A DNA stretch of 64,000 nucleotides from Bdellovibrio sp. (lineage in GTDB: Bacteria; Bdellovibrionota; Bacteriovoracia; Bacteriovoracales; Bacteriovoracaceae): positions 186,001-250,000 of the forward strand of contig JACPIU010000010.1 of the NCBI GenBank assembly GCA_016187935.1, in the 5' to 3' direction. Shown here one piece after another: positions 1 to 64,000 of the stretch (positions within the stretch are counted from its first letter, which is position 1; the number at the start of each line of letters is the position of its first letter). The position numbers were made by a program, and so were the translations under genes. The notes below the pieces were generated by a model that saw only the letters and a program-made list of their open reading frames with translations, was not told the origin of the DNA and ran no database searches.

Positions 1-516
1 CTGATCGGTGGTCTGACAGGATTATTCTTGGCCTCCATGGCCACCGATGTGCAACTTCACGATACTTATTTTGTAGTGGCGCATTTTCACTATACCATGG
101 TGGGGGGAGTCGTGATGGGTATGTTTTCGGGCATGTTTTACTGGATGCCCAAGATAACCGGCAAAATGTACAACGAGTTATGGGGACGTGTCAGTGCGGT
201 CTTGGCCTTTCTGGGTTTCAATGTTACTTTTATTCCTCAATTTATCATGGGCTCCCAAGGCATGCCCCGTCGTTATCATCTCTATGATCCCAAGTTTCAT
301 GCTTATCATTTGACTTCTACGATAGGTTCTTGGATTTTAGGGCTTGGCATTGTGATTGCGATGATTGTCCTAATCAAATCCTTTAAAAAAGGATCAGTGG
401 CGCCCGTTAATCCTTGGGGAGGCACCACCCTTGAATGGACCACCCCCAGTCCTCCGCCCCATGATAATTTTGCTCAAATTCCAACTGTAACAAGCAGGCC
501 CTATGAGTACAATTAA
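1..516 (+). CDS. ctaD: Cytochrome c oxidase subunit I, C-terminal part (5' truncated)
   Basis: This is the last 171 codons of the haem-copper oxidase catalytic subunit; the reading frame is open from base 1, so the start lies outside the window. It carries the conserved stretch [13 protein letters not shown], whose two histidines in HFH are the axial ligands of haem a3 and haem a, and whose preceding His-Asp pair belongs to the magnesium/proton exit region. Hydrophobic transmembrane helices follow, then a hydrophilic proline-rich cytoplasmic tail. The stop overlaps the start of the subunit III gene by 14 bases, so the two are translationally coupled. The protein reduces O2 to water while pumping protons across the inner membrane. 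Confidence 0.96.
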
Positions 517-1150
517 TTTTGAAAAGGGTGTCATTCCATCCCATCATTTTTCCACCGTGTCCCAAGAATATCATGCAGGAATATTGGGGATTTGGTTATT
601 TCTGGCCACGGAAGTTTTAATGTTCGGCGGGCTCTTTGTGGCCTATGCCATTTTTCGCAATATGTATCCGAGTGTCTTTCATGATGCCAGCCAGTTGTTA
701 GATATGCAATTAGGCGCAATGAATACGGTCATTCTCATTGCCAGTTCCTATTGCATGGCCCAGGCGGTTCACTATACTCAAAAAGGAGAAACGCACCATG
801 CCTTCACTCTCATTCTCCTGACTATTTTGTGCGCGCTTTTCTTTTTAGGCGTGAAATATTTTGAATACCAACATAAGTTCCATGAGGGTCTTTTACCCGG
901 AATGAATTTTACTCATGCCAATGCCACTCGGGAGATGGGGATTTTTTTTGGCCTTTATTTTGTCATGACCGGACTGCATGCCATTCATATTTTGGTGGGG
1001 ATCGGCCTCATGGCATGGCTTCTGTTGCGATTTAAAAGAAATGAATTTTCACCGCACTATTTTATTCCTGTGGATGGCGTGGGGTTGTATTGGCATATTG
1101 TGGATATCATTTGGATTTTTCTCTTCCCGCTGTTGTATTTGATTGGATAG
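503..1150 (+). CDS. ctaE: Cytochrome c oxidase subunit III
   Basis: This 215-aa polytopic membrane protein is the non-catalytic subunit III of the aa3-type oxidase. The N-terminal part has the typical [18 protein letters not shown] segment, and the C-terminal half has the family pattern [12 protein letters not shown] followed by [18 protein letters not shown], with the conserved histidines of subunit III. Its length is normal for the bacterial short form. It overlaps the subunit I gene and lies 9 bases before the subunit IV gene, giving the usual ctaD-ctaE-ctaF order. Subunit III stabilises the catalytic core and maintains proton uptake. Confidence 0.96.
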
Positions 1151-1159
1151 GAGTTTGCT

Positions 1160-1453
1160 ATGTCCTCTGAACATTCGCACTTCCATGTTGTTCCGGCGGC
1201 CATCAATTTCAAAGTATTTTTGGCCTTGATTGGTCTCACTATTTTAACCGTCATCACAGCACGAATTAATTTGGGTGGGCCATGGAATATTGTCCTGGCC
1301 CTAAGTATAGCTTGCACCAAGGCCATCTTGGTTTTTTTATGGTTCATGCATTTGAAATACAGTCATGCTATCAACCGAGTGGTGATCGGCAGCGCTCTTT
1401 TCTTTCTCATAGTCTTTCTGGGCCTTACCGCCACGGACGTTTTCTTTAGGTAA
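1160..1453 (+). CDS. ctaF: Cytochrome c oxidase subunit IV (bacterial, CtaF-like)
   Basis: This is a 97-aa protein with three predicted membrane spans (about residues 13-33, 40-62 and 72-92). It has the pattern ILVFLWFMHLKYS, which is the hallmark of the prokaryotic COX4 family. It follows subunit III by 9 bases, with a Shine-Dalgarno-like AGGAG before the ATG, so it is the last gene of the oxidase operon. The role is structural, supporting assembly of the oxidase. No clear Rho-independent terminator is visible in the 92 bases that follow. Confidence 0.93.
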   Translation: MSSEHSHFHVVPAAINFKVFLALIGLTILTVITARINLGGPWNIVLALSIACTKAILVFLWFMHLKYSHAINRVVIGSALFFLIVFLGLTATDVFFR

Positions 1454-1545
1454 GTCATTAATTTTAGGTGAATATAAAATTTTTCCATCTATGGAACTGG
1501 CGCATCAATCGTTGTATGGTTTTTCCTTTTCTATAGGGGGATTCC

Positions 1546-2934
1546 ATGAAAAGAAGCGTGCAACTCATGTGGGCATTGTTGGCCTTAACTTTCTCGCTGT
1601 CGCTTTTTGGCCAAGATGATCCGAGTGGATGGAAGTTCTATCCTTATCAGGACCCTGGTTCGGAAATTGTTTTTCCCCAAGATGAAGGCAAGCATAACGG
1701 TATTCCCAACATGGAGTGGTGGTATTCAGTCATGCACCTGCGAGGTGAAACTTCGGGTGATCGTTATGCCGTTTTAGTCACACACTTTAATAATCACATT
1801 CGTCTTTTCACTGTTACAAACTTAGATAAGAAAGTTCACACTTCGGGCGCCACCATGGGGTTTCTCAATTCCGCCTCAGGCCATCTCGAACTTTCCCATA
1901 GAACGAAATACGGCAAAGATATTTTTCGCACCAAGCGTGGTGAAGATAGAAAATTGATTCCCTTTGAGTACGAAATTAAAACCCATCATGATAAAATGAA
2001 CTTAAGCGTCCAGTTAAAATCCCGCAAGCGCCCCATGATGGTTGCGGGGGATGGATACATTGCCGTGGGAACCAGCGGTCATACCTGGTATTATTCTCTC
2101 ACCAGCTTGGCCGTCACCGGTGAATTGGAGCATCAAGGGCTTAGAGAAAAAGTTACAGGCATCGGTTGGATGGATCACCAATGGGGACCGTTCATTATTT
2201 CACCTTTTGAATTGGGCCGGACTTTTGAAACTTATGAATGGTTTTGCGTACAGCTCGATAATGGCATAGAACTAATGATCAGCAATATCTACGATCGAGA
2301 TTACAATCTGCCTATGACAGAGAATTACGGCGCAGTAGAATTATTTTATTCAAACGGTGAAGGCCGCCATACCGAGCGGCGCGAGTTTAAACGCACCGGT
2401 TATTGGCGCGACCCCGTTTCGGGCCACACCATGTCTATGGGGTGGGAGCTTAAAGTTCCTGAATTGAATGTTGACATAAGGCTGACTCCCGATATGGTTG
2501 AGCAAATGGTGCAATTGCCATTGAACGGCTCTTTCTGGGAAGGCAGCGTCAGCGTTGTGGGCACCATTGATGGTGTCGCAGTGAAAGGCAAGGCCTTTGG
2601 TGAATTGCTGCATCGTTTTGAAAAACCCGAAGTCGAAATTGCCACGCTGAAAAGCACCTGGCGTAGAAGTGAGACTTTGATCTTGGACTGGAGAGTGAAA
2701 AATCCCGACGACGGCAATCCGCTGAACTTTAGTGTTTACCTGGTCCAAAATGGAGTGGAGACGCTCTTGAAACAAGATATGCTGGGCGACAGATTTTCAA
2801 CTAAGCTCGAATCTATTTTGGGAGCGCAGAGCACGACTTCTAAGTTTACGTTGAAGGTGCGCGCCTATTCGGTGGACAAAACCATCAAGGGTGAAGCCGA
2901 GACTTCGGTGCTGAAGTTGGTGCCTGCACGATAA
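1546..2934 (+). CDS. Exported AttH/CrtC-type lipocalin-like protein (predicted secreted hydrolase)
   Basis: This 462-aa protein has a signal peptide of about 22 residues. The mature part carries hallmarks of the AttH/CrtC (hydroxyneurosporene hydratase-like) double lipocalin fold: NMEWWYSVMHL near residue 55, a central GHTWYYSLT, and IGWMDHQWGPF around residue 207. No carotenoid genes are near, so carotenoid hydration is unlikely; the family is also annotated as predicted secreted hydrolase. A C-terminal region from about residue 365 looks like a beta-sandwich extension beyond the usual family end. The start is supported by GGGGG 5 bases upstream. The stop overlaps the next start (TAATG), so the two genes are probably co-translated. 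Confidence 0.8.
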   Translation: MKRSVQLMWALLALTFSLSLFGQDDPSGWKFYPYQDPGSEIVFPQDEGKHNGIPNMEWWYSVMHLRGETSGDRYAVLVTHFNNHIRLFTVTNLDKKVHTSGATMGFLNSASGHLELSHRTKYGKDIFRTKRGEDRKLIPFEYEIKTHHDKMNLSVQLKSRKRPMMVAGDGYIAVGTSGHTWYYSLTSLAVTGELEHQGLREKVTGIGWMDHQWGPFIISPFELGRTFETYEWFCVQLDNGIELMISNIYDRDYNLPMTENYGAVELFYSNGEGRHTERREFKRTGYWRDPVSGHTMSMGWELKVPELNVDIRLTPDMVEQMVQLPLNGSFWEGSVSVVGTIDGVAVKGKAFGELLHRFEKPEVEIATLKSTWRRSETLILDWRVKNPDDGNPLNFSVYLVQNGVETLLKQDMLGDRFSTKLESILGAQSTTSKFTLKVRAYSVDKTIKGEAETSVLKLVPAR

Positions 2935-3608
2935 TGAAAGAAAAAATCGTATTACTAATCTTTGTATCGCTTTTTGGATGTAGTAGTGGCAAAAATTACG
3001 ATGCTGTCTCTGAACTTAAAGTATTAAATGAACTTCGTGATGAGTTCTTGGCCCAAGCAAAAGCACATGCAAGGGCCCTTGATTTTGTGCCCGAGATTCG
3101 CAATTGGACTCGTCCTTCTCTGGCCTCATGGAGGGAAGAGCAAAGGGCCGTCGCCATTCCTGTTTGGACAGAATTATCAGCGTCGCAAATCTCCTCACTT
3201 AGTGCTTTGTTTGGTTCGGAAGCCAGGGCTAAGGAAATTTTCCCCCTGCTTTTTCGGTGGTTTTTGATTCCTCATGAGCTATTTCATGCAGTACAAACAA
3301 ATTTTCAGAGTCATTTGAATCATTGGAAATCTGAAAAGTTTGCTAATGATGTTGCCGCTGCATTTTTAAGTCACACACATGAGGGTAAAATGAGGCTCCA
3401 GCGTTTGGAAGCATTACTGACTCCGGTTATTGTAAACCTGCCGCAAATTGAGACTGCTGGACTTGATGAAGAAACTTATTTTGAAAAAGAGTATCACAAC
3501 CTGGGAAAAGACCCTCTTCTATACGGTAATTTTCAATTACGTTTTATTTTGCGGAGCTTGCAAAATAGAGAAAAACTAGAGCTACAAAAGCTATTTCTAA
3601 ATTTATAG
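2934..3608 (+). CDS. Lipoprotein with HExxH zinc-protease motif
   Basis: This 224-aa protein has a lipoprotein signal peptide with lipobox LFGC (Cys16), so it is probably anchored in the outer membrane. Residues 114-118 read HELFH, the HExxH zinc-binding and catalytic motif, set in a hydrophobic helix (WFLIPHELFHAVQ). A downstream acidic stretch, EKEYHNLGKDPLLYGNFQ, could give the third ligand, but I cannot identify it with certainty. The gene starts inside the stop of the lipocalin-like gene (TAATG), so the two products may work together in the periplasm. I do not recognise a named family; the peptidase function is inferred from the motif alone. Confidence 0.75.
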   Translation: MKEKIVLLIFVSLFGCSSGKNYDAVSELKVLNELRDEFLAQAKAHARALDFVPEIRNWTRPSLASWREEQRAVAIPVWTELSASQISSLSALFGSEARAKEIFPLLFRWFLIPHELFHAVQTNFQSHLNHWKSEKFANDVAAAFLSHTHEGKMRLQRLEALLTPVIVNLPQIETAGLDEETYFEKEYHNLGKDPLLYGNFQLRFILRSLQNREKLELQKLFLNL

Positions 3609-3642
3609 ATATTGTTGTTTTCGGTAGTAAGAGTGCTTTAAA

Positions 3643-4437
3643 TTACATTTTCATTTTATGGTGCCATGTACAGCTAGTACCCATCGAGGATTCAAGAGAG
3701 TCTTTCTCAGTATCGAAACTTGATTCAATAATCTCTTGCACCCACGAGCGGATTTCTGCGGTATCAGTTCTGGCCACATCATTTTGGCCAGCATCACGAC
3801 TGGGAGTTAGATGGATCGAGCTGTTGACTCCAATAACTTGTAGTCCATCTGGTGTTTCGATTAAAGCAGGGGAGCCGCTATCTCCAGGAGCGAGGGAGGG
3901 ATAAAAACCACCTTCGGGGTCACTGGGTGAACTATAGTGCGTATCGCTGGAGCTGGTGATTCGGATGGCGGCCTTTTTCAAGTACTCGCCGCCCGGATCA
4001 CCAAAAAAATCTTGCGGACCGTGGCCAGTCAACCAAACTTTCTTGGTTAGATTAATCTTGCTGGCAAGTTTTGCGAAGGGAGGTTTTTGAAACCCTTGCA
4101 CTTCAATGATCGCAATGTCGCGTTTGGATGGAGCATAGTGAATCTGCTTAATTTGAGTGCTTTTTAAAGTGGTATCTTTTATTACTGCGCCGGTCTTGAA
4201 GGCCAATAAATCACCTGGCCGATATTTTTCTTTAGTATTTTCTTCACGCAGACAATGGGCCGCTGTCATGATGAGTCCAGGAGCGATCACGCTTGCCCCA
4301 CAATAATGAAAGCTGACGTCGGCATTTATTCCTTGTAAGGAAAGAATATACGGAAATTCATTTTCTGAGGCCTCTTCACCACCAACTAATGCCCAAGCAT
4401 TGTTACAGAACAAGAGGCATAGAATAAGAATTTTCAT
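3643..4437 (-). CDS. Secreted trypsin-like serine protease (S1 family)
   Basis: I choose the ATG at 4437 because it gives a clean 16-residue signal peptide; an upstream in-frame start at 4488 would add 17 residues that look like leader sequence. The 264-aa product has LVGGEEA as the zymogen activation site and a complete chymotrypsin-type triad: His61 in TAAHC, Asp107 in RDIAI and Ser188 in GDSGSP. It is an ordinary single-domain S1 protease with a short C-terminal extension. It is convergent with the lipoprotein gene. It probably degrades proteins outside the cell or in the periplasm. Confidence 0.9.
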   Translation of the reverse strand: MKILILCLLFCNNAWALVGGEEASENEFPYILSLQGINADVSFHYCGASVIAPGLIMTAAHCLREENTKEKYRPGDLLAFKTGAVIKDTTLKSTQIKQIHYAPSKRDIAIIEVQGFQKPPFAKLASKINLTKKVWLTGHGPQDFFGDPGGEYLKKAAIRITSSSDTHYSSPSDPEGGFYPSLAPGDSGSPALIETPDGLQVIGVNSSIHLTPSRDAGQNDVARTDTAEIRSWVQEIIESSFDTEKDSLESSMGTSCTWHHKMKM

Positions 4438-4548
4438 ATTACGGGATAATGCAGGCCCAAGACCAACTCCAACTACCTTAAAGTGCAATTAATTTTTCGC
4501 AAAGGTGTCTAAAGTTTTGACAGCAAATTGAAATAATGACTCGCCTTA

Positions 4549-4571
4549 TGTATCATCGCGTCTGTATCATC
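4549..4571 (+). promoter_or_regulatory. Direct repeat TGTATCATC x2 upstream of the hemerythrin gene
   Basis: Two identical 9-mers (4549-4557 and 4563-4571) are separated by 5 bases, giving a 14-base period. They lie 44 bases before the hemerythrin start. They could be an operator or a chance repeat; I see no well-spaced -35/-10 pair that settles it. Confidence 0.25.
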
Positions 4572-4614
4572 TCATCTGTTTGTTTTTTATAGTACATCTT
4601 GAGGAAATCTTTTT

Positions 4615-5073
4615 ATGCCGAAATTGGGGCGAGATTCAATCCCAAAAAAATATTTCAAACTTGCGACCTTGTCGAACGATCCAATCGTTTGGGAAGCGAA
4701 ATTCAACGTCGGTATTGCCGAGATTGATAGACAGCACCAAGACATCGTCAAATTGGCCAATGAGATTCAAGATTCTCTTGCAACAAAAACCCGAAAAAGT
4801 GGTTTTGTTCTTGAAATCATGGAAAAACTTGAGCAATACATCGTTGAACATTTTGCTTACGAAGAAGGTCTGATGGGAAACACTCGTTATCCCGGCCTTG
4901 GTGCCCAGAAAAAAGAACACGCCGGTTTCATGAAGTATGTTAAAGAACTGCAAGAACAATACAAAAATTCAATTATTGATATAAGGCAGATTCTTAGATT
5001 TATTTCTAGCTGGTTCATTGATCACATTCAAGGCTCGGATAAGCGCTTTGCTGAATGGAAATCAAAACTTTAA
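4615..5073 (+). CDS. Bacteriohemerythrin
   Basis: This 152-aa single-domain hemerythrin binds O2 at a di-iron site. The family motifs are clear: W26 and GIAEIDRQH (His41), EHFAYEE (His79 and Glu83), KKEH (His102) and HIQGSD (His137 and Asp142). The site normally has seven protein ligands with a HxxxH pair; here the first histidine of that pair aligns with Gln98, so one iron ligand appears replaced. A 20-residue N-terminal extension precedes the domain. GAGG sits about 11 bases before the ATG. The gene is monocistronic and convergent with the aldehyde dehydrogenase gene. Roles in O2 storage, sensing or delivery to the oxidase are inferences. Confidence 0.9.
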   Translation: MPKLGRDSIPKKYFKLATLSNDPIVWEAKFNVGIAEIDRQHQDIVKLANEIQDSLATKTRKSGFVLEIMEKLEQYIVEHFAYEEGLMGNTRYPGLGAQKKEHAGFMKYVKELQEQYKNSIIDIRQILRFISSWFIDHIQGSDKRFAEWKSKL

Positions 5074-5227
5074 AAACTGGACCACCTTAATGGTGGAAAT
5101 ACTTCAAAATATTATTTAATTCCACATAGTTACATATCATATCGCCGGGCAGTCCACATAAGATTAATAATCGGGTAATGATTCAAACTAGTTGATCCAA
5201 TCCAACACCACGCTTGTGGTCCAGTTT
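5074..5227. repeat. Nested inverted repeats between convergent genes
   Basis: A perfect 12-base inverted repeat (AAACTGGACCAC at 5074-5085, its reverse complement at 5216-5227) brackets the whole intergenic region and overlaps the 3' end of the dehydrogenase gene. Inside are smaller arms: CCACC/GGTGG (5082-5096), GTGGAA/TTCCAC (5093-5098 and 5120-5125) and ACCAC/GTGGT next to the right end. No ORF or long T-run is inside. It could be a bidirectional terminator or a small MITE/REP-like element. Confidence 0.6.
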
Positions 5228-6656
5228 ACAGATAATTAATGGCAAAATCGATCAGCTTTTTCACAAAAGGTGTATAAGGCGGATAGAAGAAGCGAAGGGC
5301 GTCGAACCATTTGGTTTGGCGAAGCACCGCTCGTTCGTGGGAGAGGGCGCGGAAACCATGGAAGCCATGATAATTGCCCATACCACTCTGTCCGACGCCC
5401 CCGAAAGGCAGATCGGGGTTGGCCAAATGAATGATAGCGCTATTGATGCAAGTTCCACCCGCGGTGGAGTTTCGTAAAATACGTTCGATAGAACTCTTGG
5501 TATCACTAAAGAGATAGAAGGCCAACGGCTTTTCCATTGAGTGAAGGATGCTGTAGACCTCCTCAATATTGTTGTAGGTAAGAATTGGCAGAATAGGGCC
5601 GAAGATTTCGTTTTTCATGATTTCAGTTTCGAGCTTGACGTTACTCAAGAGAGTTGGGGCAATGTAACGTTGTTTGGCATCGCTCTCACCACCAATTTCA
5701 ATTCTAGCACCCTGGGAAACGGATTTTTGCAAAATACGAGTCAGCTCTGTCCAAGCACCATCGCTCACCAATCGTGCAAAATAAGGGCAATTCTTGCGAT
5801 CATCTTCAGTTTTTCCAAAGCGATTTATTAAAATTTCCCGGCACTCCTTTAAAAATTCTGTCAGCTTGCTTTGATGAATGAGAGCAAAGTCGGGTGCCAC
5901 ACATGTTTGACCGGCATTGATAAATTTACCCCACATGAGGCGCTCTGCCGTTTTCCGAATATCAGCACTTGAATCAATAATCGCAGGGGATTTTCCTCCC
6001 AATTCCAAAGTTACGGTGGCGAGGTGTTGGGCGGCGGCGGCCATGACTTCCTTGCCTATTTTCGGACTTCCGGTAAAAAAGACGTGGTCGAAAGGAAGTT
6101 TTAAAAGATCATTGGAGATGCTCGAGCTGCCTTCAAACAGCGCGACTTCTCCCTCATCGAAGATACCGGAAATAAAGCTCTTCAGAAATTTTGAAGTATG
6201 CGGCACTTTACTTGACGGTTTTAAAATACAACAGTTTCCGGCCGACATGGCGGCAACCAAGGGATTGATGAGTAGATTAAACGGGTAATTCCAGGGCGAT
6301 AAAATCAGCACCAATCCTTTTGGTTCATAACGGAGTTCACTCCTAGTCCCAAAAAGTGCTAGTGGTGTACCAACTCGCTTGGGTTTCATCCACTTGCGCA
6401 AATGGGAAATGGTGTGATTAATTTCAGCAATACAGGGATAAATCTCAGTAATATCAGTTTCGGAAGGGTGTTTTCCATAGTCTGCGTGAATCGCCGCTTG
6501 AAGGTCCTCTCGATGGGCCATGATGGCATCGCGCAAACGAATTAGTTTTCCAATTCGCTCTTCCGCCGTGGTGTTGGCCATTTTCCAGCGGTTGGCCTTT
6601 TGTTTTTGAAAGACGATTTCAATTTCGGTCGTGGGTGTTATATTTTTTTGTAACAT
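5226..6656 (-). CDS. Aldehyde dehydrogenase, class 3 type (NAD(P)+)
   Basis: This 476-aa ALDH superfamily enzyme oxidises aldehydes to acids. It has the cofactor-binding SPWNYPFNLL, the FTGSPKIGKEV glycine motif, the general-base stretch VTLELGGKSP and the catalytic cysteine in GQTCVAPDF. The C-terminus ends with a hydrophobic YPPYTPFVKKLIDF tail typical of class 3/fatty or coniferyl aldehyde dehydrogenases, which can associate with membranes. AGGAAGG lies 7 bases before the ATG. It is divergent from the FabH-like gene with a 127-base shared promoter region, so both may respond to the same fatty-acid signal (inference). Confidence 0.92.
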   Translation of the reverse strand: MLQKNITPTTEIEIVFQKQKANRWKMANTTAEERIGKLIRLRDAIMAHREDLQAAIHADYGKHPSETDITEIYPCIAEINHTISHLRKWMKPKRVGTPLALFGTRSELRYEPKGLVLILSPWNYPFNLLINPLVAAMSAGNCCILKPSSKVPHTSKFLKSFISGIFDEGEVALFEGSSSISNDLLKLPFDHVFFTGSPKIGKEVMAAAAQHLATVTLELGGKSPAIIDSSADIRKTAERLMWGKFINAGQTCVAPDFALIHQSKLTEFLKECREILINRFGKTEDDRKNCPYFARLVSDGAWTELTRILQKSVSQGARIEIGGESDAKQRYIAPTLLSNVKLETEIMKNEIFGPILPILTYNNIEEVYSILHSMEKPLAFYLFSDTKSSIERILRNSTAGGTCINSAIIHLANPDLPFGGVGQSGMGNYHGFHGFRALSHERAVLRQTKWFDALRFFYPPYTPFVKKLIDFAINYL

Positions 6657-6783
6657 TTATGATCCTTCCTGACAGTTATTGCCCGAGTATACACGAACCC
6701 AGACTCTGGTGGAATGGTGGGAAATAAGATATTTGCCCAGCAGGGAAAAAAGTTGTTTAATGGAATAAAAGACGAGGGTATTC

Positions 6784-7800
6784 ATGAAAAACATATATTC
6801 CAAAATTAGTGGAATTGGTAAATGTATTCCTACCAAACGTGTCACAAACGATGACTTGGCCAAGTTTCTAAGTACATCCGATGAGTGGATTAAACAGAGA
6901 ACCGGAATTGAGCAGCGCTATTGGGTAGAAAATAATGAATCCACCAGTGATTTGGCGTTCGTGGCCTCTCAGGAAGCTATTTCGAAGGCCGGGCTCGCCA
7001 AGAATGATATTGAGATGATTATTTTTGCCACTTTGAGTCCCGATCATTTTTTTCCTGGGACAGCATGTTTTTTGCAGGAAAAATTGGGAATTCCAGGGAT
7101 TGCTGCTCTTGATGTTCGGCAACAATGCACTGGTTTCCTTTACGGAATGTCGATTGCCGACCTCTATATCAGGCAGGGGATTTACAAGAATATTCTGGTG
7201 GTCGGTGCTGAGGTCCATTCCAAAGGCTTGGATAAAACCGATCGCGGTCGTGATGTGACAGTTTTGTTTGGCGATGGTGCGGGGGCAGTGGTTTTATCCC
7301 GTACTGAAGTGAATGATCCAAAACGAGACTCACATATTTATTCCACTCATCTCCATGCCGATGGAACTTATGCCAAGGAATTATGGGTACCAGCTCCAGG
7401 GATGGCGAACGGGTCTGAATTGATTACCCAAGCCGAAGTTATAGATGGGGCCCAGTATCCAAAGATGAATGGGCGACAGGTCTTTACTCATGCCGTTCGC
7501 AGCATGTGCGATGTGATCATGGAAGGTTTGAAGCATAGTAATTTGACAATCGAAGAGGTAGATTTTTTTGCCTTTCACCAGGCAAATTTGCGCATCAATG
7601 AGAAAGTGGCCTCTCTCTTGAAGATTCCTGAAAAGAAGGTTTTTAATACCATTCAAAAATATGGCAATACGACAGCTGCTACGATTCCGATTGGGCTTTA
7701 CGATGCGCTTTCTGAACATCGTTTAACTCCTGGAATGTTGGTGGCTTCTGCTGCTTTTGGTAGTGGCTTTACTTGGGCCTCTTCAATTTTTCGTTATTAA
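6784..7800 (+). CDS. 3-oxoacyl-ACP synthase III family protein (FabH-like)
   Basis: This 338-aa thiolase-fold enzyme performs decarboxylative Claisen condensation with acyl-CoA starters. The KAS III triad is complete: Cys115 in QQCTGF, His265 in FHQAN and Asn295 in GNTTAA; the GDGAGAVVL glycine motif is at about 163-171. SD GAGGG lies 6 bases before the ATG. No other fab genes (fabD, fabG, acpP, plsX) flank it, so it may be a second, non-housekeeping copy with a special substrate, for example a branched or long-chain primer. OleA-type enzymes are related, but the FabH-like motifs favour KAS III. Confidence 0.9.
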   Translation: MKNIYSKISGIGKCIPTKRVTNDDLAKFLSTSDEWIKQRTGIEQRYWVENNESTSDLAFVASQEAISKAGLAKNDIEMIIFATLSPDHFFPGTACFLQEKLGIPGIAALDVRQQCTGFLYGMSIADLYIRQGIYKNILVVGAEVHSKGLDKTDRGRDVTVLFGDGAGAVVLSRTEVNDPKRDSHIYSTHLHADGTYAKELWVPAPGMANGSELITQAEVIDGAQYPKMNGRQVFTHAVRSMCDVIMEGLKHSNLTIEEVDFFAFHQANLRINEKVASLLKIPEKKVFNTIQKYGNTTAATIPIGLYDALSEHRLTPGMLVASAAFGSGFTWASSIFRY

Positions 7801-7890
7801 GAATTAGAAGCCTTTTTTGGTCAGTAATTCAGAAGGCCTGCCATCAAATGCCCAAATAGACTCTAACTTTTCATATGATAAAATTTATTC

Positions 7891-9909
7891 ATGCTTTTTA
7901 CCCGACTTTTCATGCGTTCGATATTCCTGATCACGGCACTGTTCGAATTGGGTAGCAGTGTCGCTTTGGCCGCTCCAGACCAAGTGAATTGTCCCGATCC
8001 AGAAGCAGGGGTTGAGCTACCGGCGGAATTCACACGATTGGTGGAAGGCCGAATTTATGCAACCGATTGCCCTCTTATCGAGACCTGTCCTGGGAATGGG
8101 AAGAATAAACTATGGGCCCAGGAGAAAGTCGATGCTGATCTGATGCAAGAAGAAATGGCGCGGATCGGGGTTGGGCATGGCCACTCGAAGGTGGCGGTTA
8201 TTGATTCAGGTTTTGATCTCACCACCAATGCCAGATATATGGCCAGTCCTAATCTCAGCGTGAAACCGGGCATTGATGATGCTCTCAGCGATCCTGAAAA
8301 CGATACAGATGGGCATGGTACTGCTGTGGCCTCATTGATAGGTGGTGGGAATGGGATTGGTATTGCCCCTGACGCCAATCTTACGGTGTATGGCATTTCG
8401 GCAAGTGATGCGAATCGTGCCCGAACGACGACCGGCAATGTCTTTAAGAAAAGGATTGATCCCATCAAGCAAGGCATTGAGAAAGCTTGTGCCGAAGGCA
8501 ATGAAGTGATCAATGTTAGTTGGGGCGGGCTATATGATGAGACCGGGGCCATGCAGGATGAACAGGCCGATCCCGATTTTCTTACTCGCCTCGCGGCCCG
8601 CGGTTGTTTAGTCGTCCGTTCGGCCGGCAACATGGGAGTGAGGGTTGACCGGCCTAATGATCCTGATGATGCGTATCTTCGTGTCGAAGCAACTTCACCG
8701 ATTGGTGGGGCGGCGAATTTCTCGGCCAATGGAGAAATCGCAGCACCTGGTACAGGCGTTTTTACCCTAGAAAGCTCGGTCGCCAACTCGGAACGAAAAT
8801 CCACTGCGCGTGAGCGTTGTGAAGGCGATGGCCTGAATAATCCAGGACAATTTGTGAACGGAACAAGTTTTTCTTCTCCGATTGTTGCAGGCATTGCCGC
8901 CCAGGTGATCGGCGTACTGAAGAAAAGTAGTCGTTATGTCGGACTCTCGGGACCTGATCGTATCAAACTCGTCAACCGGATTTTGCGCGCCTCGACGCTG
9001 ACTGATTCGGCGAACGGTTTGCGGGCCCTGATGATCGCTGAGCGCTGGAATGCAAGTACAGAAAGCAGTATTCCAAGCATCGAAGAACTCAAGGCCAGTC
9101 TCAGTAACCCTGAAGATGCCGTTTGTAGTCAGCGCGCAACCATCTGTTCGGCAAGCATTGATTGTAATTCACTCAAAACATGCATCAGTCGGGCACGCAA
9201 AATCGCCGCTCTTTGTGGTTTTTCAGGTGTTGCTCCCGATATTCCGACAACACTCGATCTGATCAAACTAGCACAAGCATCCAATAATCTCGAGCTGGCC
9301 GCAACTCTCTTGAATAAACTGCGCAGCGTACCTGCCTCCAAGCTAAAGGACCTGGCGAAGGCCTCAAAGAAATTCTGGCAGAGTTTCTTCGACGAAGGCC
9401 CTGCTTCTCTCGATTTTGATCTGGTCCGCAAACAGGAATATTATGCTCTCTTTCGCGATATCGTTGGCGTCACAATGCCATTCATCGAAGAGAAGATTCG
9501 TTCAAAGGCGCGTGAGCAAATCTTAAGCACCGATGTCGCCGCTCACCGACCCCAGATCGAGAACTATCGAATCGAGCTTATGCAATCACTCTTCAAGCAC
9601 AAGCTGGCGAATGGACTATTTTACAGAGAAATCGCCTCATCACCCGTGGCAGATTCGCAAACTTTACAGCAAGTTATTTTCGCCGTTCGTGACGCGCAAC
9701 CAAGATTATCTGGAAGCGTCGGCATTCTTAAAAAGGTGATCGCCTCGCCCTCGGCCGATAAAGAGGTGATTGATAATATTCTTTATGCAGTCGAGAGCGG
9801 AAAGCTGCCTCAGGGTGAAGGTACTCAGGTGGTTCGCGCTCTGATTAGATCAGGTAAAGGCTCTCCCGAACAAATTGCCCGTGCCAAGAAACTCGCCTCG
9901 GTGAATTGA
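7891..9909 (+). CDS. Secreted subtilisin-like serine protease (S8) with helical C-terminal region
   Basis: This 672-aa protein has a signal peptide ending near residue 28; the start could also be the Met at position 8. The peptidase S8 triad is present: Asp105 (AVIDSGFD), His142 (DGHGTAV) and Ser326 (GTSFSSP), with oxyanion Asn247 in SAGN. The catalytic domain spans about 95-370. The remaining 300 residues contain four cysteines and then a long, probably all-helical region without a recognised family, perhaps a substrate-binding or attachment module. No obvious SD precedes the ATG. The product is likely an exported degradative protease. Confidence 0.9.
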   Translation: MLFTRLFMRSIFLITALFELGSSVALAAPDQVNCPDPEAGVELPAEFTRLVEGRIYATDCPLIETCPGNGKNKLWAQEKVDADLMQEEMARIGVGHGHSKVAVIDSGFDLTTNARYMASPNLSVKPGIDDALSDPENDTDGHGTAVASLIGGGNGIGIAPDANLTVYGISASDANRARTTTGNVFKKRIDPIKQGIEKACAEGNEVINVSWGGLYDETGAMQDEQADPDFLTRLAARGCLVVRSAGNMGVRVDRPNDPDDAYLRVEATSPIGGAANFSANGEIAAPGTGVFTLESSVANSERKSTARERCEGDGLNNPGQFVNGTSFSSPIVAGIAAQVIGVLKKSSRYVGLSGPDRIKLVNRILRASTLTDSANGLRALMIAERWNASTESSIPSIEELKASLSNPEDAVCSQRATICSASIDCNSLKTCISRARKIAALCGFSGVAPDIPTTLDLIKLAQASNNLELAATLLNKLRSVPASKLKDLAKASKKFWQSFFDEGPASLDFDLVRKQEYYALFRDIVGVTMPFIEEKIRSKAREQILSTDVAAHRPQIENYRIELMQSLFKHKLANGLFYREIASSPVADSQTLQQVIFAVRDAQPRLSGSVGILKKVIASPSADKEVIDNILYAVESGKLPQGEGTQVVRALIRSGKGSPEQIARAKKLASVN

Positions 9910-9945
9910 GTGAGTCCTCCCTCATTGCCTACTAAAATGGGCCGA

Positions 9946-10236
9946 CTATTTCTGCTGTATTTCTGGAATATTAACGATGGCAGGTGATCTGGAAATGCCG
10001 GATTTAGGGTTAGCTTTGACATCTGTAACAGGCAAATTGGCAACAAATTTTTCCATATGCTCGGCCGGTTCTACATCTTCTTCGAGAACAACTGCTGGGC
10101 CTCGGACCAGGGTACACTCAACGCAATCATATCCTTCGGAAGTACTGTCTTTCGACTCATCTGCTGAGTGGCCCAGATCACTCCAAAGGGTGGTGCTAAT
10201 GGCGACCATTAATAGGAACAAAGAAAACCTTTTCAT
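9946..10236 (-). CDS. Small exported protein of unknown function
   Basis: The ATG at 10236 gives a 96-aa protein with a good signal peptide ending near residue 24 (GHSA); an upstream in-frame start at 10296 adds residues that look non-coding. The mature part is short and acidic with a single CVEC cysteine pair and no recognisable domain. It is convergent with the subtilisin gene, 36 bases apart. A function cannot be assigned. Confidence 0.55.
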   Translation of the reverse strand: MKRFSLFLLMVAISTTLWSDLGHSADESKDSTSEGYDCVECTLVRGPAVVLEEDVEPAEHMEKFVANLPVTDVKANPKSGISRSPAIVNIPEIQQK

Positions 10237-10397
10237 GCCTTTTAACCAAGCAATTTTAAGGCCAACAATGAATATTTTAACTGCTTGAAAATACATCTGG
10301 TACTGACATGATAGCGACCAATTAATTGCAACCGATTAAAAATTGATCATGTTCGAGATATACCTTAAAGAGACATCGCACGTTTCTCCGCCGCCGT

Positions 10398-11999
10398 TTA
10401 AGAGGTTTTATGGCGGGCAAAATTGTAAACGATGTTTCGCCCGCTTCCTTTCGATTCAATAATTTTTTCCTCCTGCCACTGTCTGATCCAGGCCTTGGCA
10501 GAAGAAGATCCGATTTGAAACAAATTTTCCACATCGGAACGTTTAAAGACCGGATGTTTGATGGCCAAAATGCTCTGCGGGCCACGACCGATATGATTCA
10601 TAGGCAAAATGATGATACGGTTCTTGGGCAAATCCATGGAGTAGATATTGGCCTGGCATTTTATATCAAACCCTGACTTCCTCAAATTTTTTACAAGTCC
10701 TTTTAAGCGATTTTCACCATCCTCGGGACGATAAAAATCCTGACGATAAATGAAATCAATTAAGGCCCATTTGGATACTCCAATTTCACCGGCCCCCAGA
10801 ATTGATGAGACACATTTCACTTGGAGATCCGTGAGAAGCACAGGATATTGTGAGACCGACTGTTCTGGAAGAACAACGCCTGAATAGAGATCAAAGAGGG
10901 TCCATTTTTCTGACAAAAATTTATGAATAACTTCCGAATAATTCCCGGGGACGATAGTTTCACCATTGATCACCCAGCAATCGTTTTTATTGGGACAATA
11001 TTTCATGTTAAAATGGAGAGTTAATGGAAGTTTCTCGTGAGAGTAGCATTTACCCAGGACATAGCTGACAGGACAAAATGTGATATGGGCACGCGTGGCC
11101 AGTCTTCGTTGAATTGAAACTTCTGTCCCCAGGTTGTATTCGAGCCAATAGTACGTCAGCATTTTTGTATAGGGAGGCATCAGAGGCCACATTTCGGCCT
11201 GGCAACACTGATTGAGATACTTAACTGCCGTCGTGACATCAGACCGCAGGGAATAATAAATTCCCAGAGTGCGATAGAGATAAATATATCTTAAGCTGGA
11301 AGGATTTTTGAGATTCTTTTCGGCTTCACAGGCGTGATAAAAGGCCTTCTCCCACTGTTGCAAATCCATATAGTGAAGAGCGAACCTGAGATGAACCTGA
11401 TCGGAACTCTCATGGCCATTTGCCTGTGCCTCTTGCAACAATTGATTAAGCAACAACTCACAGGCCGGGTAATCATGCAAACCAAAGAGCGCGATAACCT
11501 CATTGATTTTACTGCCCCACCATTCCATTTTATCATCGACTAACGTTTCAGAGGCGTTTTGGGCCGCAATCAAAGCACTTTTGAAATCCTCCATAGTCAA
11601 GTAGAGGTCGGTCAAATAACGCCAGTAAAAAGGCGTGATGGAGAGGGGGGCCTTATTCCGTCTCTTTGCTTCGGAGGTAAGATTGGTGAAAATACGTTCT
11701 GCTAAAAAACGCGCACCATTGTTTTGAAGCATATAGGCCAAACGAAACTGCAATGCCAATTGATCATCAGAGACATTCTGCAATTCAGCAGGAGCAAGTT
11801 CTGGCCCCAAAATTTGCAGAGCACGATCGAGTTCTGAAAGTGTGCGATAGATTTCCGAAATGGTGATGGCATCCCAAGGTTCAACCGCATTGGCCTTTAG
11901 GAACTTTGCCAGCAGAGTTCGTCCTTCTTTCGGCTTACCACCCTTGATGATGTCCCTAATTTTGATCAGTGTTGGATTGCTTTTCAGATTTTCTCCCAA
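10398..11999 (-). CDS. TPR-repeat protein with two C-terminal winged-helix domains (probable regulator)
   Basis: This is a 533-aa cytoplasmic protein without a signal peptide. Residues about 20-320 are helical and TPR-like, with repeated pairs such as EIYRTLSELDRALQ and LGIYYSLRSDVTTAVKYL. Residues 385-460 resemble an OmpR-type winged helix: LTDLQ, then VSKWALIDFIY, then RLKGLVKNLRK, with a strand ending in a Y-x-M turn. Residues about 480-530 look like a second winged helix, with RSDVENLFQIG and SAKAWI. The start is TTG; no ATG with a better SD is in frame, so the exact start is unsure. It is divergent from the TIR gene with 196 bases between, so it may control it (inference). Confidence 0.7.
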   Translation of the reverse strand: MGENLKSNPTLIKIRDIIKGGKPKEGRTLLAKFLKANAVEPWDAITISEIYRTLSELDRALQILGPELAPAELQNVSDDQLALQFRLAYMLQNNGARFLAERIFTNLTSEAKRRNKAPLSITPFYWRYLTDLYLTMEDFKSALIAAQNASETLVDDKMEWWGSKINEVIALFGLHDYPACELLLNQLLQEAQANGHESSDQVHLRFALHYMDLQQWEKAFYHACEAEKNLKNPSSLRYIYLYRTLGIYYSLRSDVTTAVKYLNQCCQAEMWPLMPPYTKMLTYYWLEYNLGTEVSIQRRLATRAHITFCPVSYVLGKCYSHEKLPLTLHFNMKYCPNKNDCWVINGETIVPGNYSEVIHKFLSEKWTLFDLYSGVVLPEQSVSQYPVLLTDLQVKCVSSILGAGEIGVSKWALIDFIYRQDFYRPEDGENRLKGLVKNLRKSGFDIKCQANIYSMDLPKNRIIILPMNHIGRGPQSILAIKHPVFKRSDVENLFQIGSSSAKAWIRQWQEEKIIESKGSGRNIVYNFARHKTS

Positions 12000-12047
12000 A
12001 CAGTATTCATCTTGTTGAATTTATAGATTATATCGAGAATCAGAAAA

Positions 12048-12075
12048 ATCGGGCATTTTTTCTTGCTAAATTCGC
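12048..12075 (+). repeat. 28-bp direct repeat, left copy
   Basis: These 28 bases are identical to 14681-14708, beginning ATCGGGCATTTTTTC and ending GCTAAATTCGC. The left copy lies in the divergent region between the TPR regulator and the TIR gene. It lacks the left half of the hairpin that precedes the right copy. The two copies bracket the TIR gene and the toxin-antitoxin pair. Confidence 0.85.
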
Positions 12076-12195
12076 AACCCCCTTTCCGGCCTGTATGAGT
12101 TAGAAGCGGACTTCGCCCATGACGATGATTGAAACTCTTACCATTTTATGGAACTATATGTTCACCAAGAGACTCAGAACTTTTCAGGACCTTAG

Positions 12196-13557
12196 ATGGA
12201 CGGTCGTATAATTTTTATTAGTCACTCCAGTAAAGACGCCGAGTGGGCACAGGAAATTCTCGCGGGTCTGGAAAAGAAAAACCTGCCTTGTTGGATTGCC
12301 CCCAGGGATGTTCCGGCGGGAGCTAATTACGCCAGCGTGATTTTACAAGCTCTCACGACTGCCAGGGCCATCGTTCTCCTGCTTACCGAGGAAAGTAATC
12401 AGAGCGTGCAAGTTGCCCGCGAAGTGGATCGGGCGATCAACGCCAAAATTCCCATCATTCCTCTTCGAAAGGCCGAGTTCCCGCTTGCCCCGGCAATGGA
12501 ATATTACCTGTGTAATTGCCAGTGGATTGATGTTAGTAAATGCTCACCCGAGTCCACCATTAAGCAGATTGAGCTGGCGTTACAGAGTGAATTGACAACG
12601 GCGGCGTCTTTGCCAAAACGCACTCGTGGTCCTCTGCTTCGTTGGTGGAATGTACTTGCCATCATCTTCCTTTTTCTCTTAGTTGGACTGACTCTTCTGA
12701 GACAAAAAGGGATAATTGATTTCGGCCATCCACGGCTGGACAAGCTAAATCAAGCGAACCTGCAAGCAATGAGCGATAAAGAGCTTCATAATATGCAGCT
12801 AGATATTCTGGCCAGACGGGGTTTTGTCTTCAGTGATCCCGCCGAGGTTAAGTACATTGAAAAATTTTGGTGGTACCGCCCCCTCAAAAGAGAGGGGACT
12901 TCTGATGAAAACAACACCTATATTAAAAATAAAATTTTGACTCAATTCGAAAAAACAAATTTAAAAATACTTGAGCAACTCCGACGCGATAGAATTATGG
13001 AGCAATTAAGCGAAGGTAATCTGGAATCCACCTTCCCAGATCAAAAAATTGCATTGTATTTTTGCAAACAACGGGACGTATCCGAGATCAACAACTTCAT
13101 TACTTTGGTGCAAGATACAATGCAAAATATTCTGATTGAAAAGAATCATGTGATGTTTAACGTCAATATCGCCAAATGTAATAATGAGCGGAACTGGAAA
13201 GGGGTGAACAAATTTGCCCGCAAAAATGATACCACCTACGCTATTGGCCTTGTGCTGGAAGAACGCTCAGGGCCGTGGAATATTGTGATCAATCCCGTGG
13301 GGGCTGAAACTATTTTGGATGCGACCTTCGCAACACGCTTTAAGGCCTCTTTTCCTGCGGACGATGGAGCCGTGACCATTTCCCGACCAGTTGGAAGTAC
13401 GAGTGATGTCTCAGGAGTCTACATGCTAACAGTGTCAGGTCCATTGAATGATACGACTTCAGTGAATATTTTCGCAGATCATCTTGCGACCCAGTTGGCA
13501 ACCACCCTGCTTGAGATGCTCGCGCTCGCGAAAGATAAAAGCACGAAGACAAAATAA
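12196..13557 (+). CDS. Membrane-anchored TIR-YARHG domain protein
   Basis: This 453-aa protein starts with a bacterial TIR domain (residues 3-130): IIFISHSSKD, the BB-loop-like PCWIAPRDVPAG, and Glu76 in VAREVDRA, which aligns with the catalytic glutamate of TIR NADases. A basic stretch KRTRGPLLRWW precedes one hydrophobic span (about 152-168), so TIR is predicted cytoplasmic and the rest extracytoplasmic. Residues about 185-255 match the YARHG domain: LHNMQLDILARRGFVF and WWYRPL. The last 190 residues are unrecognised. A weak SD, AGGAC, lies before the ATG. It probably senses something outside the membrane and acts on NAD or assembles partners inside; this is inference. Confidence 0.85.
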   Translation: MDGRIIFISHSSKDAEWAQEILAGLEKKNLPCWIAPRDVPAGANYASVILQALTTARAIVLLLTEESNQSVQVAREVDRAINAKIPIIPLRKAEFPLAPAMEYYLCNCQWIDVSKCSPESTIKQIELALQSELTTAASLPKRTRGPLLRWWNVLAIIFLFLLVGLTLLRQKGIIDFGHPRLDKLNQANLQAMSDKELHNMQLDILARRGFVFSDPAEVKYIEKFWWYRPLKREGTSDENNTYIKNKILTQFEKTNLKILEQLRRDRIMEQLSEGNLESTFPDQKIALYFCKQRDVSEINNFITLVQDTMQNILIEKNHVMFNVNIAKCNNERNWKGVNKFARKNDTTYAIGLVLEERSGPWNIVINPVGAETILDATFATRFKASFPADDGAVTISRPVGSTSDVSGVYMLTVSGPLNDTTSVNIFADHLATQLATTLLEMLALAKDKSTKTK

Positions 13558-13711
13558 GGCAGGCCCAGCGTGGCATCCGAAGGAGATAGATGCCGCCGTA
13601 ATCCATGATCGGGCAATAAATTCGTCCGTATAGTATTTGCGATTTCATCGCACACCTTGAGAAATATTGGTCCGATTGCCGGCAGTTGTGCCGTTATCTC
13701 TCTATCGATGT

Positions 13712-13750
13712 TTGACGAAAGGAGCTATATTGGTGTAAAATTACCAATAT
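13712..13750 (+). promoter_or_regulatory. Promoter overlapping a perfect palindrome at the toxin-antitoxin start codon
   Basis: TTGACG (13712-13717) and TAAAAT (13736-13741) form a sigma70-like promoter with an 18-base spacer. An inverted repeat with 8-base arms, ATATTGGT and ACCAATAT (13727-13734 and 13743-13750, 8-base loop), encloses the -10 box and reaches into the ATG at 13749. The expected transcription start falls on or next to that ATG, so the message would be nearly leaderless. The palindrome is the natural operator for autorepression by the downstream HTH antitoxin. Confidence 0.5.
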
Positions 13751-14039
13751 GAAGGCAACCTTGGTTCGCCACGAAAAATTTATTGTACGTCGCCGTTATC
13801 TAATTGAGATTTCCGTTTATCAGGTTGCTCGGTCGAGTCATTATAAAGACGGACTTAAGTGGGGCCTTATTTGCGTGGATCGCATTAGTGGCAAGAAGGT
13901 GTTGATGGACAACCATCAACCCAAGAGTCCACACATTCATATTGATGATGACGAAATGCCATATGATTTTAGAGGACTTGATAGGTTAGTTAACGATTTT
14001 AGACAGCTCATTGTGGAGCACATGGGAGTTCAAATATGA
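13749..14039 (+). CDS. TumE-family (DUF6516) toxin
   Basis: This 96-aa protein opens with KATLVRHEKFI and ends with HIDDDEMPYDFRGLDRLVNDF, the arrangement of the DUF6516/TumE toxin family: central H-Y-K-D-G-L-K-W strand, a DNHQ motif, a H-I-H pair and a Y-x-F-x3-x-x-L-x-x-DF end. The family is known as the toxin half of type II modules in which the toxin gene comes first. The stop overlaps the start of the next gene by ATGA. There is no SD at normal spacing, in line with the near-leaderless promoter upstream. It presumably targets a core process; the exact target is not visible from the sequence. Confidence 0.75.
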   Translation: MKATLVRHEKFIVRRRYLIEISVYQVARSSHYKDGLKWGLICVDRISGKKVLMDNHQPKSPHIHIDDDEMPYDFRGLDRLVNDFRQLIVEHMGVQI

Positions 14040-14404
14040 AAAAGCTTGTAGTCTCCTGCAAGACGGCAGATCAGGTTTTTGAAGATTTCAAGAAAGCGGC
14101 CAGTCGTGTGCGCAGGGGAAAGTTTCGCGGTGAGACCGAATATGAAGTCAGCTTTGATAATAAGGCAGACTTTAATCGGTTTGTAAAAAATATTCCCGTG
14201 CTCTCAGCTATTATCATTTTCCGACCTCGCTCAGTTTATGAACTTGCCAAGCTTACAGATGCTGATGTCTCTAATCTCAATAAAGTTATTCAGTTCTTTG
14301 AGGAGATTGGGGTTATTCGCATTAAGACAAGTAGTGTCGGGGGCCGCACTGTCAAATGTCCTCACGTCGAATATGATGAAGTTACCTTTCGACTCGCGGC
14401 CTGA
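14036..14404 (+). CDS. TumA-type antitoxin / winged-helix DNA-binding protein
   Basis: This 122-aa protein is translationally coupled to the toxin (ATGA overlap). Residues about 60-115 form a MarR-like winged helix of the HVO_A0114/TumA type: RPRSVYELAKLTDADVSNLNKVIQFFEEIGVI, followed by a wing and the terminal VEYDEVTFRL. The N-terminal half is basic and may wrap the toxin. Antitoxins of this class usually repress their own promoter; the palindrome over the start codon of the toxin gene is a fitting site. Confidence 0.75.
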   Translation: MKKLVVSCKTADQVFEDFKKAASRVRRGKFRGETEYEVSFDNKADFNRFVKNIPVLSAIIIFRPRSVYELAKLTDADVSNLNKVIQFFEEIGVIRIKTSSVGGRTVKCPHVEYDEVTFRLAA

Positions 14405-14540
14405 ATCGCGGTTGGGCTTTGTGCTAATCGAGCTAGAAGCCATGGAAGGTGCGCTGTCGAGCACCGACGAATTATTGACTTAGGCCACCAGCAATTTGCT
14501 CCTATATTAAGAGGAGTCCAAAAGTAAAACCAGTTCTGCC

Positions 14541-14575
14541 TTTTTATTTTCCTAAATTTGCGCCCCCTCTCAGAC
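14541..14575 (+). repeat. Degenerate third copy of the repeat element
   Basis: CCTAAATTTGCG followed by CCCCCT and CC matches 12065-12087 (GCTAAATTCGCAA, CCCCCT, CC) with a one-base gap and a few substitutions. This suggests that a longer segment upstream of the TIR gene was duplicated and later diverged. Confidence 0.4.
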
Positions 14576-14670
14576 CACTACGGTCTTCGATGGAGCACGA
14601 GATAACTCAGCACCGTTTTATGAACAGCAAATTGAACAGAAAAACGGGATTTCTGAACAACATGGAATTT

Positions 14671-14694
14671 CCCGATAAATATCGGGCATTTTTT
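14671..14694 (+). terminator. Rho-independent terminator
   Basis: CCCGAT, loop AAAT, ATCGGG, then CATTTTTT gives a perfect 6-base-pair stem with a T-run on the + strand. It would end transcripts from the toxin-antitoxin region before the gene at 14756. Its right half is part of the 28-base repeat. Confidence 0.75.
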
Positions 14695-14708
14695 CTTGCT
14701 AAATTCGC
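14681..14708 (+). repeat. 28-bp direct repeat, right copy
   Basis: It is identical over 28 bases to 12048-12075, with the copies 2633 bases apart in the same orientation. Here it overlaps the right arm and T-run of a terminator hairpin. Confidence 0.85.
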
Positions 14709-14755
14709 CAAAGCGCATGCGGCATACTGATCTTAACTAGAAATCGGGAGGCCAG

Positions 14756-15535
14756 ATGAAAACGACAATGGGGTTATTGCTTATCATACTTGGGTGGCAG
14801 TCAGCTTGGGCAGAGGTCATTGATATCCTTTTACCTGAAAGTGAAGTTTTTAAGGCCTATGATAAGTGCCTGATCGAACAAAGTGATCTATGGGACAAAA
14901 TGATGAGAAATGTGGTCTACCCCTATTACGAAAGTGAAATGGGGATTCGAAGAGTTGAAGAGGCAAACTTTCATGCCGGTTTTGACGCCGTTGTTTATAA
15001 TGTTATTGGTGCCGATGACAATGACAAGATTGAACTGAGCTTTGGTGCGCATAATGGCACGCTAGCCATGCGCTTGCTTGAAAGAGATGAGAGGTCAGGG
15101 ACTTTTATGCCCAAGAAAATAATCGGCTTGCAAGATGTTTACCTGCCTTTTTTCAAGTTTTACGCAGAAGAAACAAATTACGAAATTGTCACGCATCTCG
15201 GTGAAAGAAGTGAGCATCAAATTAGATTGGCCACCCGCCTTCGTCTTTTTCCCTCTATCACCAACGCTCCGGCCGCCTTCATTAATGCCAAAACAGGACT
15301 CCCGGTCTTGGATCGTGAAGGAAATCCCCTTCAGCTTGATAGTGTTAAGTTTGCGGACTGTCTGAGGCAAGAAGTGAGCAAAAGTTCCTTGCAATATGCT
15401 GTTACAGACCTGAACCATCTCAACAGAGAACGGGCCGATTATATAAAACGCATGGCCAAAGAATCCAGAGATACCGGAATCGTTTTTCGAGGTCAAAGTT
15501 TGAGTTCCACTGGAATGAGATCCATTGATCGCTAA
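14756..15535 (+). CDS. Exported protein of unknown function
   Basis: This 259-aa protein has a signal peptide cleaved near residue 19 (SAWA). SD GGGAGG lies 4 bases before the ATG. The mature protein contains just two cysteines (KCL near residue 42 and DCL near residue 209), which could form a disulfide. I recognise no domain. Its stop overlaps the convergent ferredoxin gene by 4 bases. Confidence 0.75.
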   Translation: MKTTMGLLLIILGWQSAWAEVIDILLPESEVFKAYDKCLIEQSDLWDKMMRNVVYPYYESEMGIRRVEEANFHAGFDAVVYNVIGADDNDKIELSFGAHNGTLAMRLLERDERSGTFMPKKIIGLQDVYLPFFKFYAEETNYEIVTHLGERSEHQIRLATRLRLFPSITNAPAAFINAKTGLPVLDREGNPLQLDSVKFADCLRQEVSKSSLQYAVTDLNHLNRERADYIKRMAKESRDTGIVFRGQSLSSTGMRSIDR

Positions 15536-16062
15536 TTGACCATCTGGATGCAAGCTTCGGGGCAGACCTCGACACAGAGACCGCAGCCATAACAGTTGTC
15601 TTGAGCGATCATAAGTTCGCCGGAATTCATTGTTCTTGCTTTGAAGTAGCAAACATCCACGCAAAGGCCACAATGAGAACAATCATCCATATTGGTATCT
15701 TCTTTTAAATCACCCTTATCACAAATTTCATTGTGATTTAAAAAATAGCCGCAGCAATCATTACAGCAAAAACAGATTCCTTCGGTTTTTGTTTTGCTTT
15801 TCATATCCCTGAAGGGCCTTGCGACAAGATTTGCTTTTATCGCTTCCTGGATGATGGTTTGAACTTCTTTGATGCCAATTTCTCTTAAGCTCTTATTTTC
15901 CTTCATAAATGTCGGAGTAAATTGAAGGCAGACGTCCATTCGTGATTGCGCGCACTTGCCTTTTTCTAACCTGCATCCGCAATCAACAACATAGTATTGT
16001 TTCTGCTCGTTTATTAATTTTTCTGCTTGATCGATTGTGCAAACGTAATGTAATTCGGCCAT
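15532..16062 (-). CDS. Cysteine-rich 2[4Fe-4S] ferredoxin-type protein
   Basis: This 176-aa cytoplasmic protein ends with two ferredoxin cluster motifs: CSHCGLCVDVC (about 130-140) and CYGCGLCVEVCPE (about 159-171). The first lacks the usual proline after the last Cys. The N-terminal 110 residues hold more cysteines (DCGCR, KGKC, DVCL, CFCCNDCCG), a pattern seen in a family of 4Fe-4S proteins that may bind further clusters. SD GGAG lies before the ATG. It probably carries electrons for a reductase; no partner oxidoreductase is adjacent. It is divergent from the exported protein gene at 16232. Confidence 0.85.
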   Translation of the reverse strand: MAELHYVCTIDQAEKLINEQKQYYVVDCGCRLEKGKCAQSRMDVCLQFTPTFMKENKSLREIGIKEVQTIIQEAIKANLVARPFRDMKSKTKTEGICFCCNDCCGYFLNHNEICDKGDLKEDTNMDDCSHCGLCVDVCYFKARTMNSGELMIAQDNCYGCGLCVEVCPEACIQMVN

Positions 16063-16106
16063 AGGTACTCCAATTTAGATAAAATTATAGCTAGATAGGC
16101 GATGTC

Positions 16107-16121
16107 ATAAGTAATGCTTAT
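16107..16121. promoter_or_regulatory. Small palindrome ATAAG-N5-CTTAT in a divergent intergenic region
   Basis: Five-base arms with a 5-base spacer lie 45 bases upstream of the ferredoxin start and 111 bases upstream of the divergent gene. The site could bind a dimeric regulator, but arms this short also occur by chance. Confidence 0.2.
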
Positions 16122-16231
16122 AGTCCTCCATTGCAATAAATAATTTCATTTTTCTCAAAATTGCGATTAGAAGGGCGCAACTTTAAATCGCTGTGAATAA
16201 TAACAGCTTTAATACTAATTTTGGAGGATTT

Positions 16232-16807
16232 ATGAAGAAGATGTTTTTACTTGTTTTTGTTTTAGTCATTTCTGTGTCTCAATCAGACGCCATGGCCTTA
16301 ACTCCGCGCAAGCAAGCTATTGCCGAGTATACTTTTGGGATCAATGATTTTGGTTCTGAAGATGCCAACGTGGGCGAATATGTGCTCAAAAAATATACCG
16401 CCACTCTTTTTACGGATCAAACCTTAAAAATCGTTGAAGTCACTACTCGTGGTGATAATCAATGGAATATGGGCAATGATAATCAAGAACAAGTGATTCG
16501 CATTCCAAGACTACAAAAGGCGGTCTACGATATTCTTTTCCAGGATGTCATTGCTTTGGCCGATGCCGAAATTCAACAAACTCACAGTGCCATTGTTTGT
16601 ATGATGATGCCAATGTGGCCACAATCTCAAGACCATCTTAAAGTCGCCCGCACTTACGATTACAACACTAAAACATTCAAGGGAGAACTCTTGCTGGTTG
16701 ATGGCCCACACGGATGCTGGCTTGCCAACAAAACCTTCCCTAAAGATGAATATGCCCACCAAACAGCTCATACTCTTAAGCGTTCTATCAAACTTCTCGC
16801 CTTATAA
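16232..16807 (+). CDS. Exported protein of unknown function
   Basis: The ATG at 16232 is preferred because GGAGG lies 4 bases upstream and a signal peptide (MKKMFLLVFVLVIS) follows at once. The 191-aa product has a mature region with one conserved-looking central block (SAIVCMMMPMWPQSQ) and a C-terminal DGPHGCWL, giving two cysteines. No family is recognised. The gene ends at a strong terminator, so it is probably monocistronic. Confidence 0.75.
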   Translation: MKKMFLLVFVLVISVSQSDAMALTPRKQAIAEYTFGINDFGSEDANVGEYVLKKYTATLFTDQTLKIVEVTTRGDNQWNMGNDNQEQVIRIPRLQKAVYDILFQDVIALADAEIQQTHSAIVCMMMPMWPQSQDHLKVARTYDYNTKTFKGELLLVDGPHGCWLANKTFPKDEYAHQTAHTLKRSIKLLAL

Positions 16808-16837
16808 TTAATTCTAATTCAAGTTTGTCGACGGAGA

Positions 16838-16865
16838 ATGGCCCATTTAGATGGGCCATTTTTTT
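16838..16865 (+). terminator. Rho-independent terminator
   Basis: ATGGCCCA, a 6-base loop, then TGGGCCAT form a perfect 8-base-pair stem followed by TTTTTT. It lies 31 bases after the exported protein gene. It shows that ATG codons at 16851 and 16866 are not sensible starts for the following gene. Confidence 0.88.
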
Positions 16866-16946
16866 ATGCCTAAAATGACAAAGATCAAGAGACTCAAAAA
16901 CCACGATCGCTTTCAAGTTAGGATTATTTTTTTACTATCGTGCAGT

Positions 16947-18956
16947 ATGAATAAATTTTGCGTGGCCATTTTTATCCTGATTCTTTATGGGGTTTGCATC
17001 CACGAAAAAGCTTATTCAATTGACAGCAAATTATACTCCTCACAATTGGATTTTCACGTCAGTGAAAATGCAAAGCAAGAGTGGTATACCCGTAGCGGTT
17101 TGCTTGAAAAGCAAAGTGCGAAGGGTATAAAGCAGGCCATCGACGAAGTCGATAATTGGGTTCAAAAAACGCCTGAGTTCCTGTGCCCAGGAACTGGTTT
17201 GGCCCTCTCTTGCGGAAACAAAATTTGTGAAGAATCAAAGGGCGAAAATTGGGAGACCTGTTTATATGACTGCCTGAAAGTCCCGGTGGTGTCTTATAAC
17301 GGTGAAACTTTTTGCTCTGAGGTTCAAAAAATTTTGACTCCGCAAAATGCTCTTGATGTGCAGGACATCGTTCTTCAGGCGATCGAGACTGGTTATCGGC
17401 TCAGAGTTTCTGGAAAAGCTCACACCATTAATTCACAAATATGCACAGATGGAATTGTGATATCGACAGAAAAATTGAATAAAATAATGGGAATGGAAAT
17501 TTACCAAGGCAATACCACAGTGCAGGTCGAGGCCGGAGTCACCTTGGGGCAATTGACCAGCTGGCTTCATGAACGTGGTATGTCTTTAGGTTATGCCATT
17601 ATGGCGGCCAAAACAATGACGGTAGCAGGCGCTGTGGCCACAGGCGCCCATGGAAGTTCGACGAGAGAAACCGCGACAATATCTTCTTTGGTCGAATCGC
17701 TCACCATGGTGAATCCCCAGGGAGAAATTGTCGAGTACAACAGTACCAATACTGATGAGAATCTGTGGCGGGCCTTGCGTGCTAATCTGGGTATGCTCGG
17801 GGTTGTGGTTGATTTGCGATTAAGAATCAGGGAGCAGTATAATCTGCACACCTCGATAACATTCAAAAAAGAGAAACTTCTTTTTCAAGAAAATGGTCTT
17901 AAAAAACTCATTTCAAAATGTGATCACGCCCGAGTCCATTGGTTTCCAAAAGGCGGAACTTTGATGCAAGTTTGCGGAAATGAAACAAACCGATCGGTTG
18001 ACAGAGGGGCGGAAAGTACTCTTATCAATGTTCCACCTCTTTTCCAGGCACCACTCAAGTTTGTTATCCATGAAGGCGCTTGCCATAAAGATTTAAATTG
18101 TCTTTTAGAAGGAGTTATTTATCAATACACCAAGTTTGCGCCTCCGCTCCTGAAACAGAGTAGAACTGGCAAAATGGTCCATACGAAGGAAGTGACGGGT
18201 TATTCACATCGCATTCTTTCCAGTGATGTACCGGACCTGAAAACACAATTTTTTCAAACCGATTGGGAAATTGCCGTTCCACTTTCCAGCGCCGACGAAG
18301 TGCTTGAGGCCTTAAGGGATTATTTCAAATCCAACAAAATTTGCCTGCCATTTTTAGGTTTGGCCATGCGCTTTGTCCCTATCGAAGACACTACACTTTT
18401 GGCCCACACCTCGGCCGGAAGAAATTTTAAACCAGGAGAATTGGCGGTGACGTTCGAGATTATCGCGTATAATCCGATTGGCTTTCCTCCCGAAATGGAA
18501 GCCAGTTATCAGAAATATTTTGAAGAATTTGCTTCTCAACTGGTCTACGATTTTGGAGGGCGGGGGCACTTGGCCAAGAATCGTGATTGGATTTTTGAAA
18601 TTGAAAATCAACTGGGCAGTTATGGCGACAATCTGGAGAAATTCCAGGAAATTTTAAATAAGCTTGATCCCAACGGACTTTTTTCAAATGATTTTGGAAA
18701 GCGTTTCGGTTTTGAGTGGAAAAATCGCCGGGAACAGACCTGCTCAGGAATTCAGAACTGGGTCTGCAGCAAAAATAAAATGACCTACCAAAATCCCTGT
18801 CGGGCAAATTTAGATGGCGTCCAGAAGCGCGATTTGTTAATGGGGAAGTGTGACGACTATGAATTTAAATCCTGGGGACTGTTGGGTCTGAAATCGGCCC
18901 ATCTCAACAGTTCCTGGCTGCCAGAAAAAATTTGGATTTTACAGGATACGTTTTAA
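16947..18956 (+). CDS. Exported FAD-linked oxidoreductase (lactone oxidase type) with Cys-rich and Kazal-like modules
   Basis: I start the gene at 16947, where a signal peptide begins (MNKFCVAIFILILYGVC); earlier ATGs lie in a terminator. The 669-aa product has, in order: a small Cys-rich module (about 80-109, CGNKICEES to CLYDC), an FAD_binding_4 domain of the VAO/aldonolactone oxidase family (about 112-300, with SGKAHT and ATGAHGSS), a substrate/lactone-oxidase domain ending near NDFGKRFGF, and a Kazal-like six-cysteine module at about 599-635 (VCSKNKMTYQNPC). The histidine of SGKAHT matches the covalent flavin site of the family. Substrate and partners are unknown. Confidence 0.85.
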   Translation: MNKFCVAIFILILYGVCIHEKAYSIDSKLYSSQLDFHVSENAKQEWYTRSGLLEKQSAKGIKQAIDEVDNWVQKTPEFLCPGTGLALSCGNKICEESKGENWETCLYDCLKVPVVSYNGETFCSEVQKILTPQNALDVQDIVLQAIETGYRLRVSGKAHTINSQICTDGIVISTEKLNKIMGMEIYQGNTTVQVEAGVTLGQLTSWLHERGMSLGYAIMAAKTMTVAGAVATGAHGSSTRETATISSLVESLTMVNPQGEIVEYNSTNTDENLWRALRANLGMLGVVVDLRLRIREQYNLHTSITFKKEKLLFQENGLKKLISKCDHARVHWFPKGGTLMQVCGNETNRSVDRGAESTLINVPPLFQAPLKFVIHEGACHKDLNCLLEGVIYQYTKFAPPLLKQSRTGKMVHTKEVTGYSHRILSSDVPDLKTQFFQTDWEIAVPLSSADEVLEALRDYFKSNKICLPFLGLAMRFVPIEDTTLLAHTSAGRNFKPGELAVTFEIIAYNPIGFPPEMEASYQKYFEEFASQLVYDFGGRGHLAKNRDWIFEIENQLGSYGDNLEKFQEILNKLDPNGLFSNDFGKRFGFEWKNRREQTCSGIQNWVCSKNKMTYQNPCRANLDGVQKRDLLMGKCDDYEFKSWGLLGLKSAHLNSSWLPEKIWILQDTF

Positions 18957-19008
18957 AACTTGTTTGGCGGCAAATCCCTTGCAAACATCACCGGCCGCTG
19001 GTCACCAC

Positions 19009-20034
19009 TTATTTTTGCCACTGCTGAACTTTGGCCTTCCAAGCGGCATCGCTGGGTCTGATCACCGTCCCATCATTACTTTTAAAACCAATTTTGTGAA
19101 AAGTATCGTTCACGTCGCTACCGCCTAAGTCGTATTCAAAAAGCCAGGCAACATAGGTGATATTCATATTTTGAATGCGAGTAAAGAGCGCGTTGATGTA
19201 GGAGACCTGTTCCTCTGGTGATCCCGGGTAAGGGCCTCGGGCCTCTGCAGGCCATGCTGTTTCTGAAAGAATGAGAGGTTTTCCCAGCAATTTGCTGGAG
19301 AGCATGGTGAAATAATCGGACGGTATTTGGGCCACATTTTGATATTCAAAATAAGGATAGGAAGTAAAAGCAACGGCATCTATTTTTCCATTTTTCAGAT
19401 GATCTTGAATAAGTTGCCAATGGGCCGGAAAGTTCCATCCCGCATGTTTGCCCAGACCCTTCATCTTTTCCAGTTGGAAAACTGTATAGACGAGAGTTGT
19501 CGGCGAAACGGCTTTGATAGCATCATAGCATTCTTCAAAAAGTGAAATCCACGCCTGCCACTCCGCTTGAGTGTGTGTGACAAAATAAGAGTTGGTTTCA
19601 TTGCCTAAAAAGAGGTAGGCGGGATGGTATTGAGAGGCAAATGCCGTCACCATAGCGCGAAAATCTTGGCGCGTATCTTGGTTGGTGAAAGAATTATTAT
19701 CTGGATTTGAGGTGCTTGCTAGATCGGGATTTCCTGCTCCATTTGTCCATCCAAAACCGATGACAGGTTTGACGCCAAATTGCGCAGCCGCTTGCATGGC
19801 CTGATGGGCATTGGCGGGAATTTCGCCAGCAGTGTCGATTGAGTCGCGCCAATTTAAATGGAAAGACTTTCTGGCACCATGGGTGGTGTCAGTATAATGT
19901 TCGATCCAATCTTGCTCACTCGGGCCAACTCCTTGATGGCGCGGGCCAATCGCAACGCCTAGATCGAATTTCTGGCAGCCAGCAAGCGTCGTTAAAACGA
20001 TGAGACCAAGTAGTTTAATTTTTGATAATGACAT
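19009..20034 (-). CDS. Lipoprotein with a clan GH-A-type glycoside hydrolase barrel
   Basis: The ATG at 20034 has AGGAG 7 bases upstream and gives a lipoprotein signal with lipobox LAGC (Cys20). The 341-aa protein has a TIM-barrel layout with two likely catalytic glutamates, Glu145 in FLGNETN (acid/base, strand 4) and Glu258 in LSETAWP (nucleophile, strand 7). This is the clan GH-A signature; GH53-like or GH17-like enzymes are possible. The substrate cannot be told. It follows the transporter gene by 58 bases on the same strand, and the two may be co-transcribed. Confidence 0.78.
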   Translation of the reverse strand: MSLSKIKLLGLIVLTTLAGCQKFDLGVAIGPRHQGVGPSEQDWIEHYTDTTHGARKSFHLNWRDSIDTAGEIPANAHQAMQAAAQFGVKPVIGFGWTNGAGNPDLASTSNPDNNSFTNQDTRQDFRAMVTAFASQYHPAYLFLGNETNSYFVTHTQAEWQAWISLFEECYDAIKAVSPTTLVYTVFQLEKMKGLGKHAGWNFPAHWQLIQDHLKNGKIDAVAFTSYPYFEYQNVAQIPSDYFTMLSSKLLGKPLILSETAWPAEARGPYPGSPEEQVSYINALFTRIQNMNITYVAWLFEYDLGGSDVNDTFHKIGFKSNDGTVIRPSDAAWKAKVQQWQK

Positions 20035-20092
20035 GGGATGACTCCTGCTTTTATCTTTGCTAACGAGCTTGGATGCAAAGATAAGACCATGA

Positions 20093-21445
20093 CTACAAGC
20101 ATAAAAAAGCCGCTGAAACAAGCCCAACATAGGCCGCACAGGCGATCAGAAGGTATCCCAGAATATCTTTGAACTCAAGCTTGGCCACCGCCAAGAGTGG
20201 CAATGCCCAAAAGGGTTGGATCAGGTCAGTCGCCATATCACCCCAGGCGTAAGCAAGTACAATTTTAGCGTTGTCGACACCCATGGTTTTGGCCGCGGCC
20301 AGAATATAAGGTGCCTCAATGGTCCATTTCGCCCCACCGCTTGGAACAAAGTAGTTAATGATGCCGGAGTACCAGTAAATCACCGCAGGGAAGATGGAGG
20401 GGGAAGCATGTCTGACGAAGAAATCGCCCACGATATCGGTCAGACCAGTGCCCTGAAAAATGCCGTAAATTCCGGCATAGAGGGGAAATTGAAAGACAAT
20501 GCCTGAAAGAACACTAGCGGCTTCTTCCGCTGCCGCCAGGACACTGGCAGGAGTTCGGTGAAAAAGAATCGCCAATGAGAAAAAGGTGAAGTTTACCAGG
20601 TCGATGTCGATCTTGCGCCAACCATTTTCGTGCAAACGAAGTCCGACGTATAAGAGTCCGGCAAGTCCGACAATGAGATTAAGCACGGGAGTGTGGTCCA
20701 ACCATGCCGCAGGTGTCATGGTGCGCGGACGCTCTGGTGCGCTAAAACTTTTTAAGAGATCGACTCGGGCGGGGTCTACTGCAAACGTCTCTTCCTCACG
20801 GGGATGCAGAAACCACGCCAAAACACACAGGAGAATCACACTGGCGACGACAAGCAGGAGATTGAAAGAGGAAAAAATGGTCTGGTCAATCGTGACCAGA
20901 CCGAACTTTTGCGTGATTGGTTCGGCCGCGGTAGCGGCGATAAGAGGGGCACTGGCCGAGAGACCGGCGTGCCAGGTAGCGCCCAAACCAAAGTAGGCAC
21001 TGGCCACCAAGAGTCGATAGTCGGCTTGGTGCTGCTTTTCTCCATATTTTCTTTTGGCCAGAAAGCGTACCATGACGGCGCTCCCGACAATGGAAAGACC
21101 CCAGTTTAAGAGTGCCAAGGTCATGGAGATCAGGGCCATAAAGATGACCGCGCCCCGAGGTGAGCGGGGCAGGGATGCCAAGCGTTCGAGTCCCCGCGAA
21201 ATCCACGGGGAAACCGCCAGCATGTATCCCGTAAACATGACCAGGGCCATGCGCATCCCAAAGGCCAGAAGCGACCAGAAACCGTCTCCCCATGAACGAA
21301 GCACGGTTTCAACTGAAGCTCCCGCAGCGATCAAGGCCAAAGCCGCGGTGATGAGAGTCAGGAGTACGGCGATTGAGAATGCTGAAGGAACAAAACGCTC
21401 TGAAAAACGTCCCATCCGAATGGCAATCCTGGCGATTAGGTTCAT
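20093..21445 (-). CDS. atoE: Short-chain fatty acid transporter, AtoE family
   Basis: This 450-aa polytopic inner-membrane protein has about twelve hydrophobic segments and the family motifs GLGATWHAGLSASAPL, FVPSGGAKWTIEAPY and AYAWGDMATDLIQPFWALPL. AtoE proteins take up short-chain fatty acids such as acetoacetate or butyrate. No atoDA or thiolase genes flank it. AAGGA lies 7 bases before the ATG. Membership of the family is clear; the exact substrate is an inference. Confidence 0.9.
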   Translation of the reverse strand: MNLIARIAIRMGRFSERFVPSAFSIAVLLTLITAALALIAAGASVETVLRSWGDGFWSLLAFGMRMALVMFTGYMLAVSPWISRGLERLASLPRSPRGAVIFMALISMTLALLNWGLSIVGSAVMVRFLAKRKYGEKQHQADYRLLVASAYFGLGATWHAGLSASAPLIAATAAEPITQKFGLVTIDQTIFSSFNLLLVVASVILLCVLAWFLHPREEETFAVDPARVDLLKSFSAPERPRTMTPAAWLDHTPVLNLIVGLAGLLYVGLRLHENGWRKIDIDLVNFTFFSLAILFHRTPASVLAAAEEAASVLSGIVFQFPLYAGIYGIFQGTGLTDIVGDFFVRHASPSIFPAVIYWYSGIINYFVPSGGAKWTIEAPYILAAAKTMGVDNAKIVLAYAWGDMATDLIQPFWALPLLAVAKLEFKDILGYLLIACAAYVGLVSAAFLCL

Positions 21446-21540
21446 GATGAATCCTTGTCTTGAATTTTTTAAGCTATTCTAATCCAACTCAAACTGGTTG
21501 CGAAAGGAGGGAATAATCGGGGATTACAAACTTAGCAATT

Positions 21541-22410
21541 TTATTTTACGCGTTTACAAATTTGAACTTTGGGTGAGGCCATGATTTCAGGGTCGTCATT
21601 GTAAACCGTGCTGAGATTATCGTAGAGGAAAACGCCTTTATGGATATCAACATTTTTGGGCACCTGCAGGGTCACTTTGAAGGTGGCATTGGACTTCAAA
21701 TTAATCACTTTATTTGTCACACGCATGGCATAGGAGAGTCCGATGGCACTGGCATTATCTGGTCGAAAAATAAAATGGGTGCCTGCCTCATTAGGGAGCA
21801 TGAGCGTGGCCGTTTGTTTTCCGATATTGGTTAAGGTGTAAATGACTTTTGCTTGATCTTGATCGAGAGACACGTTCAACTCCAGAGCACTTTGCCTTAA
21901 TTTCGAGTCGTTGAAAACTTTCTGAACTTCTAAGTCCAATTCACGTCGAAAATTATTGGTATTGTCGCCGAACTTTGCGATGACTGTGTTGGCGATGGTC
22001 GGACCAAGTTGCACTGAGAGACGAGGGCCTAATTCATAACTCCCTCGAACGTCTCCGCTAGGGACATCATGATTTTCGTTGTAACTAAGCAAGGCCAACT
22101 TGATTAATTCCTGGCGACGAACATTGTCCATGACAACTTCCGCTTTGCCGCCGCGAAATGAGCAGGCATCAATGTTTTCACCGAAGTAAATTCCGCTGAC
22201 ATAAAAAGTTCCATTAGGCATCAGCCAACCAGACCAACCCATTTTCTTACCCGTGGATGACTGCGATGAATTGGAATATTTGAAACTCGTAATAGTATTG
22301 GCAAAATCAATGCTGTCGGGAACTTTTATAACAGCGGCATGCGATGCCAGTGCTAGGGCCATGATTGTAACGCCTGCCATTTTTTTACATTTCATACTTA
22401 AATTTCGCAT
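21541..22410 (-). CDS. Exported protein of unknown function
   Basis: This 289-aa protein has a signal peptide ending near residue 26 (SHAA); the start could be the Met at residue 6. The mature part is rich in beta-strand patterns: a C-terminal half with repeated VTLQV/LSVQL strands resembles an immunoglobulin-like or adhesin-like fold, without a named family. It lies 32 bases after the zinc protease gene on the same strand and is probably in the same operon. Confidence 0.72.
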   Translation of the reverse strand: MRNLSMKCKKMAGVTIMALALASHAAVIKVPDSIDFANTITSFKYSNSSQSSTGKKMGWSGWLMPNGTFYVSGIYFGENIDACSFRGGKAEVVMDNVRRQELIKLALLSYNENHDVPSGDVRGSYELGPRLSVQLGPTIANTVIAKFGDNTNNFRRELDLEVQKVFNDSKLRQSALELNVSLDQDQAKVIYTLTNIGKQTATLMLPNEAGTHFIFRPDNASAIGLSYAMRVTNKVINLKSNATFKVTLQVPKNVDIHKGVFLYDNLSTVYNDDPEIMASPKVQICKRVK

Positions 22411-22442
22411 AGGGCCTCACTTCAAAATAATCGTCATGGCCT

Positions 22443-24656
22443 TTATGGCCGAGGGCAAACCCGTGCTGGTCTTACCATCTCTAACAAATGGCGCCGATAG
22501 AGAACATTACAGGCCGCTGTATTACCTGCCATGGTTGAGTTATTACAGCCAGTGGCCCCGTCTTCTCCAACCGGATGAGCGGGATAATAATCGGCCACAT
22601 ACTCATCAGCGAGACCTAAATTATGGCCAGTCTCATGCATAATAGTATGGTCGTTCATGGCGGTAGTAAAGCCACCTGCATCCTGCCAATCGCCGTACAT
22701 GCGCGTAGGAACTCCTCCCTGCATCTTATACCAACACCGATGGGGGTCCCAGGCGCTTCCGGGGAAATCGGTCGGGAAAGAGCTGGGCATGACACGGTAA
22801 TAACATTCAGAAACATTGACGACGGGTGGAGTTGTGTTGGTGCAACCTATGCACTTTTCAATTTTAAACGTCACTTTAGGATCGGCAACCGCGCCGGCGG
22901 CGCTGTTCAGGAAGGCGGTAGACTTTTGCGTCCATGCAGTGGTGTTAGCATTAAATTCAGCTTCTTGTTGAGCTCTGGTTTTTCTGTTTGCCTCCGGAAC
23001 TGCTGCGTTACCTAAGTAGCCCGGACTGCCCGGACTAATAGACGGGTCAAAGTTGAAGACATAATTGATTTTAGTGGCAACTTCCAGTGTTCCATTGGGC
23101 AATGTTTTAATGGTGTAATTGGAACTACTCTGAAAAGGAAAGCCATAATTTACGCGTTTGACTTTCATCCCTTCGCTGCTGGCCGGGTCGCCGGTTACAC
23201 CGGGTGCGCAATCCAAAGTTTGATCATCGGCCTGAAATTGACTCATGATTCCCTTTTGGCACATCAAACGTGTGAGGGCCTCCCGAGAGCGGTCATTATT
23301 TTGATCTAATACAGCTTGTCGAACGGCCTGTGGTTGAAGCCGGGCAATGTCTGCCAAATTTCTTCGATCCTGACAAAATGTTGTCATGGAAACGGCAGCA
23401 TTCATTTCTTGTACATTTTTCATGTCGGTGGCAGCTTGGGATAATGCCGAGAAGGCATTGGCCATTCTGGGATTTGTCGCTGCTGTAGCACTTCGCCCTG
23501 TCATATGAGCAAAAGTGTAAGCCCCATCTGCATTACCATCACGGTTGGCATCGTTAGCGGTGACTATTAACGGGTAACCTTGATCACCGGTAAAGGCCGC
23601 ATCAACAGTTTTTTTACCTTGCTCAATTGCGGCGGCATCTTGATCAGAAACGGCACAGCCCGAACCTGAACCAGAGCCAGGACCTGTTCCAGCACCGGGA
23701 ATGGGGTTTGCAGCACCGTTGTATCCCATTAACTTATAAATAGATGATTCAAAACGAGTGTACGGGGTTGTTCCACAGCGTTCTAATCCTTCTAAGTTGG
23801 CGGCAAAGGTTTTCTGCTCCCAAAAAGTTCGATCAGTATCATTGTTGAAGGATTCACTTTCTCTCAGACCCCCGGCAAAAACAGAAGGAAAGGCCAAGCG
23901 CATGCGATCGCGGTTGCGGCGAATGCTCATACATTTACGAGGAATACCTACGGCCGGGGGACATTCACGTTTTTGCGCTTCTCCCAATTGCTTATCGAGT
24001 AAAAAGGCTTGGGCCATGCGATTGCTATCAAAGGATTGGCGGGTGGCACGCAGTTTTATCGCCATCAGATGCCTTCGTTTTAGATCTTCTAGGTTGCGTT
24101 TTTGTTCCGCTGTTCTTGAAGCTTCATTAATATTTGTGATGGCCTTTATCTGATCGGCCAAAGTGCGAATATGGGCATTAGTTTGGGCAACAGTCATACC
24201 TTTAATTGCTTCAATATCAGTTTTCATCTGTTGCGCCCTGGGGCTCGAAGCGATACAACTTGGCAGGTTCCAGGTGTTGGAAGCCGGACTGACGGCCGCT
24301 CTTTGCAAAATCATTTGTTCATAAGCATTGTCGAGCGCCAAATTGGTGAATGCCGCTTCAAAATTATTGCCTGCCAAGCTATAGGCAGCATCAAGACTGC
24401 TATTTCTCGGTATACAGAATGTCATACTGCCAGAGGCCGTGGGCCTTGGGCATTCCTGCCGAAAGAGTGAATCGGCTTCAACTTCACTGGAGGCATTGAG
24501 CCACCCATAGCCGGCCCGATTCTCCTCTACACTCCCCGGAATAGGGGCCACAACATCGACAGGTGGGCTGTTTGTGTGGGCCATTGTTTCAAGAGTTATT
24601 AATGTGGAAAATACTAATAGATACGATTTCAATAATCTTATTCTGAATATTGGCAT
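22443..24656 (-). CDS. Large secreted zinc metalloprotease with C-terminal HExxHxxGxxD motif
   Basis: This 737-aa protein has a signal peptide (about 26 residues). The protease motif HETGHNLGLADEY is at about residues 674-686, close to the C-terminus, and a Met-turn-like NNSTMAG follows; HExxHxxGxxD is the snapalysin-type metzincin ligand set, with Asp as third ligand. The 600 residues before it are mostly helical with a Gly/Ser/Pro linker (GAGTGPGSGSGSG near 330) and many cysteines, and match nothing I know. GAGGGG precedes the ATG. It is upstream of, and likely co-expressed with, the exported protein at 21541. Confidence 0.82.
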   Translation of the reverse strand: MPIFRIRLLKSYLLVFSTLITLETMAHTNSPPVDVVAPIPGSVEENRAGYGWLNASSEVEADSLFRQECPRPTASGSMTFCIPRNSSLDAAYSLAGNNFEAAFTNLALDNAYEQMILQRAAVSPASNTWNLPSCIASSPRAQQMKTDIEAIKGMTVAQTNAHIRTLADQIKAITNINEASRTAEQKRNLEDLKRRHLMAIKLRATRQSFDSNRMAQAFLLDKQLGEAQKRECPPAVGIPRKCMSIRRNRDRMRLAFPSVFAGGLRESESFNNDTDRTFWEQKTFAANLEGLERCGTTPYTRFESSIYKLMGYNGAANPIPGAGTGPGSGSGSGCAVSDQDAAAIEQGKKTVDAAFTGDQGYPLIVTANDANRDGNADGAYTFAHMTGRSATAATNPRMANAFSALSQAATDMKNVQEMNAAVSMTTFCQDRRNLADIARLQPQAVRQAVLDQNNDRSREALTRLMCQKGIMSQFQADDQTLDCAPGVTGDPASSEGMKVKRVNYGFPFQSSSNYTIKTLPNGTLEVATKINYVFNFDPSISPGSPGYLGNAAVPEANRKTRAQQEAEFNANTTAWTQKSTAFLNSAAGAVADPKVTFKIEKCIGCTNTTPPVVNVSECYYRVMPSSFPTDFPGSAWDPHRCWYKMQGGVPTRMYGDWQDAGGFTTAMNDHTIMHETGHNLGLADEYVADYYPAHPVGEDGATGCNNSTMAGNTAACNVLYRRHLLEMVRPARVCPRP

Positions 24657-24822
24657 GCACCCCTCGATTCCAACATGAAATACCCAGGTTAAATTGTACG
24701 AGTGGACTGGTTTTTACAAAATCAGCAAAATATTCCACCCCCTTCCCATCGAAAAATCATTAAGATAAGCAGTTTAGTCCGATATTTCAGATGCCCTAAA
24801 AAATTGCCACCTTTCCCAAATG

Positions 24823-24838
24823 GTTTAACGTATTAAAC
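24823..24838. promoter_or_regulatory. Palindrome GTTTAA-N4-TTAAAC
   Basis: Perfect 6-base arms with a 4-base spacer lie 55 bases before the exported protein gene at 24894, in the divergent region shared with the zinc protease gene. It could be an operator. Confidence 0.25.
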
Positions 24839-24893
24839 TGAACATCTGTGGGTGTTTTGTCGATAGTACAAAGTATAAGTGAAGAGGTTGCCT

Positions 24894-25349
24894 ATGCTGA
24901 TTAAAATAATGATGTCTCTCGCCGTGCTTATTATTCCTCTGGCCCAGGCACAGAATAATGCCTGTGTGATTAGAGTTGTGCCTTCGGGAAAAACCCCCGC
25001 TCAATTGGCGGGAAATGCGACTCAAATAAAATTTCCTAATTTCGCACGCTACGCCATCATTAAGGAGCGAATCGACGATAAGGCCAATAGCTCCATTGAA
25101 GTTGTGCAAAATGAGATTACCGGCCTGGAGAGTGCTGAGGAGCAGGCCAACAACTTAAGTACGGCCGATTGCCCTGTGCAAAGAGGATTGCGATGTCAGG
25201 TGCATATTGCCTCGCCTAATAAGGTCACTGTGAAGGTGAGGGCCTTAGACAAGAAAAATCAAGAACAATCCAACGATGCCGTGGTGATTTCCGGTCCATC
25301 TCATTCCAGCTTGCAGGACAATCTCAATTTATTGAGCGAGCACTCCTGA
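24894..25349 (+). CDS. Exported protein of unknown function, possibly the N-terminal part of a frameshifted gene
   Basis: The ATG at 24894 has GAAGAGG 7 bases upstream and begins a signal peptide (MLIKIMMSLAVLIIPLAQA). The 151-aa product has three cysteines in the mature part and no recognised family. The next frame (+1) is open from 25336, inside this gene, and continues in coding-looking sequence to 25809. The two may be one gene broken by an indel near 25336-25349. Confidence 0.65.
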   Translation: MLIKIMMSLAVLIIPLAQAQNNACVIRVVPSGKTPAQLAGNATQIKFPNFARYAIIKERIDDKANSSIEVVQNEITGLESAEEQANNLSTADCPVQRGLRCQVHIASPNKVTVKVRALDKKNQEQSNDAVVISGPSHSSLQDNLNLLSEHS

Positions 25350-25431
25350 ATGTCATATCACCAGAAATTTTAGTTTTACCAGAAAAGCGCCAACCTATTC
25401 TATCCAGATTGGTCGATCGGGATTTCGTGGA

Positions 25432-25809
25432 TTGAACGCACTCACTTTTGAGCAAGTCAAAGAGATTGCCCAGGCGTGGCAGAATAGTGACGGTAGACCA
25501 CCAACTCCCGCTTGCCACTTCACCCAATTGCCCGACTCATTGTCATGTTCTGTCTCATATCAGAGCGGTAGGCCTGTTTTGAGATATGAGCAACTTGGTG
25601 TTTCCTCCGCATTTGCCGACCACGAGGACGCATGCAACGCACTTATGGAGCGAGTGACTTTAGGTGAATGTGGCATGAGTTCACCCATCGGTGATGATCC
25701 ATGTCTTCATCCCGGTGTTCAAAATGATCCGCGAGAGGCCCATCGATATGATAGATTCGGCGATAACATCCAGACGCACGAAGAACCCGGCCCAAGCGCC
25801 CTTCGATAG
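25432..25809 (+). CDS. Protein of unknown function, probable continuation of the preceding gene
   Basis: As an independent gene it must start at a TTG (25432) without a good SD. The same frame is open back to 25336, encoding TPECHITRNFSF and more sequence that looks genuine, and it joins the end of the preceding gene after a +1 shift. The 125-residue part has several cysteines (ACHF, LSCSV, DACN, GECG). Either a sequencing or real indel split one gene, or this is a separate gene with an unusual start. No domain is recognised. Confidence 0.45.
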   Translation: MNALTFEQVKEIAQAWQNSDGRPPTPACHFTQLPDSLSCSVSYQSGRPVLRYEQLGVSSAFADHEDACNALMERVTLGECGMSSPIGDDPCLHPGVQNDPREAHRYDRFGDNIQTHEEPGPSALR

Positions 25810-25820
25810 CGAATGATGTC

Positions 25821-26591
25821 CTAATTTTTTGGACTTGCTTCAGGAAAATCCTGGCAGATCATCGGGATGCCGGCCTTCTGCAAAGGAAAAGCGTCTTCAT
25901 CAATATCGTCGACCATAGGTAAAATAGCGATCACTCGATTAAGTAGGGCAAGCGACAAACTTTTGCTGGATTTAATACCTAAGGTCTTGGCCTTTTCCAT
26001 GTGCTGTTTGGTTAGTCGTGCCGTATTCACAATGGTTGTTAAATCATTTCGCATAAGACAATTAAAAGAGGGTCTTTTTGCCAATTCATCTAATTTGGCC
26101 TGTGTAAGACGTGCCACTTCATCCAGACCTTTTTCTTTGAGTGCTTTCTTCAATTCTTTCTTGAAGGCGCGCCCATCCGCCGAAATAAACTTATCAGGTA
26201 CAAATCCTCTGGGGGCGGCAAATGACTGGAACTCAGGAACAGATCTTGGAGATATCAATTCATCGCACATGATGGTCATGCCTTTCTTTTGAAAAGGGCG
26301 TGAACGCACATCAAAATAAAAGGCCATGACAAGTCCGAAGCGCTCGGCCAAAAGAAGCATATGGGTAATTTTCTTTGATTTCCCGTCCGTCAATTTTGCG
26401 TAGAGGTTTTTTCGTTCCATATTAGTGTGGATGGCCTCCAAAAGATGGGCCTGAAAACAGTCTTGGTTGTTACGGCGATCTTGGCGTATTTCGTCTGCCG
26501 TGATGATGTTGGCGTAGCTGTTTGGGAGGATCGCCAAGAGCAGAAGAGCAAGAGACACTAACGAGGTGTTTTTACAAGAATAACTTGCCAT
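25821..26591 (-). CDS. Exported protein of unknown function
   Basis: I start at 26591, where GGGAG lies upstream and a signal peptide begins (MASYSCKNTSLVSLALLLLA). The 256-aa mature protein is helical, lysine-rich and has several cysteines (DCF, MCDE, NCLM, ICQD). No family is recognised. It is convergent with the possible frameshifted gene and divergent from the DUF4234-like gene. Confidence 0.72.
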   Translation of the reverse strand: MASYSCKNTSLVSLALLLLAILPNSYANIITADEIRQDRRNNQDCFQAHLLEAIHTNMERKNLYAKLTDGKSKKITHMLLLAERFGLVMAFYFDVRSRPFQKKGMTIMCDELISPRSVPEFQSFAAPRGFVPDKFISADGRAFKKELKKALKEKGLDEVARLTQAKLDELAKRPSFNCLMRNDLTTIVNTARLTKQHMEKAKTLGIKSSKSLSLALLNRVIAILPMVDDIDEDAFPLQKAGIPMICQDFPEASPKN

Positions 26592-26731
26592 AGAAATGCT
26601 CCCTTCAGATATCATAGGGTAGTACCAAAGCCGTTGGCGCAATAGTCACCTTGTAAAAATAACAGATGCGATTTGACGATGTGTCTCTTCTCCAGGCAAT
26701 GAACTCTATTTCAAGTGTCTGGAGGTTCGTG

Positions 26732-27088
26732 ATGAATAAGACAAGTCCTCATGTGCGGTCGATTGTGGGTGATCTCATTTTTACCGTTTTGACCTTTGGA
26801 TTATTTAACATCTATGTCCAGTACGTGCAGATTCAGGCCTTAAACGACATGCTGAAGCAAAAGAAATATTCTTTTGTAAAATGGGCCTTTTTCACGATCA
26901 TCACTTTTGGTCTTTACCATATTTATCACGAGTATCGAATCGGACGAGACCTGGCGATTCTTTTGGGACATCCCGAATCTTTTTCTCCCTATCTCCAGGT
27001 GTTACTGACCTGTTTTGCTCTTCATGTTGTCGCCGATGCCATTCAGCAGTCTGAAATCAATGAATATTTTGGAGTCCATAGTTTGTAA
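26732..27088 (+). CDS. DUF4234-like small membrane protein
   Basis: The ATG at 26732 has GGAGG 6 bases upstream; earlier in-frame ATGs lack one. The 118-aa protein has two hydrophobic hairpin-like spans with the repeated pattern TFGLFNIYVQY and TFGLYHIYHEYRIG, as in DUF4234 proteins, and a third hydrophobic stretch near the end. Function is unknown. It is 17 bases upstream of the peptidase-like gene and may form an operon with it. Confidence 0.7.
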   Translation: MNKTSPHVRSIVGDLIFTVLTFGLFNIYVQYVQIQALNDMLKQKKYSFVKWAFFTIITFGLYHIYHEYRIGRDLAILLGHPESFSPYLQVLLTCFALHVVADAIQQSEINEYFGVHSL

Positions 27089-27105
27089 TTTTTGAGGAGA
27101 ACAGT

Positions 27106-28485
27106 ATGAAACGAAATGTGATGTTTGGGATTGTGCAATTTCTCTTGATTATTGCATCAGGTTTTACCTTCGCCGCCGAGAATAAATTCTATGGGGACGT
27201 GGCGCGTGAAGCCCGGCTTACTTTCCAGGGCGAAATTGAAATCAAGGGCAAGAGTCCCGCGACCTTGGAAGAATTGAAAAATAATTCGCGGGTTTCTCGT
27301 TGGGTGCGGGAAAAAATTGACGGACAACTGCAACACATCATCGGATATTTTCAGGCCGAGAGTTTTACCGAGCAATACAAATCAAAAGCTTCTTTGGATG
27401 ATAACTATCGCATTAAATATACCGAGGTTAAAAAATCTTCCGGGAAAATTGTGGTTTCATATCAGTATCGCGGCAAGGCGGTTTTTGATAAAAAACTTTT
27501 TGCTCGCCGTGATCGAATCAAAATTGATATCAAGTTACCGCGCAACCCTGACACTATTTATGCGCTTGGTGTGGTCAACGATGAGAATCGTTGTACTGAT
27601 GAACATTACAATTCCGAGGGGGATTTCTTTTATTTCTGGGATGTGGAACTTCCCGGTTGTCCTCTGCGTGGTGGTCATCCAGCCGTTTTGGTGGCACAAG
27701 CTGAAGCGGAACTATTGCCTGTCACCGATCGCACCTATCCTGAGTATGACAAACTTTACTCCGGCAAAAAACATGCTTTCATTTTCATTGGCTACCTGGA
27801 CGATGAAATTTTGCCCAATCGTGTAAGTCGTCGCGATGCCGCTTACCAGATTTTCAAAGATGTGTCGCAGTGGTTGCCCACTCTCAACTTGAGAAAGGTA
27901 AAAGAATTGGCCAATGTGAGTGGTGATATCCTGGCCGGCAGGGGAGAAACTTCCCGAGGGGGCAATCTTTATCAACGTTATGAGGGTGTGGTGGAAACCA
28001 GTTTAGGCACTGAGGTCGAGTGGAATGTGCACGTTCTTCTGGCGGATACCAGTTCAAGTAGTGAAGATGAGACCTTTCGTATCATGTACGCTCGCGCCTT
28101 AGAAACCGGCTCACTGGTCGTCTACGACGGGCACTCAGGACTCGGCGGTAATTTGGCCTTGGATATCATGCCGGAGTTCGATTTTGATAAAATGGACTAT
28201 CAGATCATTTATTTTAACGGTTGCAGCAGTTATCCCTATTTTAAAACACCATATTTTAAGGCCAAAGGTGGATCAAAAAAGCTGGATATTGTGACCTCCG
28301 GTCTGACCACTTTTGACACGACCGCATTTGGAAATATGCAGGCCTTTCTTTATTCATTCTTGGCCGGTAAAACTCCCAGCTATCAGAAAATAATGAAATG
28401 GGTCGAGGAGTCAAATGGCGGAGAGGGCACTTACCTGACATCTGTCAATGGAGACGATGACAATGTGTGGCTTCCTGCCAGGTAG
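27106..28485 (+). CDS. Exported protein with a possible clan CD-type cysteine peptidase core
   Basis: This 459-aa protein has a signal peptide (about 24 residues) and GAGGAG 7 bases before the ATG. The C-terminal third shows two hydrophobic strands ending in VVYDGHSGLG (His343) and IIYFNGCSSY (Cys373), spaced as the His-Cys dyad of caspase/gingipain/CHAT-like (clan CD) peptidases. The N-terminal two thirds are unrecognised, with a strand-rich FIFIGYLDD segment. The peptidase role is an inference from the dyad and its strand context; the protein could also be inactive. Confidence 0.7.
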   Translation: MKRNVMFGIVQFLLIIASGFTFAAENKFYGDVAREARLTFQGEIEIKGKSPATLEELKNNSRVSRWVREKIDGQLQHIIGYFQAESFTEQYKSKASLDDNYRIKYTEVKKSSGKIVVSYQYRGKAVFDKKLFARRDRIKIDIKLPRNPDTIYALGVVNDENRCTDEHYNSEGDFFYFWDVELPGCPLRGGHPAVLVAQAEAELLPVTDRTYPEYDKLYSGKKHAFIFIGYLDDEILPNRVSRRDAAYQIFKDVSQWLPTLNLRKVKELANVSGDILAGRGETSRGGNLYQRYEGVVETSLGTEVEWNVHVLLADTSSSSEDETFRIMYARALETGSLVVYDGHSGLGGNLALDIMPEFDFDKMDYQIIYFNGCSSYPYFKTPYFKAKGGSKKLDIVTSGLTTFDTTAFGNMQAFLYSFLAGKTPSYQKIMKWVEESNGGEGTYLTSVNGDDDNVWLPAR

Positions 28486-28552
28486 ACACATATATATTGG
28501 TTGATCTTTTTGGCCACCTAGGGGAGAATTTTTTTAGAAAAAAATTTAATGG

Positions 28553-29608
28553 ATGGTCTTTATGAAGCTCAATTGGTCCCTGGTTTTGGCCGGTATAGTT
28601 TTTTTTGTCCTTCCTCTTTTCTCAGATGATCAGGTCCAATCGCAAAGTTACTTCTTTGACGATACTCCGGTCTATGAGGTCAAAGCGTGGCCGAAGCAGT
28701 TATCGGTCTTGAGCTATAACACTTTTGGCATGTGGTTGGGGCCCATTCATGTTGGCAAACATTGGCCGGATAGATTACCCCGTATCGTGCAGGCCCTGCG
28801 CCAGACCAATGCTGACGTCGTCCTGTTGCAAGAATTATGGCGGGCCAAAGATCGTCGCTATATCCGTGAGGCGTTGCAGGTTCAGTATCCGCATATCGTC
28901 AGCAGCGGTTGGCATGCCACTTCTCTTCCCAGCACCATTGGGCTCAAAAATATCATTGGGGGAGGCCTGATGGTTCTCTCCAAATATCCCTTTTATGCCC
29001 CTGCCAAATTTCGTTCGTATAAGGCCTATACCGCCCCTGAAGAGTATTTTGCAGGCAAAGGGCTACAAGTGGTACCGATCAGCGTGGGCGGCAAGCTCTT
29101 TGCCTTTGCACACACCCACTTGGGATCATCGCATTTCGATTCCGACACCAATGATTTTAAACCCAAGCAAATTCGTCGCCATGTGAGACAGATTGAAGAA
29201 ATGGGACAAATGATGGCGGATGCCCGTCGTGGCTTTGAGGAACGCGGATTGCGACCTCATTTCATTCTTGCCGGGGACTTGAACTGCCCCGAACATTTTT
29301 GGAATGCCGCTCAAGACGCCTACGAGTTTGATCGTCCCTCGTATTGTTATCCATCACTCGATCCGAACAGTGAATTGCTCGATACATTCCGTCTGCTCAA
29401 TTTCGACGATTTGGGTTACACATCGGCCGATGGAAATCCTTATCGTTCGCTTGATGAACCCGCTGCCCGTCTCGACTATATCTTCAGTGATGTCAATCCG
29501 CGAGTGATTCCCTATTCATCAGAAATGGTTTTTAAAGATATTCAGTCATCCCCACCATGGGCCCTGTCCGATCATTTCGGCGTGCTCACGCGTTTCTTGC
29601 TGCTTTAA
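28553..29608 (+). CDS. Exported endonuclease/exonuclease/phosphatase-fold protein (sphingomyelinase-like)
   Basis: This 351-aa protein has a signal peptide (start at 28553 or the Met 3 codons later). It has EEP superfamily motifs: LSYNTFG (metal Asn), LQELW (metal Glu), AHTHLGS, ILAGDLNCPE (catalytic Asp/Asn), RLDYIF and LSDHFG (catalytic His). Export plus THLGS-type spacing favours a neutral sphingomyelinase or phospholipase-C-like phosphodiesterase over a DNA enzyme. It is the first gene of a probable operon: the oxidoreductase gene starts 27 bases later. Confidence 0.85.
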   Translation: MVFMKLNWSLVLAGIVFFVLPLFSDDQVQSQSYFFDDTPVYEVKAWPKQLSVLSYNTFGMWLGPIHVGKHWPDRLPRIVQALRQTNADVVLLQELWRAKDRRYIREALQVQYPHIVSSGWHATSLPSTIGLKNIIGGGLMVLSKYPFYAPAKFRSYKAYTAPEEYFAGKGLQVVPISVGGKLFAFAHTHLGSSHFDSDTNDFKPKQIRRHVRQIEEMGQMMADARRGFEERGLRPHFILAGDLNCPEHFWNAAQDAYEFDRPSYCYPSLDPNSELLDTFRLLNFDDLGYTSADGNPYRSLDEPAARLDYIFSDVNPRVIPYSSEMVFKDIQSSPPWALSDHFGVLTRFLLL

Positions 29609-29635
29609 GAAAAGAGGGGATTTCAAGGAGGAGCT

Positions 29636-31051
29636 ATGAGTCTTGCTAAGGATAGCAAAAAAGACTTCGATTTTATCGTGATAGGGGCAGGGATTTCCGG
29701 CCCGTTCGTCGCCCATGAGCTATGTAAAAAGGGCGCCAGCGTATTGATGCTCGAAGCTGGTCCCCATTTCAACCGCGACACTTATCCCTGTAAAGAAATT
29801 GACTCCAACTCCCAGCTCTATTGGGGAGGCGGAATCGAACTCAATACGGATGCCGATCTTGGGATCTTGCGACCTAAAGTGGTGGGGGGCGGAAGTATCG
29901 TCAATCAGGCCCTGGTTGATCGCTTTGATAAAATTGCCTTGGATTCTTGGAAGGAAGTTTCAGGCGCAGATTTTTTTAACCAAGAAAAATTGGCCCCTTG
30001 GTACGACGCCGCCGAAGCTGAGTTGGCCATTCAGGAAATCCCGGCCAAATATCGCAATGGCAATGCTCTCATTTTTAAAGAGGGATTTGAGAAAAATGGT
30101 TTTAATTGGGCACCCCTGATTCGCGCTCAAAAAGATTGTCGCTTTGACGATGGCAACGATTGTATCGAATGTCTCAGTGGTTGTCGGATCGATTCAAAAC
30201 AAAGCACCCCGGTTACCGTGCTCAAGCGCGCTTTTGAACTAGGTCTGGTGCTGGAGTCTCAGTTTGAGGCCAAGACTGTTCGTTGGACCCCTGAAGTTGT
30301 GACTGTGATGGGTGTGAATCGCTATGGCGAACATAAGTCCTATCGGGCGAAAAAAATTGTTCTGGGCGCCGGGGCCATTGGAAATTCCCGTCTGCTGCTC
30401 AACTCGGGATTTAAAAAGAGCTTGCCCGCATTGGGACGGAATTTTTATTCTCATCCTCAATCCATGTTGCTGGGACTTTATGATCGACCTATTAATGCCC
30501 ATAAAGGACCGTTACAATCACTCAAGAGTAACGATGCTACTTTCCGCGCCAACTACTTCAAGTTAGAAAATGTTTTTGCTCCACCTGTGGCCATCGCCAT
30601 GTTGGTGCCCGGTCTTGCCCGGCGCCATTTGTCCGTGATGAAGCGCTATGCTCATATGGCCTGTGTTGAAGTGGCAGTACGGGATACCAATCCCGGTGAG
30701 ATTTCGGTGGCAAGCAGTGGTCGAGCGCGGGTCTTTAAGCGTTTAAATAGTTTTGATCGCGACACCCAGGCGAAAGGGTTTAAGGCCATTCATCAAATCT
30801 TCAAAGCAACTGGTGTGCGCGAGATTGTGGATGGACGTTTTTCTATCGGACTACATCTGATGGGGGGATTAAATTTAGGCACAGACCCTGTTCGTTCTGT
30901 GACGTCACCTGATTTTCATCTCCACGGTTATAAAAATATTTACTCTGCCGATTCCAGCATTTTTCCCAATGCTCCCGGAATTAATCCCAGCTTGACAATT
31001 ATGGCCATATCCAAGATGGCGGCGGCAAAAATTATTCAACAAGCATCTTAA
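29636..31051 (+). CDS. GMC family FAD-dependent alcohol oxidoreductase
   Basis: This 471-aa cytoplasmic flavoenzyme has the dinucleotide-binding IGAGISGPF at about residues 16-24, the VGGGSIVNQ loop, and the C-terminal GMC signature: GLHLMGG, then YSADSSIFPNAPGINPSLTIMA, where the His and Asn are the catalytic pair. Overall it resembles cholesterol oxidase and long-chain alcohol oxidases. A CIECLSGC cluster lies near 180-187. Strong SD AAGGAGG precedes the ATG. The next gene, 20 bases on, encodes an aldehyde dehydrogenase, so alcohol to aldehyde to acid conversion is likely. Confidence 0.9.
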   Translation: MSLAKDSKKDFDFIVIGAGISGPFVAHELCKKGASVLMLEAGPHFNRDTYPCKEIDSNSQLYWGGGIELNTDADLGILRPKVVGGGSIVNQALVDRFDKIALDSWKEVSGADFFNQEKLAPWYDAAEAELAIQEIPAKYRNGNALIFKEGFEKNGFNWAPLIRAQKDCRFDDGNDCIECLSGCRIDSKQSTPVTVLKRAFELGLVLESQFEAKTVRWTPEVVTVMGVNRYGEHKSYRAKKIVLGAGAIGNSRLLLNSGFKKSLPALGRNFYSHPQSMLLGLYDRPINAHKGPLQSLKSNDATFRANYFKLENVFAPPVAIAMLVPGLARRHLSVMKRYAHMACVEVAVRDTNPGEISVASSGRARVFKRLNSFDRDTQAKGFKAIHQIFKATGVREIVDGRFSIGLHLMGGLNLGTDPVRSVTSPDFHLHGYKNIYSADSSIFPNAPGINPSLTIMAISKMAAAKIIQQAS

Positions 31052-31071
31052 ATATTGAAGTGAGTGTAAAA

Positions 31072-33186
31072 ATGGAAACAATAGTTAATAAGCTCGATTC
31101 CGCAACTCATGTGAAAGTCCCCGGAAATTTGGACATGCAATATTGCGAGAATCATCCGGGACCTTCCACCATGATCGCAAAAGTTCCCTATCCATTGGCC
31201 CAAGGCAAGAGAGAGTTTATTTCAAAACATTTATCTTCTCTGGCGATTGGCGGAGTAATGCGAATAGGTGAGGTTTTATTGCCCGGCGAAGGCGAAAAAT
31301 TCCCCGCCTTTAAAAACACCGATTTTATCAAACACATTGACCGCATGTTGGACTTTATGGAAAAAGAGGACTTGGACGGACTCAAGATTCTCTTAACTTT
31401 TTTAGGCATTATGCCTAATTTTGTAACTCTCTTTATCTTGTGGCTTTCCGAGAAGGATCAGTCTTTTCCCACTTTGCTCGGAGCCCCTTTGCGTATGATC
31501 AGCATTGGCCTGAAAGGTATGATTTTCACTCTCTACTATTCCAATATTGAAGATACCGAAGGCAAAGGTGAAAAAATCCATCACAACATCGGCTACAATG
31601 CCAAGATTGTGAAGAAGGAACAAAACCTTCCCAAGTTCCCTGAGACGGTTGTGCCTTCACTTAATCAGTTACCCAATTTGGTAAATCCAAATGTCGAGGA
31701 TATCGCGCATATTTATCTGCGTGCCAAACAAGGGGAAGCCGATATAGGCCGAATGAGTATCACTCAGCGCTTAACTTATATCGCGGCATTAAAGCGCGTT
31801 ATTTTGAATCGCCGTGAGGAAATTATTGATATCATCCAGCGCGATACTAAGAAGGCCAGAACCGACGCTCTGGTTTCTGAAATTTTTTCCATTTTGGATC
31901 ACCTGGATTTTCTCTTGAAAGCCGCCAGGAAAGGTCTTTCAGATATTCATGTTAAAACACCCGTGGCCTTGATGGGAAAAAAATCTCGCGTGTTTGTGGA
32001 ACCGATGGGCACCATCTTGGTTATTTCTCCTTGGAACTATCCCTTCTATCAAGCCATTGTCCCGATTACCACGAGCTTTGTGGCCGGCAATGCCACCATT
32101 TATAAACCTTCAGAATACACCCCGCTCACGGGTTTGGTTGAGCAGATTTTAGATGAGTCGGGTTTTAATAATTATTGGGTTCAAGTGGTCTATGGCGATG
32201 GCAAAGTCGGACAGAATCTTATTGCCGCCCATCCTGATAAAATTTTCTTTACCGGTTCTGTGGCCACCGGTCAGAAGATTATGAGTATGGCCAGTCAACA
32301 ACTTATTCCGGTCGAGCTGGAGTTAGGTGGCAAAGATCCTATGATAGTCTTTGAAGATGCCAATATCGAGCGTGCTGTGAGTGGTGCTCTATGGGGGGGC
32401 ATGACCAACACGGGACAGTCTTGTACGGCGATTGAACGCCTCTATGTGCACTCATCAATCTATGAAAAATTCCGCGAGCTTCTGATTTTCAAGGCCCGTC
32501 AGCTCACCCAAGGGCAAGATTTGGAAGGTGATTCCGATATGGGTCTCATGACCACCGAGATGCAAGTTGCGGTGGTGAAAAAGCACCTTGATGAGGCCAA
32601 ACAATTGGGCGCCAGGGTTGAAGTGGGGCTGGATTGGGATGGCCTGAACGCTAAGATTCCTCCCATCATTCTTGATAATGTGAGCGACAACATGGCAATC
32701 TGGCGCGAAGAGACTTTCGGCCCTGTGCTCCCTCTCATGCCTTTTGATGACGAAGCAGAAGTCATTCATCTCGCCAATGATTCCGAGTATGGACTATCCG
32801 CCAGCGTTTGGAGTGGCGATACTGAACGTGCCATCAGAGTGGCAAGACAGTTGAAAACTGGAAATGTCTCAATCAATAACGTTATGGTTACAGAGGGCAA
32901 TCATTATCTGCCGTTCGGAGGTGTGAAAAAGAGTGGCATTGGCCGATACAAAGGTGTCTGGGGGTTACACGCCTTCTCAAACTTGAAGTCGGTGGTGATA
33001 GATGCGAACAGTCCTAAAATTGAAGCCAATTGGTATCCTTATAGCAAGACTAAATATCAACTCTTCTCAAAATTGTTAGATGGCCTTTATAAGTCTGGGC
33101 CTAAGGCCTTGTTGGGATTTGTGGTCAATGGACTCAAGCTGGAAATGTATTCCAACAAAGTGGGAAAAGATTTTACCAAGCGCTAG
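31072..33186 (+). CDS. Aldehyde dehydrogenase with an extra N-terminal domain
   Basis: This 704-aa protein is about 220 residues longer than a usual ALDH. ATG at 31072 is preferred; a GTG 4 codons earlier is possible. The ALDH domain starts near 215 and has VISPWNYPFYQ, FFTGSVATGQK, ELELGGKDP and catalytic Cys in TGQSCTAIE. The first 170 residues (LLPGEG, HIDRMLDF, then MIFTLYYSN and IGYNA) resemble the small helical domain that accompanies GMC alcohol oxidases (gluconate 2-dehydrogenase subunit 3-like). This suggests a fusion in which the domain docks the GMC enzyme encoded just upstream and hands over its aldehyde. Confidence 0.88.
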   Translation: METIVNKLDSATHVKVPGNLDMQYCENHPGPSTMIAKVPYPLAQGKREFISKHLSSLAIGGVMRIGEVLLPGEGEKFPAFKNTDFIKHIDRMLDFMEKEDLDGLKILLTFLGIMPNFVTLFILWLSEKDQSFPTLLGAPLRMISIGLKGMIFTLYYSNIEDTEGKGEKIHHNIGYNAKIVKKEQNLPKFPETVVPSLNQLPNLVNPNVEDIAHIYLRAKQGEADIGRMSITQRLTYIAALKRVILNRREEIIDIIQRDTKKARTDALVSEIFSILDHLDFLLKAARKGLSDIHVKTPVALMGKKSRVFVEPMGTILVISPWNYPFYQAIVPITTSFVAGNATIYKPSEYTPLTGLVEQILDESGFNNYWVQVVYGDGKVGQNLIAAHPDKIFFTGSVATGQKIMSMASQQLIPVELELGGKDPMIVFEDANIERAVSGALWGGMTNTGQSCTAIERLYVHSSIYEKFRELLIFKARQLTQGQDLEGDSDMGLMTTEMQVAVVKKHLDEAKQLGARVEVGLDWDGLNAKIPPIILDNVSDNMAIWREETFGPVLPLMPFDDEAEVIHLANDSEYGLSASVWSGDTERAIRVARQLKTGNVSINNVMVTEGNHYLPFGGVKKSGIGRYKGVWGLHAFSNLKSVVIDANSPKIEANWYPYSKTKYQLFSKLLDGLYKSGPKALLGFVVNGLKLEMYSNKVGKDFTKR

Positions 33187-33195
33187 GACTGGTCC

Positions 33196-34434
33196 ATGCA
33201 TAGCTACAATGTATTGAAGAGATTGGCGCAGAATGTGGCCGTGCCTGCCATGTTTGTTGATCTGGATGTTTTTGATGCCAATGTACATGCATTGGCCAAG
33301 ATCTGCAGGGACTCTGGTAAAACCTGGCGACCGGCGACTAAATCTCTGCGCGTCCCGGCACTGTTTAAGCGCTTGCAAAAAATCGCCGGAGAAACTCAGA
33401 AAGGTTGGATGTGTTTTTCCATCTTTGAGGCCAGCTATCTTCACGCCCAAGACCCTAAAATTTTTAACGATTTATTGATCGCCTATCCGATCAGCACCGA
33501 ACCTGAATATGAAGAGGCCTTTAAACTTTTAGAACGGGGATGTAATTTCCATTTGATGATTGATTCTCCCGCACACGTCAATGAACTATCTGCCTTCCTG
33601 CGGAAAAAGAGTACCAATGATAAACGAAGTTTCCATTTTCAGGTTTGTATCGATGTGGACATGAGTTGGCGCCCTCTGGGACTGTTCCATTTGGGCGTTT
33701 ATCGTTCACCTGTCCGAACGATTGCGCAATTTAAAGAAATTTTCTTGGAGGCGCAAAAGAGCGACTTTGTTCTCCTCACTGGCGTCATGGGTTACGAGGC
33801 CCAGATCGCCGGCCTTCCCGATTGTAATCGTTTCAATCGTTGGCAAAATCCTATAAAATCTCTCATTCGTTCTTTTTCAAAAAAGCATGTCCTCAGATGG
33901 CGTGCCGAAATCGCCCGGTTCCTGGATACCTATAAAGCGCGTTTACGTTTCTTTAATGGCGGCGGGACCGGCTCTTTTGAATTTGCCGCTCACGATCCCT
34001 CACTGAGTGAAATTACCGCAGGCAGTGGGCCTTTGCAGTCACAACTCTTTGACTACTATTGTGAGAACACGGCAAAAAAAATCTTGCGACCGGCGCTTTT
34101 TTTCGCTTTGCCCGTATGCCGAATTCCTGACCATAAAAGAGTGACTTTGAAGAGCGGAGGCTTCGTGGCCAGTGGCGAAGTGGCACCAGATCGCTACCCC
34201 TCTCTCTATCGTCCAGAAAACGGCAGAATAATTGGCAGTGAGGGTGTGGGAGAAGTGCAAACCCCTTTATGCGTGCCCGATTCATCGATTTACAAGCTGG
34301 GTGATCCGTTCTTTTTTCGTCCTGCCAAGGCCGGTGAAATTGCCGAACATTTCAATCACTATGTTCTTTTTCGTGATCAAAAAGTGGAAGAAATTGTGCC
34401 CACATATCGAGGACTTGGGCTTAATTTTTTCTAA
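33196..34434 (+). CDS. Fold-type III PLP enzyme, D-threonine aldolase/amino acid deaminase-like
   Basis: This 412-aa protein has an alanine-racemase-type N-terminal barrel: VPAMFVDLDVFDAN, then RPATKSLRVP with the likely PLP lysine, DVDMSWRPLG, GYEAQIAG and the phosphate-binding GGGTGSFE. The C-terminal domain resembles the D-threonine aldolase/deaminase family. The gene follows the ALDH gene by 9 bases and closes the four-gene run. The same enzyme type occurs near FAD oxidoreductases in some actinobacteria, but a pathway cannot be named here. Confidence 0.82.
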   Translation: MHSYNVLKRLAQNVAVPAMFVDLDVFDANVHALAKICRDSGKTWRPATKSLRVPALFKRLQKIAGETQKGWMCFSIFEASYLHAQDPKIFNDLLIAYPISTEPEYEEAFKLLERGCNFHLMIDSPAHVNELSAFLRKKSTNDKRSFHFQVCIDVDMSWRPLGLFHLGVYRSPVRTIAQFKEIFLEAQKSDFVLLTGVMGYEAQIAGLPDCNRFNRWQNPIKSLIRSFSKKHVLRWRAEIARFLDTYKARLRFFNGGGTGSFEFAAHDPSLSEITAGSGPLQSQLFDYYCENTAKKILRPALFFALPVCRIPDHKRVTLKSGGFVASGEVAPDRYPSLYRPENGRIIGSEGVGEVQTPLCVPDSSIYKLGDPFFFRPAKAGEIAEHFNHYVLFRDQKVEEIVPTYRGLGLNFF

Positions 34435-34533
34435 ATGTAAGAAATTTCTGAAAAAAATTCAAACTTTTAAAGCTGCTACCGCTTTTATTTCTTTCATGTT
34501 AAACAAATATTTCAATTTTTTTGAGGGGGGACC

Positions 34534-35190
34534 ATGATCAGATTATTTGTATCAGTATTGTGTTTAGGTTTCGCGTCCGTATCTTATGCTGGAACTTATT
34601 TTGATAAACTCTCAAGCACTGAGCAAAACCAAGTCTTATCTGAGGCCAAACAACTGATTAAATTGCAGGATGTCGCTGGTAAACCCTGGCCACAAATCAC
34701 ACTTTTTCAATGGTCCGATGGCACCCCTGAACAGGTGTGTGGAGTGTTTTCTGATTTCAATTTGCAAAAAGAATATATGGGAGAAGACATGCTTAAGTCT
34801 CACGCACGCAAAATTTCCCAAAATACCTACGAGGTGGACTATGAGATGGATGTTCCCGTAGTGAGTAATGAAATCTATACCGTCAAAGATGTTCTTACGT
34901 CATATGATAGTGGTCATAGTTACATGATCTCATGGAGTCTTGTGAAAGCAACTCGTACAAAGCTAAGCAATGGTTTTTTTGCTTGTGAACCAGTCTCTGG
35001 CGGTACTTTTATGGCCTATCAAAATTTGGTTGATCCTGGCATGCTTGGCAGATCATTCTTCGAACAAGCTTTGGTAAAAGTGAAGGCGGTACCTTATTCA
35101 GTTCTCAAGCAACTAAAAAAAGAATTGGGTTCCAATCCGGTCCAGCTTGATAAGCAGATCGAATTTTTGCGATCAGCTGTTGCCAAATAA
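34534..35190 (+). CDS. Exported START/SRPBCC-like protein
   Basis: This 218-aa protein has a signal peptide (MIRLFVSVLCLGFASVSYA) and a strong SD, GAGGGGGG, before the ATG. Residues about 60-190 follow the pattern of a START/polyketide-cyclase-like fold: EQVCGVFSDFNLQKEYMGE, then paired strands YEVDYEMDVPVVSNEIYTV, ending in a long C-terminal helix. It could bind a lipid in the periplasm. It is not clearly part of the preceding operon (99-base gap). Confidence 0.68.
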   Translation: MIRLFVSVLCLGFASVSYAGTYFDKLSSTEQNQVLSEAKQLIKLQDVAGKPWPQITLFQWSDGTPEQVCGVFSDFNLQKEYMGEDMLKSHARKISQNTYEVDYEMDVPVVSNEIYTVKDVLTSYDSGHSYMISWSLVKATRTKLSNGFFACEPVSGGTFMAYQNLVDPGMLGRSFFEQALVKVKAVPYSVLKQLKKELGSNPVQLDKQIEFLRSAVAK

Positions 35191-35195
35191 GAAAA

Positions 35196-36404
35196 TTATT
35201 TCAACAGATCAAAACTTCTCTGAATTCCCGAATGCAGTGGAAAATAATTCCAATCAAAGGGGTTAGTTGCCGGTTGCTCATGTTGCAAGGCCAATGAAAA
35301 GACCACCCCGGTTGAGAGATTTTCTATTTCTTCAAAAAGACCTTCTAATTTCAATAAATCCTTTTTTTCTGGAACACCATTTTTAACTTCAATCGCCATA
35401 GTTCCCTTGTCAGTTTCCAGTAAGAAATCAACTTCCGCTCCGTCGCGGGTGCGATAAAAACTGATATTAAAATCTTTCAAGCGATGGCGAAAATACTTCA
35501 GCAAATTGCTAAACAGATGAGTTTCAAGCGCCGCTCCTCCCATGGGCCCGAGACGTAACATCTCAGAGCTTTTCCAGCCGCAGAGGTAGGCGCAAAGTCC
35601 CATATCTAGAAAGTAAAGTTTGGGAGATTTTATCAAGCGCTTATTACGATTATTAAAATAGGGTGAAACAAGTTTTATGAGGAAGCTATCTTCCAAAAGA
35701 TTAATCCACTCTTTTGCGGTAATCGGACTAATCCCGGCATCGCGGGCCAAATCAGCATAATTAATAATCTGCCCGGTCCGTAGTGCACAAATTTTGAGAA
35801 AAAGCTCAAACTCTCTTCGCTTGTTGATGCCTAGTAACTCTACCACATCTCGTTCGACGTAAGTTTGCAGATAACTGCTTAAATAAAGTTCGCGAGACGA
35901 ATTGTCTTGTATATCAAAAATTCTTGGAAAATTTGAATTAAATAATTTCGCGAAATAATCTTGAGGTGTGGAAAACTGAAAATGCTTCTCTTCATCTGAA
36001 AAACCATAAAGATTTAAAATCGCAACTCGTCCGGCCAAGGATTCACGCACCCCTTTCATCACTTGGAAATTTTGCGGGCCGGTGATCCAGACAGCTCCAG
36101 CAGTCTTATCTTGATCAACCAACACCTTAATGGCCTCCAACACCTCCGGCGCATATTGAATTTCATCAATTGTGACAGGCAATTTAATTTCACGTGCAAA
36201 CGACAGAGGATCGGCCTTGGCACGCATTCTGGTTTCAAGATCATCGAGACTGATATAGTTGCGAGCATCTTGTAGATGTAGCAAAAGGGAGCTTTTACCA
36301 ATCTGCCGAGGGCCGAGCATTAACCATACGGGGAAAAGCGCTAAGCCACCACCTTTTGCGGTAAAATATGCTTCAAAAGTTCTTTTAATCCAAGTGCTTG
36401 GCAT
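35196..36404 (-). CDS. ATPase of the AAA/DUF4143 family
   Basis: This 402-aa protein has a Walker A motif LGPRQIGKSSLL, a Walker B-like VTIDEIQYAP, and DUF4143 after about residue 200 with a helix-turn-helix-like stretch (YADLARDAGISPITAKEWI). Residues near 335-360 read AEVDFLLE and AIEVKNG, a PD-(D/E)xK nuclease-like pattern common at the end of these proteins. The family is widely spread by horizontal transfer and is of unknown function. No SD is seen before the ATG. Confidence 0.85.
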   Translation of the reverse strand: MPSTWIKRTFEAYFTAKGGGLALFPVWLMLGPRQIGKSSLLLHLQDARNYISLDDLETRMRAKADPLSFAREIKLPVTIDEIQYAPEVLEAIKVLVDQDKTAGAVWITGPQNFQVMKGVRESLAGRVAILNLYGFSDEEKHFQFSTPQDYFAKLFNSNFPRIFDIQDNSSRELYLSSYLQTYVERDVVELLGINKRREFELFLKICALRTGQIINYADLARDAGISPITAKEWINLLEDSFLIKLVSPYFNNRNKRLIKSPKLYFLDMGLCAYLCGWKSSEMLRLGPMGGAALETHLFSNLLKYFRHRLKDFNISFYRTRDGAEVDFLLETDKGTMAIEVKNGVPEKKDLLKLEGLFEEIENLSTGVVFSLALQHEQPATNPFDWNYFPLHSGIQRSFDLLK

Positions 36405-36444
36405 TTCATATAGTCTACTATATTATTGCCATAATTACAAGATA

Positions 36445-37263
36445 TTAAGTAAGGCTTCGTATCTTCTTAGAAATAACTTGAGCAAAATTTGCGATTAAAA
36501 GAGCAGTGCCTAACACTGATGAGATACTTGGTCCGATAGGCAAGTCCTTCGAGAAGGACAAGGCCAAACCAACTAAACTTCCACCAATTGCTATGGAAAT
36601 ACTAAGCAACAATTGCTGGCGAAATGAATGGGAAAATGAACTTGCCAAAAATGCCGGGAGCACCACCAAACTACTGACCAGTAAAACGCCAACTATTTTC
36701 GTACAAAGAGCGAGTACAACTGCCACCAAAACCAAAAAAAGATCGTTAAGTTTATCGACATGGATTCCGCTTGTTAAGGCAAGATCACGGCTCACAAGTG
36801 CAAGCGTTACTGCTTTAAATTTAAAGACAAAGAATGGAACAATAATCAAAACAGCAAAAAGAAGTAGTAAAAGATCTCGACTTCTAATCCAAAGAACATC
36901 ACCAAACAAGATGTGAACCATCTCTTGCCCGGCGATGCCGCGATAACTTAGGATCAAAGTGCCAAGGCCAAGAAAAAGACTGAAGGCAACCGCCGTAAGG
37001 TTCGATAGGCCTTCACCCGAATGCCTGGAAGCGCGGGAAAGAATCCAGCCAAGAAAGGCGGCAAAAGGAAGAAGGGTCCAATAGGGTGCGATTTGCAGCG
37101 AGATACCTAAAGCAATTCCAAAAATACATGCATGAGCAATAGTGTCGGTAAGAAACGCAAGTCTTTTAAGAAGAACAAAAGGTCCAAGGAGACCGCATAG
37201 TCCGGCCATCACCAAGACGGCAAAAATTGGGATAGCAAAAAGCTGGAAATATTCTGAATTCAT
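36445..37263 (-). CDS. Zinc/manganese-type ABC transporter permease (ZnuB-like)
   Basis: This is a 272-aa membrane protein with about eight spans, of the ABC-3 family (LLKRLAFLTDTIAHACIFGIA, GVLLVSSLVVLPAF). The start at 37263 forms an ATGA overlap with the ATPase gene; an upstream in-frame start (37284) is inside that gene and less likely. The protein imports a metal ion with the ATPase. No periplasmic binding protein gene (ZnuA-like) is nearby. Confidence 0.88.
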   Translation of the reverse strand: MNSEYFQLFAIPIFAVLVMAGLCGLLGPFVLLKRLAFLTDTIAHACIFGIALGISLQIAPYWTLLPFAAFLGWILSRASRHSGEGLSNLTAVAFSLFLGLGTLILSYRGIAGQEMVHILFGDVLWIRSRDLLLLLFAVLIIVPFFVFKFKAVTLALVSRDLALTSGIHVDKLNDLFLVLVAVVLALCTKIVGVLLVSSLVVLPAFLASSFSHSFRQQLLLSISIAIGGSLVGLALSFSKDLPIGPSISSVLGTALLIANFAQVISKKIRSLT

Positions 37264-37976
37264 CTGAGAAATTCCGGTGCACATTCAAGACGAATCTTCT
37301 TACCGTAAATGGAATGAATGCAGTCATGAAAATTTTCGTCGTGCGGGCTTCCGTCAAATAGCACCCCTTCGCTCACCAAGATTACCCGTTCAGCGTGTGT
37401 GGTAACTCCGGCAAGATCGTGTGTGACTTCAATAATGGTTAACTTTCTGGATTCACGTTCCCGTTGCAGAAATGCAATGATTTGACCTTTGGCCGTAAGG
37501 TCAATCCCCTCGAGCGCTTCATCCAGGAATAAAATCCTGGGGTTCCCAAGACATGCAAAGGTCAATAACACACGTTGTGTTTGGCCGCCAGATAAGATTC
37601 TTAGAGGGCGGTCAAGAAAATCACCTATTCCCATTTCCTGAATTAACTCATTTGAAATGGTGCCGCTTTTATAGTCCAAAGTGGACGGCTTAAGCTCTAG
37701 AAATTCTTTTACGGTGAGTGAACTTGCCGCACTCACGATGAATCGTTGCGGTACGTATCCTGCCGAGGTGAAATGGGCGGTCCTTCGGCCGGTGCGTGGA
37801 TTCAAAGTCCCTGCCAACGTCTTTAGAAAGGTAGATTTTCCGCTGCCATTTGGCCCAACGATGGCCACCCACTCGCCAATCTTAAATTCTATGCTTACAT
37901 TCGAAAATAAGAGGCGCTCTGAATGGCCAACTGCGATGTTTTCGAGAGTCAAAAGCTTGTCTGTTTTAGAATCCAC
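37260..37976 (-). CDS. ABC transporter ATPase for metal import (ZnuC-like)
   Basis: This 238-aa nucleotide-binding protein has Walker A GPNGSGKST, Q-loop GYVPQRF, signature LSGGQTQRV, Walker B ILFLDEA and the switch His in EVTHD. It is the partner of the ABC-3 permease encoded just downstream (ATGA overlap). The start is GTG. The signature reads SGGQTQ and the catalytic Glu is present (LDEA). Zinc or manganese is the usual substrate. Confidence 0.88.
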   Translation of the reverse strand: MDSKTDKLLTLENIAVGHSERLLFSNVSIEFKIGEWVAIVGPNGSGKSTFLKTLAGTLNPRTGRRTAHFTSAGYVPQRFIVSAASSLTVKEFLELKPSTLDYKSGTISNELIQEMGIGDFLDRPLRILSGGQTQRVLLTFACLGNPRILFLDEALEGIDLTAKGQIIAFLQRERESRKLTIIEVTHDLAGVTTHAERVILVSEGVLFDGSPHDENFHDCIHSIYGKKIRLECAPEFLR

Positions 37977-38081
37977 CAGTCATATATACCAAATTCTTGC
38001 GAAGATGCAATTCTTTGCTTTTATGGTTCGTCGTGGTCTCTTTGCATGAATTAGGAAATGAAGAATCTTATTAGGATTTAG

Positions 38082-38744
38082 TTACGAGATTTCAGGATGG
38101 TGGCGGACAATAATTCCTTCTTCCATATAGATCAAATCTTCCGCAATATTGGTGCAGTAATCCGCAATACGCTCAAGATGACGTCCCGCTGATAGGTAAT
38201 TGATATAGATATCGCACTTCTCGGGATTTTTTTTAATGGCACTGAATATGATCTCGTACATGTCGCGGTTTAGATCATCGATGACTTGATCCCTTTTGAT
38301 TACAGCACGGGCCAAATCTTTGTCTCTTTCAAAAAGCGCTTTGATGGTATTTCGCAACATCGCGCAAGTTTCTTTTGACATGATAGGAATATCAAAGGGC
38401 ATGGCAATTCCATCGGCCCGAATCAGATATAAGGCACGTTCTGCGATATTGACCGCCAAATCGGCAATGCGTTCGATGTCGTTATTAAGTTTTATGACGC
38501 CAATCAAGTAGCGAAGGTCCATGGCAACGGGCTGATGGAGGGCCAGGACCTTGAGGCAGGATTCCTCGATATCGACTTCTTTTTGATTAACATAGGTGTC
38601 GGCGTTGACAATTTTTAAGGCCATTTCTTGGTCGCGCTCGACCAGTGATTTGACCGCCGTAACCACAATGTTTTCAACATGCGAAACCAAGGCCGTGACG
38701 TCCTGGCGTATCTTTTCTAACTCTAATTCCATATGGCGTGACAT
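38082..38744 (-). CDS. phoU: Phosphate transport system regulator PhoU
   Basis: This 220-aa all-helical protein has the two PhoU repeats: LIGVIKLNNDIERIADLAVNIA (metal-binding E-x3-D-x2-N type) and, in the second half, YLSAGRHLERIADYCTNIAED. PhoU links the Pst transporter to the histidine kinase PhoR and keeps the Pho regulon off when phosphate is plentiful. It follows pstB by 17 bases in the usual pst order. A GAGGT SD precedes the ATG. Confidence 0.95.
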   Translation of the reverse strand: MSRHMELELEKIRQDVTALVSHVENIVVTAVKSLVERDQEMALKIVNADTYVNQKEVDIEESCLKVLALHQPVAMDLRYLIGVIKLNNDIERIADLAVNIAERALYLIRADGIAMPFDIPIMSKETCAMLRNTIKALFERDKDLARAVIKRDQVIDDLNRDMYEIIFSAIKKNPEKCDIYINYLSAGRHLERIADYCTNIAEDLIYMEEGIIVRHHPEIS

Positions 38745-38761
38745 GACAACCTCACCAAGTT

Positions 38762-39592
38762 TCAGCCAAAACGGCCAGTTATATAGTCTTCAGTTTTTTT
38801 ATGTTTTGGTCTAGTAAAAATATTTTCTGTGGCATCAAATTCCACCAATTCGCCTTCATAAAAGAAAGCGGTGTGATCTGACACGCGCGCCGCCTGATGC
38901 ATGTTATGGGTGACGATGATAATTGTATATTCATCTTTGAGGACGTTGATTAAGTCTTCAATATGCGCGGTGGATTTTGGGTCAAGAGCGGAGCAAGGTT
39001 CATCCATTAAAATGACGTTGGGGCCCATGGCCAAAGTGCGCGCTAAACAGAGCCGTTGCTGTTGGCCACCGGATAAATTGGTTCCAAGCTCACCCAGGCG
39101 GTCTTTGACTTCATCCCAAAGCGCCGCCTTTCTCAGAACGTCTTCCACCAATTCGTCTAAATTATTTTTCCTACCGTGAATTTTAGGCCCCCACACTATA
39201 TTCTCGTAGATACTTTTAGGAAAGGGATTGGGTCGTTGGAAAACCATGCCAATTTGCGAGCGGATGAACATTGCATCACTTTTCATTATGTTTCGACCGC
39301 GATAATTCAAAGCACCGGTCAATTGGAAGTGTGGTACAAAATCATTCATGCGATTAAAGCATCGTAGCAGAGTGCTTTTGCCACAGCCGCTTGGACCGAT
39401 AATGGCCGTGGCCTTATTTTTAAGAATCTCCATGGAAACATTTTTGATGGCCTCCTTTTTTCCGTAAAAGGCCCCTACATCTTTGGCCTCAAGAATTATT
39501 TCCTGGTAGACATCCGATAGGTTGCCTGCCGTGACTCCACGCTCAGTTTTAGTGTTGGATGCAAATTTGAAGTCTTGTGCGAGAAGAATCAT
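38762..39592 (-). CDS. pstB: Phosphate ABC transporter ATPase PstB
   Basis: The true start is the ATG at 39592, which overlaps the pstA stop as ATGA; a longer reading from a TTG would run into pstA. The 276-aa protein has Walker [10 protein letters not shown], the PstB-typical [10 protein letters not shown], the signature LSGGQQQRL, Walker B VILMDEP and a switch His in IVTHN. It energises phosphate import with PstA/PstC. A roughly 25-residue extension lies before the ABC domain. Confidence 0.96.
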
Positions 39593-40437
39593 AAGCGAAA
39601 CCTCTTTTGGTAATGATCGCGAATCATAATGGCCACAAAATTTAAAGAGAGCAGAATTAAGAGTAAGACTATAATCCCGGTGGCTGCTAATTGATGAAAC
39701 TCTTCCTGCGGTCTGCCTGCCCAATTGTAAATTTGAATAGGCATGACGGTAAATTCGGATTTCAAATTTTCGGGAACAAAGGAAACGTAACTTAAGGCCC
39801 CTACGATAATGAGAGGCGCGGCCTCACCAAAGGCCCGTCCAATAGATAAAATGATCCCGGTCAGAATTCCTGGTAAAGCAACGGGTAGAATTTGGCCAAA
39901 GATCACTTGATATTTTGCCGCGCCTAAGGCGAAGGCGGCTTCCCGTAAATTCAAAGGAACGGCCCTCAGAGATTCACGCGACGAGACGATCACAACCGGC
40001 AATACCAGGAGTGCCATAGTCAAGGCCCCAGACAAAACACTCTGACCGAAACCGAAAGTTCTGACAAAAAGAGAAAGTCCCAGCAATCCGTAAACGATGG
40101 AAGGGACACCAGCGAGATTGGAAATATTTAACTCGACCAGCCTCCAAAAAGCATTTTTACGCGCATATTCCTCTAAGAAAATTGCCGAAGCGATACCGAG
40201 AGGAATGGCCACAACGGCAGTTATGGAAATCATCCAAAGAGAGCCATAGATGCCGGCCTTCATTCCAGATTTGATAGGGAAACGAGATTGAAAATTAGTG
40301 AAAAAATTGAGATTTAAAAAATTCCATCCCGCCTGAAAGATATGATAGAGCAAGACAAAAAGAAAAATAATTCCTACCACTGTGCTTAAAGCACAGAGCA
40401 TTTGGAACATTCGTTCATGTCGCATTCTCGCTTTCAT
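39589..40437 (-). CDS. pstA: Phosphate ABC transporter permease PstA
   Basis: The ATG at 40437 overlaps the pstC stop by ATGA and is preferred over an in-frame ATG at 40473 within pstC. The 282-aa membrane protein has about six spans and the EAA loop [26 protein letters not shown], plus the [10 protein letters not shown] motif. It forms the channel with PstC. Confidence 0.94.
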
Positions 40438-41327
40438 TTGCGGCCCTGCTGCATAATTTTGTGACCAATCCAATTAAGGACGAAAGTCATGGCGAAGAGG
40501 AGAAAAGCAACTGCATAGGAAGTTAAATATTCGATACCTCCGGCCGGGGTATCACCTAAGGCAACTTGTACGATATAAGATGTCATAGTTTGAATGCTAT
40601 TCAGTGGATTAAAAGTTAATTGAGGATTAGAACCGGCCGCCATCGTGACCGCCATGGTTTCGCCAACGGCACGTGAAATGGCCAAGATGAAGGCCGCCAT
40701 AATTCTACCAAAGCTAGCGGGAATCACCACGCCGACAATCACTTCATAGGGAGTGGCACCTAAAGCATAAGCACCATGTTTTAAGCTTTGAGGAAGGGCC
40801 AACAGGGCATCATCGACCAGGGAGGCCACCATGGGTAAGATCATAATTCCCACCACCATGGCGCCACTTAAAGCATTGAAGACTTCAATGTCAGGCATGA
40901 CCGTTTTTAACAGGGGAGTTACAAAAGTAAGGGCGAAGTAACCATATACAATGGTGGGAATGCCCGCCAAGATTTCCAAAATGGGTTTTACCATACGGCG
41001 GATTCTTTCATGGGCATACTCGGTTAAGAAGACTCCGATCATAACACCCGACGGAATGGCGAAGACCCCCGCACCAATACTGATAAGTAATGTCCCGCTG
41101 ACCAGCGGAAGCACGCCAAATGATTTTGGTTCCATCAAAGGTTCCCATTTGGTCCCAAAAAGAAAATCTATGATTGGAACGGTCTTGAAAAACTGCCAGG
41201 TCTCTTGACTGAGAGTAAAGATAATCCCAGCCGTGACCAAAAGAGTAAACATCCCTGCTGCCGCCAGAAGCGGGAGCAGGGCCTTTTCAATTTTTTTCGC
41301 TCTTTCTATGCTGTGGATATTTTCCAT
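40434..41327 (-). CDS. pstC: Phosphate ABC transporter permease PstC
   Basis: This 297-aa membrane protein is the partner of PstA, with about six spans and the family motifs GVFLTEYAHE, GIPTIVYGYFAL and AISRAVGETMAVTMAAG. It starts 5 bases after the pstS stop and ends inside the start of pstA. Length is normal for the shorter PstC class. Confidence 0.94.
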   Translation of the reverse strand: MENIHSIERAKKIEKALLPLLAAAGMFTLLVTAGIIFTLSQETWQFFKTVPIIDFLFGTKWEPLMEPKSFGVLPLVSGTLLISIGAGVFAIPSGVMIGVFLTEYAHERIRRMVKPILEILAGIPTIVYGYFALTFVTPLLKTVMPDIEVFNALSGAMVVGIMILPMVASLVDDALLALPQSLKHGAYALGATPYEVIVGVVIPASFGRIMAAFILAISRAVGETMAVTMAAGSNPQLTFNPLNSIQTMTSYIVQVALGDTPAGGIEYLTSYAVAFLLFAMTFVLNWIGHKIMQQGRK

Positions 41328-41332
41328 GGTCT

Positions 41333-42256
41333 TTATTTAATGGCTTTGAGACGTGCCAAAGATTCTTTATATTTATTTTTATCGAGGGCAATGTAGCCAA
41401 CCTCAGGAACGAGATGGCCGGCTTCATTTAGATAAAAATCAAGAAATGTTTTCACTTCTTGGCGTTTATAGGCATCATGATTGACATAGATGAAAATGGG
41501 GCGAGAGAGTGGGGAATAGGTTCCATTAGTGATCGATTCTACACTGGGGGCCACCGCACCTTTGCCATTATCGATGCTGACGGCCTTTAATTTTTTGGCG
41601 TTTTCGTTATAATAACTAAAACCAAAATACCCCATGGAATCGAGGTCTCCTGCCACACCAGTGACCAGCACATTGTCATCTTCACTTTTTACATAGTCTG
41701 ATCGTGAAACTCCTGATTTGCCGTTAATGGTTTCAGTAAAAAAATCAAACGTGCCTGAATCCGTGCCAGGCCCATAGAGTTTAATCGGGCGATTAGGCCA
41801 TTCTTCTCTTATATCGGACCAAGTTTTGACCTTTGAGTCAGCTCCCCAAATTTTTTTCAATTCTGCGACGGTTAACGATGTGGCCCAAGTGTTTTTAGAA
41901 TTTACTACTACCGTAAGTCCATCATAGGCCACAGGAATTTCCGTATAGGTGATGTTATTTTTTTGGGCAGCTTCAACTTCTGAAGCTTTGATAGGTCGAG
42001 AGGCATTGCAAATATCAATTTCCTTAACCACAAATTTCTTAAAGCCTCCACCAGTGCCAGAGACACCAATGTTCACTTTAATTTTTCCATGCTGATTACG
42101 GAATTCTTCCGCCACAGCTTCGGTAATGGGAAAAACAGTACTTGAGCCGTCGATGCTGATGCTTTGTGTGTCGGCCAAGGCCGATGAAGGTGAATTAGAA
42201 AAGGCCAAAAATGAGATGGCCACGATAGAGATAATTTCAGAAAAATGTGATCGCAT
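41333..42256 (-). CDS. pstS: Phosphate-binding protein PstS
   Basis: This 307-aa periplasmic protein has a signal peptide of about 29 residues. The mature part has the phosphate-binding motifs [20 protein letters not shown] and [10 protein letters not shown]. It captures inorganic phosphate for the Pst importer. It is the first gene of pstSCAB-phoU. GAGGAG lies 6 bases before the ATG, and a likely Pho box lies upstream. Confidence 0.95.
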
Positions 42257-42325
42257 AGCTTTCTCCTCTTTATGTTAGTAAGTGGCCAGACAATATGTTC
42301 TGTACATTATTGTGTGATTAACTTC

Positions 42326-42343
42326 ATGTTAGAAAATTGTTAG
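42326..42343 (-). promoter_or_regulatory. Candidate PhoB box upstream of pstS
   Basis: On the minus strand the site reads CTAACA-ATTTT-CTAACAT: two near-identical half sites with an 11-base period, as in the Pho box consensus (CTGTCAT repeats). Fourteen bases downstream is AATAAT (42306-42311), a possible -10 box with no -35, as expected for PhoB-activated promoters. It fits the phoB gene just upstream. Confidence 0.45.
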
Positions 42344-42358
42344 GAATGCTAAAATCAC

Positions 42359-43063
42359 TTACGTGGTTGAAATTTCTTCCTTGAAGCGGTAGCCCACGCC
42401 ACGAACTGTCTCAATAAGATCGCCACTATCGCCCATTTTCTTTCGCAACCCGACAATTTGCACATCCACAGCTCGGTCAGTAATGGCATGGTGTTCGCCG
42501 CGAACAATATCCACAATTTGAGAGCGGGGATAGACACGGCCAGGATGGGATGCAAGCAAAAATAGAATTTGAAATTCAGAAAAAGTTAAAAACAACTCAA
42601 CTTCGTTGATAAAAACTTTGCGTTTTGGGTGATCGATAGTGATGTTGTGGATTTTGAGTACATCACCCTTTTTTTCTTTTCCACGAGGCCGATTACGCCT
42701 GAGATTCGCCTTGACTCGTGCCATTAAGATTTTGGGGCCGAAAGGTTTTACAATATAATCTTCAGCGCCCAACTCTAGTCCCTTAATAATATCATTTTCT
42801 TCACTCCTGGCCGTGACCATGATGATGGAAATATCGCTGGTATCAGGGGAGTTTTTTAATTTCTGACAGACATCAAGGCCATGAATTTTCGGAATCATGA
42901 GGTCGAGCAATACCAGATCAGGGTGCTCTTGTTTTGCCATGGTCAACGCCTCTTCACCATCTCTGGCCAAAAAGACTTCATATTTTTCTTTAAATAAATG
43001 AAAGTGAATTAGCCCCAGAATATCTTCTTCGTCTTCAACAACAAGAATTTTTGGATTGCGCAT
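42359..43063 (-). CDS. phoB: Response regulator PhoB
   Basis: This 234-aa protein has a receiver domain with phospho-acceptor Asp54 (VLLDLMIP), acidic pair VVEDE and conserved KPF, then an OmpR/PhoB winged helix ending TVRGVGYRF. It activates the phosphate starvation regulon. It sits directly upstream of pstS. The cognate kinase gene phoR is not in the window, so a kinase elsewhere, or cross-talk, is expected. Assignment to PhoB rests on position plus similarity. Confidence 0.9.
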   Translation of the reverse strand: MRNPKILVVEDEEDILGLIHFHLFKEKYEVFLARDGEEALTMAKQEHPDLVLLDLMIPKIHGLDVCQKLKNSPDTSDISIIMVTARSEENDIIKGLELGAEDYIVKPFGPKILMARVKANLRRNRPRGKEKKGDVLKIHNITIDHPKRKVFINEVELFLTFSEFQILFLLASHPGRVYPRSQIVDIVRGEHHAITDRAVDVQIVGLRKKMGDSGDLIETVRGVGYRFKEEISTT

Positions 43064-43203
43064 GCAAAAACCTTAACTTGCGTCACCTTAAATTCCTTTT
43101 AACAATATTTGTACTTTGAGGAAAGCCTCCAGCTCATTTCAAACAGAAATCTAACAAAGAGGGAGCGAGAGTTTGTTTTTTTTACATATTCAACATGCGT
43201 CAA

Positions 43204-43890
43204 TCAATCAACGACAAGCCTATAACCGACACCCGCTTCAGTCACAATGATTTCGGATTCCAAACTATTAATCTGTAACTTCCTTCGAATCTGTCCGACA
43301 TAAACGCGCAAGTACTGAGTATGCTCCACGGCATTGGGACCCCAAACCTCTTTTAAAATCATTCGATGTGTGACAACTTTCCCGGCATATTTGGCAAGAA
43401 CACTGAGAATATTATATTCTGTAACCGTGAGCTTAATACTTTGACCTGAGATTTTTACAAGTTTTGCCGACCATTCGATTTCAAGATTTCCTGCTTTGAA
43501 AACAACAGATTTTTCTGGAAAAGAATGTCGGAGAGCAACCCTTATACGTGCGAGAAGTTCCGGAACGCTGAAAGGTTTAGTCAAATAATCATCTGCTCCA
43601 GAATCCAAGGCCTGAACTTTATCTTCGTCTGAATCCTGAACAGAAAGAATGATAATAGGAATCTGGGTCCATTCTCTGACTTTTTTAATTACTTCAAGTC
43701 CATGCACGTCGGGCAAACCCAAATCCAAAATGATTATGTCAGGCCGGGAGGCAATGACTTCTTTGATGCCTTCTTCACCAGTGTACGCTTCAACGACTGA
43801 AAAATTATTTGATTCAAGACTTAAGCGAATGAACTTGCATATAGAGCGTTCATCGTCAATTATCAGCACCTTTTGCTGTGGTGTTTTCAT
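43204..43890 (-). CDS. kdpE: Response regulator KdpE
   Basis: This 228-aa OmpR-family regulator has receiver Asp56 (IIILDLGLP), acidic pair IDDE and KPF, and a winged helix ending VTEAGVGYRL. It follows kdpD with a TAATG overlap. KdpE, phosphorylated by KdpD under potassium limitation or osmotic upshift, activates the kdp promoter. It is the last gene of the kdp operon. Confidence 0.93.
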   Translation of the reverse strand: MKTPQQKVLIIDDERSICKFIRLSLESNNFSVVEAYTGEEGIKEVIASRPDIIILDLGLPDVHGLEVIKKVREWTQIPIIILSVQDSDEDKVQALDSGADDYLTKPFSVPELLARIRVALRHSFPEKSVVFKAGNLEIEWSAKLVKISGQSIKLTVTEYNILSVLAKYAGKVVTHRMILKEVWGPNAVEHTQYLRVYVGQIRRKLQINSLESEIIVTEAGVGYRLVVD

Positions 43891-46574
43891 TAAGACTCCT
43901 TGATGGATAGAGGTGTTTCAACGCTATCCAGTTCAAGAGTAAAAATGGCCCCCGGGCCATCCTTGCGGTTTTGGCCATAGACATTACCGTGATGAATTTC
44001 GACGATGTCACGGACAATGGAAAGTCCAAGTCCCATCCCTCCCGCAGGAGAACCGGGAACTCGATAAAACTTGTTAAAAATCTTAGGAAGTGAATCTTCA
44101 GGTACTCCTTTGCCGCGATCTTTGATTTCAATGATGACTTGCTTCTTGTGCTTTAGTGATGTGGCAATCTCAATGAGTTGATCTTTGGGAGAGTAAGTAA
44201 CAGCATTCAAAACAAGATTGATAAAGGCATGTTCTAAAAGACGATAATCGCCGTGACAATAGAGCGGGTCTTTATATAAATTTAATTCAATTTTGTGATG
44301 CCGCAAAGAACGTTTTTGGCGTTGTAGAGTTGATTGGATGAGGTCATGGATGTCCACTATTTCTTTTTTTATTGAAAGCACTCCGCTATCCAATCTCGAC
44401 ATCTCAAGTAGATTTTCAATAACATGATTTAGGCGATCGGCAGAATCGATAAGATCATCCATATAGGGTTTGCGAGTTTCTGGATTATCAAGAGTTGCCG
44501 AATCTTGAAGTGCCGTAGCTGTTCCTATAATGCTTGTCAAAGGTGTTCGAAGTTCGTGGGAAACCGAGTTCAGTATCGTTTGATAGAGACGCTCAGAATC
44601 TTCGAGCAGTTTTGAATTTCGTGATTTTGTTTCAAGAATCTCCCTTTCCAAGGCGATGGCAAAATAATTTACGATGGTGTAGAGAAGGCCTTCTTGCTCG
44701 ACCAGAAGCTTTTTCTTTTGGGTCGGGTAGAAAAGAAGAACTCCAATAATTTCACTTCGTCCTAAAAGAGGAATACTCTGACAAACCGATTCCTTGAGAG
44801 TGTCAGTACCCCAGCCCGCCTTCTTTTTATTCACCAAGCTCCAATTGGCCATAGCATTTTCTTTGCTATCAACCGGAATGTTTGAAAAATTGATAGGCTC
44901 TGGAGCTAAGACACGTTCGGATTCCGATTTGAAGACACAAACATTGGCGGAAAAAAGCTGCTTTATATAACGAGCGGCAATGGAAGCGATGTCGCGCTCA
45001 CCTTTCGCGGCAGCAAATTCCTTACCAATCTCAAAAAGAACGCGCGTTCGATATTCACGCTGACGCAAATCGGCTTCTTGTTTTCGAATTCGTGTAGTAA
45101 AAAGGCCTGAGATCACGGCGACAACAAAAAAGGTGGCACCCATCATAATGTCTTCATAGGTACGAATCGCAAATGTAAAACGCGGTTCAATGAAAAAGTA
45201 GTTCCAGGCCAAGGAACTGATGATGGTGGTAAAAAGAGTTGGTCCTATGGTGGTTAGGACTGAGACAAGAACTATGGCCATGAGAAAAATGAAACCGACA
45301 GCGCGATAACCGAGCAGTGCAATGAATTTGTAGCAGAGTAACGTCACGGCAGAAATGAATATTAAATTTAGAAAATATGTGAGAAGACCCGTTCGAAAAT
45401 AAACTTTGGGTAATTTTAGAGATAGCTTGGAAGTGACAGCTTCACTTTCTTGGCGGATAACATGGATATCCACATTAACAGTTTCTTTTAATAACTGCTC
45501 CAACACCGAGTTACGCTTTTTTCTAAAAAACGATTTGATATTTGGCTGTCCTACCACTATCTGGGTTACGTTTCGCTCCTCAATAACTTGCTTGAGCGCC
45601 TTAACAAAATTGGCATCTTTTGTTGTTACGACTTCAGCGCCAAGTTCTCTTGCGAGAGCAAGATTTTTAGAAAGCATCTCAAGTTGTTTCGCTCCAAGTT
45701 CTTCACCTGTGTTGACGTTTAAAGCTATCCAGGGAGCGTTCATCGTGTATGCCATTCTTCTGGCCGATCTAAGTAAATTGGCGGAAAAAGGTCTGTGTCC
45801 GACCGCTACGAGAAAACGCTCATTTGTGTTCCATCCAGAAAGTCTTTTGACGGTCATCTGATCTTTAAGCTCTACATCAACGATCTCGGCAATAAAACGC
45901 AGAGCCAGCTCGCGAAGAGCAGTGAGATGTTCTTCCTTGAAGAAATTTTCCGCGGCAATATCTGCTCGATCGCCAAGATAAACTTTACCTTCTTTTAGAC
46001 GTTTCAGGAGTTCCTGCGTGGAAATATCGATGAGCTGGATTTGTTGCGCTCGTTGTAGAAAAGAATCAGGAACAGTTTCACGCACGACAATCCCAGTAAT
46101 TGTCTGGACAAGATCATTCCTACTCTCGACATGTTGGACATTTAATGTGGTATAGACATTAATTCCTGCGTTCAGGAGTTCTTCAATGTCCTGATATCTT
46201 TTTTGGTGACGGCTGCCGGGCATATTTGTATGAGGAAGTTCATCCACGAGCACAAGATCAGGTTGTTCCCGCAGAATCTGATCGAGATCCATTTCCTCAA
46301 CCATTGTATCCTTGTATTTCATCTTTTTTTTGGGAATAAGAACAAAGCCTTCAAGAAGAGCTGCTGTTTCTTGACGCTGATGGGTTTCAATGAGACCAAC
46401 AATAACCTTTAGTCCTGCACTGGCCTTTTCTTGGGCGGCCTTGAGCATGGCATATGTTTTTCCCACACCTGCGCACATCCCAAAAAAAACACGAAGCTGC
46501 CCAGCATGGGACTGTGTACTTTTTTGAATTCCCCTTAAAAGATCATCTGGGCTTGGTCGGCGTACTTCAGTCAA
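43890..46574 (-). CDS. kdpD: Osmosensitive potassium channel sensor kinase KdpD
   Basis: This 894-aa sensor kinase has, in order: the KdpD N-terminal ATP-binding domain with Walker A GMCAGVGKT (32-40) and VDELPHTN; a Usp domain; four membrane spans (about 400-495); a GAF-like domain; a HisKA domain with His673 (SHELRTP); and an ATPase domain (NLVLNAVTYS, GKGVPE, GMGLGLS). It senses K+ need and phosphorylates KdpE. The start is TTG, overlapping the kdpC stop as TTGA, with AAAGGA upstream. Confidence 0.95.
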   Translation of the reverse strand: MTEVRRPSPDDLLRGIQKSTQSHAGQLRVFFGMCAGVGKTYAMLKAAQEKASAGLKVIVGLIETHQRQETAALLEGFVLIPKKKMKYKDTMVEEMDLDQILREQPDLVLVDELPHTNMPGSRHQKRYQDIEELLNAGINVYTTLNVQHVESRNDLVQTITGIVVRETVPDSFLQRAQQIQLIDISTQELLKRLKEGKVYLGDRADIAAENFFKEEHLTALRELALRFIAEIVDVELKDQMTVKRLSGWNTNERFLVAVGHRPFSANLLRSARRMAYTMNAPWIALNVNTGEELGAKQLEMLSKNLALARELGAEVVTTKDANFVKALKQVIEERNVTQIVVGQPNIKSFFRKKRNSVLEQLLKETVNVDIHVIRQESEAVTSKLSLKLPKVYFRTGLLTYFLNLIFISAVTLLCYKFIALLGYRAVGFIFLMAIVLVSVLTTIGPTLFTTIISSLAWNYFFIEPRFTFAIRTYEDIMMGATFFVVAVISGLFTTRIRKQEADLRQREYRTRVLFEIGKEFAAAKGERDIASIAARYIKQLFSANVCVFKSESERVLAPEPINFSNIPVDSKENAMANWSLVNKKKAGWGTDTLKESVCQSIPLLGRSEIIGVLLFYPTQKKKLLVEQEGLLYTIVNYFAIALEREILETKSRNSKLLEDSERLYQTILNSVSHELRTPLTSIIGTATALQDSATLDNPETRKPYMDDLIDSADRLNHVIENLLEMSRLDSGVLSIKKEIVDIHDLIQSTLQRQKRSLRHHKIELNLYKDPLYCHGDYRLLEHAFINLVLNAVTYSPKDQLIEIATSLKHKKQVIIEIKDRGKGVPEDSLPKIFNKFYRVPGSPAGGMGLGLSIVRDIVEIHHGNVYGQNRKDGPGAIFTLELDSVETPLSIKES

Positions 46575-47131
46575 TCATTTCGTCCTTTTAAATTTCCCAT
46601 GGCATCCAGGGCAAGATTGAGTTTTAATACATTGACTCTTGGTTCACCAAGAAAGTTCCATTGCCGTTTTTCTATCGCGTCAACAATCATCTGACTTAAT
46701 TGTATCGCTTGATTCTCGCTGAAGTTTCTTTGATTAGCAATTCTTGTAATTTGATCATGGGCGGAACTAGGGGATATATGCGGATCAAGTCCACTGCCCG
46801 ATGAAAAGAGCATCTCATTAGCAAATCCCTTGAGTTTTCTTTCCATGATGACTTTTTTGAGTTCCCCTGATGTAACACATAAATTGGTTGCGCCTGTTTC
46901 TACAGGTGAATAATTGCTCGCTGAAGGCCGGCTGGAAAAATAACCGAGGGCCGTAAAATTTTGTCCGATAAGCTCTGAGCCAATGACGAGATTCCCTTGA
47001 TACAAAAGACTGCCATTGGCCTTGTCCGAAAAAGCCGCTTTTGATATGGCGGTGATGCTCCAAGGATAAAGAATACCTGTGAGCAAAGTCATAACAAAAA
47101 ATAGAAGGACACCCGGTAGAAGAGTATTCAT
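46571..47131 (-). CDS. kdpC: Potassium-transporting ATPase subunit KdpC
   Basis: This 186-aa protein has one N-terminal membrane span followed by a periplasmic domain with the family motif [12 protein letters not shown] and GYFSSRPSA. KdpC assists nucleotide binding by KdpB and stabilises the complex. It overlaps kdpB and kdpD by ATGA and TTGA respectively. Confidence 0.95.
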
Positions 47132-49197
47132 ACAAGCCTCGCCGCGACTAAAAACATATCAATGAGTTTGATACCAAAAAATGGTGCCACAACACCGCCA
47201 AGCCCATAGATTAATAAATTTCGCCAGAGAAGAGCATTGGCGCCGATTGGGCGATATCGAACGCCTTTAAGCGCAAGTGGAATAAGCATAATAATGATCA
47301 ATGCATTGAAAACGACAGCACTCAAAATAGCACTCTGAGGAGAGTGAAGATTCATGACATTGAGTTTTGCCAAGGGCCCGACATTGGCATTTGCCAGATA
47401 TAGCGTCGCAAAAAGTGCAGGGATAATAGCAAAATATTTCGCCACATCGTTGGCAATGCTGAATGTGGTGAGGGCACCCCGGGTCATCAGTATCTGCTTT
47501 CCCGTTTCGACAATTTCAATAAGTTTTGTAGGATTGCTATCAAGATCAACCATGTTCCCTGCTTCCCTCGCTGCCTGCGTTCCCGTATTCATGGCAACTC
47601 CCACATCTGCTTGGGCGAGAGCAGGGGCATCGTTTGTTCCGTCACCTGTCATGGCGATGAGATGGCCTTTGCTTTGCTCTTCACGAATTCTCATTAATTT
47701 AAGTTCTGGTGTCGCTTCAGATATAAAATCATCGACACCGGCTTCGGCCGCAATGGCCGCAGCCGTCAAAGGGTTGTCTCCCGTTATCATGACTGTTTTA
47801 ATTCCCATTTTGCGAAGTTCGGCAAAGCGTTCTTGAATCCCATCTTTCACCACATCCTTGAGATAGATCACTCCTAGAACACGTTCATCCTCAACAACGA
47901 CGAGGGGCGTGCCTCCCATTTTTGAAATTTGGGCGGCCTGATCTTGAACTTGTTGCGGGATTTTTTCGCCGAGTTCATGGATGTACTGTTGAATCGCTTC
48001 GAAAGCACCTTTTCTAATTCTGTGAAGGACGCCATTTAAATCGGTGAAATCAACTCCACTCATTTTTGTTTTGGCGGTAAAGGGAAGTGGTTTTGCCCGT
48101 TGACGGAACAAATCAGGGAGGGACATTTCAAATCTATTCTTTATCAATGTGATAATGGAGCGTCCCTCGGGAGTCTCGTCGCTCGAAGAGGCCATCATTG
48201 CTACTTGAGCTAGATAATCAATCATCACATCTGGTGCGGTATAAAGTTCACTGGCCATCCGATTCCCCAAAGTGATGGTTCCGGTTTTATCAAGAAGAAG
48301 AACATCAATGTCACCGGCGGCTTCAACCGCTCGACCGCTTGTTGCGATAACATTTTTTCGGATCAGTCGGTCCATTCCGCTGATCCCTATGGCGCTCAAA
48401 AGACCCCCAATGGTTGTTGGAATGAGACAAATTAAGAGCGCAATCAAAACTGGTACTGTCACAATTTTCGATAGGTCTTCACCTGAGGCCTGACTTGAAT
48501 AATCTGAGAATCCCTTGAGTGTTACAACGGTTAATAAGAGAATGATGGAGAGACCGGACAGGAGAATGTTTAATGCGATTTCGTTCGGGGTTTTTTGTCT
48601 TTTTGCGCCCTCAATAAGATGGATCATCCTATCAATAAAAGTATTTCCTTGTTCGGATGTGATTTGAATAACGATTCTATCACTTAAAACCCTCGTCCCG
48701 CCAGTTACCGCACTTCGATCACCACCACTTTCTCTTACAACCGGTGCCGACTCGCCTGTAATGGCCGATTCATCAACGGTGGCTATCCCTTCAACAACTT
48801 CTCCATCTCCAGGAATCATGTCTCCGGTCTCACAAACCACGAGATCATTTTTTTTGAGAGAACTTGCATTTATTTTCGTTTCTTTTCCATCTTTAAGAAG
48901 TCGTGCCATTGTATTTGTTTTTGCCTTTTTTAGGAAATCCGCCTGGGCCTTCCCACGTCCCTCAGCAATAGCTTCTGAAAAATTGGCAAAAAGAACTGTG
49001 AACCATAGCCAAATGGCGATTTGAATATCAAAGATTAAATCCTCTGAACTTTTAAATGCGATAATCGTGGTTATCACCGCACCAAGAAGAGTTATAAAAA
49101 TCACGGGATTCTTGAACTGTGATCTAGGATCGAGTTTTATAAAACTGTCTCCAATGGCCTTAAAAAATATTTTCCTTTCAAACATAGAGGCCTTCAT
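47128..49197 (-). CDS. kdpB: Potassium-transporting P-type ATPase subunit KdpB
   Basis: This 689-aa catalytic subunit has the TGES loop (ITGESAPV), phosphorylation Asp303 in LLDKTGTIT, the nucleotide-binding KGAFEAI, and the hinge [16 protein letters not shown]. It couples ATP hydrolysis to K+ movement through KdpA. SD GGAG lies 6 bases before the ATG. It overlaps kdpC by ATGA. Confidence 0.96.
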
Positions 49198-49207
49198 AAG
49201 AACTCCA

Positions 49208-50896
49208 CTAAAAAGTTTTTCCAGTAAGCATGAGCAAATGTTCGACTATTGGTCCCAACGCAAGAGCGGGAAGATGAGTCAAAGCTCCCACAATCAGAAT
49301 CACGAAAATCAGTATTGTGACAAAAAGATAGGTATCAGTAGCAAATGTTCCAAAACCTGGAGGCATGTATTTTTTTTGAGCAAGACTTCCGGCCACTGAC
49401 AGCACAGGAAATATGACCGCATATCGCCCCACCAGCATACAAAGGCCCAAGAAGAGATTATAATAGGTTGTATTTGTTCCTAGACCGGCAAAAGCGCTTC
49501 CATTATTTTGTGAAGCCGATGAGAAGGCATAGAGAATTTCTGATAATCCGTGAGGTCCTTTATTGAGGACGGCTTGGAATCCGTGAGGCAAGACTGCCGA
49601 AAGACTTGCTCCGATGAGAATCATGGCGTTGGGAAGTAAAATGGCCAACATCGCCATTTGAATTTCTTTTTTTTCAATTTTTTTACCAAGATACTCCGGT
49701 GTTCGTCCTACCATGAGTCCGCAGATAAAAACAGTGATAAAAACAAAAAGGATCATGCCATAAAGGCCTGATCCAACTCCGCCGAAGACAATCTCACCCA
49801 GCATGATGTTTAGCATCGCCAATCCTCCCGAGAGAGGAGAGAGTGAACTGTGAGCTGCGTTTATGGAACCATTGGATGCTCCAGAAGTAAAATTTGACCA
49901 AATAATACTGTTCGTGATTCCAAAGCGTGTCTCTTTGCCCTCCATCCATTGTGCTCCCTCAAATTGAGATGAGACGTTATATTCGGCCCAGAGAGCAAAT
50001 CCAAGTGCGACAACCAGAAGGATAAATTTTGCGGCAAAAAGCACAATGCCTTGGCGGTTTGATTTCACCATTTTTCCAAAAGTAAAAACTAGGCCGGCCG
50101 GGATGAGAAGAATGGAGAGCATTTCAAGGAAATTTGAAAAAGGCGTTGGATTTTCGAAAGGATGAGCGCTGTTGGCGCCAAAAAAACCACCACCATTGGT
50201 GCCAAGTTGTTTGATGGCGATTTGCGAAGCCGCTGGCCCCGTTGGGATAATTTGTTTTACTCCTTCAAGTGTTGTTGCGATCACATAGGATGAAAAATTT
50301 TGGACAACTCCTTGGGAAACAAGGGCCAGGGCCAAAATAATCGACAGTGGAAAAAGAATGTAGAGAATCGACCTCGTTACATCGACCCAAAAATTGCCGA
50401 TATCAGAAGTCGTTCTTCGAATTAATCCTTTGATCAAGGCCATCAACACGGCCATGCCTGTTGCGGCACTTAAAAAATTCTGAACACAAAGTCCAAGCAT
50501 TTGTGTCAGATAACTCAGCGTCGCTTCTCCTGAATAGGATTGCCAGTTTGTATTTGTGGCAAAACTAATTGCTGTATTTAAGGACAGGTCCCAAGGAACA
50601 TTGGGAAGATGCTCTGGATTGAAGGGAAGTGTATGCTGGGTGATTTGCAGCAGGAATACAAAAATGAGTCCAAAGAGATTGAAAACGATGAGTGACTTCG
50701 AATATTCTTTCCAATTCATTTCTCTTTTTACATCAATCCGACAAAAAGAGTAGATTATGCGTTCTATCGGGCGAAGAAAAAAAAGAACGTGCTTCTCTCC
50801 CTCATAGACTTTTGCCATATAGAATCCCAAGAATGGTGCCAATCCAATCAAGACTCCAAGAATTAAAATAATTTGGAGAAAGTCATATTTATTCAT
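49208..50896 (-). CDS. kdpA: Potassium-transporting ATPase subunit KdpA
   Basis: This 562-aa membrane protein has about ten spans and the four selectivity-filter-like regions of Kdp[40 protein letters not shown] and [11 protein letters not shown]. It is the K+-selective channel-like subunit of the high-affinity Kdp pump. It lies 10 bases upstream of kdpB. Confidence 0.96.
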
Positions 50897-50906
50897 AAGA
50901 AGTCCG

Positions 50907-50990
50907 TTAAAATTTTTCAGGGTTAAATAATGCGTAAAACAAGTAAATCAACACAAAAAGAGAAACAATTCCTGCAAAAATGAAATCCAT
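50907..50990 (-). CDS. kdpF: KdpF, small subunit of the K+-transporting ATPase
   Basis: This 27-codon gene encodes a single membrane span that starts MDFIFAGIVSLF and ends with the KdpF hallmark YALFNPEKF. It lies 10 bases before kdpA in the usual kdpFABC order. KdpF stabilises the complex. AGGA is about 7 bases before the ATG. It is easily missed because of its size. Confidence 0.9.
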   Translation of the reverse strand: MDFIFAGIVSLFVLIYLFYALFNPEKF

Positions 50991-51022
50991 AAGATGTCCT
51001 CGTCGTCTGGGGCGATAATCAT

Positions 51023-51052
51023 GTTATAGGGATTGGCATAAATAAACTGCAA
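51023..51052 (-). promoter_or_regulatory. Candidate kdp operon promoter
   Basis: On the minus strand TTGCAG and TATAAC are separated by 18 bases and lie about 33 bases upstream of the kdpF start. The spacing is acceptable for sigma70. A KdpE site would be expected just upstream, in the A/T-rich stretch to about 51090; I cannot define it. Confidence 0.35.
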
Positions 51053-51137
51053 AAAGACCTGCTGAAAAGATAAAAAAAATATAAAGGAAAAAGCTAATAC
51101 AAAAGGAAAGAAATCAAAGATTCTTGAGTGACAGGGA

Positions 51138-51866
51138 TCACTGGAATGATTGCGCTTTTTCATTTTTCTGGCAAGTAACCCTCGCACTCGGTTCCAATTC
51201 TTTGAACTGAGTAAAGAAACGATAAACGAAAAGAAAAGTAAACGAAGTTGCCACATGCCAAAAGGCGTGGCCGGTGAAGATGTGATTATCGGGGTTACAC
51301 CACACTTTCGTGATGTCGAGCCACCATACTGCCCACGCGATTAGGAATGTTGCCACCATAGCTTTGAAATAAAAGTAATCTGCTTTAACTTGGGACTTGG
51401 AAAATAATTTGAGTTCCATCAAAGCGCAGGCGATAAATTGCACCCCGAAGAGCACCACGCCTATGCGTTCAAAGTAATAAATTAATGCCATAGAAATCGA
51501 CATTAACGATGCAAAGATGATTATCATGGATTGCTTGGGAATAAGTAAAAATCTTCGAAGATTATAGACGATGCCTGTACCGGTAAAAAGAATCATGGAG
51601 GAAATATCCAACCATTCGCCGATGAAAGTTCCCGTGGCATGGTACAGACCAGAGAAAACACCTAAAAACTGCGCCACGATTCCGATAGGAAGGAGATGCG
51701 GGCGATTTTCTTTGCGCGCCAGATAGATAATATAGAGTCCGATTATCACGAACGCCATATTGGACCAGGTTTCCGCCGGCTTGACGATCCAGGCGCACAA
51801 CTTGGCCTCACAAAAATCTAAATGTCCAGGTTGGAATCCAGACCAGGGGCATGAAATTGTTTCCAT
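51138..51866 (-). CDS. Ceramidase-family (CREST) membrane hydrolase
   Basis: This 242-aa protein has seven predicted spans. It has the alkaline ceramidase family pattern: N-terminal ETWSNMAF, GLYHATGTFIGEWLDISSM (His and Asp) and the C-terminal WWLDITKVWCNPD followed by TGHAFWHV, whose histidines and aspartate form the zinc site. Members hydrolyse ceramides or related amide lipids. It is divergent from the acyl-CoA-binding protein gene with a 76-base gap. Bdellovibrio-type bacteria contain sphingolipids, which fits. Confidence 0.85.
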   Translation of the reverse strand: METISCPWSGFQPGHLDFCEAKLCAWIVKPAETWSNMAFVIIGLYIIYLARKENRPHLLPIGIVAQFLGVFSGLYHATGTFIGEWLDISSMILFTGTGIVYNLRRFLLIPKQSMIIIFASLMSISMALIYYFERIGVVLFGVQFIACALMELKLFSKSQVKADYFYFKAMVATFLIAWAVWWLDITKVWCNPDNHIFTGHAFWHVATSFTFLFVYRFFTQFKELEPSARVTCQKNEKAQSFQ

Positions 51867-51942
51867 ACTAAATTCTCACGAATATTTTTATGTAAGTAAC
51901 GTCTTTTTATATTATCATAACGTGCATATACGGAGGTAGTTT

Positions 51943-52209
51943 GTGGCAACAGATAAATTTAAAGCATCGCAAGACGAAGTTAAAAAATTAAAGGCCCGTC
52001 CAACTAACGAAGAGCTTTTGGACTTGTATGCTCTTTATAAGCAAGGCATGGAAGGCAACGTAAAAGGTGATCGCCCTGGCATGTTTAATCTGAAAGAACG
52101 CGCCAAGTATGACTGTTGGGCCACTAAAAAAGATATGAAGAGTGAAGATGCTCAAACCAAATATGTTCAGCTGGTTGAAACGCTTATAAAAAAATACGGG
52201 AAGAGTTAA
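51943..52209 (+). CDS. Acyl-CoA-binding protein
   Basis: This 88-aa four-helix protein matches the ACBP family: YALYKQ, then GNVKGDRPGMF, and AKYDCW replacing the usual KWDAW. It binds long-chain acyl-CoA esters in the cytoplasm, buffering and delivering them. The start is GTG, preceded by CGGAGGT at 51931-51937. It is divergent from the ceramidase-family gene. The next gene on the other strand ends only 2 bases downstream. Confidence 0.92.
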   Translation: MATDKFKASQDEVKKLKARPTNEELLDLYALYKQGMEGNVKGDRPGMFNLKERAKYDCWATKKDMKSEDAQTKYVQLVETLIKKYGKS

Positions 52210-52211
52210 TT

Positions 52212-52850
52212 TTAGAGACTACCAACCTTCGGCAAAATTTTGGTTTCCAGTGTTCCTTGACCCTGTCCCTGTTTGGTGAAACTAACTTTGTTGATCGTCA
52301 TGCCTAAGGTTATAAAGAGATCAAATTGGTCAAACTGGATAGAATTGTCATTTAGGCCGACATCACTTTGTCCTTCTTTGTTCACTTTTGCTAGGAGACT
52401 AAGTTCTCGATAATCATTGGGAGAACTATCAAGACGACTTAAGTTGCGCAGAAACCTCAACGTAATATTGTAGCGCGATTCCACAATATCAGTGAGTATC
52501 TGCACCACGTGTAAAGACATAATCGGGCCTTTCCGAATCAGGTCAACGCCGATATCTTCCTGACTCAGCAGAACGCGACGTTGAGTGGAGAGTTCTTGGT
52601 AAGTATAACTTCGCACGGTTCCGGCCTCATCGCGATAATTGATGAATTCAACCGTGCCAACTTTGCCTGGAACCAGGCCGGCGCAGATAATGCCATTGGC
52701 ATTCATCACTTTGGCGTGGATGAGAACTTTGGCCAGAGGAATCCAGTTGAATTCAGGTTTATCTTCCGGGGCCTGTCCGCAAGGGGCGATGGCGCCAGCA
52801 TGGACTTGAAAGGATAAAATTGAAAATAAAATCAAGGCAGCTATTTTCAT
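52212..52850 (-). CDS. Exported protein of unknown function
   Basis: I start at the ATG at 52850, with AGGAG about 8 bases upstream. The 212-aa protein has a signal peptide (MKIAALILFSILSFQVHA). The mature part has two cysteines (PCG and IICA) and strand-rich sequence (ITLRFLRNL, DLFITLGM). No family is recognised. It is convergent with the acyl-CoA-binding protein gene. Confidence 0.72.
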   Translation of the reverse strand: MKIAALILFSILSFQVHAGAIAPCGQAPEDKPEFNWIPLAKVLIHAKVMNANGIICAGLVPGKVGTVEFINYRDEAGTVRSYTYQELSTQRRVLLSQEDIGVDLIRKGPIMSLHVVQILTDIVESRYNITLRFLRNLSRLDSSPNDYRELSLLAKVNKEGQSDVGLNDNSIQFDQFDLFITLGMTINKVSFTKQGQGQGTLETKILPKVGSL

Positions 52851-52942
52851 GGGCATTCTCCTCTTGTGGTGAATGCCAAGATTCAAACAAAGAATAATGC
52901 ATCAGGCAAGTCTACCTTTGGGGAATTGGTAACGGCTTGGAA

Positions 52943-54370
52943 TTACGGTCTCTTATTTCCGGAATTATGCATGTCTGGAGCAGAGTGCCCGGCGGAGGCC
53001 TGGGGAGCTGTATAATTGCCGATGATAGTAAATGAGAATGTTGGGCAGAGAGTTTGAAGTTTGGTAACTCCGTTATCAAAAGTCATCTTAGCAGTGGAAT
53101 TAATATTTCCTGCAATTTGTGCTGCGGCCCCATCCCCATTTTGTTTTTTCTTGAGATCTGCTTTATTTTTCTGGATATCGAGTGCTTTTTCTAAGTTATC
53201 ATTGGCCTGTCTTCTTATTTCCCCAAGGTGAGTATTAGCGGAATTAAAATGCTTACCTCTAAATGCTGCAAAAAGGCTTGTTTTTATTCTGCCGCTAGAA
53301 TCGATAAAAGTATCCGCTACCTTTATTGCATATTTTAGCAAGGCCAAGTTCTGATTTACTTGAGCAATCGTGTGAGAGCTGGCCTTATGAGTAACTTGGG
53401 TCTGCCCAGTTTGCTCCGCTTTGTTAATCTGACCGATCGTTAAATTCTCTTTTGATAGTACTTCGAAATTTTTAGAAATACTGCCAATAAGGCGCCTGGC
53501 CTGGGTCTCTCCCATAACATTTAATGCCAAGAAGGCGGCCTTGACATCCTGTTCTTCAACAGGCGTTTGGACATTTTGTGAAAGAGTTTGAAGGTAGTTT
53601 TCCTCAAGGATATTGTACATGACTTGGCAGCATGAAGTTTTGAATTTACCTGGAGGTCCGTTGAATTGTTCTGGGCATGTGCTTTGCGCATTCATTATGG
53701 GAGTATCATGAATGCCGTCCACGCGATTATCGCCAGTGACAGTTTGACCTTGTCGAACAATGCTATGATTGCTTGAGATATGCGAGCTTGTCTGTATTCT
53801 ATTTGAATCGGAGGCGATGCTTGCTTGTCGTGGACTATTGGCGAGTGCCGGGTTAGTGGTATTTGCTAGAGTAAGTGTTGTAGTTGATCTTCTCATTGGA
53901 GAAGTTGCCAATGTTCCCGTCCTGGAATTTCTCAGAACTAGAGAGGTGGTTTCTTGAGATCGGGGCGAGAATTTTGAAGATGAAGATGAAGTTGATGAAC
54001 CTGCGGTGGAGGATGGGGAAGATGTGGGCGTCGAAGGTGAAGAAACGAATTTTGCAGAAACAACTTGATAAGCAGCAGTGGTGTCACTCTTCTTAGTTTT
54101 ACTGCTATTGGTCTGTGCCTGAGATGCTTGTGTTGTTTTACAAAGGGAAACATAAGCTTGGTATGACTTATTCGATGAGAAATCACTCCGTCTTAATTTC
54201 CCCTTTCCCTTAGAGCAAGTGCTTTTAAGCTGGGACTGACTCTTATTCTCACCGACCTTCTCGCTGGTGGATTTTTTGGTGGTTTGTGCCTTAGTGGTAC
54301 TGGTTCTCGAATATAGGGAATAACTGCTTAGGCAAAACAATATAAGAGTAAAATATTTGAGTATACGCAT
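52943..54370 (-). CDS. Exported Ser/Thr-rich protein of unknown function
   Basis: This 475-aa protein has a signal peptide of about 21 residues and GAGGA before the ATG. Residues about 20-220 are low-complexity, rich in Ser, Thr and Lys (TSSPSS-type runs), like a flexible wall- or surface-spanning linker. Residues about 225-475 are helical with an opening cysteine cluster (CPEQF and SCCQ) and the end TLCPTFSF. No domain is recognised. It is divergent from the FecR-domain gene. Confidence 0.72.
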   Translation of the reverse strand: MRILKYFTLILFCLSSYSLYSRTSTTKAQTTKKSTSEKVGENKSQSQLKSTCSKGKGKLRRSDFSSNKSYQAYVSLCKTTQASQAQTNSSKTKKSDTTAAYQVVSAKFVSSPSTPTSSPSSTAGSSTSSSSSKFSPRSQETTSLVLRNSRTGTLATSPMRRSTTTLTLANTTNPALANSPRQASIASDSNRIQTSSHISSNHSIVRQGQTVTGDNRVDGIHDTPIMNAQSTCPEQFNGPPGKFKTSCCQVMYNILEENYLQTLSQNVQTPVEEQDVKAAFLALNVMGETQARRLIGSISKNFEVLSKENLTIGQINKAEQTGQTQVTHKASSHTIAQVNQNLALLKYAIKVADTFIDSSGRIKTSLFAAFRGKHFNSANTHLGEIRRQANDNLEKALDIQKNKADLKKKQNGDGAAAQIAGNINSTAKMTFDNGVTKLQTLCPTFSFTIIGNYTAPQASAGHSAPDMHNSGNKRP

Positions 54371-54435
54371 ATTCGTCCTCGCACTAGCGAATATTATTAC
54401 ATAATCAAAAATTTATCGGTATCAAAGAATTTGTT

Positions 54436-54444
54436 TGTTATAAT
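54436..54444 (+). promoter_or_regulatory. Extended -10 promoter of the FecR-domain gene
   Basis: TGTTATAAT is a perfect extended -10 element (TGnTATAAT) located 40 bases before the start at 54484. No strong -35 is visible, as is usual for extended -10 promoters. Confidence 0.4.
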
Positions 54445-54483
54445 CTGATCTCGTAACATCGCAAAACTTCGAAGATGGTGGAT

Positions 54484-55776
54484 ATGTCTCGAACATTGTC
54501 ATTGGTTTTTTGCCCTATCCTCTTTGCCCATTTTTTGTTTCAATTTGGGGCCTTCGCCAATGATGAAATAAATTACGGACTTGCACGTTACGTAAAAGGT
54601 GAACTTTACCTCCTCGCCAAGGGGGAAAAGACACGCAAAGCGATGCGCCGAATGGATAAATTTTATGATGGAAGTGAGTTATCCACCGGGCCCAAATCTT
54701 TTGCCATTCTTAAGCTCCCGGATGGCAGCACTCTTAAACTTGATCCCGATTCAAATTTGAAGGTTGAGGGGCTCATTCAGGCCAAAGGGAAAACATATAA
54801 AGGCTCGTCCTATCTCATTCTCACTGTCGGTGGCGTCATGATTGATGTTATCCAGAAATTTTCCGGTCCACCGTCCCTAGAAGTTGAGACTGCCAATCGA
54901 GTTGCCTTTGGTGTACGAGGGACGACCTTCTATGTTTTCCATGACCAGGAAAGCAACGACATTTGGAGCACCGTTCACAAAGGTCGAGTAGAGGCCATGG
55001 ATTACATGCATGACGACAGTGAAATGATTGAAGCAGGGATGTCGTTGGCATTGGTGGAGGGTGAAGTCATAACAAAACCGCATAAGTACAAATGGGCCGA
55101 TCAGCTTCGCTGGTCCTTTGCCGAAACTGATTTGTCGTTAGAAACCAATCGAGTAATCACAACCGAGGAGCGTTTGAAGGAACTGCAGTCCCTCTATCAG
55201 AAGTTGCGCACTCGTAGTAAGAAAACTTTCTTGAAACAGAAAAAGTCCCAGGAGGCCAGTCGAGGAGATGGATATCGCCCCTCCGATGGTGAATATCAAT
55301 TGAATGAAGCAGGGATGTATTCGACTAACGGTGGTTCGAATGAAACCGCGCTCTCGTCGGGCACAGATCAGGACACTGCCAACCAAACGCCCGATACCGC
55401 TCCAGCACCGACTGCGATTCCTGCTGGCACTGCTTCGGTTGTTTCGGCCACGAATATGGCCGCAGCTACATTTGTCGCAAATCCATCCTCTCAAACCGAG
55501 CAACAGTCGGATGGGACGCTTCATCCCGTGGAACAGAATCAAACAGCTCAAGACCAGCCTGCTGATGGGCCACCACCGCCCGTACCTCCATCTACCCAGT
55601 CTCAATCACAGACGGCCGAGCTGGAATGTTCAAAAATTACCGGTGCTGAATCCAGACCGAATGGTTGTATTAATGATGAAATCAGTGCCGCTACAGTTAC
55701 TGCCGGAAATACCACTTTTCATTGTTGTGTGGACATTCCAACCAATGGGAATAAGATCGAAGCCCCACCACCTTAA
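54484..55776 (+). CDS. Exported FecR-domain protein
   Basis: The ATG at 54484 is preferred over one three codons earlier (GGTGG lies just upstream). The 430-aa protein has a signal peptide and, at about 30-200, a FecR domain: VKGELYLL, then LSTGPKSFAILKLPDGSTLKLDPDS and VAFGVRGTTFYV. Next come a coiled-coil-like stretch (about 225-260), a Pro/Thr/Gln-rich linker (about 290-385) and a C-terminal Cys-rich end (ECSKIT, HCCVDI). No ECF sigma factor or TonB receptor is near, so the role is not that of classical FecR; members of this type often bind surface sugars or wall. Confidence 0.78.
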   Translation: MSRTLSLVFCPILFAHFLFQFGAFANDEINYGLARYVKGELYLLAKGEKTRKAMRRMDKFYDGSELSTGPKSFAILKLPDGSTLKLDPDSNLKVEGLIQAKGKTYKGSSYLILTVGGVMIDVIQKFSGPPSLEVETANRVAFGVRGTTFYVFHDQESNDIWSTVHKGRVEAMDYMHDDSEMIEAGMSLALVEGEVITKPHKYKWADQLRWSFAETDLSLETNRVITTEERLKELQSLYQKLRTRSKKTFLKQKKSQEASRGDGYRPSDGEYQLNEAGMYSTNGGSNETALSSGTDQDTANQTPDTAPAPTAIPAGTASVVSATNMAAATFVANPSSQTEQQSDGTLHPVEQNQTAQDQPADGPPPPVPPSTQSQSQTAELECSKITGAESRPNGCINDEISAATVTAGNTTFHCCVDIPTNGNKIEAPPP

Positions 55777-56774
55777 GCTTTCTTTTTATCAAAGTAGCCC
55801 AAATCGTAAGCGGGACTTTCTTTAATCTTTAAGCGCCGCTTGTTGTATTCCTGAGTGGTTCTGACCGAAGCATGGCCAACATCACTGGAAACCTTGAGCA
55901 GATCAACTCCCGCTTCCAAGGCGGACCCGATATAGCTGGCGCGCGCCGAGTGGGCCGAAATGCGATGAGTGAGCCCGGCAATTTTAGCGAATTTTTGAAT
56001 AATGTAGTCCACAGATTTGGCGTTCAGCGGTCGGCACAATTCGCCCGGTTGAAGGGGATTTTTGGTAGGTTGGAAGAAGTAATCTTCAGGATGTATGGGG
56101 CGTCCGGTATCTTTCATCCAGTCTATGTATTCATCCATGATGCGAGCGCATTCGGGATGAAGGGCCTTGGTCAAATATTTGCCACCCTTTGCCCGCACTT
56201 CCACCACCGGGATTCCGTCAAATATTTTATAGTCTTTGCGTTTTAGATAAATCAATTCGGATTTCCGAATGCCGGTAGAAAACAGCAGATAAACGATGGC
56301 CTTATGCAGGGGCATGGAAGGGCCCTTCTGCTCAAGGGCGGCGAAGAGTTCTTTGACCTGCTCATCGCTCAGGTCATTGGTAGGATGAAGCACCTCTTGG
56401 CGAGGCCGGCGAACACTGTTGACGGGATTAAAATCTTTGATGCCTTTTTCCACTAAAAAATCAAAGAAACTTGAAAGAGCGGAAAATTTTCGATTGATTG
56501 TTTTTGGCGCAAACTCGGCCTCTTGCAGCCAGTTTCGGTAGGCCACTAAGTGGGCGCGAGCGGCCTGGTGGAGGCCGTCTAAATCGGGCATATTATCTTT
56601 TAGCCAATCAATAAATTGGCGGATATCGCTGCGATAGGAAATTCGGGTGTGGGCCGAGGGAAAATTTTTAAAAAATTCAAACTCAAATTCATAGGCCTTT
56701 TGCCATTTACCGAGGGGCTCGGGAACTGAGTTTGAGTCGCTCTGGACAATGTGTATAAGCTTTTTTGGGCCCAT
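55773..56774 (-). CDS. Tyrosine recombinase, XerC/XerD-like
   Basis: This 333-aa recombinase has an N-terminal SAM-like DNA-binding domain (about 25-115) and a catalytic domain with Arg170 (TGIRKSEL), Lys about 196, His275 and Arg278 (HSAR), His301 (GHASVRTTQ) and Tyr310. All catalytic residues are present; box II reads HSARAS instead of the usual HxLRH. A GGAGG lies directly before the ATG but too close, so the start is uncertain. Its stop overlaps the FecR-domain gene. No attachment site or phage gene is nearby; chromosome dimer resolution or an orphan integrase are both possible. Confidence 0.85.
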   Translation of the reverse strand: MGPKKLIHIVQSDSNSVPEPLGKWQKAYEFEFEFFKNFPSAHTRISYRSDIRQFIDWLKDNMPDLDGLHQAARAHLVAYRNWLQEAEFAPKTINRKFSALSSFFDFLVEKGIKDFNPVNSVRRPRQEVLHPTNDLSDEQVKELFAALEQKGPSMPLHKAIVYLLFSTGIRKSELIYLKRKDYKIFDGIPVVEVRAKGGKYLTKALHPECARIMDEYIDWMKDTGRPIHPEDYFFQPTKNPLQPGELCRPLNAKSVDYIIQKFAKIAGLTHRISAHSARASYIGSALEAGVDLLKVSSDVGHASVRTTQEYNKRRLKIKESPAYDLGYFDKKKA

Positions 56775-56794
56775 ACCTCCATTGTGCCATGGAC

Positions 56795-57520
56795 CTAGTA
56801 CAACGTCTTAAATTTTTCTTTTAAGAGGTTTTTTGCCCGTATGGCGGATTCCCCGGTTACTCGAAAGGCCGGTGTGGGATTTTTGTGATGGAAACCGGCA
56901 TCGCGGAAAACATTATTGCTATCATCTTGTTCAGCTATAAATAAATCCACCCTCTGGGCACCGATGCCGACAAAAGCACTCCCAGTATCGCGTACTTCAA
57001 AAAAACCGAGATGAGTCGTTCCATCAGGAAGTTTGAGTCCTTTGGCGGCCGGAACGTACAGAATTTCACCTGGTTTATGAACCTTTAAATCGGCCGCAAT
57101 GGTATAAAAGGGGAGGAGGCAATAATCTTTGGTGCCTTCGCCATAAGTACAGCGATCAAGCACGCGGAAACGACCATTTCCCGCCCAATTCACCGTAACA
57201 GTTCCCTGGCCTCGATCCTTAAGAACTCCACTGCCTTCCATCATAAGAACTTTCAAAAAGCGAGTGCATACTTGGGCCAAGACTTCATTATTGGGAGTAA
57301 GCACTTCACTGACCTCATCACCCTTGTAATCAACTCCGCGATACATCCCTGAACAGGAAGTACGACTTTCAAAGGCCAAATAATAGGTAGTGGGCAAAAG
57401 ATCGGGGATCTTTCGCAGATCTTCTGTGGTAATCAAACTGTCTTCAGTATGGTCTGTTTGGGCGCAAGCCACTGAAAGCATGGTTAGAAAGATAATCGTT
57501 CCAATGAGCATCTTTGACAC
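56795..57520 (-). CDS. Exported 3D-domain protein (MltA-type fold)
   Basis: This 241-aa protein has a signal peptide ending near residue 20 (SVACA) and a GTG start with GAGGA 7 bases upstream. The C-terminal part matches the 3D domain named for its aspartates: GEILYVPAAKGLKLPDG, then FFEVRDTGSAFVG and RVDLFI, the catalytic-type aspartates of MltA and related cell wall enzymes. Four cysteines lie in the middle part. It probably binds or cleaves peptidoglycan; whether it is a complete lytic transglycosylase is unsure. Confidence 0.82.
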   Translation of the reverse strand: MSKMLIGTIIFLTMLSVACAQTDHTEDSLITTEDLRKIPDLLPTTYYLAFESRTSCSGMYRGVDYKGDEVSEVLTPNNEVLAQVCTRFLKVLMMEGSGVLKDRGQGTVTVNWAGNGRFRVLDRCTYGEGTKDYCLLPFYTIAADLKVHKPGEILYVPAAKGLKLPDGTTHLGFFEVRDTGSAFVGIGAQRVDLFIAEQDDSNNVFRDAGFHHKNPTPAFRVTGESAIRAKNLLKEKFKTLY

Positions 57521-57615
57521 GGCAAGTCCTCTGTTTTATGTTGAGCGCCATAAAACGCTAGATTAACTGACCCAGCTTGTAAAGTAAGAATCGTGTCGAG
57601 GCAGATGCGCTGACT

Positions 57616-58749
57616 TTATTGGTGTTTCAGAGTGACATCCACAGGCACTTTGCGTTTGATTAAGCGTTCAACCGCACGCAAAAGATGCAGTTCGCTGTTG
57701 TCGCAAAAAGAGATCGCGATTCCACCGCGTCCGGCGCGCGCCGTTCTGCCAATCCGATGAACATAGCTTTCCGGATCTTCGGGCAGATCGTAATTGATGA
57801 CAAATCCAACTCCTGGCACATCAATCCCTCGGGCCGCAATATCGGTAGCAACCAGGACTTTGATTTTGCCTGAACGAAAACTGTGCAGGGCACGTTCGCG
57901 GGCGGTTTGAGATTTGTTCCCATGAATGGCCATGGCCACGACTTTTTCCCGCTCCAGGTGTTTGACCACTCGATCAGCTCCATGTTTGGTACGGGTGAAA
58001 ACCAAGACACTCCCGTCTGAATTCTGGCGCACAATATTTCGTAGAAGCATCAGGCGATTTCCTTTTTCCACCATAGCGACCTTCTGCTCGACTTTTTCCA
58101 CCGTGGTTGATTGGGGGGTTACTTCAACTCTCACAGGTTTATGCAATATGGTGCTGGCAAGAGAAGCAATGTCTTGAGGCATGGTGGCGGAAAAAAGCAG
58201 CGTTTGTCTTCGCGCCGGAAGTTGCTGAATGACTCTTTTGACGTCAGTGATGAACCCCATATCAAGCATGCGATCGGCTTCGTCCAGAATAAAAACTTCC
58301 AATTGTTCAAAGCGCACATGCCCTTGTTCCATGAGGTCGAGGAGGCGTCCGGGGGTGGCCACCAGAATATCAACTCCGCGAGACATGGCCATAATTTGCG
58401 GGCGTTCGCCCACGCCACCGAACATGACGGTATTGGTGAGTTTGGCATTTTTGCCATAGATATTGATGTTGGCCAGGATCTGGGCGGCCAATTCACGAGT
58501 CGGTGTGAGAATCAAAGCGCGCATACGCGCCGGCCTAACCTTAACTCTGTTTTTGATCAAACGATCAATCAGGGGAAGCGCAAAGGCCGCGGTTTTTCCA
58601 GTCCCGGTCTGGGCAATACCAAGCAGGTCACGTCCCTCCATTAAATGGGGAATGGCCTGAATCTGAATCGGAGTTGGGATGGTATAACCCTTGGCCTTAA
58701 TTGATAAAAGAATGCTCTCGCATAAACCTAAATTGTCGAAATTTAACAC
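57616..58749 (-). CDS. rhlE: DEAD-box ATP-dependent RNA helicase (RhlE-like)
   Basis: This 377-aa helicase has all motifs: Q motif YTIPTPIQ, AQTGTGKT, PTRELAAQ, ILDEADRML, FSATMP, ARGIDVPGV and HRIGRTARAG. The start is the GTG at 58749, with GGGAG 6 bases upstream; an earlier in-frame GTG (58791) would add 14 unlikely residues. It has no long C-terminal basic tail. It unwinds RNA duplexes in ribosome assembly or mRNA decay. Confidence 0.93.
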   Translation of the reverse strand: MLNFDNLGLCESILLSIKAKGYTIPTPIQIQAIPHLMEGRDLLGIAQTGTGKTAAFALPLIDRLIKNRVKVRPARMRALILTPTRELAAQILANINIYGKNAKLTNTVMFGGVGERPQIMAMSRGVDILVATPGRLLDLMEQGHVRFEQLEVFILDEADRMLDMGFITDVKRVIQQLPARRQTLLFSATMPQDIASLASTILHKPVRVEVTPQSTTVEKVEQKVAMVEKGNRLMLLRNIVRQNSDGSVLVFTRTKHGADRVVKHLEREKVVAMAIHGNKSQTARERALHSFRSGKIKVLVATDIAARGIDVPGVGFVINYDLPEDPESYVHRIGRTARAGRGGIAISFCDNSELHLLRAVERLIKRKVPVDVTLKHQ

Positions 58750-58763
58750 GTTGTCTCCCTTGT

Positions 58764-58780
58764 ACGAGTCGCACACTCGT
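58764..58780 (-). promoter_or_regulatory. Hairpin in the leader of the RhlE gene
   Basis: ACGAGT, 5-base loop, ACTCGT forms a perfect 6-base-pair stem that ends about 5 bases before the GGGAG ribosome site on the minus strand. It may modulate translation or be an operator. Confidence 0.3.
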
Positions 58781-58874
58781 TCACTTGCCACGGAATGTCA
58801 AGGAAAGTGAAAAAAGATGGTACATGAGCATTACAATTCTTTCTTTGCCGGGAAGACCGAAGTAGCATTTGACC

Positions 58875-60443
58875 ATGCACCAAAATGCTCGGACATCTCT
58901 CGACTTGGCCTTGGAATTGAGGCTGACCAATTTTTTACAGAAAAATTTTGGTCTAATAGCTTTTCGTAAGGGACAGCTGAGTATTTTAGAATCCATTCTT
59001 CATCGCCGTGACGCTTTGGCGGTCATGCCCACTGGTGGAGGAAAATCGTTATGCTACCAATTGCCGTCGCTTTTTTTGGAAGGCCTGGTTGTGGTGGTTT
59101 CACCTCTGATTGCGCTGATGAAAGATCAAGTGCGGGGACTGCAGAATTTGAATATGCGCGCCGGGGCCTTCTACTCAGGACAGACCTTGGAAGAAAAACG
59201 TCTCATCTTTGACGAGATGAAAAAAGGCGGACCGTTTGTTCTCTATCTTTCACCCGAGCGGGTGCAAAATCTGGGTTTTCAAGAGTGGATTAAAAAGCAA
59301 AATGTGGTTTTATTTGCCATTGATGAGGCCCATTGCGTTTCCCAATGGGGACCGGATTTTCGCGAGGATTATCATAGGTTACAAATACTGCGCGAGCTTT
59401 GTCCTGATGTTCCCATTCTGGCCTTGACGGCGACGGCCACTCCTACAGTTTTGAAAGATATGATCACCCAGCTTCGACTGAAAAGGCCGGATCGCCATGT
59501 TCACGGATTTTATCGTCCCAACTTATTTTACCAAGTGGAAATTTGCAGCAATGATGAAATGAAGTACAAACTTTTGTGCCAGGCCCTGCGCGATGTTCCC
59601 GATGGTCGCGTGCTCATCTATTGCGGCACCCGACAGTTGTGTGAGGATTTGACCAAGACTTTGAAAAAAGAATTTAAAGAGGTGGGATATTATCACGCTG
59701 GCCTTGATACAGAAAAACGTCAAACGATCCAAGCGAAATTGGAGACGGGAAAGTTGCGCATTTTGGCCGCCACTAATGCTTTTGGAATGGGAATTGACTA
59801 TCCCGATGTCAGACTAGTGGTGCATTATCAAATGCCTGCCAATGTCGAATCCTTTTATCAAGAAATGGGCCGTGCCGGGCGTGATGGGAAGCCGGCCCGC
59901 TGTCTGTTGTTGTACTCGAAAAAAGATAAAGGTCTTCAATCCTATTTTATCCAGCAGTCGACCGCTAGTGACTTTGTCATTCAGCGCCGCTGGGATTCGC
60001 TCAATGCCATGATTCAGTTTTGCGAGGGTGGTGAATGTCGCCATGCTGGAATTTTGACTTACTTCAAGGATAGTGAGCGGATCGAAAATTGCGGCCACTG
60101 CGATTCTTGCGCACCCGATTCTCCCATGGTGGTGACGGCAGAGGAGCATACCCCAATCACCAAAGCGCAAACTAAAAAGCGCAAAAAGAAATCCTCCACG
60201 TCAGACGGGCAACTGGATTCCCAGAGTGAAGTGCGGCTTCTGCTTCTCAAGGATTGGCGCCGGCAATATGCCCGTGAAAAAGATATTCCTGCCTTTATCG
60301 TTTTTAGTGATCGCACTCTGCACGAACTGGCGACAAAAAATCCTACCAACTTGCATGAGCTTTACGACATTTATGGCTTCGGCCCGGCCAAAGTTGAACT
60401 TTTTGGGCGTGACGTTTTAAGCGAATTAGGGCATAGACAGTAG
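58875..60443 (+). CDS. recQ: ATP-dependent DNA helicase RecQ-type
   Basis: This 522-aa helicase starts at the ATG at 58875; a TTG two codons earlier is less likely. It has the RecQ motif 0 (FRKGQLSILESIL), Walker A PTGGGKSLCYQLP, DEAHCVSQWG, TATAT, ATNAFGMGID and QEMGRAGRDG, then a zinc-binding cysteine cluster (GECRHAGILTYF to CGHCDSC). A short linker leads to a C-terminal HRDC domain (about 455-520). The winged-helix RQC part seems absent. It acts in DNA recombination and repair. Confidence 0.93.
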   Translation: MHQNARTSLDLALELRLTNFLQKNFGLIAFRKGQLSILESILHRRDALAVMPTGGGKSLCYQLPSLFLEGLVVVVSPLIALMKDQVRGLQNLNMRAGAFYSGQTLEEKRLIFDEMKKGGPFVLYLSPERVQNLGFQEWIKKQNVVLFAIDEAHCVSQWGPDFREDYHRLQILRELCPDVPILALTATATPTVLKDMITQLRLKRPDRHVHGFYRPNLFYQVEICSNDEMKYKLLCQALRDVPDGRVLIYCGTRQLCEDLTKTLKKEFKEVGYYHAGLDTEKRQTIQAKLETGKLRILAATNAFGMGIDYPDVRLVVHYQMPANVESFYQEMGRAGRDGKPARCLLLYSKKDKGLQSYFIQQSTASDFVIQRRWDSLNAMIQFCEGGECRHAGILTYFKDSERIENCGHCDSCAPDSPMVVTAEEHTPITKAQTKKRKKKSSTSDGQLDSQSEVRLLLLKDWRRQYAREKDIPAFIVFSDRTLHELATKNPTNLHELYDIYGFGPAKVELFGRDVLSELGHRQ

Positions 60444-60464
60444 CATAGAATTCGAGGTGTTTAT

Positions 60465-60950
60465 ATGTCCGAATGTTTTTGTGGAAATACAAAAGAATTT
60501 AAAGAATGCTGTGAACCTTATATTACCGGTACAAAACAGCCTTCCACCGCTGAAGCCACTATGCGTGCACGCTACAGTGCTTATTGCAGTTGCAATGTGG
60601 ATTACATAAAAAAAACCCAACATCCCAAGGGCAGTGAGGATTTTGATGAAAATGCCACTCGTGAATGGGCACAGGATTCTACCTGGCTTGGCCTGCAAAT
60701 CCTAGAAACTAAAAATGGTGGCCCTCAAGATCAAAACGGTGTGGTTGAATTCAAGGCCAAATACCGGCATAAAAATATCGAGCATACTCACCATGAATGC
60801 TCAACCTTTCAAAAAGAAGACGGTGTTTGGTATTTTGTGGATGGCAAGGTTTTCAAAACTCCCCTGGTGCAAGCAACTCCCAAAGTCGGTCGCAATGAAC
60901 CTTGCACTTGCGGTTCAGGGAAAAAATACAAGAAGTGTTGTGGTCAGTAG
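60465..60950 (+). CDS. YchJ-family SEC-C zinc protein
   Basis: This 161-aa protein has two SEC-C zinc motifs: N-terminal [16 protein letters not shown] and C-terminal [17 protein letters not shown], flanking an NTF2-like central domain (MRARYSAYC, then WYFVDGKVF). This is the architecture of YchJ. GAGGT lies 7 bases before the ATG. It follows recQ by 21 bases. Function is not established; a chaperone or metal-binding role is proposed for SEC-C proteins. Confidence 0.9.
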
Positions 60951-60953
60951 TTT

Positions 60954-62483
60954 TTAGAGAGTCGTCATCTTGGTGTTTAAAATGTTCTTCATGTGCATTT
61001 CAAAATTGTCATGAATGCGCTTGCCTTCATAATACATGGTAACTAGTTGAAAGGCGCCATCGTCGATGGTTTGTAACGCCGTCAAATCCGGGGTTACGGT
61101 CCAATGACCGGCCAGTTTGTCTTTTTTGAATTCGACATCATTATAGACGAGGTACACGAGTTCTGAACAAATGAGGGTCTCGTACGATTCCACGTCCAAA
61201 TTGAAATCATATTTCTTGCCCAATTGGCCCAAGGTGCGTAACACGATTTCTCTTCTGTCCTCATCCGTGATCTGTTTGCGTCTGCCAACGGCAATCTCAT
61301 CAATGTTAAGGAAGTGATGCAGGGTATGTTGCACGACTCCTGCACCTAACGATTCCACGATGACTTTGTGATTGCGTTCAATCTGTTCATGATAAGGCAG
61401 TACTGCAGGATGATCCCACAGACCAAGCGCTTCTAATTGCTCTTTTGTTCCAACGTAGATGGCGTTGTGATTCCAAAAACCGGTGATGGAGATAAGTTTC
61501 CCTGAGATTTTACTTCTGGTTTTGTCCCACAAAACGTCACCTGGTTGCATAACACTGGCGAGATGCTCATAGGCGACTTTGTCATAATATAACTTGCCTT
61601 TGCGCCACTGAATTTGAGCGATGGTGCGGCCGAAGGCATAAGAAATATTAAAGACGATTTTGTCTTTAAGCTTGTAGATGAAATCCCACAGTCCAAATTT
61701 TCCGGTAAAAAACTTTTCAAAAATTTTGCCGATATTAGATTTGAGTCTCTTGCCGTATGATAAATCTTTTCTCTCATTGTAAGCATAGCTGGCATTTAAG
61801 ATTTCTTGGATTTTTTCCATTTCGGGCGTTTTAGTGAAGATACCTTTATACCATCTCACACTTTCCTTGAGCACTTTCAGAGCTTTGCTTTTCAGCATCA
61901 TGGTTTTGAAGGAATAATATGTCTTGGCGGATTCTTGCAGGCCTTCATTGGTCTCAATGTGATAGGTCAGATTGCTCTCATTGATCAGCCTTCTTAGCTT
62001 GGGAAATTTTTGAAAGAACAATGCCTCGCTTAGATAATTGTCATCCAGCCAAAAGAGCGCTGTGGTCACCATAAAGGCCCTTTTAAAGGCCCAAGGGCGA
62101 GCACCGTTTTCATAATCGTCCAGGTCATACTTGGTGACCGAATACTTGTATTTCGCAACAATTTTTTGCAGGAAGGTTCTTAAGCTCTTGCGCTCAACCG
62201 TGAGTTGGTAAATGGCTTCAGAGTCTTTTTGGGAAAGAGAAGCACCTTTTTTTTCTAATTTCTCTGAGAGCTGTCCATACAGATCAAGTGAATTCTCTCG
62301 AAATTCCAGCATACGCGGTATCTGTTGTTCAAATTCCGATAAGGCTTGGGCCAGCTCGGCCTCTTTCTCACTTGAGATATCGATAGGAATTCGTGAACTG
62401 CTTTTAGCGTAGGCACTTGATCCTAGGGAAAAGATCAAAATAAGAACTAAGCATAGAAGACGCGCATGTCTACCCAGTTTCAT
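60954..62483 (-). CDS. Exported YiiX-like papain-fold amidase/peptidase
   Basis: The ATG at 62483 follows GGAG by 6 bases; a GTG 5 codons earlier is also in frame. The 509-aa protein has a signal peptide ending near residue 27 (SSAYA). The C-terminal half carries the permuted NlpC/P60 (YiiX/YebB, C92-type) signature: QPGDVLWD, GFWNHNAIYVG with the catalytic His, and LICSELVYLVY with the catalytic Cys. The N-terminal 290 residues are helical and unknown. It may cleave lipid-amide or peptide bonds. Confidence 0.82.
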   Translation of the reverse strand: MKLGRHARLLCLVLILIFSLGSSAYAKSSSRIPIDISSEKEAELAQALSEFEQQIPRMLEFRENSLDLYGQLSEKLEKKGASLSQKDSEAIYQLTVERKSLRTFLQKIVAKYKYSVTKYDLDDYENGARPWAFKRAFMVTTALFWLDDNYLSEALFFQKFPKLRRLINESNLTYHIETNEGLQESAKTYYSFKTMMLKSKALKVLKESVRWYKGIFTKTPEMEKIQEILNASYAYNERKDLSYGKRLKSNIGKIFEKFFTGKFGLWDFIYKLKDKIVFNISYAFGRTIAQIQWRKGKLYYDKVAYEHLASVMQPGDVLWDKTRSKISGKLISITGFWNHNAIYVGTKEQLEALGLWDHPAVLPYHEQIERNHKVIVESLGAGVVQHTLHHFLNIDEIAVGRRKQITDEDRREIVLRTLGQLGKKYDFNLDVESYETLICSELVYLVYNDVEFKKDKLAGHWTVTPDLTALQTIDDGAFQLVTMYYEGKRIHDNFEMHMKNILNTKMTTL

Positions 62484-62767
62484 AGTGAACTCCGACACAA
62501 ATGATTTATCGTATTATGCAATGCACTAGCAGTTTTGCCTATGACACAGACTCAAGCGTGAATTAAATACACATTCAGGCATAGTTAGTTGAAATTACGT
62601 AGGATGCACCAGATAGGTGCCAGTGACTTCCGGCCAAAATGGAGGATCTAAGTAAAATCTTCACATCAACCAGCGGAATTTTTGACAGTAATCATGATGC
62701 CAAGATATGTGAGGCCTATTTACTCGGGAGAGCTTCATGTTATTTTGGTACAAATCGATGGTTATCC
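62484..62767. other. Intergenic region between two minus-strand genes
   Basis: These 284 bases hold no gene that I can support. The sequence is of normal base composition, without a strong hairpin or T-run. Confidence 0.5.
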
Positions 62768-64000
62768 CTAATGACTGATTGAAATTTTTCTCACACTCAC
62801 CCCGGTGTCCACTACGCCGGCGTCACTGTCAAAAACGAAGCGGATTTCAACATTCCTCCCGGCAAAAGAACTCAAATCAATTTCGTAAGACTGCATGGGA
62901 ATTTGGCCACTCTTTTTTTCTAAAAGGACGCTTTCCTGGCCTTGGCTGATGGCCAGGACTTTAAAAAAATCGTAATCGAGTTCGGTTTTAATCTCGGCGT
63001 CGAAGTTTAAGTGATAGGTACTGTTGGCAGGAAGCCCGACAAAAAGCGCGGCTTCTGCATGGACATTGTTCTGGTATTTATCTTCATTTCCAATTTTAAG
63101 CATTCCATTTTCAACCACCCAACCATAGTTCGTTTTTGTATACTCCGTATAAAGGGCCAGTGGCCTTGATTCTCCAAACCCAAAGTCAATGACAAGATCC
63201 TGATTCGGAAAAAGGATCAGGTTTTCCGGAACAACTCTATATTGATAAACTTTTCTCCAAACCTTCACACTGTTTTGGTTATATCCGGTGACTTCAACCT
63301 TGGAAATCTTGAATTTGTCAGTTGCCATGTTTTTGGGGAAAACAAGTTCACGACCTTCAGGATTATCCGATTCAATATTTTCCCTTCCGAGAATGGTATC
63401 TCCCTCTTTGAATTCAACAGAAGCGGTATTTTCCCATTGAGCGAAGACAGAGGGCCGCCGATCCAGCACAATATCTTGGCGCCCGTCTCGTTTAAAAAAT
63501 ACGTAAGAAAGATATTCAGATGACATCTCATTTAACTTTCTGGAGATGGTTTTTAACTGGTCGGCATTGCCATTGTAGAAATCAGAGAGATTGGATATGG
63601 CCAGGGAATCCGCTATGACGCCAACGTCTTCAATCAATTTCCCGGCATTGAATCCGATGCGCACAGTTTGACGAAGAGCAAAGCCAATGTTCTGACCATG
63701 GGGGAGTTGTTTAAAAGGGCCGGTATTTTCCGCCGGCAGTTCTTTCATCAATTCATTCAGACTATAATTATTGGCACCACCGGCACCAGTGTTTTCATCT
63801 TCGCCAAAAATTATCGCAGCTCCGTGATCCTGCATCTGTGCCGAGAACATGTCACAGGAAGAATAGCATGAAGAGTTGTTAAACACCGCCACAGGTTTAA
63901 AATAGTACTGGCCAAGTTCGTTCATCTTTTTCTCGGAATTAAGCGGAAGATCTTTGGTAAATTCACTCCCCTGTCTTGCGGCTTCCCTTAAGGCCTCGGT
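62768..64000 (-). CDS. S41-family peptidase, C-terminal part (5' end outside the window)
   Basis: The reading frame is open to the window end (410 codons here); an internal ATG at 63925 is not the real start. The sequence VAVFNNSSCYSSCDMFSA, then MQDHGAAIIFGEDENTGAGGANNY, is the core of tail-specific (Ctp-type) proteases, with catalytic-type Ser in the SSCDMFS region. A long C-terminal region of about 300 residues (two beta-sandwich-like parts, ending in VRKISISH) follows, which is unusual for Ctp proteases. It is probably an exported or periplasmic protease. Confidence 0.85.
   Translation of the reverse strand, partial: TEALREAARQGSEFTKDLPLNSEKKMNELGQYYFKPVAVFNNSSCYSSCDMFSAQMQDHGAAIIFGEDENTGAGGANNYSLNELMKELPAENTGPFKQLPHGQNIGFALRQTVRIGFNAGKLIEDVGVIADSLAISNLSDFYNGNADQLKTISRKLNEMSSEYLSYVFFKRDGRQDIVLDRRPSVFAQWENTASVEFKEGDTILGRENIESDNPEGRELVFPKNMATDKFKISKVEVTGYNQNSVKVWRKVYQYRVVPENLILFPNQDLVIDFGFGESRPLALYTEYTKTNYGWVVENGMLKIGNEDKYQNNVHAEAALFVGLPANSTYHLNFDAEIKTELDYDFFKVLAISQGQESVLLEKKSGQIPMQSYEIDLSSFAGRNVEIRFVFDSDAGVVDTGVSVRKISISH

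Follow-up and report, generated by a model that had tools for sequence, protein, structure and literature searches.

A transmembrane TIR protein with a YARHG domain and a predicted amidase-like ectodomain in Bdellovibrio sp.

One gene in the window (the whole 64,000-nucleotide stretch of Bdellovibrio sp. DNA analysed here) encodes a 453-residue protein in which a TIR domain is joined, through a single membrane span, to a YARHG domain and a C-terminal domain with the predicted fold of peptidoglycan amidases. Tentatively, and with somewhat less than even confidence, we read it as a membrane receptor whose YARHG and pseudo-amidase ectodomain would sense the cell wall, and whose clustering would drive NAD chemistry in the TIR domain through Glu76. 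Transmembrane TIR receptors as a kind are already known; the combination of YARHG and pseudo-amidase in the ectodomain is a new variation.

Domain architecture and orientation

The gene occupies positions 12196 to 13557 of the plus strand, as do all of its features given below, exactly as stated in an earlier note made on this DNA; it is an open reading frame with protein-level homologues in other genomes, and a ribosome-binding-like AGGA (12186 to 12189) can be read 6 nt before the ATG. The whole-protein structure model has a mean pLDDT of 80.9 and contains a separate alpha/beta C-terminal domain. Profile searches and topology prediction uphold the layout proposed in the earlier note, with the TIR domain inside, one span, and YARHG outside, and the three points on which that note had staked its reading (profile matches, the span and conservation of Glu76) all came out in its favour. 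Matches of the protein to Omp85_2 (E 0.009), poxvirus poly(A) and DKNYY were discarded as chance-level.

The TIR domain (residues 6–115, 12211 to 12540), already recognised in the earlier note, matches the Pfam TIR_2 profile in hmmscan at 67.4 bits, far over the curated cut-off of 28 (E 2e-18), and the corresponding part of the model matches the TIRs of SARM1, SPARTA and MyD88 in Foldseek searches. There is also a weak match to CAP12-PCTIR. Glu76 (codon 12421 to 12423), which had been proposed as a conserved catalytic-type glutamate, is invariant in 11 of 11 family members, whose genomes were also recovered by a profile search that did not require the motif. Ser70, Gln72, Asp78 and Arg79 are invariant alongside it in the family alignment, as is YYLC, which follows the TIR core as part of the family hallmark EYYLCN (residues 102–107, 12499 to 12516). 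Many TIR enzymes carry a WxxxE motif; here the tryptophan position is Gln72 in all 11 members, so enzymatic activity of the domain is likely but not assured. A link of this predicted enzyme to NAD is supported only indirectly, by the invariant Glu76 and by the TPR-S- and RyR-bearing cyclase partners of the relatives described below.

A single span is predicted in the window protein (residues 150–168, 12643 to 12699; hydropathy 2.37; model helix 148–170) and in each homologue, and the protein has no signal sequence at its N-terminus, ahead of the TIR domain. Over the 12 residues flanking the span on each side, the 11 members together carry a net charge of +49 ahead of the span and +13 behind it, a bias that predicts an internal N-terminus and thus a cytoplasmic TIR domain with the ectodomain outside. 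The positive residues noted earlier before the span are in this way borne out across the family, from which the orientation is drawn, the difference in the window protein itself being small (+4 versus +2).

The YARHG domain follows the span (residues 183–261, 12742 to 12978), and comprises four helices in the model. Both motifs pointed out in the earlier note, ARRG (206–209) and WWYRP (225–229), are present, and the score lies around the 27-bit cut-off: 23.6 bits in hmmscan (E 5.1e-5), below it, 26.2 bits in the genome search, and 27.5 bits with frame neighbours. The assignment is nonetheless sound, because L028 and L029, two relatives from the same genus that share this layout, reach 49.1 and 27.3 bits. 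4g2a, a YARHG protein of solved structure, also aligns over this stretch, and we conclude from these comparisons that a weak match marks a real domain. Across 36 genomes, YARHG is matched by these three TIR proteins and by no others, and a literature search found no paper naming YARHG together with a TIR domain. YARHG has been described as an extracytoplasmic, proposed ligand-binding domain acting near peptidoglycan (PMC3355149, PMC3848476).

A C-terminal domain with a predicted amidase fold

The C-terminal part was called unknown in the earlier note, which holds at the level of sequence: its approximately 180 residues have no match in a Pfam search of the protein, and a C-terminal sequence profile found nothing significant in PDB or Pfam. 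It does not hold for the predicted fold. In the model, residues 284–451 (13045 to 13548) form a domain of the order b-a-b-a-b-b-a-b-b-a, and a Foldseek search of PDB returned, beside TIRs, Rv3717, which is a peptidoglycan amidase (E 2.1e-4, probability 1.00, with a modest TM of 0.47 by target). Among viral models the matches include several phage lysins, one AmiC and one MurNAc-LAA amidase. Foldseek prints no query ranges, and the amidase matches were placed at the C-terminus because their alignments run to approximately 190 columns, compared with the 135-residue TIR domain.

Profile comparison points the same way. Against an Amidase_3 profile built from own-family sequences of the same bacterial group, the family profile of the C-terminal domain scores 18.1 in local and 13.6 in global alignment, compared with 17.0 and 8.2 for the best of 100 column shuffles and at most 13.1 and 7.4 for control profiles (TolB, SLOG-like, cyclase, TPR and TIR). 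Five of the ten family C-termini beat at least 299 of 300 of their own shuffles against this profile; that of the window protein does not rise clear of its own, 57 of 300 reaching its score, the signal being that of the relatives, the family profile and the model. On an absolute scale the profile match is weak, with an hhalign probability of about 1 to 2 percent and, in one comparison, E values of 0.01 to 0.07. The alignment is in register over the length of the amidase, with LDPSS in L027 for LDPGHGG and PEVVLEIGF in L032 for PAVLLEIGF. A TolB_N/LpoB-type fold was considered and rejected, since the TolB profile scores 13.1 local and 1.8 global and since Amidase_3 better accounts for the helix that lies between strands 4 and 5.

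The evidence supports, without proving, a predicted Amidase_3 (N-acetylmuramoyl-L-alanine amidase) fold. Both zinc histidines are missing in all ten aligned C-termini, and we therefore read the domain as a predicted pseudo-amidase, probably a peptidoglycan binder rather than an enzyme. The catalytic glutamate of Amidase_3 is retained only in L032, L035 and L029, and the window protein has threonine at this position. A pseudo-amidase-like C-terminus makes an ectodomain that senses peptidoglycan more plausible, and so adds an independent argument to the earlier suggestion of a cell-wall or surface signal, an interpretation that is supported in part overall.

Distribution, tandem cyclases and genomic context

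Ten of 369 genomes from the phylum carry a member of the TIR-span-ectodomain family; all ten belong to one Bacteriovoracaceae-like family, in which such members occur patchily (10 of 129 genomes), and the named relatives belong to Bacteriovoracaceae and Bdellovibrionales MAGs. With the window protein alone as query, no relative was found in the genome or viral collections, the relatives being recovered once a family alignment replaced the single sequence. No full-length relative was found among plasmids. The family has two branches. One is the genus of the window, with one copy here and two in a second genome (G002), and has an intact YARHG domain, whereas in the other, comprising eight genomes of other genera, only the first half of YARHG is left. 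Across the two branches the ectodomains share homology, as seen with hmmsearch (E 2.5e-4 to 7e-4, outscoring each of 900 shuffles) and hhalign (E 1.2e-5).

In all eight loci outside the window's genus (L027, L030, L031, L032, L035, L039, L040 and L041), a class III nucleotide cyclase gene lies directly upstream of the TIR gene, at about −4 to +21 bp and often overlapping it. These cyclases carry TPR-S in eight of eight cases and RyR in five of eight. The cyclase fold is borne out by a structure model (pLDDT 79.0) whose top matches are adenylyl and guanylyl cyclases. In the cyclase motif GxxVNxAAR the usual asparagine is apparently replaced by an invariant cysteine at all eight tandem loci, which makes the nucleotide product uncertain. 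PADLOC returned no match for the three of these cyclases that were scanned. A search of the genomes of the window's genus, that of the window included, with the relatives' cyclase profile returned nothing within E 1e-5, and no such cyclase adjoins the window gene. A stand-alone TPR/SLOG-like/cyclase protein, L050 (G022:C220), has no TIR gene on the stretch read.

TPR-S is predicted to sense NAD-derived signals, and a TPR scaffold was reportedly named as an NAD-signal sensor by Burroughs and Aravind in 2020. In phages, RyR domains bind or cleave 2'cADPR and 3'cADPR, which are products of TIR domains (PMC13232231). By analogy with this binding of cyclic-ADPR signals, the TIR domain may make an NAD-derived signal that is read by the tandem cyclase in the relatives.

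Around the window gene, PADLOC found no known defence systems in the scanned flanks. A secreted-type subtilase (Peptidase_S8, 7891 to 9909) with a long helical C-terminal part and weak similarity to PADLOC protease models is encoded 2.3 kb upstream, and a secreted trypsin-like protease on the minus strand (3643 to 4488) has a weak PADLOC match to LmuA (E 5.6e-9, 33.8 bits) that probably reflects general protease similarity. In the locus of the closest TIR-YARHG relative, L028, a C25 (gingipain-type) peptidase gene (9607 to 11226) lies directly downstream. Downstream of the window gene, two small overlapping genes (13749 to 14404), the second with a winged-helix-type HVO_A0114 match, have a layout resembling a toxin-antitoxin pair. 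The divergent, regulator-like upstream gene (10398 to 11999, minus strand) encodes TPR and an apparent C-terminal winged helix; it was rejected as a partner because it is lineage-expanded, with two copies here and several in G002, and its nearest orthologue (62%, G002) is not near a TIR gene. Synteny around the TIR gene is not conserved with the G002 relative, which, together with the position of that orthologue, is in line with the receptor gene being an accessory gene.

Proposed mechanism and comparison with known systems

In the reading we favour, the four-helix YARHG domain and the zinc-less amidase-fold domain would bind peptidoglycan or a fragment of it, and whenever the wall is altered, for example by damage, by phage entry or lysis, or by remodelling, this binding would change and the TIR domains would cluster. 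Clustered TIRs would then act on NAD+ by way of Glu76, cleaving or cyclising it. The probable product in the eight relatives would be a diffusible signal of ADP-ribose type, for which the cyclase of the gene just upstream would serve as receiver through its TPR-S (and RyR) part; where this partner cyclase is missing, in the window's genus, the output would be loss of NAD+ or a signal to another receiver. The order from wall signal to TIR clustering, NAD-derived signal and cyclase is favoured by the role proposed for YARHG, the binding of TIR products by phage RyR and the prediction made for TPR-S.

Pycsar, which couples a nucleotide cyclase with TIR or transmembrane effectors, suggests the reverse order, where the cyclase would sense and make a cyclic nucleotide and the membrane TIR protein would be an NAD-destroying effector. 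The cyclase gene does come first and is tightly coupled to the TIR gene, and the weak CAP12-PCTIR match fits; we nevertheless regard this order as improbable, because no nucleotide-binding domain is present in the cytoplasmic portion of the TIR protein, the part after the span being predicted extracytoplasmic and the linker from TIR to span being approximately 35 residues in the window protein. It is the cyclase that carries TPR-S and RyR, suggesting that it is the receiver, and both the lack of PADLOC matches for the cyclases scanned and the lack of such a cyclase in the window's genome count against the Pycsar order as well.

It is also conceivable, if rather doubtful, that the protein regulates envelope stress or the life cycle, with the TIR domain acting mainly as a clustering scaffold or slow signal maker for wall remodelling or predation and not in phage defence. 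The absence of known defence systems around the window gene, the replaced tryptophan of WxxxE and the confinement of the gene family to one bacterial family would suit such a regulator, but its patchy presence is a pattern seen more often with accessory genes than with core physiology, and Glu76 is strictly retained. Still less probable is a soluble-type NADase suicide protein that is simply anchored in the membrane, its ectodomain being a tether that senses nothing. Other bacterial TIRs with spans (L034, L036 and L038) do have unrelated or minimal C-terminal parts, whereas the ectodomain here is homologous across the whole family and YARHG is kept in three same-genus copies.

The earlier description of TIR NADases as usually soluble fits only in part, in that membrane-anchored TIRs with different C-terminal parts were found in L034, L036, L037 and L038. 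L034 and L037, from Oscillospiraceae MAGs, are tandem TIR-TM pairs with C-terminal parts that look like repeat or beta-propeller sequence. The genome of L035 encodes a second, divergent TIR-TM protein with a different C-terminus (L011, G024:C153; DUF4160 match).

YARHG is known from receptor-type proteins in which a kinase is followed by a span and YARHG (PMC3355149). The window protein shares with them a cytoplasmic signalling domain, one span and a YARHG domain predicted to be extracytoplasmic, but it has TIR on the cytoplasmic side and carries a pseudo-amidase-like domain after YARHG; the wall-sensing role proposed here would give this orphan domain a testable function. Amidase_3 enzymes such as Rv3717 have the fold and strand order predicted for the C-terminal domain, and differ in the zinc histidines and, outside the three proteins named above, the catalytic glutamate. 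In Thoeris, as proposed here, a TIR protein (ThsB) makes an NAD-derived signal for a separate effector. The present protein differs in its membrane receptor layout, the receiver in the relatives would be a TPR-S/RyR cyclase, and no ThsA-type effector was found beside the window gene by PADLOC in the scanned flanks. With Pycsar the eight relatives share tandem cyclase and TIR-TM genes; unlike Pycsar, they combine a TIR protein devoid of a nucleotide-binding domain with a cyclase that bears TPR-S/RyR and goes unmatched by PADLOC, and the window's genome has no such cyclase. Through the TIR-cyclase pair, a single pathway would combine NAD-derived with cyclic-nucleotide signalling, and the pair offers a direct test of RyR and TPR-S domains as receivers in the cell.

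In animals, PGRP and Toll link a non-catalytic amidase-type wall sensor to immune signalling, with TIR in Toll. An amidase-type ectodomain combined with TIR is a parallel in the way of working; PGRP is of the Amidase_2 type, a different amidase fold, and a common origin of the architecture is not implied. It is possible, though on the unlikely side, that the family is a bacterial analogue of these wall-sensing immune receptors, in which a dead amidase and YARHG would sense the wall across the membrane and lead the TIR domain to produce an NAD-derived messenger; in the relatives this would in turn activate a TPR-S/RyR-gated class III cyclase, forming a two-messenger relay. The sensing of infection by bacterial TIR systems is usually intracellular, and a wall-type ectodomain would move it to the envelope, in parallel to Toll and PGRP.

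Follow-up and report, generated by a model that had tools for sequence, protein, structure and literature searches.

The 64,000-nucleotide stretch of Bdellovibrio sp. DNA analysed here (the window) encodes a GMC-family flavoenzyme followed by an aldehyde dehydrogenase (ALDH) with an additional N-terminal domain (NTD). The NTD is probably the small partner subunit of the upstream GMC protein, joined to the ALDH by a linker, and GMC and ALDH would thus form one tethered complex for the conversion of an alcohol to an acid. For such a complex we infer docking of the NTD, an Fe-S cluster in the GMC protein and handover of the aldehyde. The features of the locus are located as follows.

28553..29608, + strand: EEP-family hydrolase P0005, resembling neutral sphingomyelinase (Exo_endo_phos; SMPD2)
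29636..31051, + strand: GMC-family FAD oxidoreductase P0002, 471 aa, proposed to be an Fe-S alcohol dehydrogenase (Pfam GMC_oxred_N/C; top PDB match: large subunit of fructose dehydrogenase)
30137..30184, + strand: cysteine loop of the GMC protein with C168, C176, C179 and C183 (conservation and alignment with fructose dehydrogenase large subunit)
31072..33186, + strand: NTD-ALDH fusion protein, 704 aa (ORF, Pfam, relative L002)
31072..31212, + strand: residues 1-47 of the fusion, predicted disordered (pLDDT <50)
31213..31590, + strand: NTD, six-helix domain, residues 48-173, proposed GMC docking subunit (profile comparison, predicted structure)
31600..31659, + strand: residues 177-196, connecting the NTD to the ALDH, flexible by prediction (pLDDT <50)
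31690..32994, + strand: aldehyde dehydrogenase domain PF00171 (Pfam; invariant Cys451 and Glu417)
33046..33180, + strand: two C-terminal ALDH helices, residues 659-703 (AF2 model)
33196..34434, + strand: PLP fold-III protein P0003, Ala_racemase_N, proposed for an aldol cleavage step (weak profile and PDB matches)
34534..35190, + strand: START/polyketide-cyclase-like protein P0004, which may bind lipids (PF10604, E 0.0066, short of the cut-off)

The ALDH reading frame was listed with a GTG start at 31060 (708 aa) and a stop ending at 33186. The 704-aa form adopted here starts at ATG 31072 (query residue 5), the point from which L002, a relative with 90% identity, can be matched; the GTG is the alternative start. 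Aldedh (PF00171) matched residues 211-645 with an E-value of 8e-123. Cys451 and Glu417 (704-aa numbering), which we take to be the catalytic residues, were invariant in 33 aligned fusions, and the top fold matches of the ALDH model were mostly betaine aldehyde dehydrogenases. A GMC gene adjoining a 704-aa ALDH with an extra N-terminal domain had been described in a first-pass annotation of this DNA, and the reading frames, the Pfam matches and 35 fused relatives confirm it. The NTD is not a chance frame, since it is present in these fused relatives (Bdellovibrionota, Desulfobacterota, Chitinibacteraceae and others) and in nine split ones. Leaving aside the near-identical L002, members of alignment A1 were 23-42% identical to the window NTD. 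The predicted fold was confident, with a mean pLDDT of 86.5 for the NTD modelled alone and values of 81-95 per ten-residue block for residues 51-170 of the full-length model. The AF2 model (pTM 0.69) shows the NTD and the ALDH folded independently, with a low-confidence linker between them.

The locus survey covered 80 loci fetched by ALDH similarity, and the NTD was present in 44 and absent in 36 of these. It was fused to the ALDH in 35 loci and stood alone in nine. A GMC gene was found directly upstream of the NTD in all 44 loci, on the same strand and 2-169 nt away, and not one of the 35 fused relatives lacked it. Of 191 Bdellovibrionota genomes, 16 carried the NTD and exactly these 16 carried this GMC subfamily (Fisher p 1e-23, phylogeny ignored); the two genes were adjacent in 16/16. 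The earlier proposal that the domain travels with GMC proteins is borne out by both counts. As the NTD stands alone in nine of these 16 genomes, it is the GMC protein and not the ALDH that is its constant partner; the NTD tracks the GMC gene. NTD and GMC were on different contigs in the Bacteroidia genome G200. An ALDH without a nearby NTD was seen in 8 of 52 close relatives, no fewer than three of which have a truncated or rearranged locus. The stand-alone copies adjoining GMC genes rule out that residues 1-170 are simply an extension of the ALDH. An apparent triple GMC-NTD-ALDH fusion in G267 was rejected, the long frame being a read-through of an overlapping frame, and so was an NTD-GMC fusion in G197 for the same reason. 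With the 45 rows whose state is known, a single origin of the fusion was not rejected (p-AU 0.425). This test omitted 16 rows lacking the NTD, some of which are truncated; an earlier test that included them rejected a single origin and is not relied on.

Assignment of the NTD to a family required comparison of profiles. Residues 1-207 of the fusion alone gave no match in Pfam (E <= 1) or NCBIfam (E <= 0.1), and the full-length fusion gave a single chance-level match in addition, Orbi_VP2 (E 0.22, residues 162-256). HMM-HMM comparison of the NTD with PF13618 (Gluconate_2-dh3; 23 sequences) gave a score of 36.0 (P 2.7e-5), compared to a maximum of 20.6 in 200 column shuffles, 11.8 for reversed profiles and 20.1 for 15 unrelated neighbour families. 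The similarity spans about 100 columns and is strongest in the N-terminal half. The resemblance to gluconate 2-dehydrogenase subunit 3 that had been suggested thus holds at the level of a distant profile relative, and a similarity to GMC partner subunits does exist, but the window NTD had no sequence match to PF13618 and lies below the curated Pfam cut-off. At E <= 10, PF13618 touched 4/38 NTD members, the best of them at 0.016; a family that is implausible here touched 5/38. Judged by its profile, the NTD is a distant relative of Gluconate_2-dh3 and not a member. A twin-arginine export signal is a trait of many PF13618 members; no RR pair was seen by eye within the N-terminal 60 residues of the fusion. 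An NTD of the PF12318 hitchhiker type was ruled out, since the profile-profile score of 14.4 was at the level of shuffles (up to 17.2 in 100). Fold searches with the NTD model (Foldseek, VIA-align) returned nothing with E <3 or Z >2.8, and the NTD profile had no matches in the PDB. The null result of the fold searches is weak evidence, because no PDB chain matched a five-sequence PF13618 profile either.

P0002 matched GMC_oxred_N (1.4e-30) and GMC_oxred_C (1e-14), both above the cut-off, and no signal peptide was seen by eye. Its closest solved relatives are large subunits of fructose dehydrogenase (top PDB match, E 1.2e-13), an enzyme that also has a small subunit. Cysteine C168 was conserved in 62/62 sequences and C176, C179 and C183 in 63/63; in an alignment with the large subunit of fructose dehydrogenase, the latter three match cysteines of its Fe-S loop. 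The four near-invariant cysteines, three of them aligned with this loop, suggest that the GMC protein is a dehydrogenase with a putative Fe-S cluster rather than an oxidase, and the label oxidase given to it earlier is doubtful, as these residues lie in the Fe-S loop region of FAD-dependent dehydrogenases. In the accessible text of PMC6719666, cysteines of BcGDH are described as the ligands of a 3Fe-4S cluster. Enzymes of the FDH/BcGDH type have a multihaem cytochrome c subunit; none was recognised by Pfam or NCBIfam among the six window proteins scanned.

In the proposed complex, the NTD would dock on the GMC protein and so bring the flexibly linked ALDH into one assembly. The GMC protein would oxidise the alcohol to the aldehyde, electrons would leave FAD via the Fe-S cluster, and the tethered ALDH would turn the aldehyde into the acid by oxidation before any could escape. 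A less likely explanation is that the NTD is a chaperone of the GMC protein, assisting its folding and protecting the cofactor by covering the Fe-S cluster, and that fusion to the ALDH merely fixes expression and stoichiometry with no handover of aldehyde. It finds a precedent in the small subunit of BcGDH, which in the accessible text of PMC6719666 is required for folding and secretion and sits beside the 3Fe-4S cluster, and some stand-alone NTDs are without ALDH in the short loci examined. Against it, in every fusion among the loci examined the partner is the ALDH that should take over the product, and fused proteins come from several phyla. A fusion may also serve the expression ratio only, which is a point against the docking reading. 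If the docking reading is correct, a relative of small GMC subunits, known as secretion and folding helpers (for BcGDH, as published in the accessible part of PMC6719666), appears to have been recruited as the module by which the following pathway enzyme docks. Such docking would be a natural design for passing on a reactive aldehyde, and the stand-alone NTD of sister lineages offers a ready-made control for the fused form.

Pointers to a substrate, which the first-pass annotation had passed over, come from an aldolase-like gene and a sphingomyelinase-like gene in the window together with a neutral ceramidase gene in relatives. P0003 reached 23.5 bits against PF01168, just short of the 24.1 cut-off, and 3.6e-9 against BhcC, far below the BhcC cut-off. 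Its PDB matches were D-serine dehydratase (4.7e-4) and aldolases (0.003-0.03), and Lys49, a candidate for the Schiff-base lysine and placed in the lysine region of 3anu, was invariant (56/56). D-threonine aldolase-like PLP enzymes carry a C-terminal metal-binding His and Cys/Asp; near its C terminus P0003 instead has an invariant stretch with K378, G380 and E381. P0003 weakly resembles D-threonine/D-hydroxyaspartate aldolases. P0005 matched Exo_endo_phos (2.3e-14) and TIGR03395 (2.3e-6, far below its cut-off), with SMPD2 as sole PDB match (E 7e-8). An aldolase-like PLP gene was near the NTD in 29/44 loci, and a neutral ceramidase gene was nearby in 9/44 loci with NTD versus 0/36 without.

The likely setting, a conclusion of lower confidence than the complex, is a pathway for amino alcohols or sphingoid bases in which the neighbouring PLP aldolase-like enzyme takes part. 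More specifically, and tentatively, the cluster may encode a route that breaks down sphingoid bases independently of phosphate. The base would be freed by neutral ceramidase or another source, the GMC protein would oxidise the C1 hydroxyl to the aldehyde, the NTD-docked ALDH would form a 2-amino-3-hydroxy fatty acid, and aldol cleavage would follow. The fused partner domain would here keep a highly reactive amino-aldol from escape. By our own derivation, C1 oxidation of natural (2S,3R)-sphinganine changes the descriptors to (2R,3R), an acid of the D-allo-threonine type, and therefore one that a D-specific fold-III aldolase should accept. It is less likely that the cluster instead oxidises ordinary long-chain alcohols or sterols, the GMC protein acting like cholesterol or long-chain alcohol oxidases and the sphingolipid signs being coincidental, a reading that competes over the substrate and not over docking. 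The weak similarity of P0002 to the cholesterol oxidase family in NCBIfam and the absence of ceramidase from the fetched flanks of Desulfobacterota members speak for it, but the frequent aldolase-like gene, the ceramidase distribution and the SMPD2-like hydrolase are left unexplained. The product of the Pseudomonas sphingosine route is stated to be unidentified in the accessible text of PMC11893366, and the sphingoid-base reading, if true, would suggest specific reactions, open to experiment, by which bacteria degrade sphingosine. Very improbable, finally, is a reading of the NTD as a domain without kinship to GMC small subunits, specific to the ALDH and serving oligomerisation or membrane association. 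It fits the missing family and fold matches of the window sequence but is largely refuted by the separate copies directly after GMC genes (9/44 loci, 9/16 Bdellovibrionota genomes) and by the profile link to PF13618.

The locus shares features with several known systems. PF13618 proteins are likewise small helical proteins encoded beside a GMC flavoenzyme, whereas the window NTD falls below the family cut-off, has no twin-arginine signal that was seen and is fused to an ALDH. BcGDH and fructose dehydrogenase complexes consist of a GMC catalytic subunit, a hitchhiker subunit (PF12318) and a cytochrome c; a PF12318 sequence matches both small subunits in the PDB. The cysteine loop aligned with an Fe-S site and the small partner subunit are common to these complexes and the present system, which differs in an NTD lacking PF12318 profile similarity, in the attached ALDH and in the lack of a recognised cytochrome c among the operon genes scanned. 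The SphBCD operon of Pseudomonas aeruginosa similarly combines a flavin-dependent oxidoreductase with a PLP aldolase-like enzyme, but in the accessible part of its description SphB and SphC are periplasmic, a cytochrome c is included and no ALDH is named. A search for SphD relatives gave PF14031 matches in 6/7 Pseudomonas genomes, which were other genes, adjoining sugar-kinase-like genes where readable by eye. In BetA (choline dehydrogenase) and BetB (betaine aldehyde dehydrogenase), alcohol oxidation by a GMC enzyme is likewise followed by an ALDH step. To our knowledge, this pair neither includes a domain resembling PF13618 nor is fused in this way, and the window GMC and ALDH score far below the BetA/BetB cut-offs. 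Fusions of the AdhE type also couple alcohol and aldehyde steps; there two enzymes are fused, whereas here an enzyme is joined to the presumed accessory subunit of another.

The window is positions 186001-250000 of contig 1 of its genome (4.4 Mb). The nearest relative in the species collection was Bdellovibrionales bacterium GWA2_49_15, with 90% identity across the aldehyde dehydrogenase (ALDH). A first-pass annotation had placed a GMC gene beside an ALDH with an additional N-terminal domain (NTD), and this observation was confirmed in the following gene order:

28553-29608, + strand, EEP-family hydrolase
29636-31051, + strand, GMC flavoenzyme, recognized by Pfam and NCBIfam
31072 (ATG)-33186, + strand, ALDH with extra NTD, 704 aa, ALDH recognized by Pfam and NCBIfam
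33196-34434, + strand, PLP fold-III protein P0003
34534-35190, + strand, START-like protein

Immediately 5' of the operon, 27106-28485 (+) encodes a 459-aa protein without a convincing match in Pfam or NCBIfam. Further away, 22443-24656 (-) encodes a predicted secreted protein of 737 aa with a HETGH motif (translation inspected by eye), possibly a zinc protease.

The extra N-terminal domain is real. The ALDH match covered residues 211-645 in a 708-aa reading (Pfam/NCBIfam), and a Pfam and NCBIfam scan of the first 207 residues alone gave no match. From 241 relatives found by ALDH similarity, 80 were analyzed as loci with a profile built from an alignment of 38 NTD sequences. Of these loci 44 carry the NTD: in 35 it is joined to the ALDH, and in nine it has a reading frame of its own, 133-170 codons long. 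AlphaFold2 predicted six helices for the NTD alone (mean pLDDT 86.5). In the full-length model residues 1-47 were disordered, 48-173 folded and 177-196 a low-confidence linker, with the ALDH thereafter; the fold matches listed for this model were ALDHs. The model fits two units whose mutual position is not fixed, with which its pTM of 0.69 is compatible.

The NTD tracks the GMC gene. Coupling of the fusion to a GMC gene, as the first-pass annotation had it, was borne out in all 44 NTD loci (35 fused), each with a codirectional GMC gene 2-169 nt upstream. These loci were picked by ALDH similarity, and a survey of 191 Bdellovibrionota genomes is the fairer test. The NTD profile matched 16 genomes, and the window's GMC as query returned the identical set with a clear gap below: fifteen genomes matched with E <= 7e-101, and the sixteenth, G153, where a contig end truncates the match, had 62% identity, while the next-ranking GMC was a paralogue within the window's own genome (E 2e-35, 30% identity). 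Co-occurrence gave a Fisher p of 1e-23 with kinship ignored. GMC adjoined the NTD in 16/16 carriers, seven with fused NTD-ALDH and nine with a stand-alone NTD; in two of the nine an ALDH adjoined on the opposite strand. Beyond this sample the NTD was present in 13 of the 21 genomes behind chosen loci and in two of 297 from the phylum of G206, including G206 itself, already among the 13. GMC was found in all 14 of these NTD-holding genomes, on a different contig from the NTD solely in G200. Among eight chosen genomes without NTD, GMC occurred in G204 only, at a rearranged locus. The genomes are partly redundant (places identical in G155 and G198).

The G200 genes (locus L114; NTD at C1:85779-86165, GMC at C39:53355-54716) were the only unlinked stand-alone pair seen; the NTD there adjoins glutamine-synthetase-like and repeat-protein genes, judged by eye. 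At L052:4743-7107 of Desulfotignum the GMC and ALDH frames merge and the NTD region is absent, from deletion or assembly error.

Searches with single NTDs reached Gluconate_2-dh3 (PF13618) at E <= 10 for 4 of the 38 members (best 0.016), and an implausible ATPase family for five. Profile-profile comparison with 23 PF13618 sequences (locus L082 left out, its flanks being uneven) scored 36.0 (P 2.7e-5, probability 75%), against a maximum of 20.6 in 200 column shuffles and 11.8 with a reversed alignment. Fifteen unrelated families of the same neighbourhoods scored <= 20.1; a sixteenth, the ALDH cluster containing the fused NTD, scored 34. The likeness lies mainly in the N-terminal stretch, around the motifs 'GD.I.PG' and 'IDRM'. 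Comparison with PF12318, the hitchhiker family to which the fructose and glucose dehydrogenase small subunits belong, gave only 14.4, within its shuffle range. Judged by these profiles the NTD is a distant relative of Gluconate_2-dh3, and under a strict rule not a PF13618 member; the proposed resemblance to gluconate 2-dehydrogenase subunit 3 stood as remote homology and not as family membership. The gene evidence gives good support for the NTD being a partner subunit of the GMC protein, and remote homology gives fair support. Elsewhere in the window's genome (contig 23, near 46976-48836) another GMC gene is paired, in the ordinary way, with a PF13618 small subunit of 188 aa, which phmmer with the fused NTD as query missed.

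Fused GMC-(NTD-ALDH) coexists with separate genes ordered GMC-NTD-ALDH (L030, L040, L053) or ALDH-GMC-NTD (L041, L042, L045) and with a convergent ALDH (L038, L039, L050). A tree of 45 ALDHs had at least three changes of fusion state; a single origin was not rejected (p-AU 0.425).

The earlier name 'GMC alcohol oxidase' holds for the GMC flavoenzyme but is doubtful as to 'oxidase', since conserved cysteines align with those of fructose dehydrogenase. Cys168, 176, 179 and 183 were conserved in 62/62 or 63/63 sequences; Cys176, 179 and 183 have aligned cysteine counterparts in the large subunit of fructose dehydrogenase, the best PDB match. The window's GMC is probably a dehydrogenase. In BcGDH such a cysteine loop carries a 3Fe-4S cluster with the small subunit packed alongside, according to excerpts of PMC6719666, and this packing suggests a candidate docking place for the NTD.

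The neighbouring genes suggest a substrate for GMC/NTD-ALDH. Relatives of P0003 occurred in 29/44 NTD loci versus 2/36 without NTD, and neutral ceramidase (PF04734) in 9/44 versus 0/36 (2e-97 for the L039 copy), the nine representing few lineages (four Chitinibacteraceae, L004/L005, L038/L039 and L050). PF04734 matched 9/16 NTD carriers versus 25/175 other genomes (Fisher p 3e-4, kinship ignored). G067 and G147 have the order aldolase-like gene, ceramidase, ALDH, NTD, GMC; in G117 and G203 the ceramidase adjoins the aldolase-like gene, with the query ALDH/GMC on a separate contig or none found. Two results speak against such a substrate: a profile search of the window's genome gave no PF04734, and Desulfobacterota loci had no ceramidase within the fetched flanks. 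The sole PDB match of the EEP protein was the neutral sphingomyelinase SMPD2 (7e-8). P0003, with an invariant Lys49, had D-serine dehydratase and D-hydroxyaspartate/D-threonine enzymes as best, weak, PDB relatives.

A closely related ALDH on a contig of Pseudomonas sp. QS1027 (L178) has neither NTD nor GMC; its region holds additional ALDHs, an aldolase-like gene and genes that by eye resemble monooxygenases and reductases. On two actinobacterial plasmids the P0003-matched stretch overlaps annotated alanine racemase and D-arabinono-1,4-lactone oxidase genes; the latter is perhaps an alternative FAD partner of the P0003-like enzyme.

In the proposed chemistry a sphingoid base would be oxidized at C1 to a 2-amino-3-hydroxy acid, whose cleavage would then release glycine plus a fatty aldehyde. 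That the product has D-type stereochemistry is our own derivation. Docking, channelling and a sphingoid-base substrate are hypotheses with support declining in that order. A serine palmitoyltransferase is known from Bdellovibrio (Bacteriovorax) stolpii, as is an unusual sphingolipid with a phosphonate head group (excerpts of PMC6148460), so the pathway could equally well serve to turn over own lipid or to use prey lipid. An open-access literature search (subunit-ALDH combination; sphingosine with threonine aldolase; bacterial sphingolipid degradation) gave no description of the fusion among the matches listed. A two-step idea has been published for SphC/SphD of P. aeruginosa, with comparable steps but without the acid in the excerpted account (PMC3900636); sphBC were later shown to be required for sphingosine metabolism, with the product stated as unidentified (PMC11893366). 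Compared with the P. aeruginosa route the novelty, if the proposal is true, would lie in an added ALDH step that is physically tied to the oxidizing enzyme.
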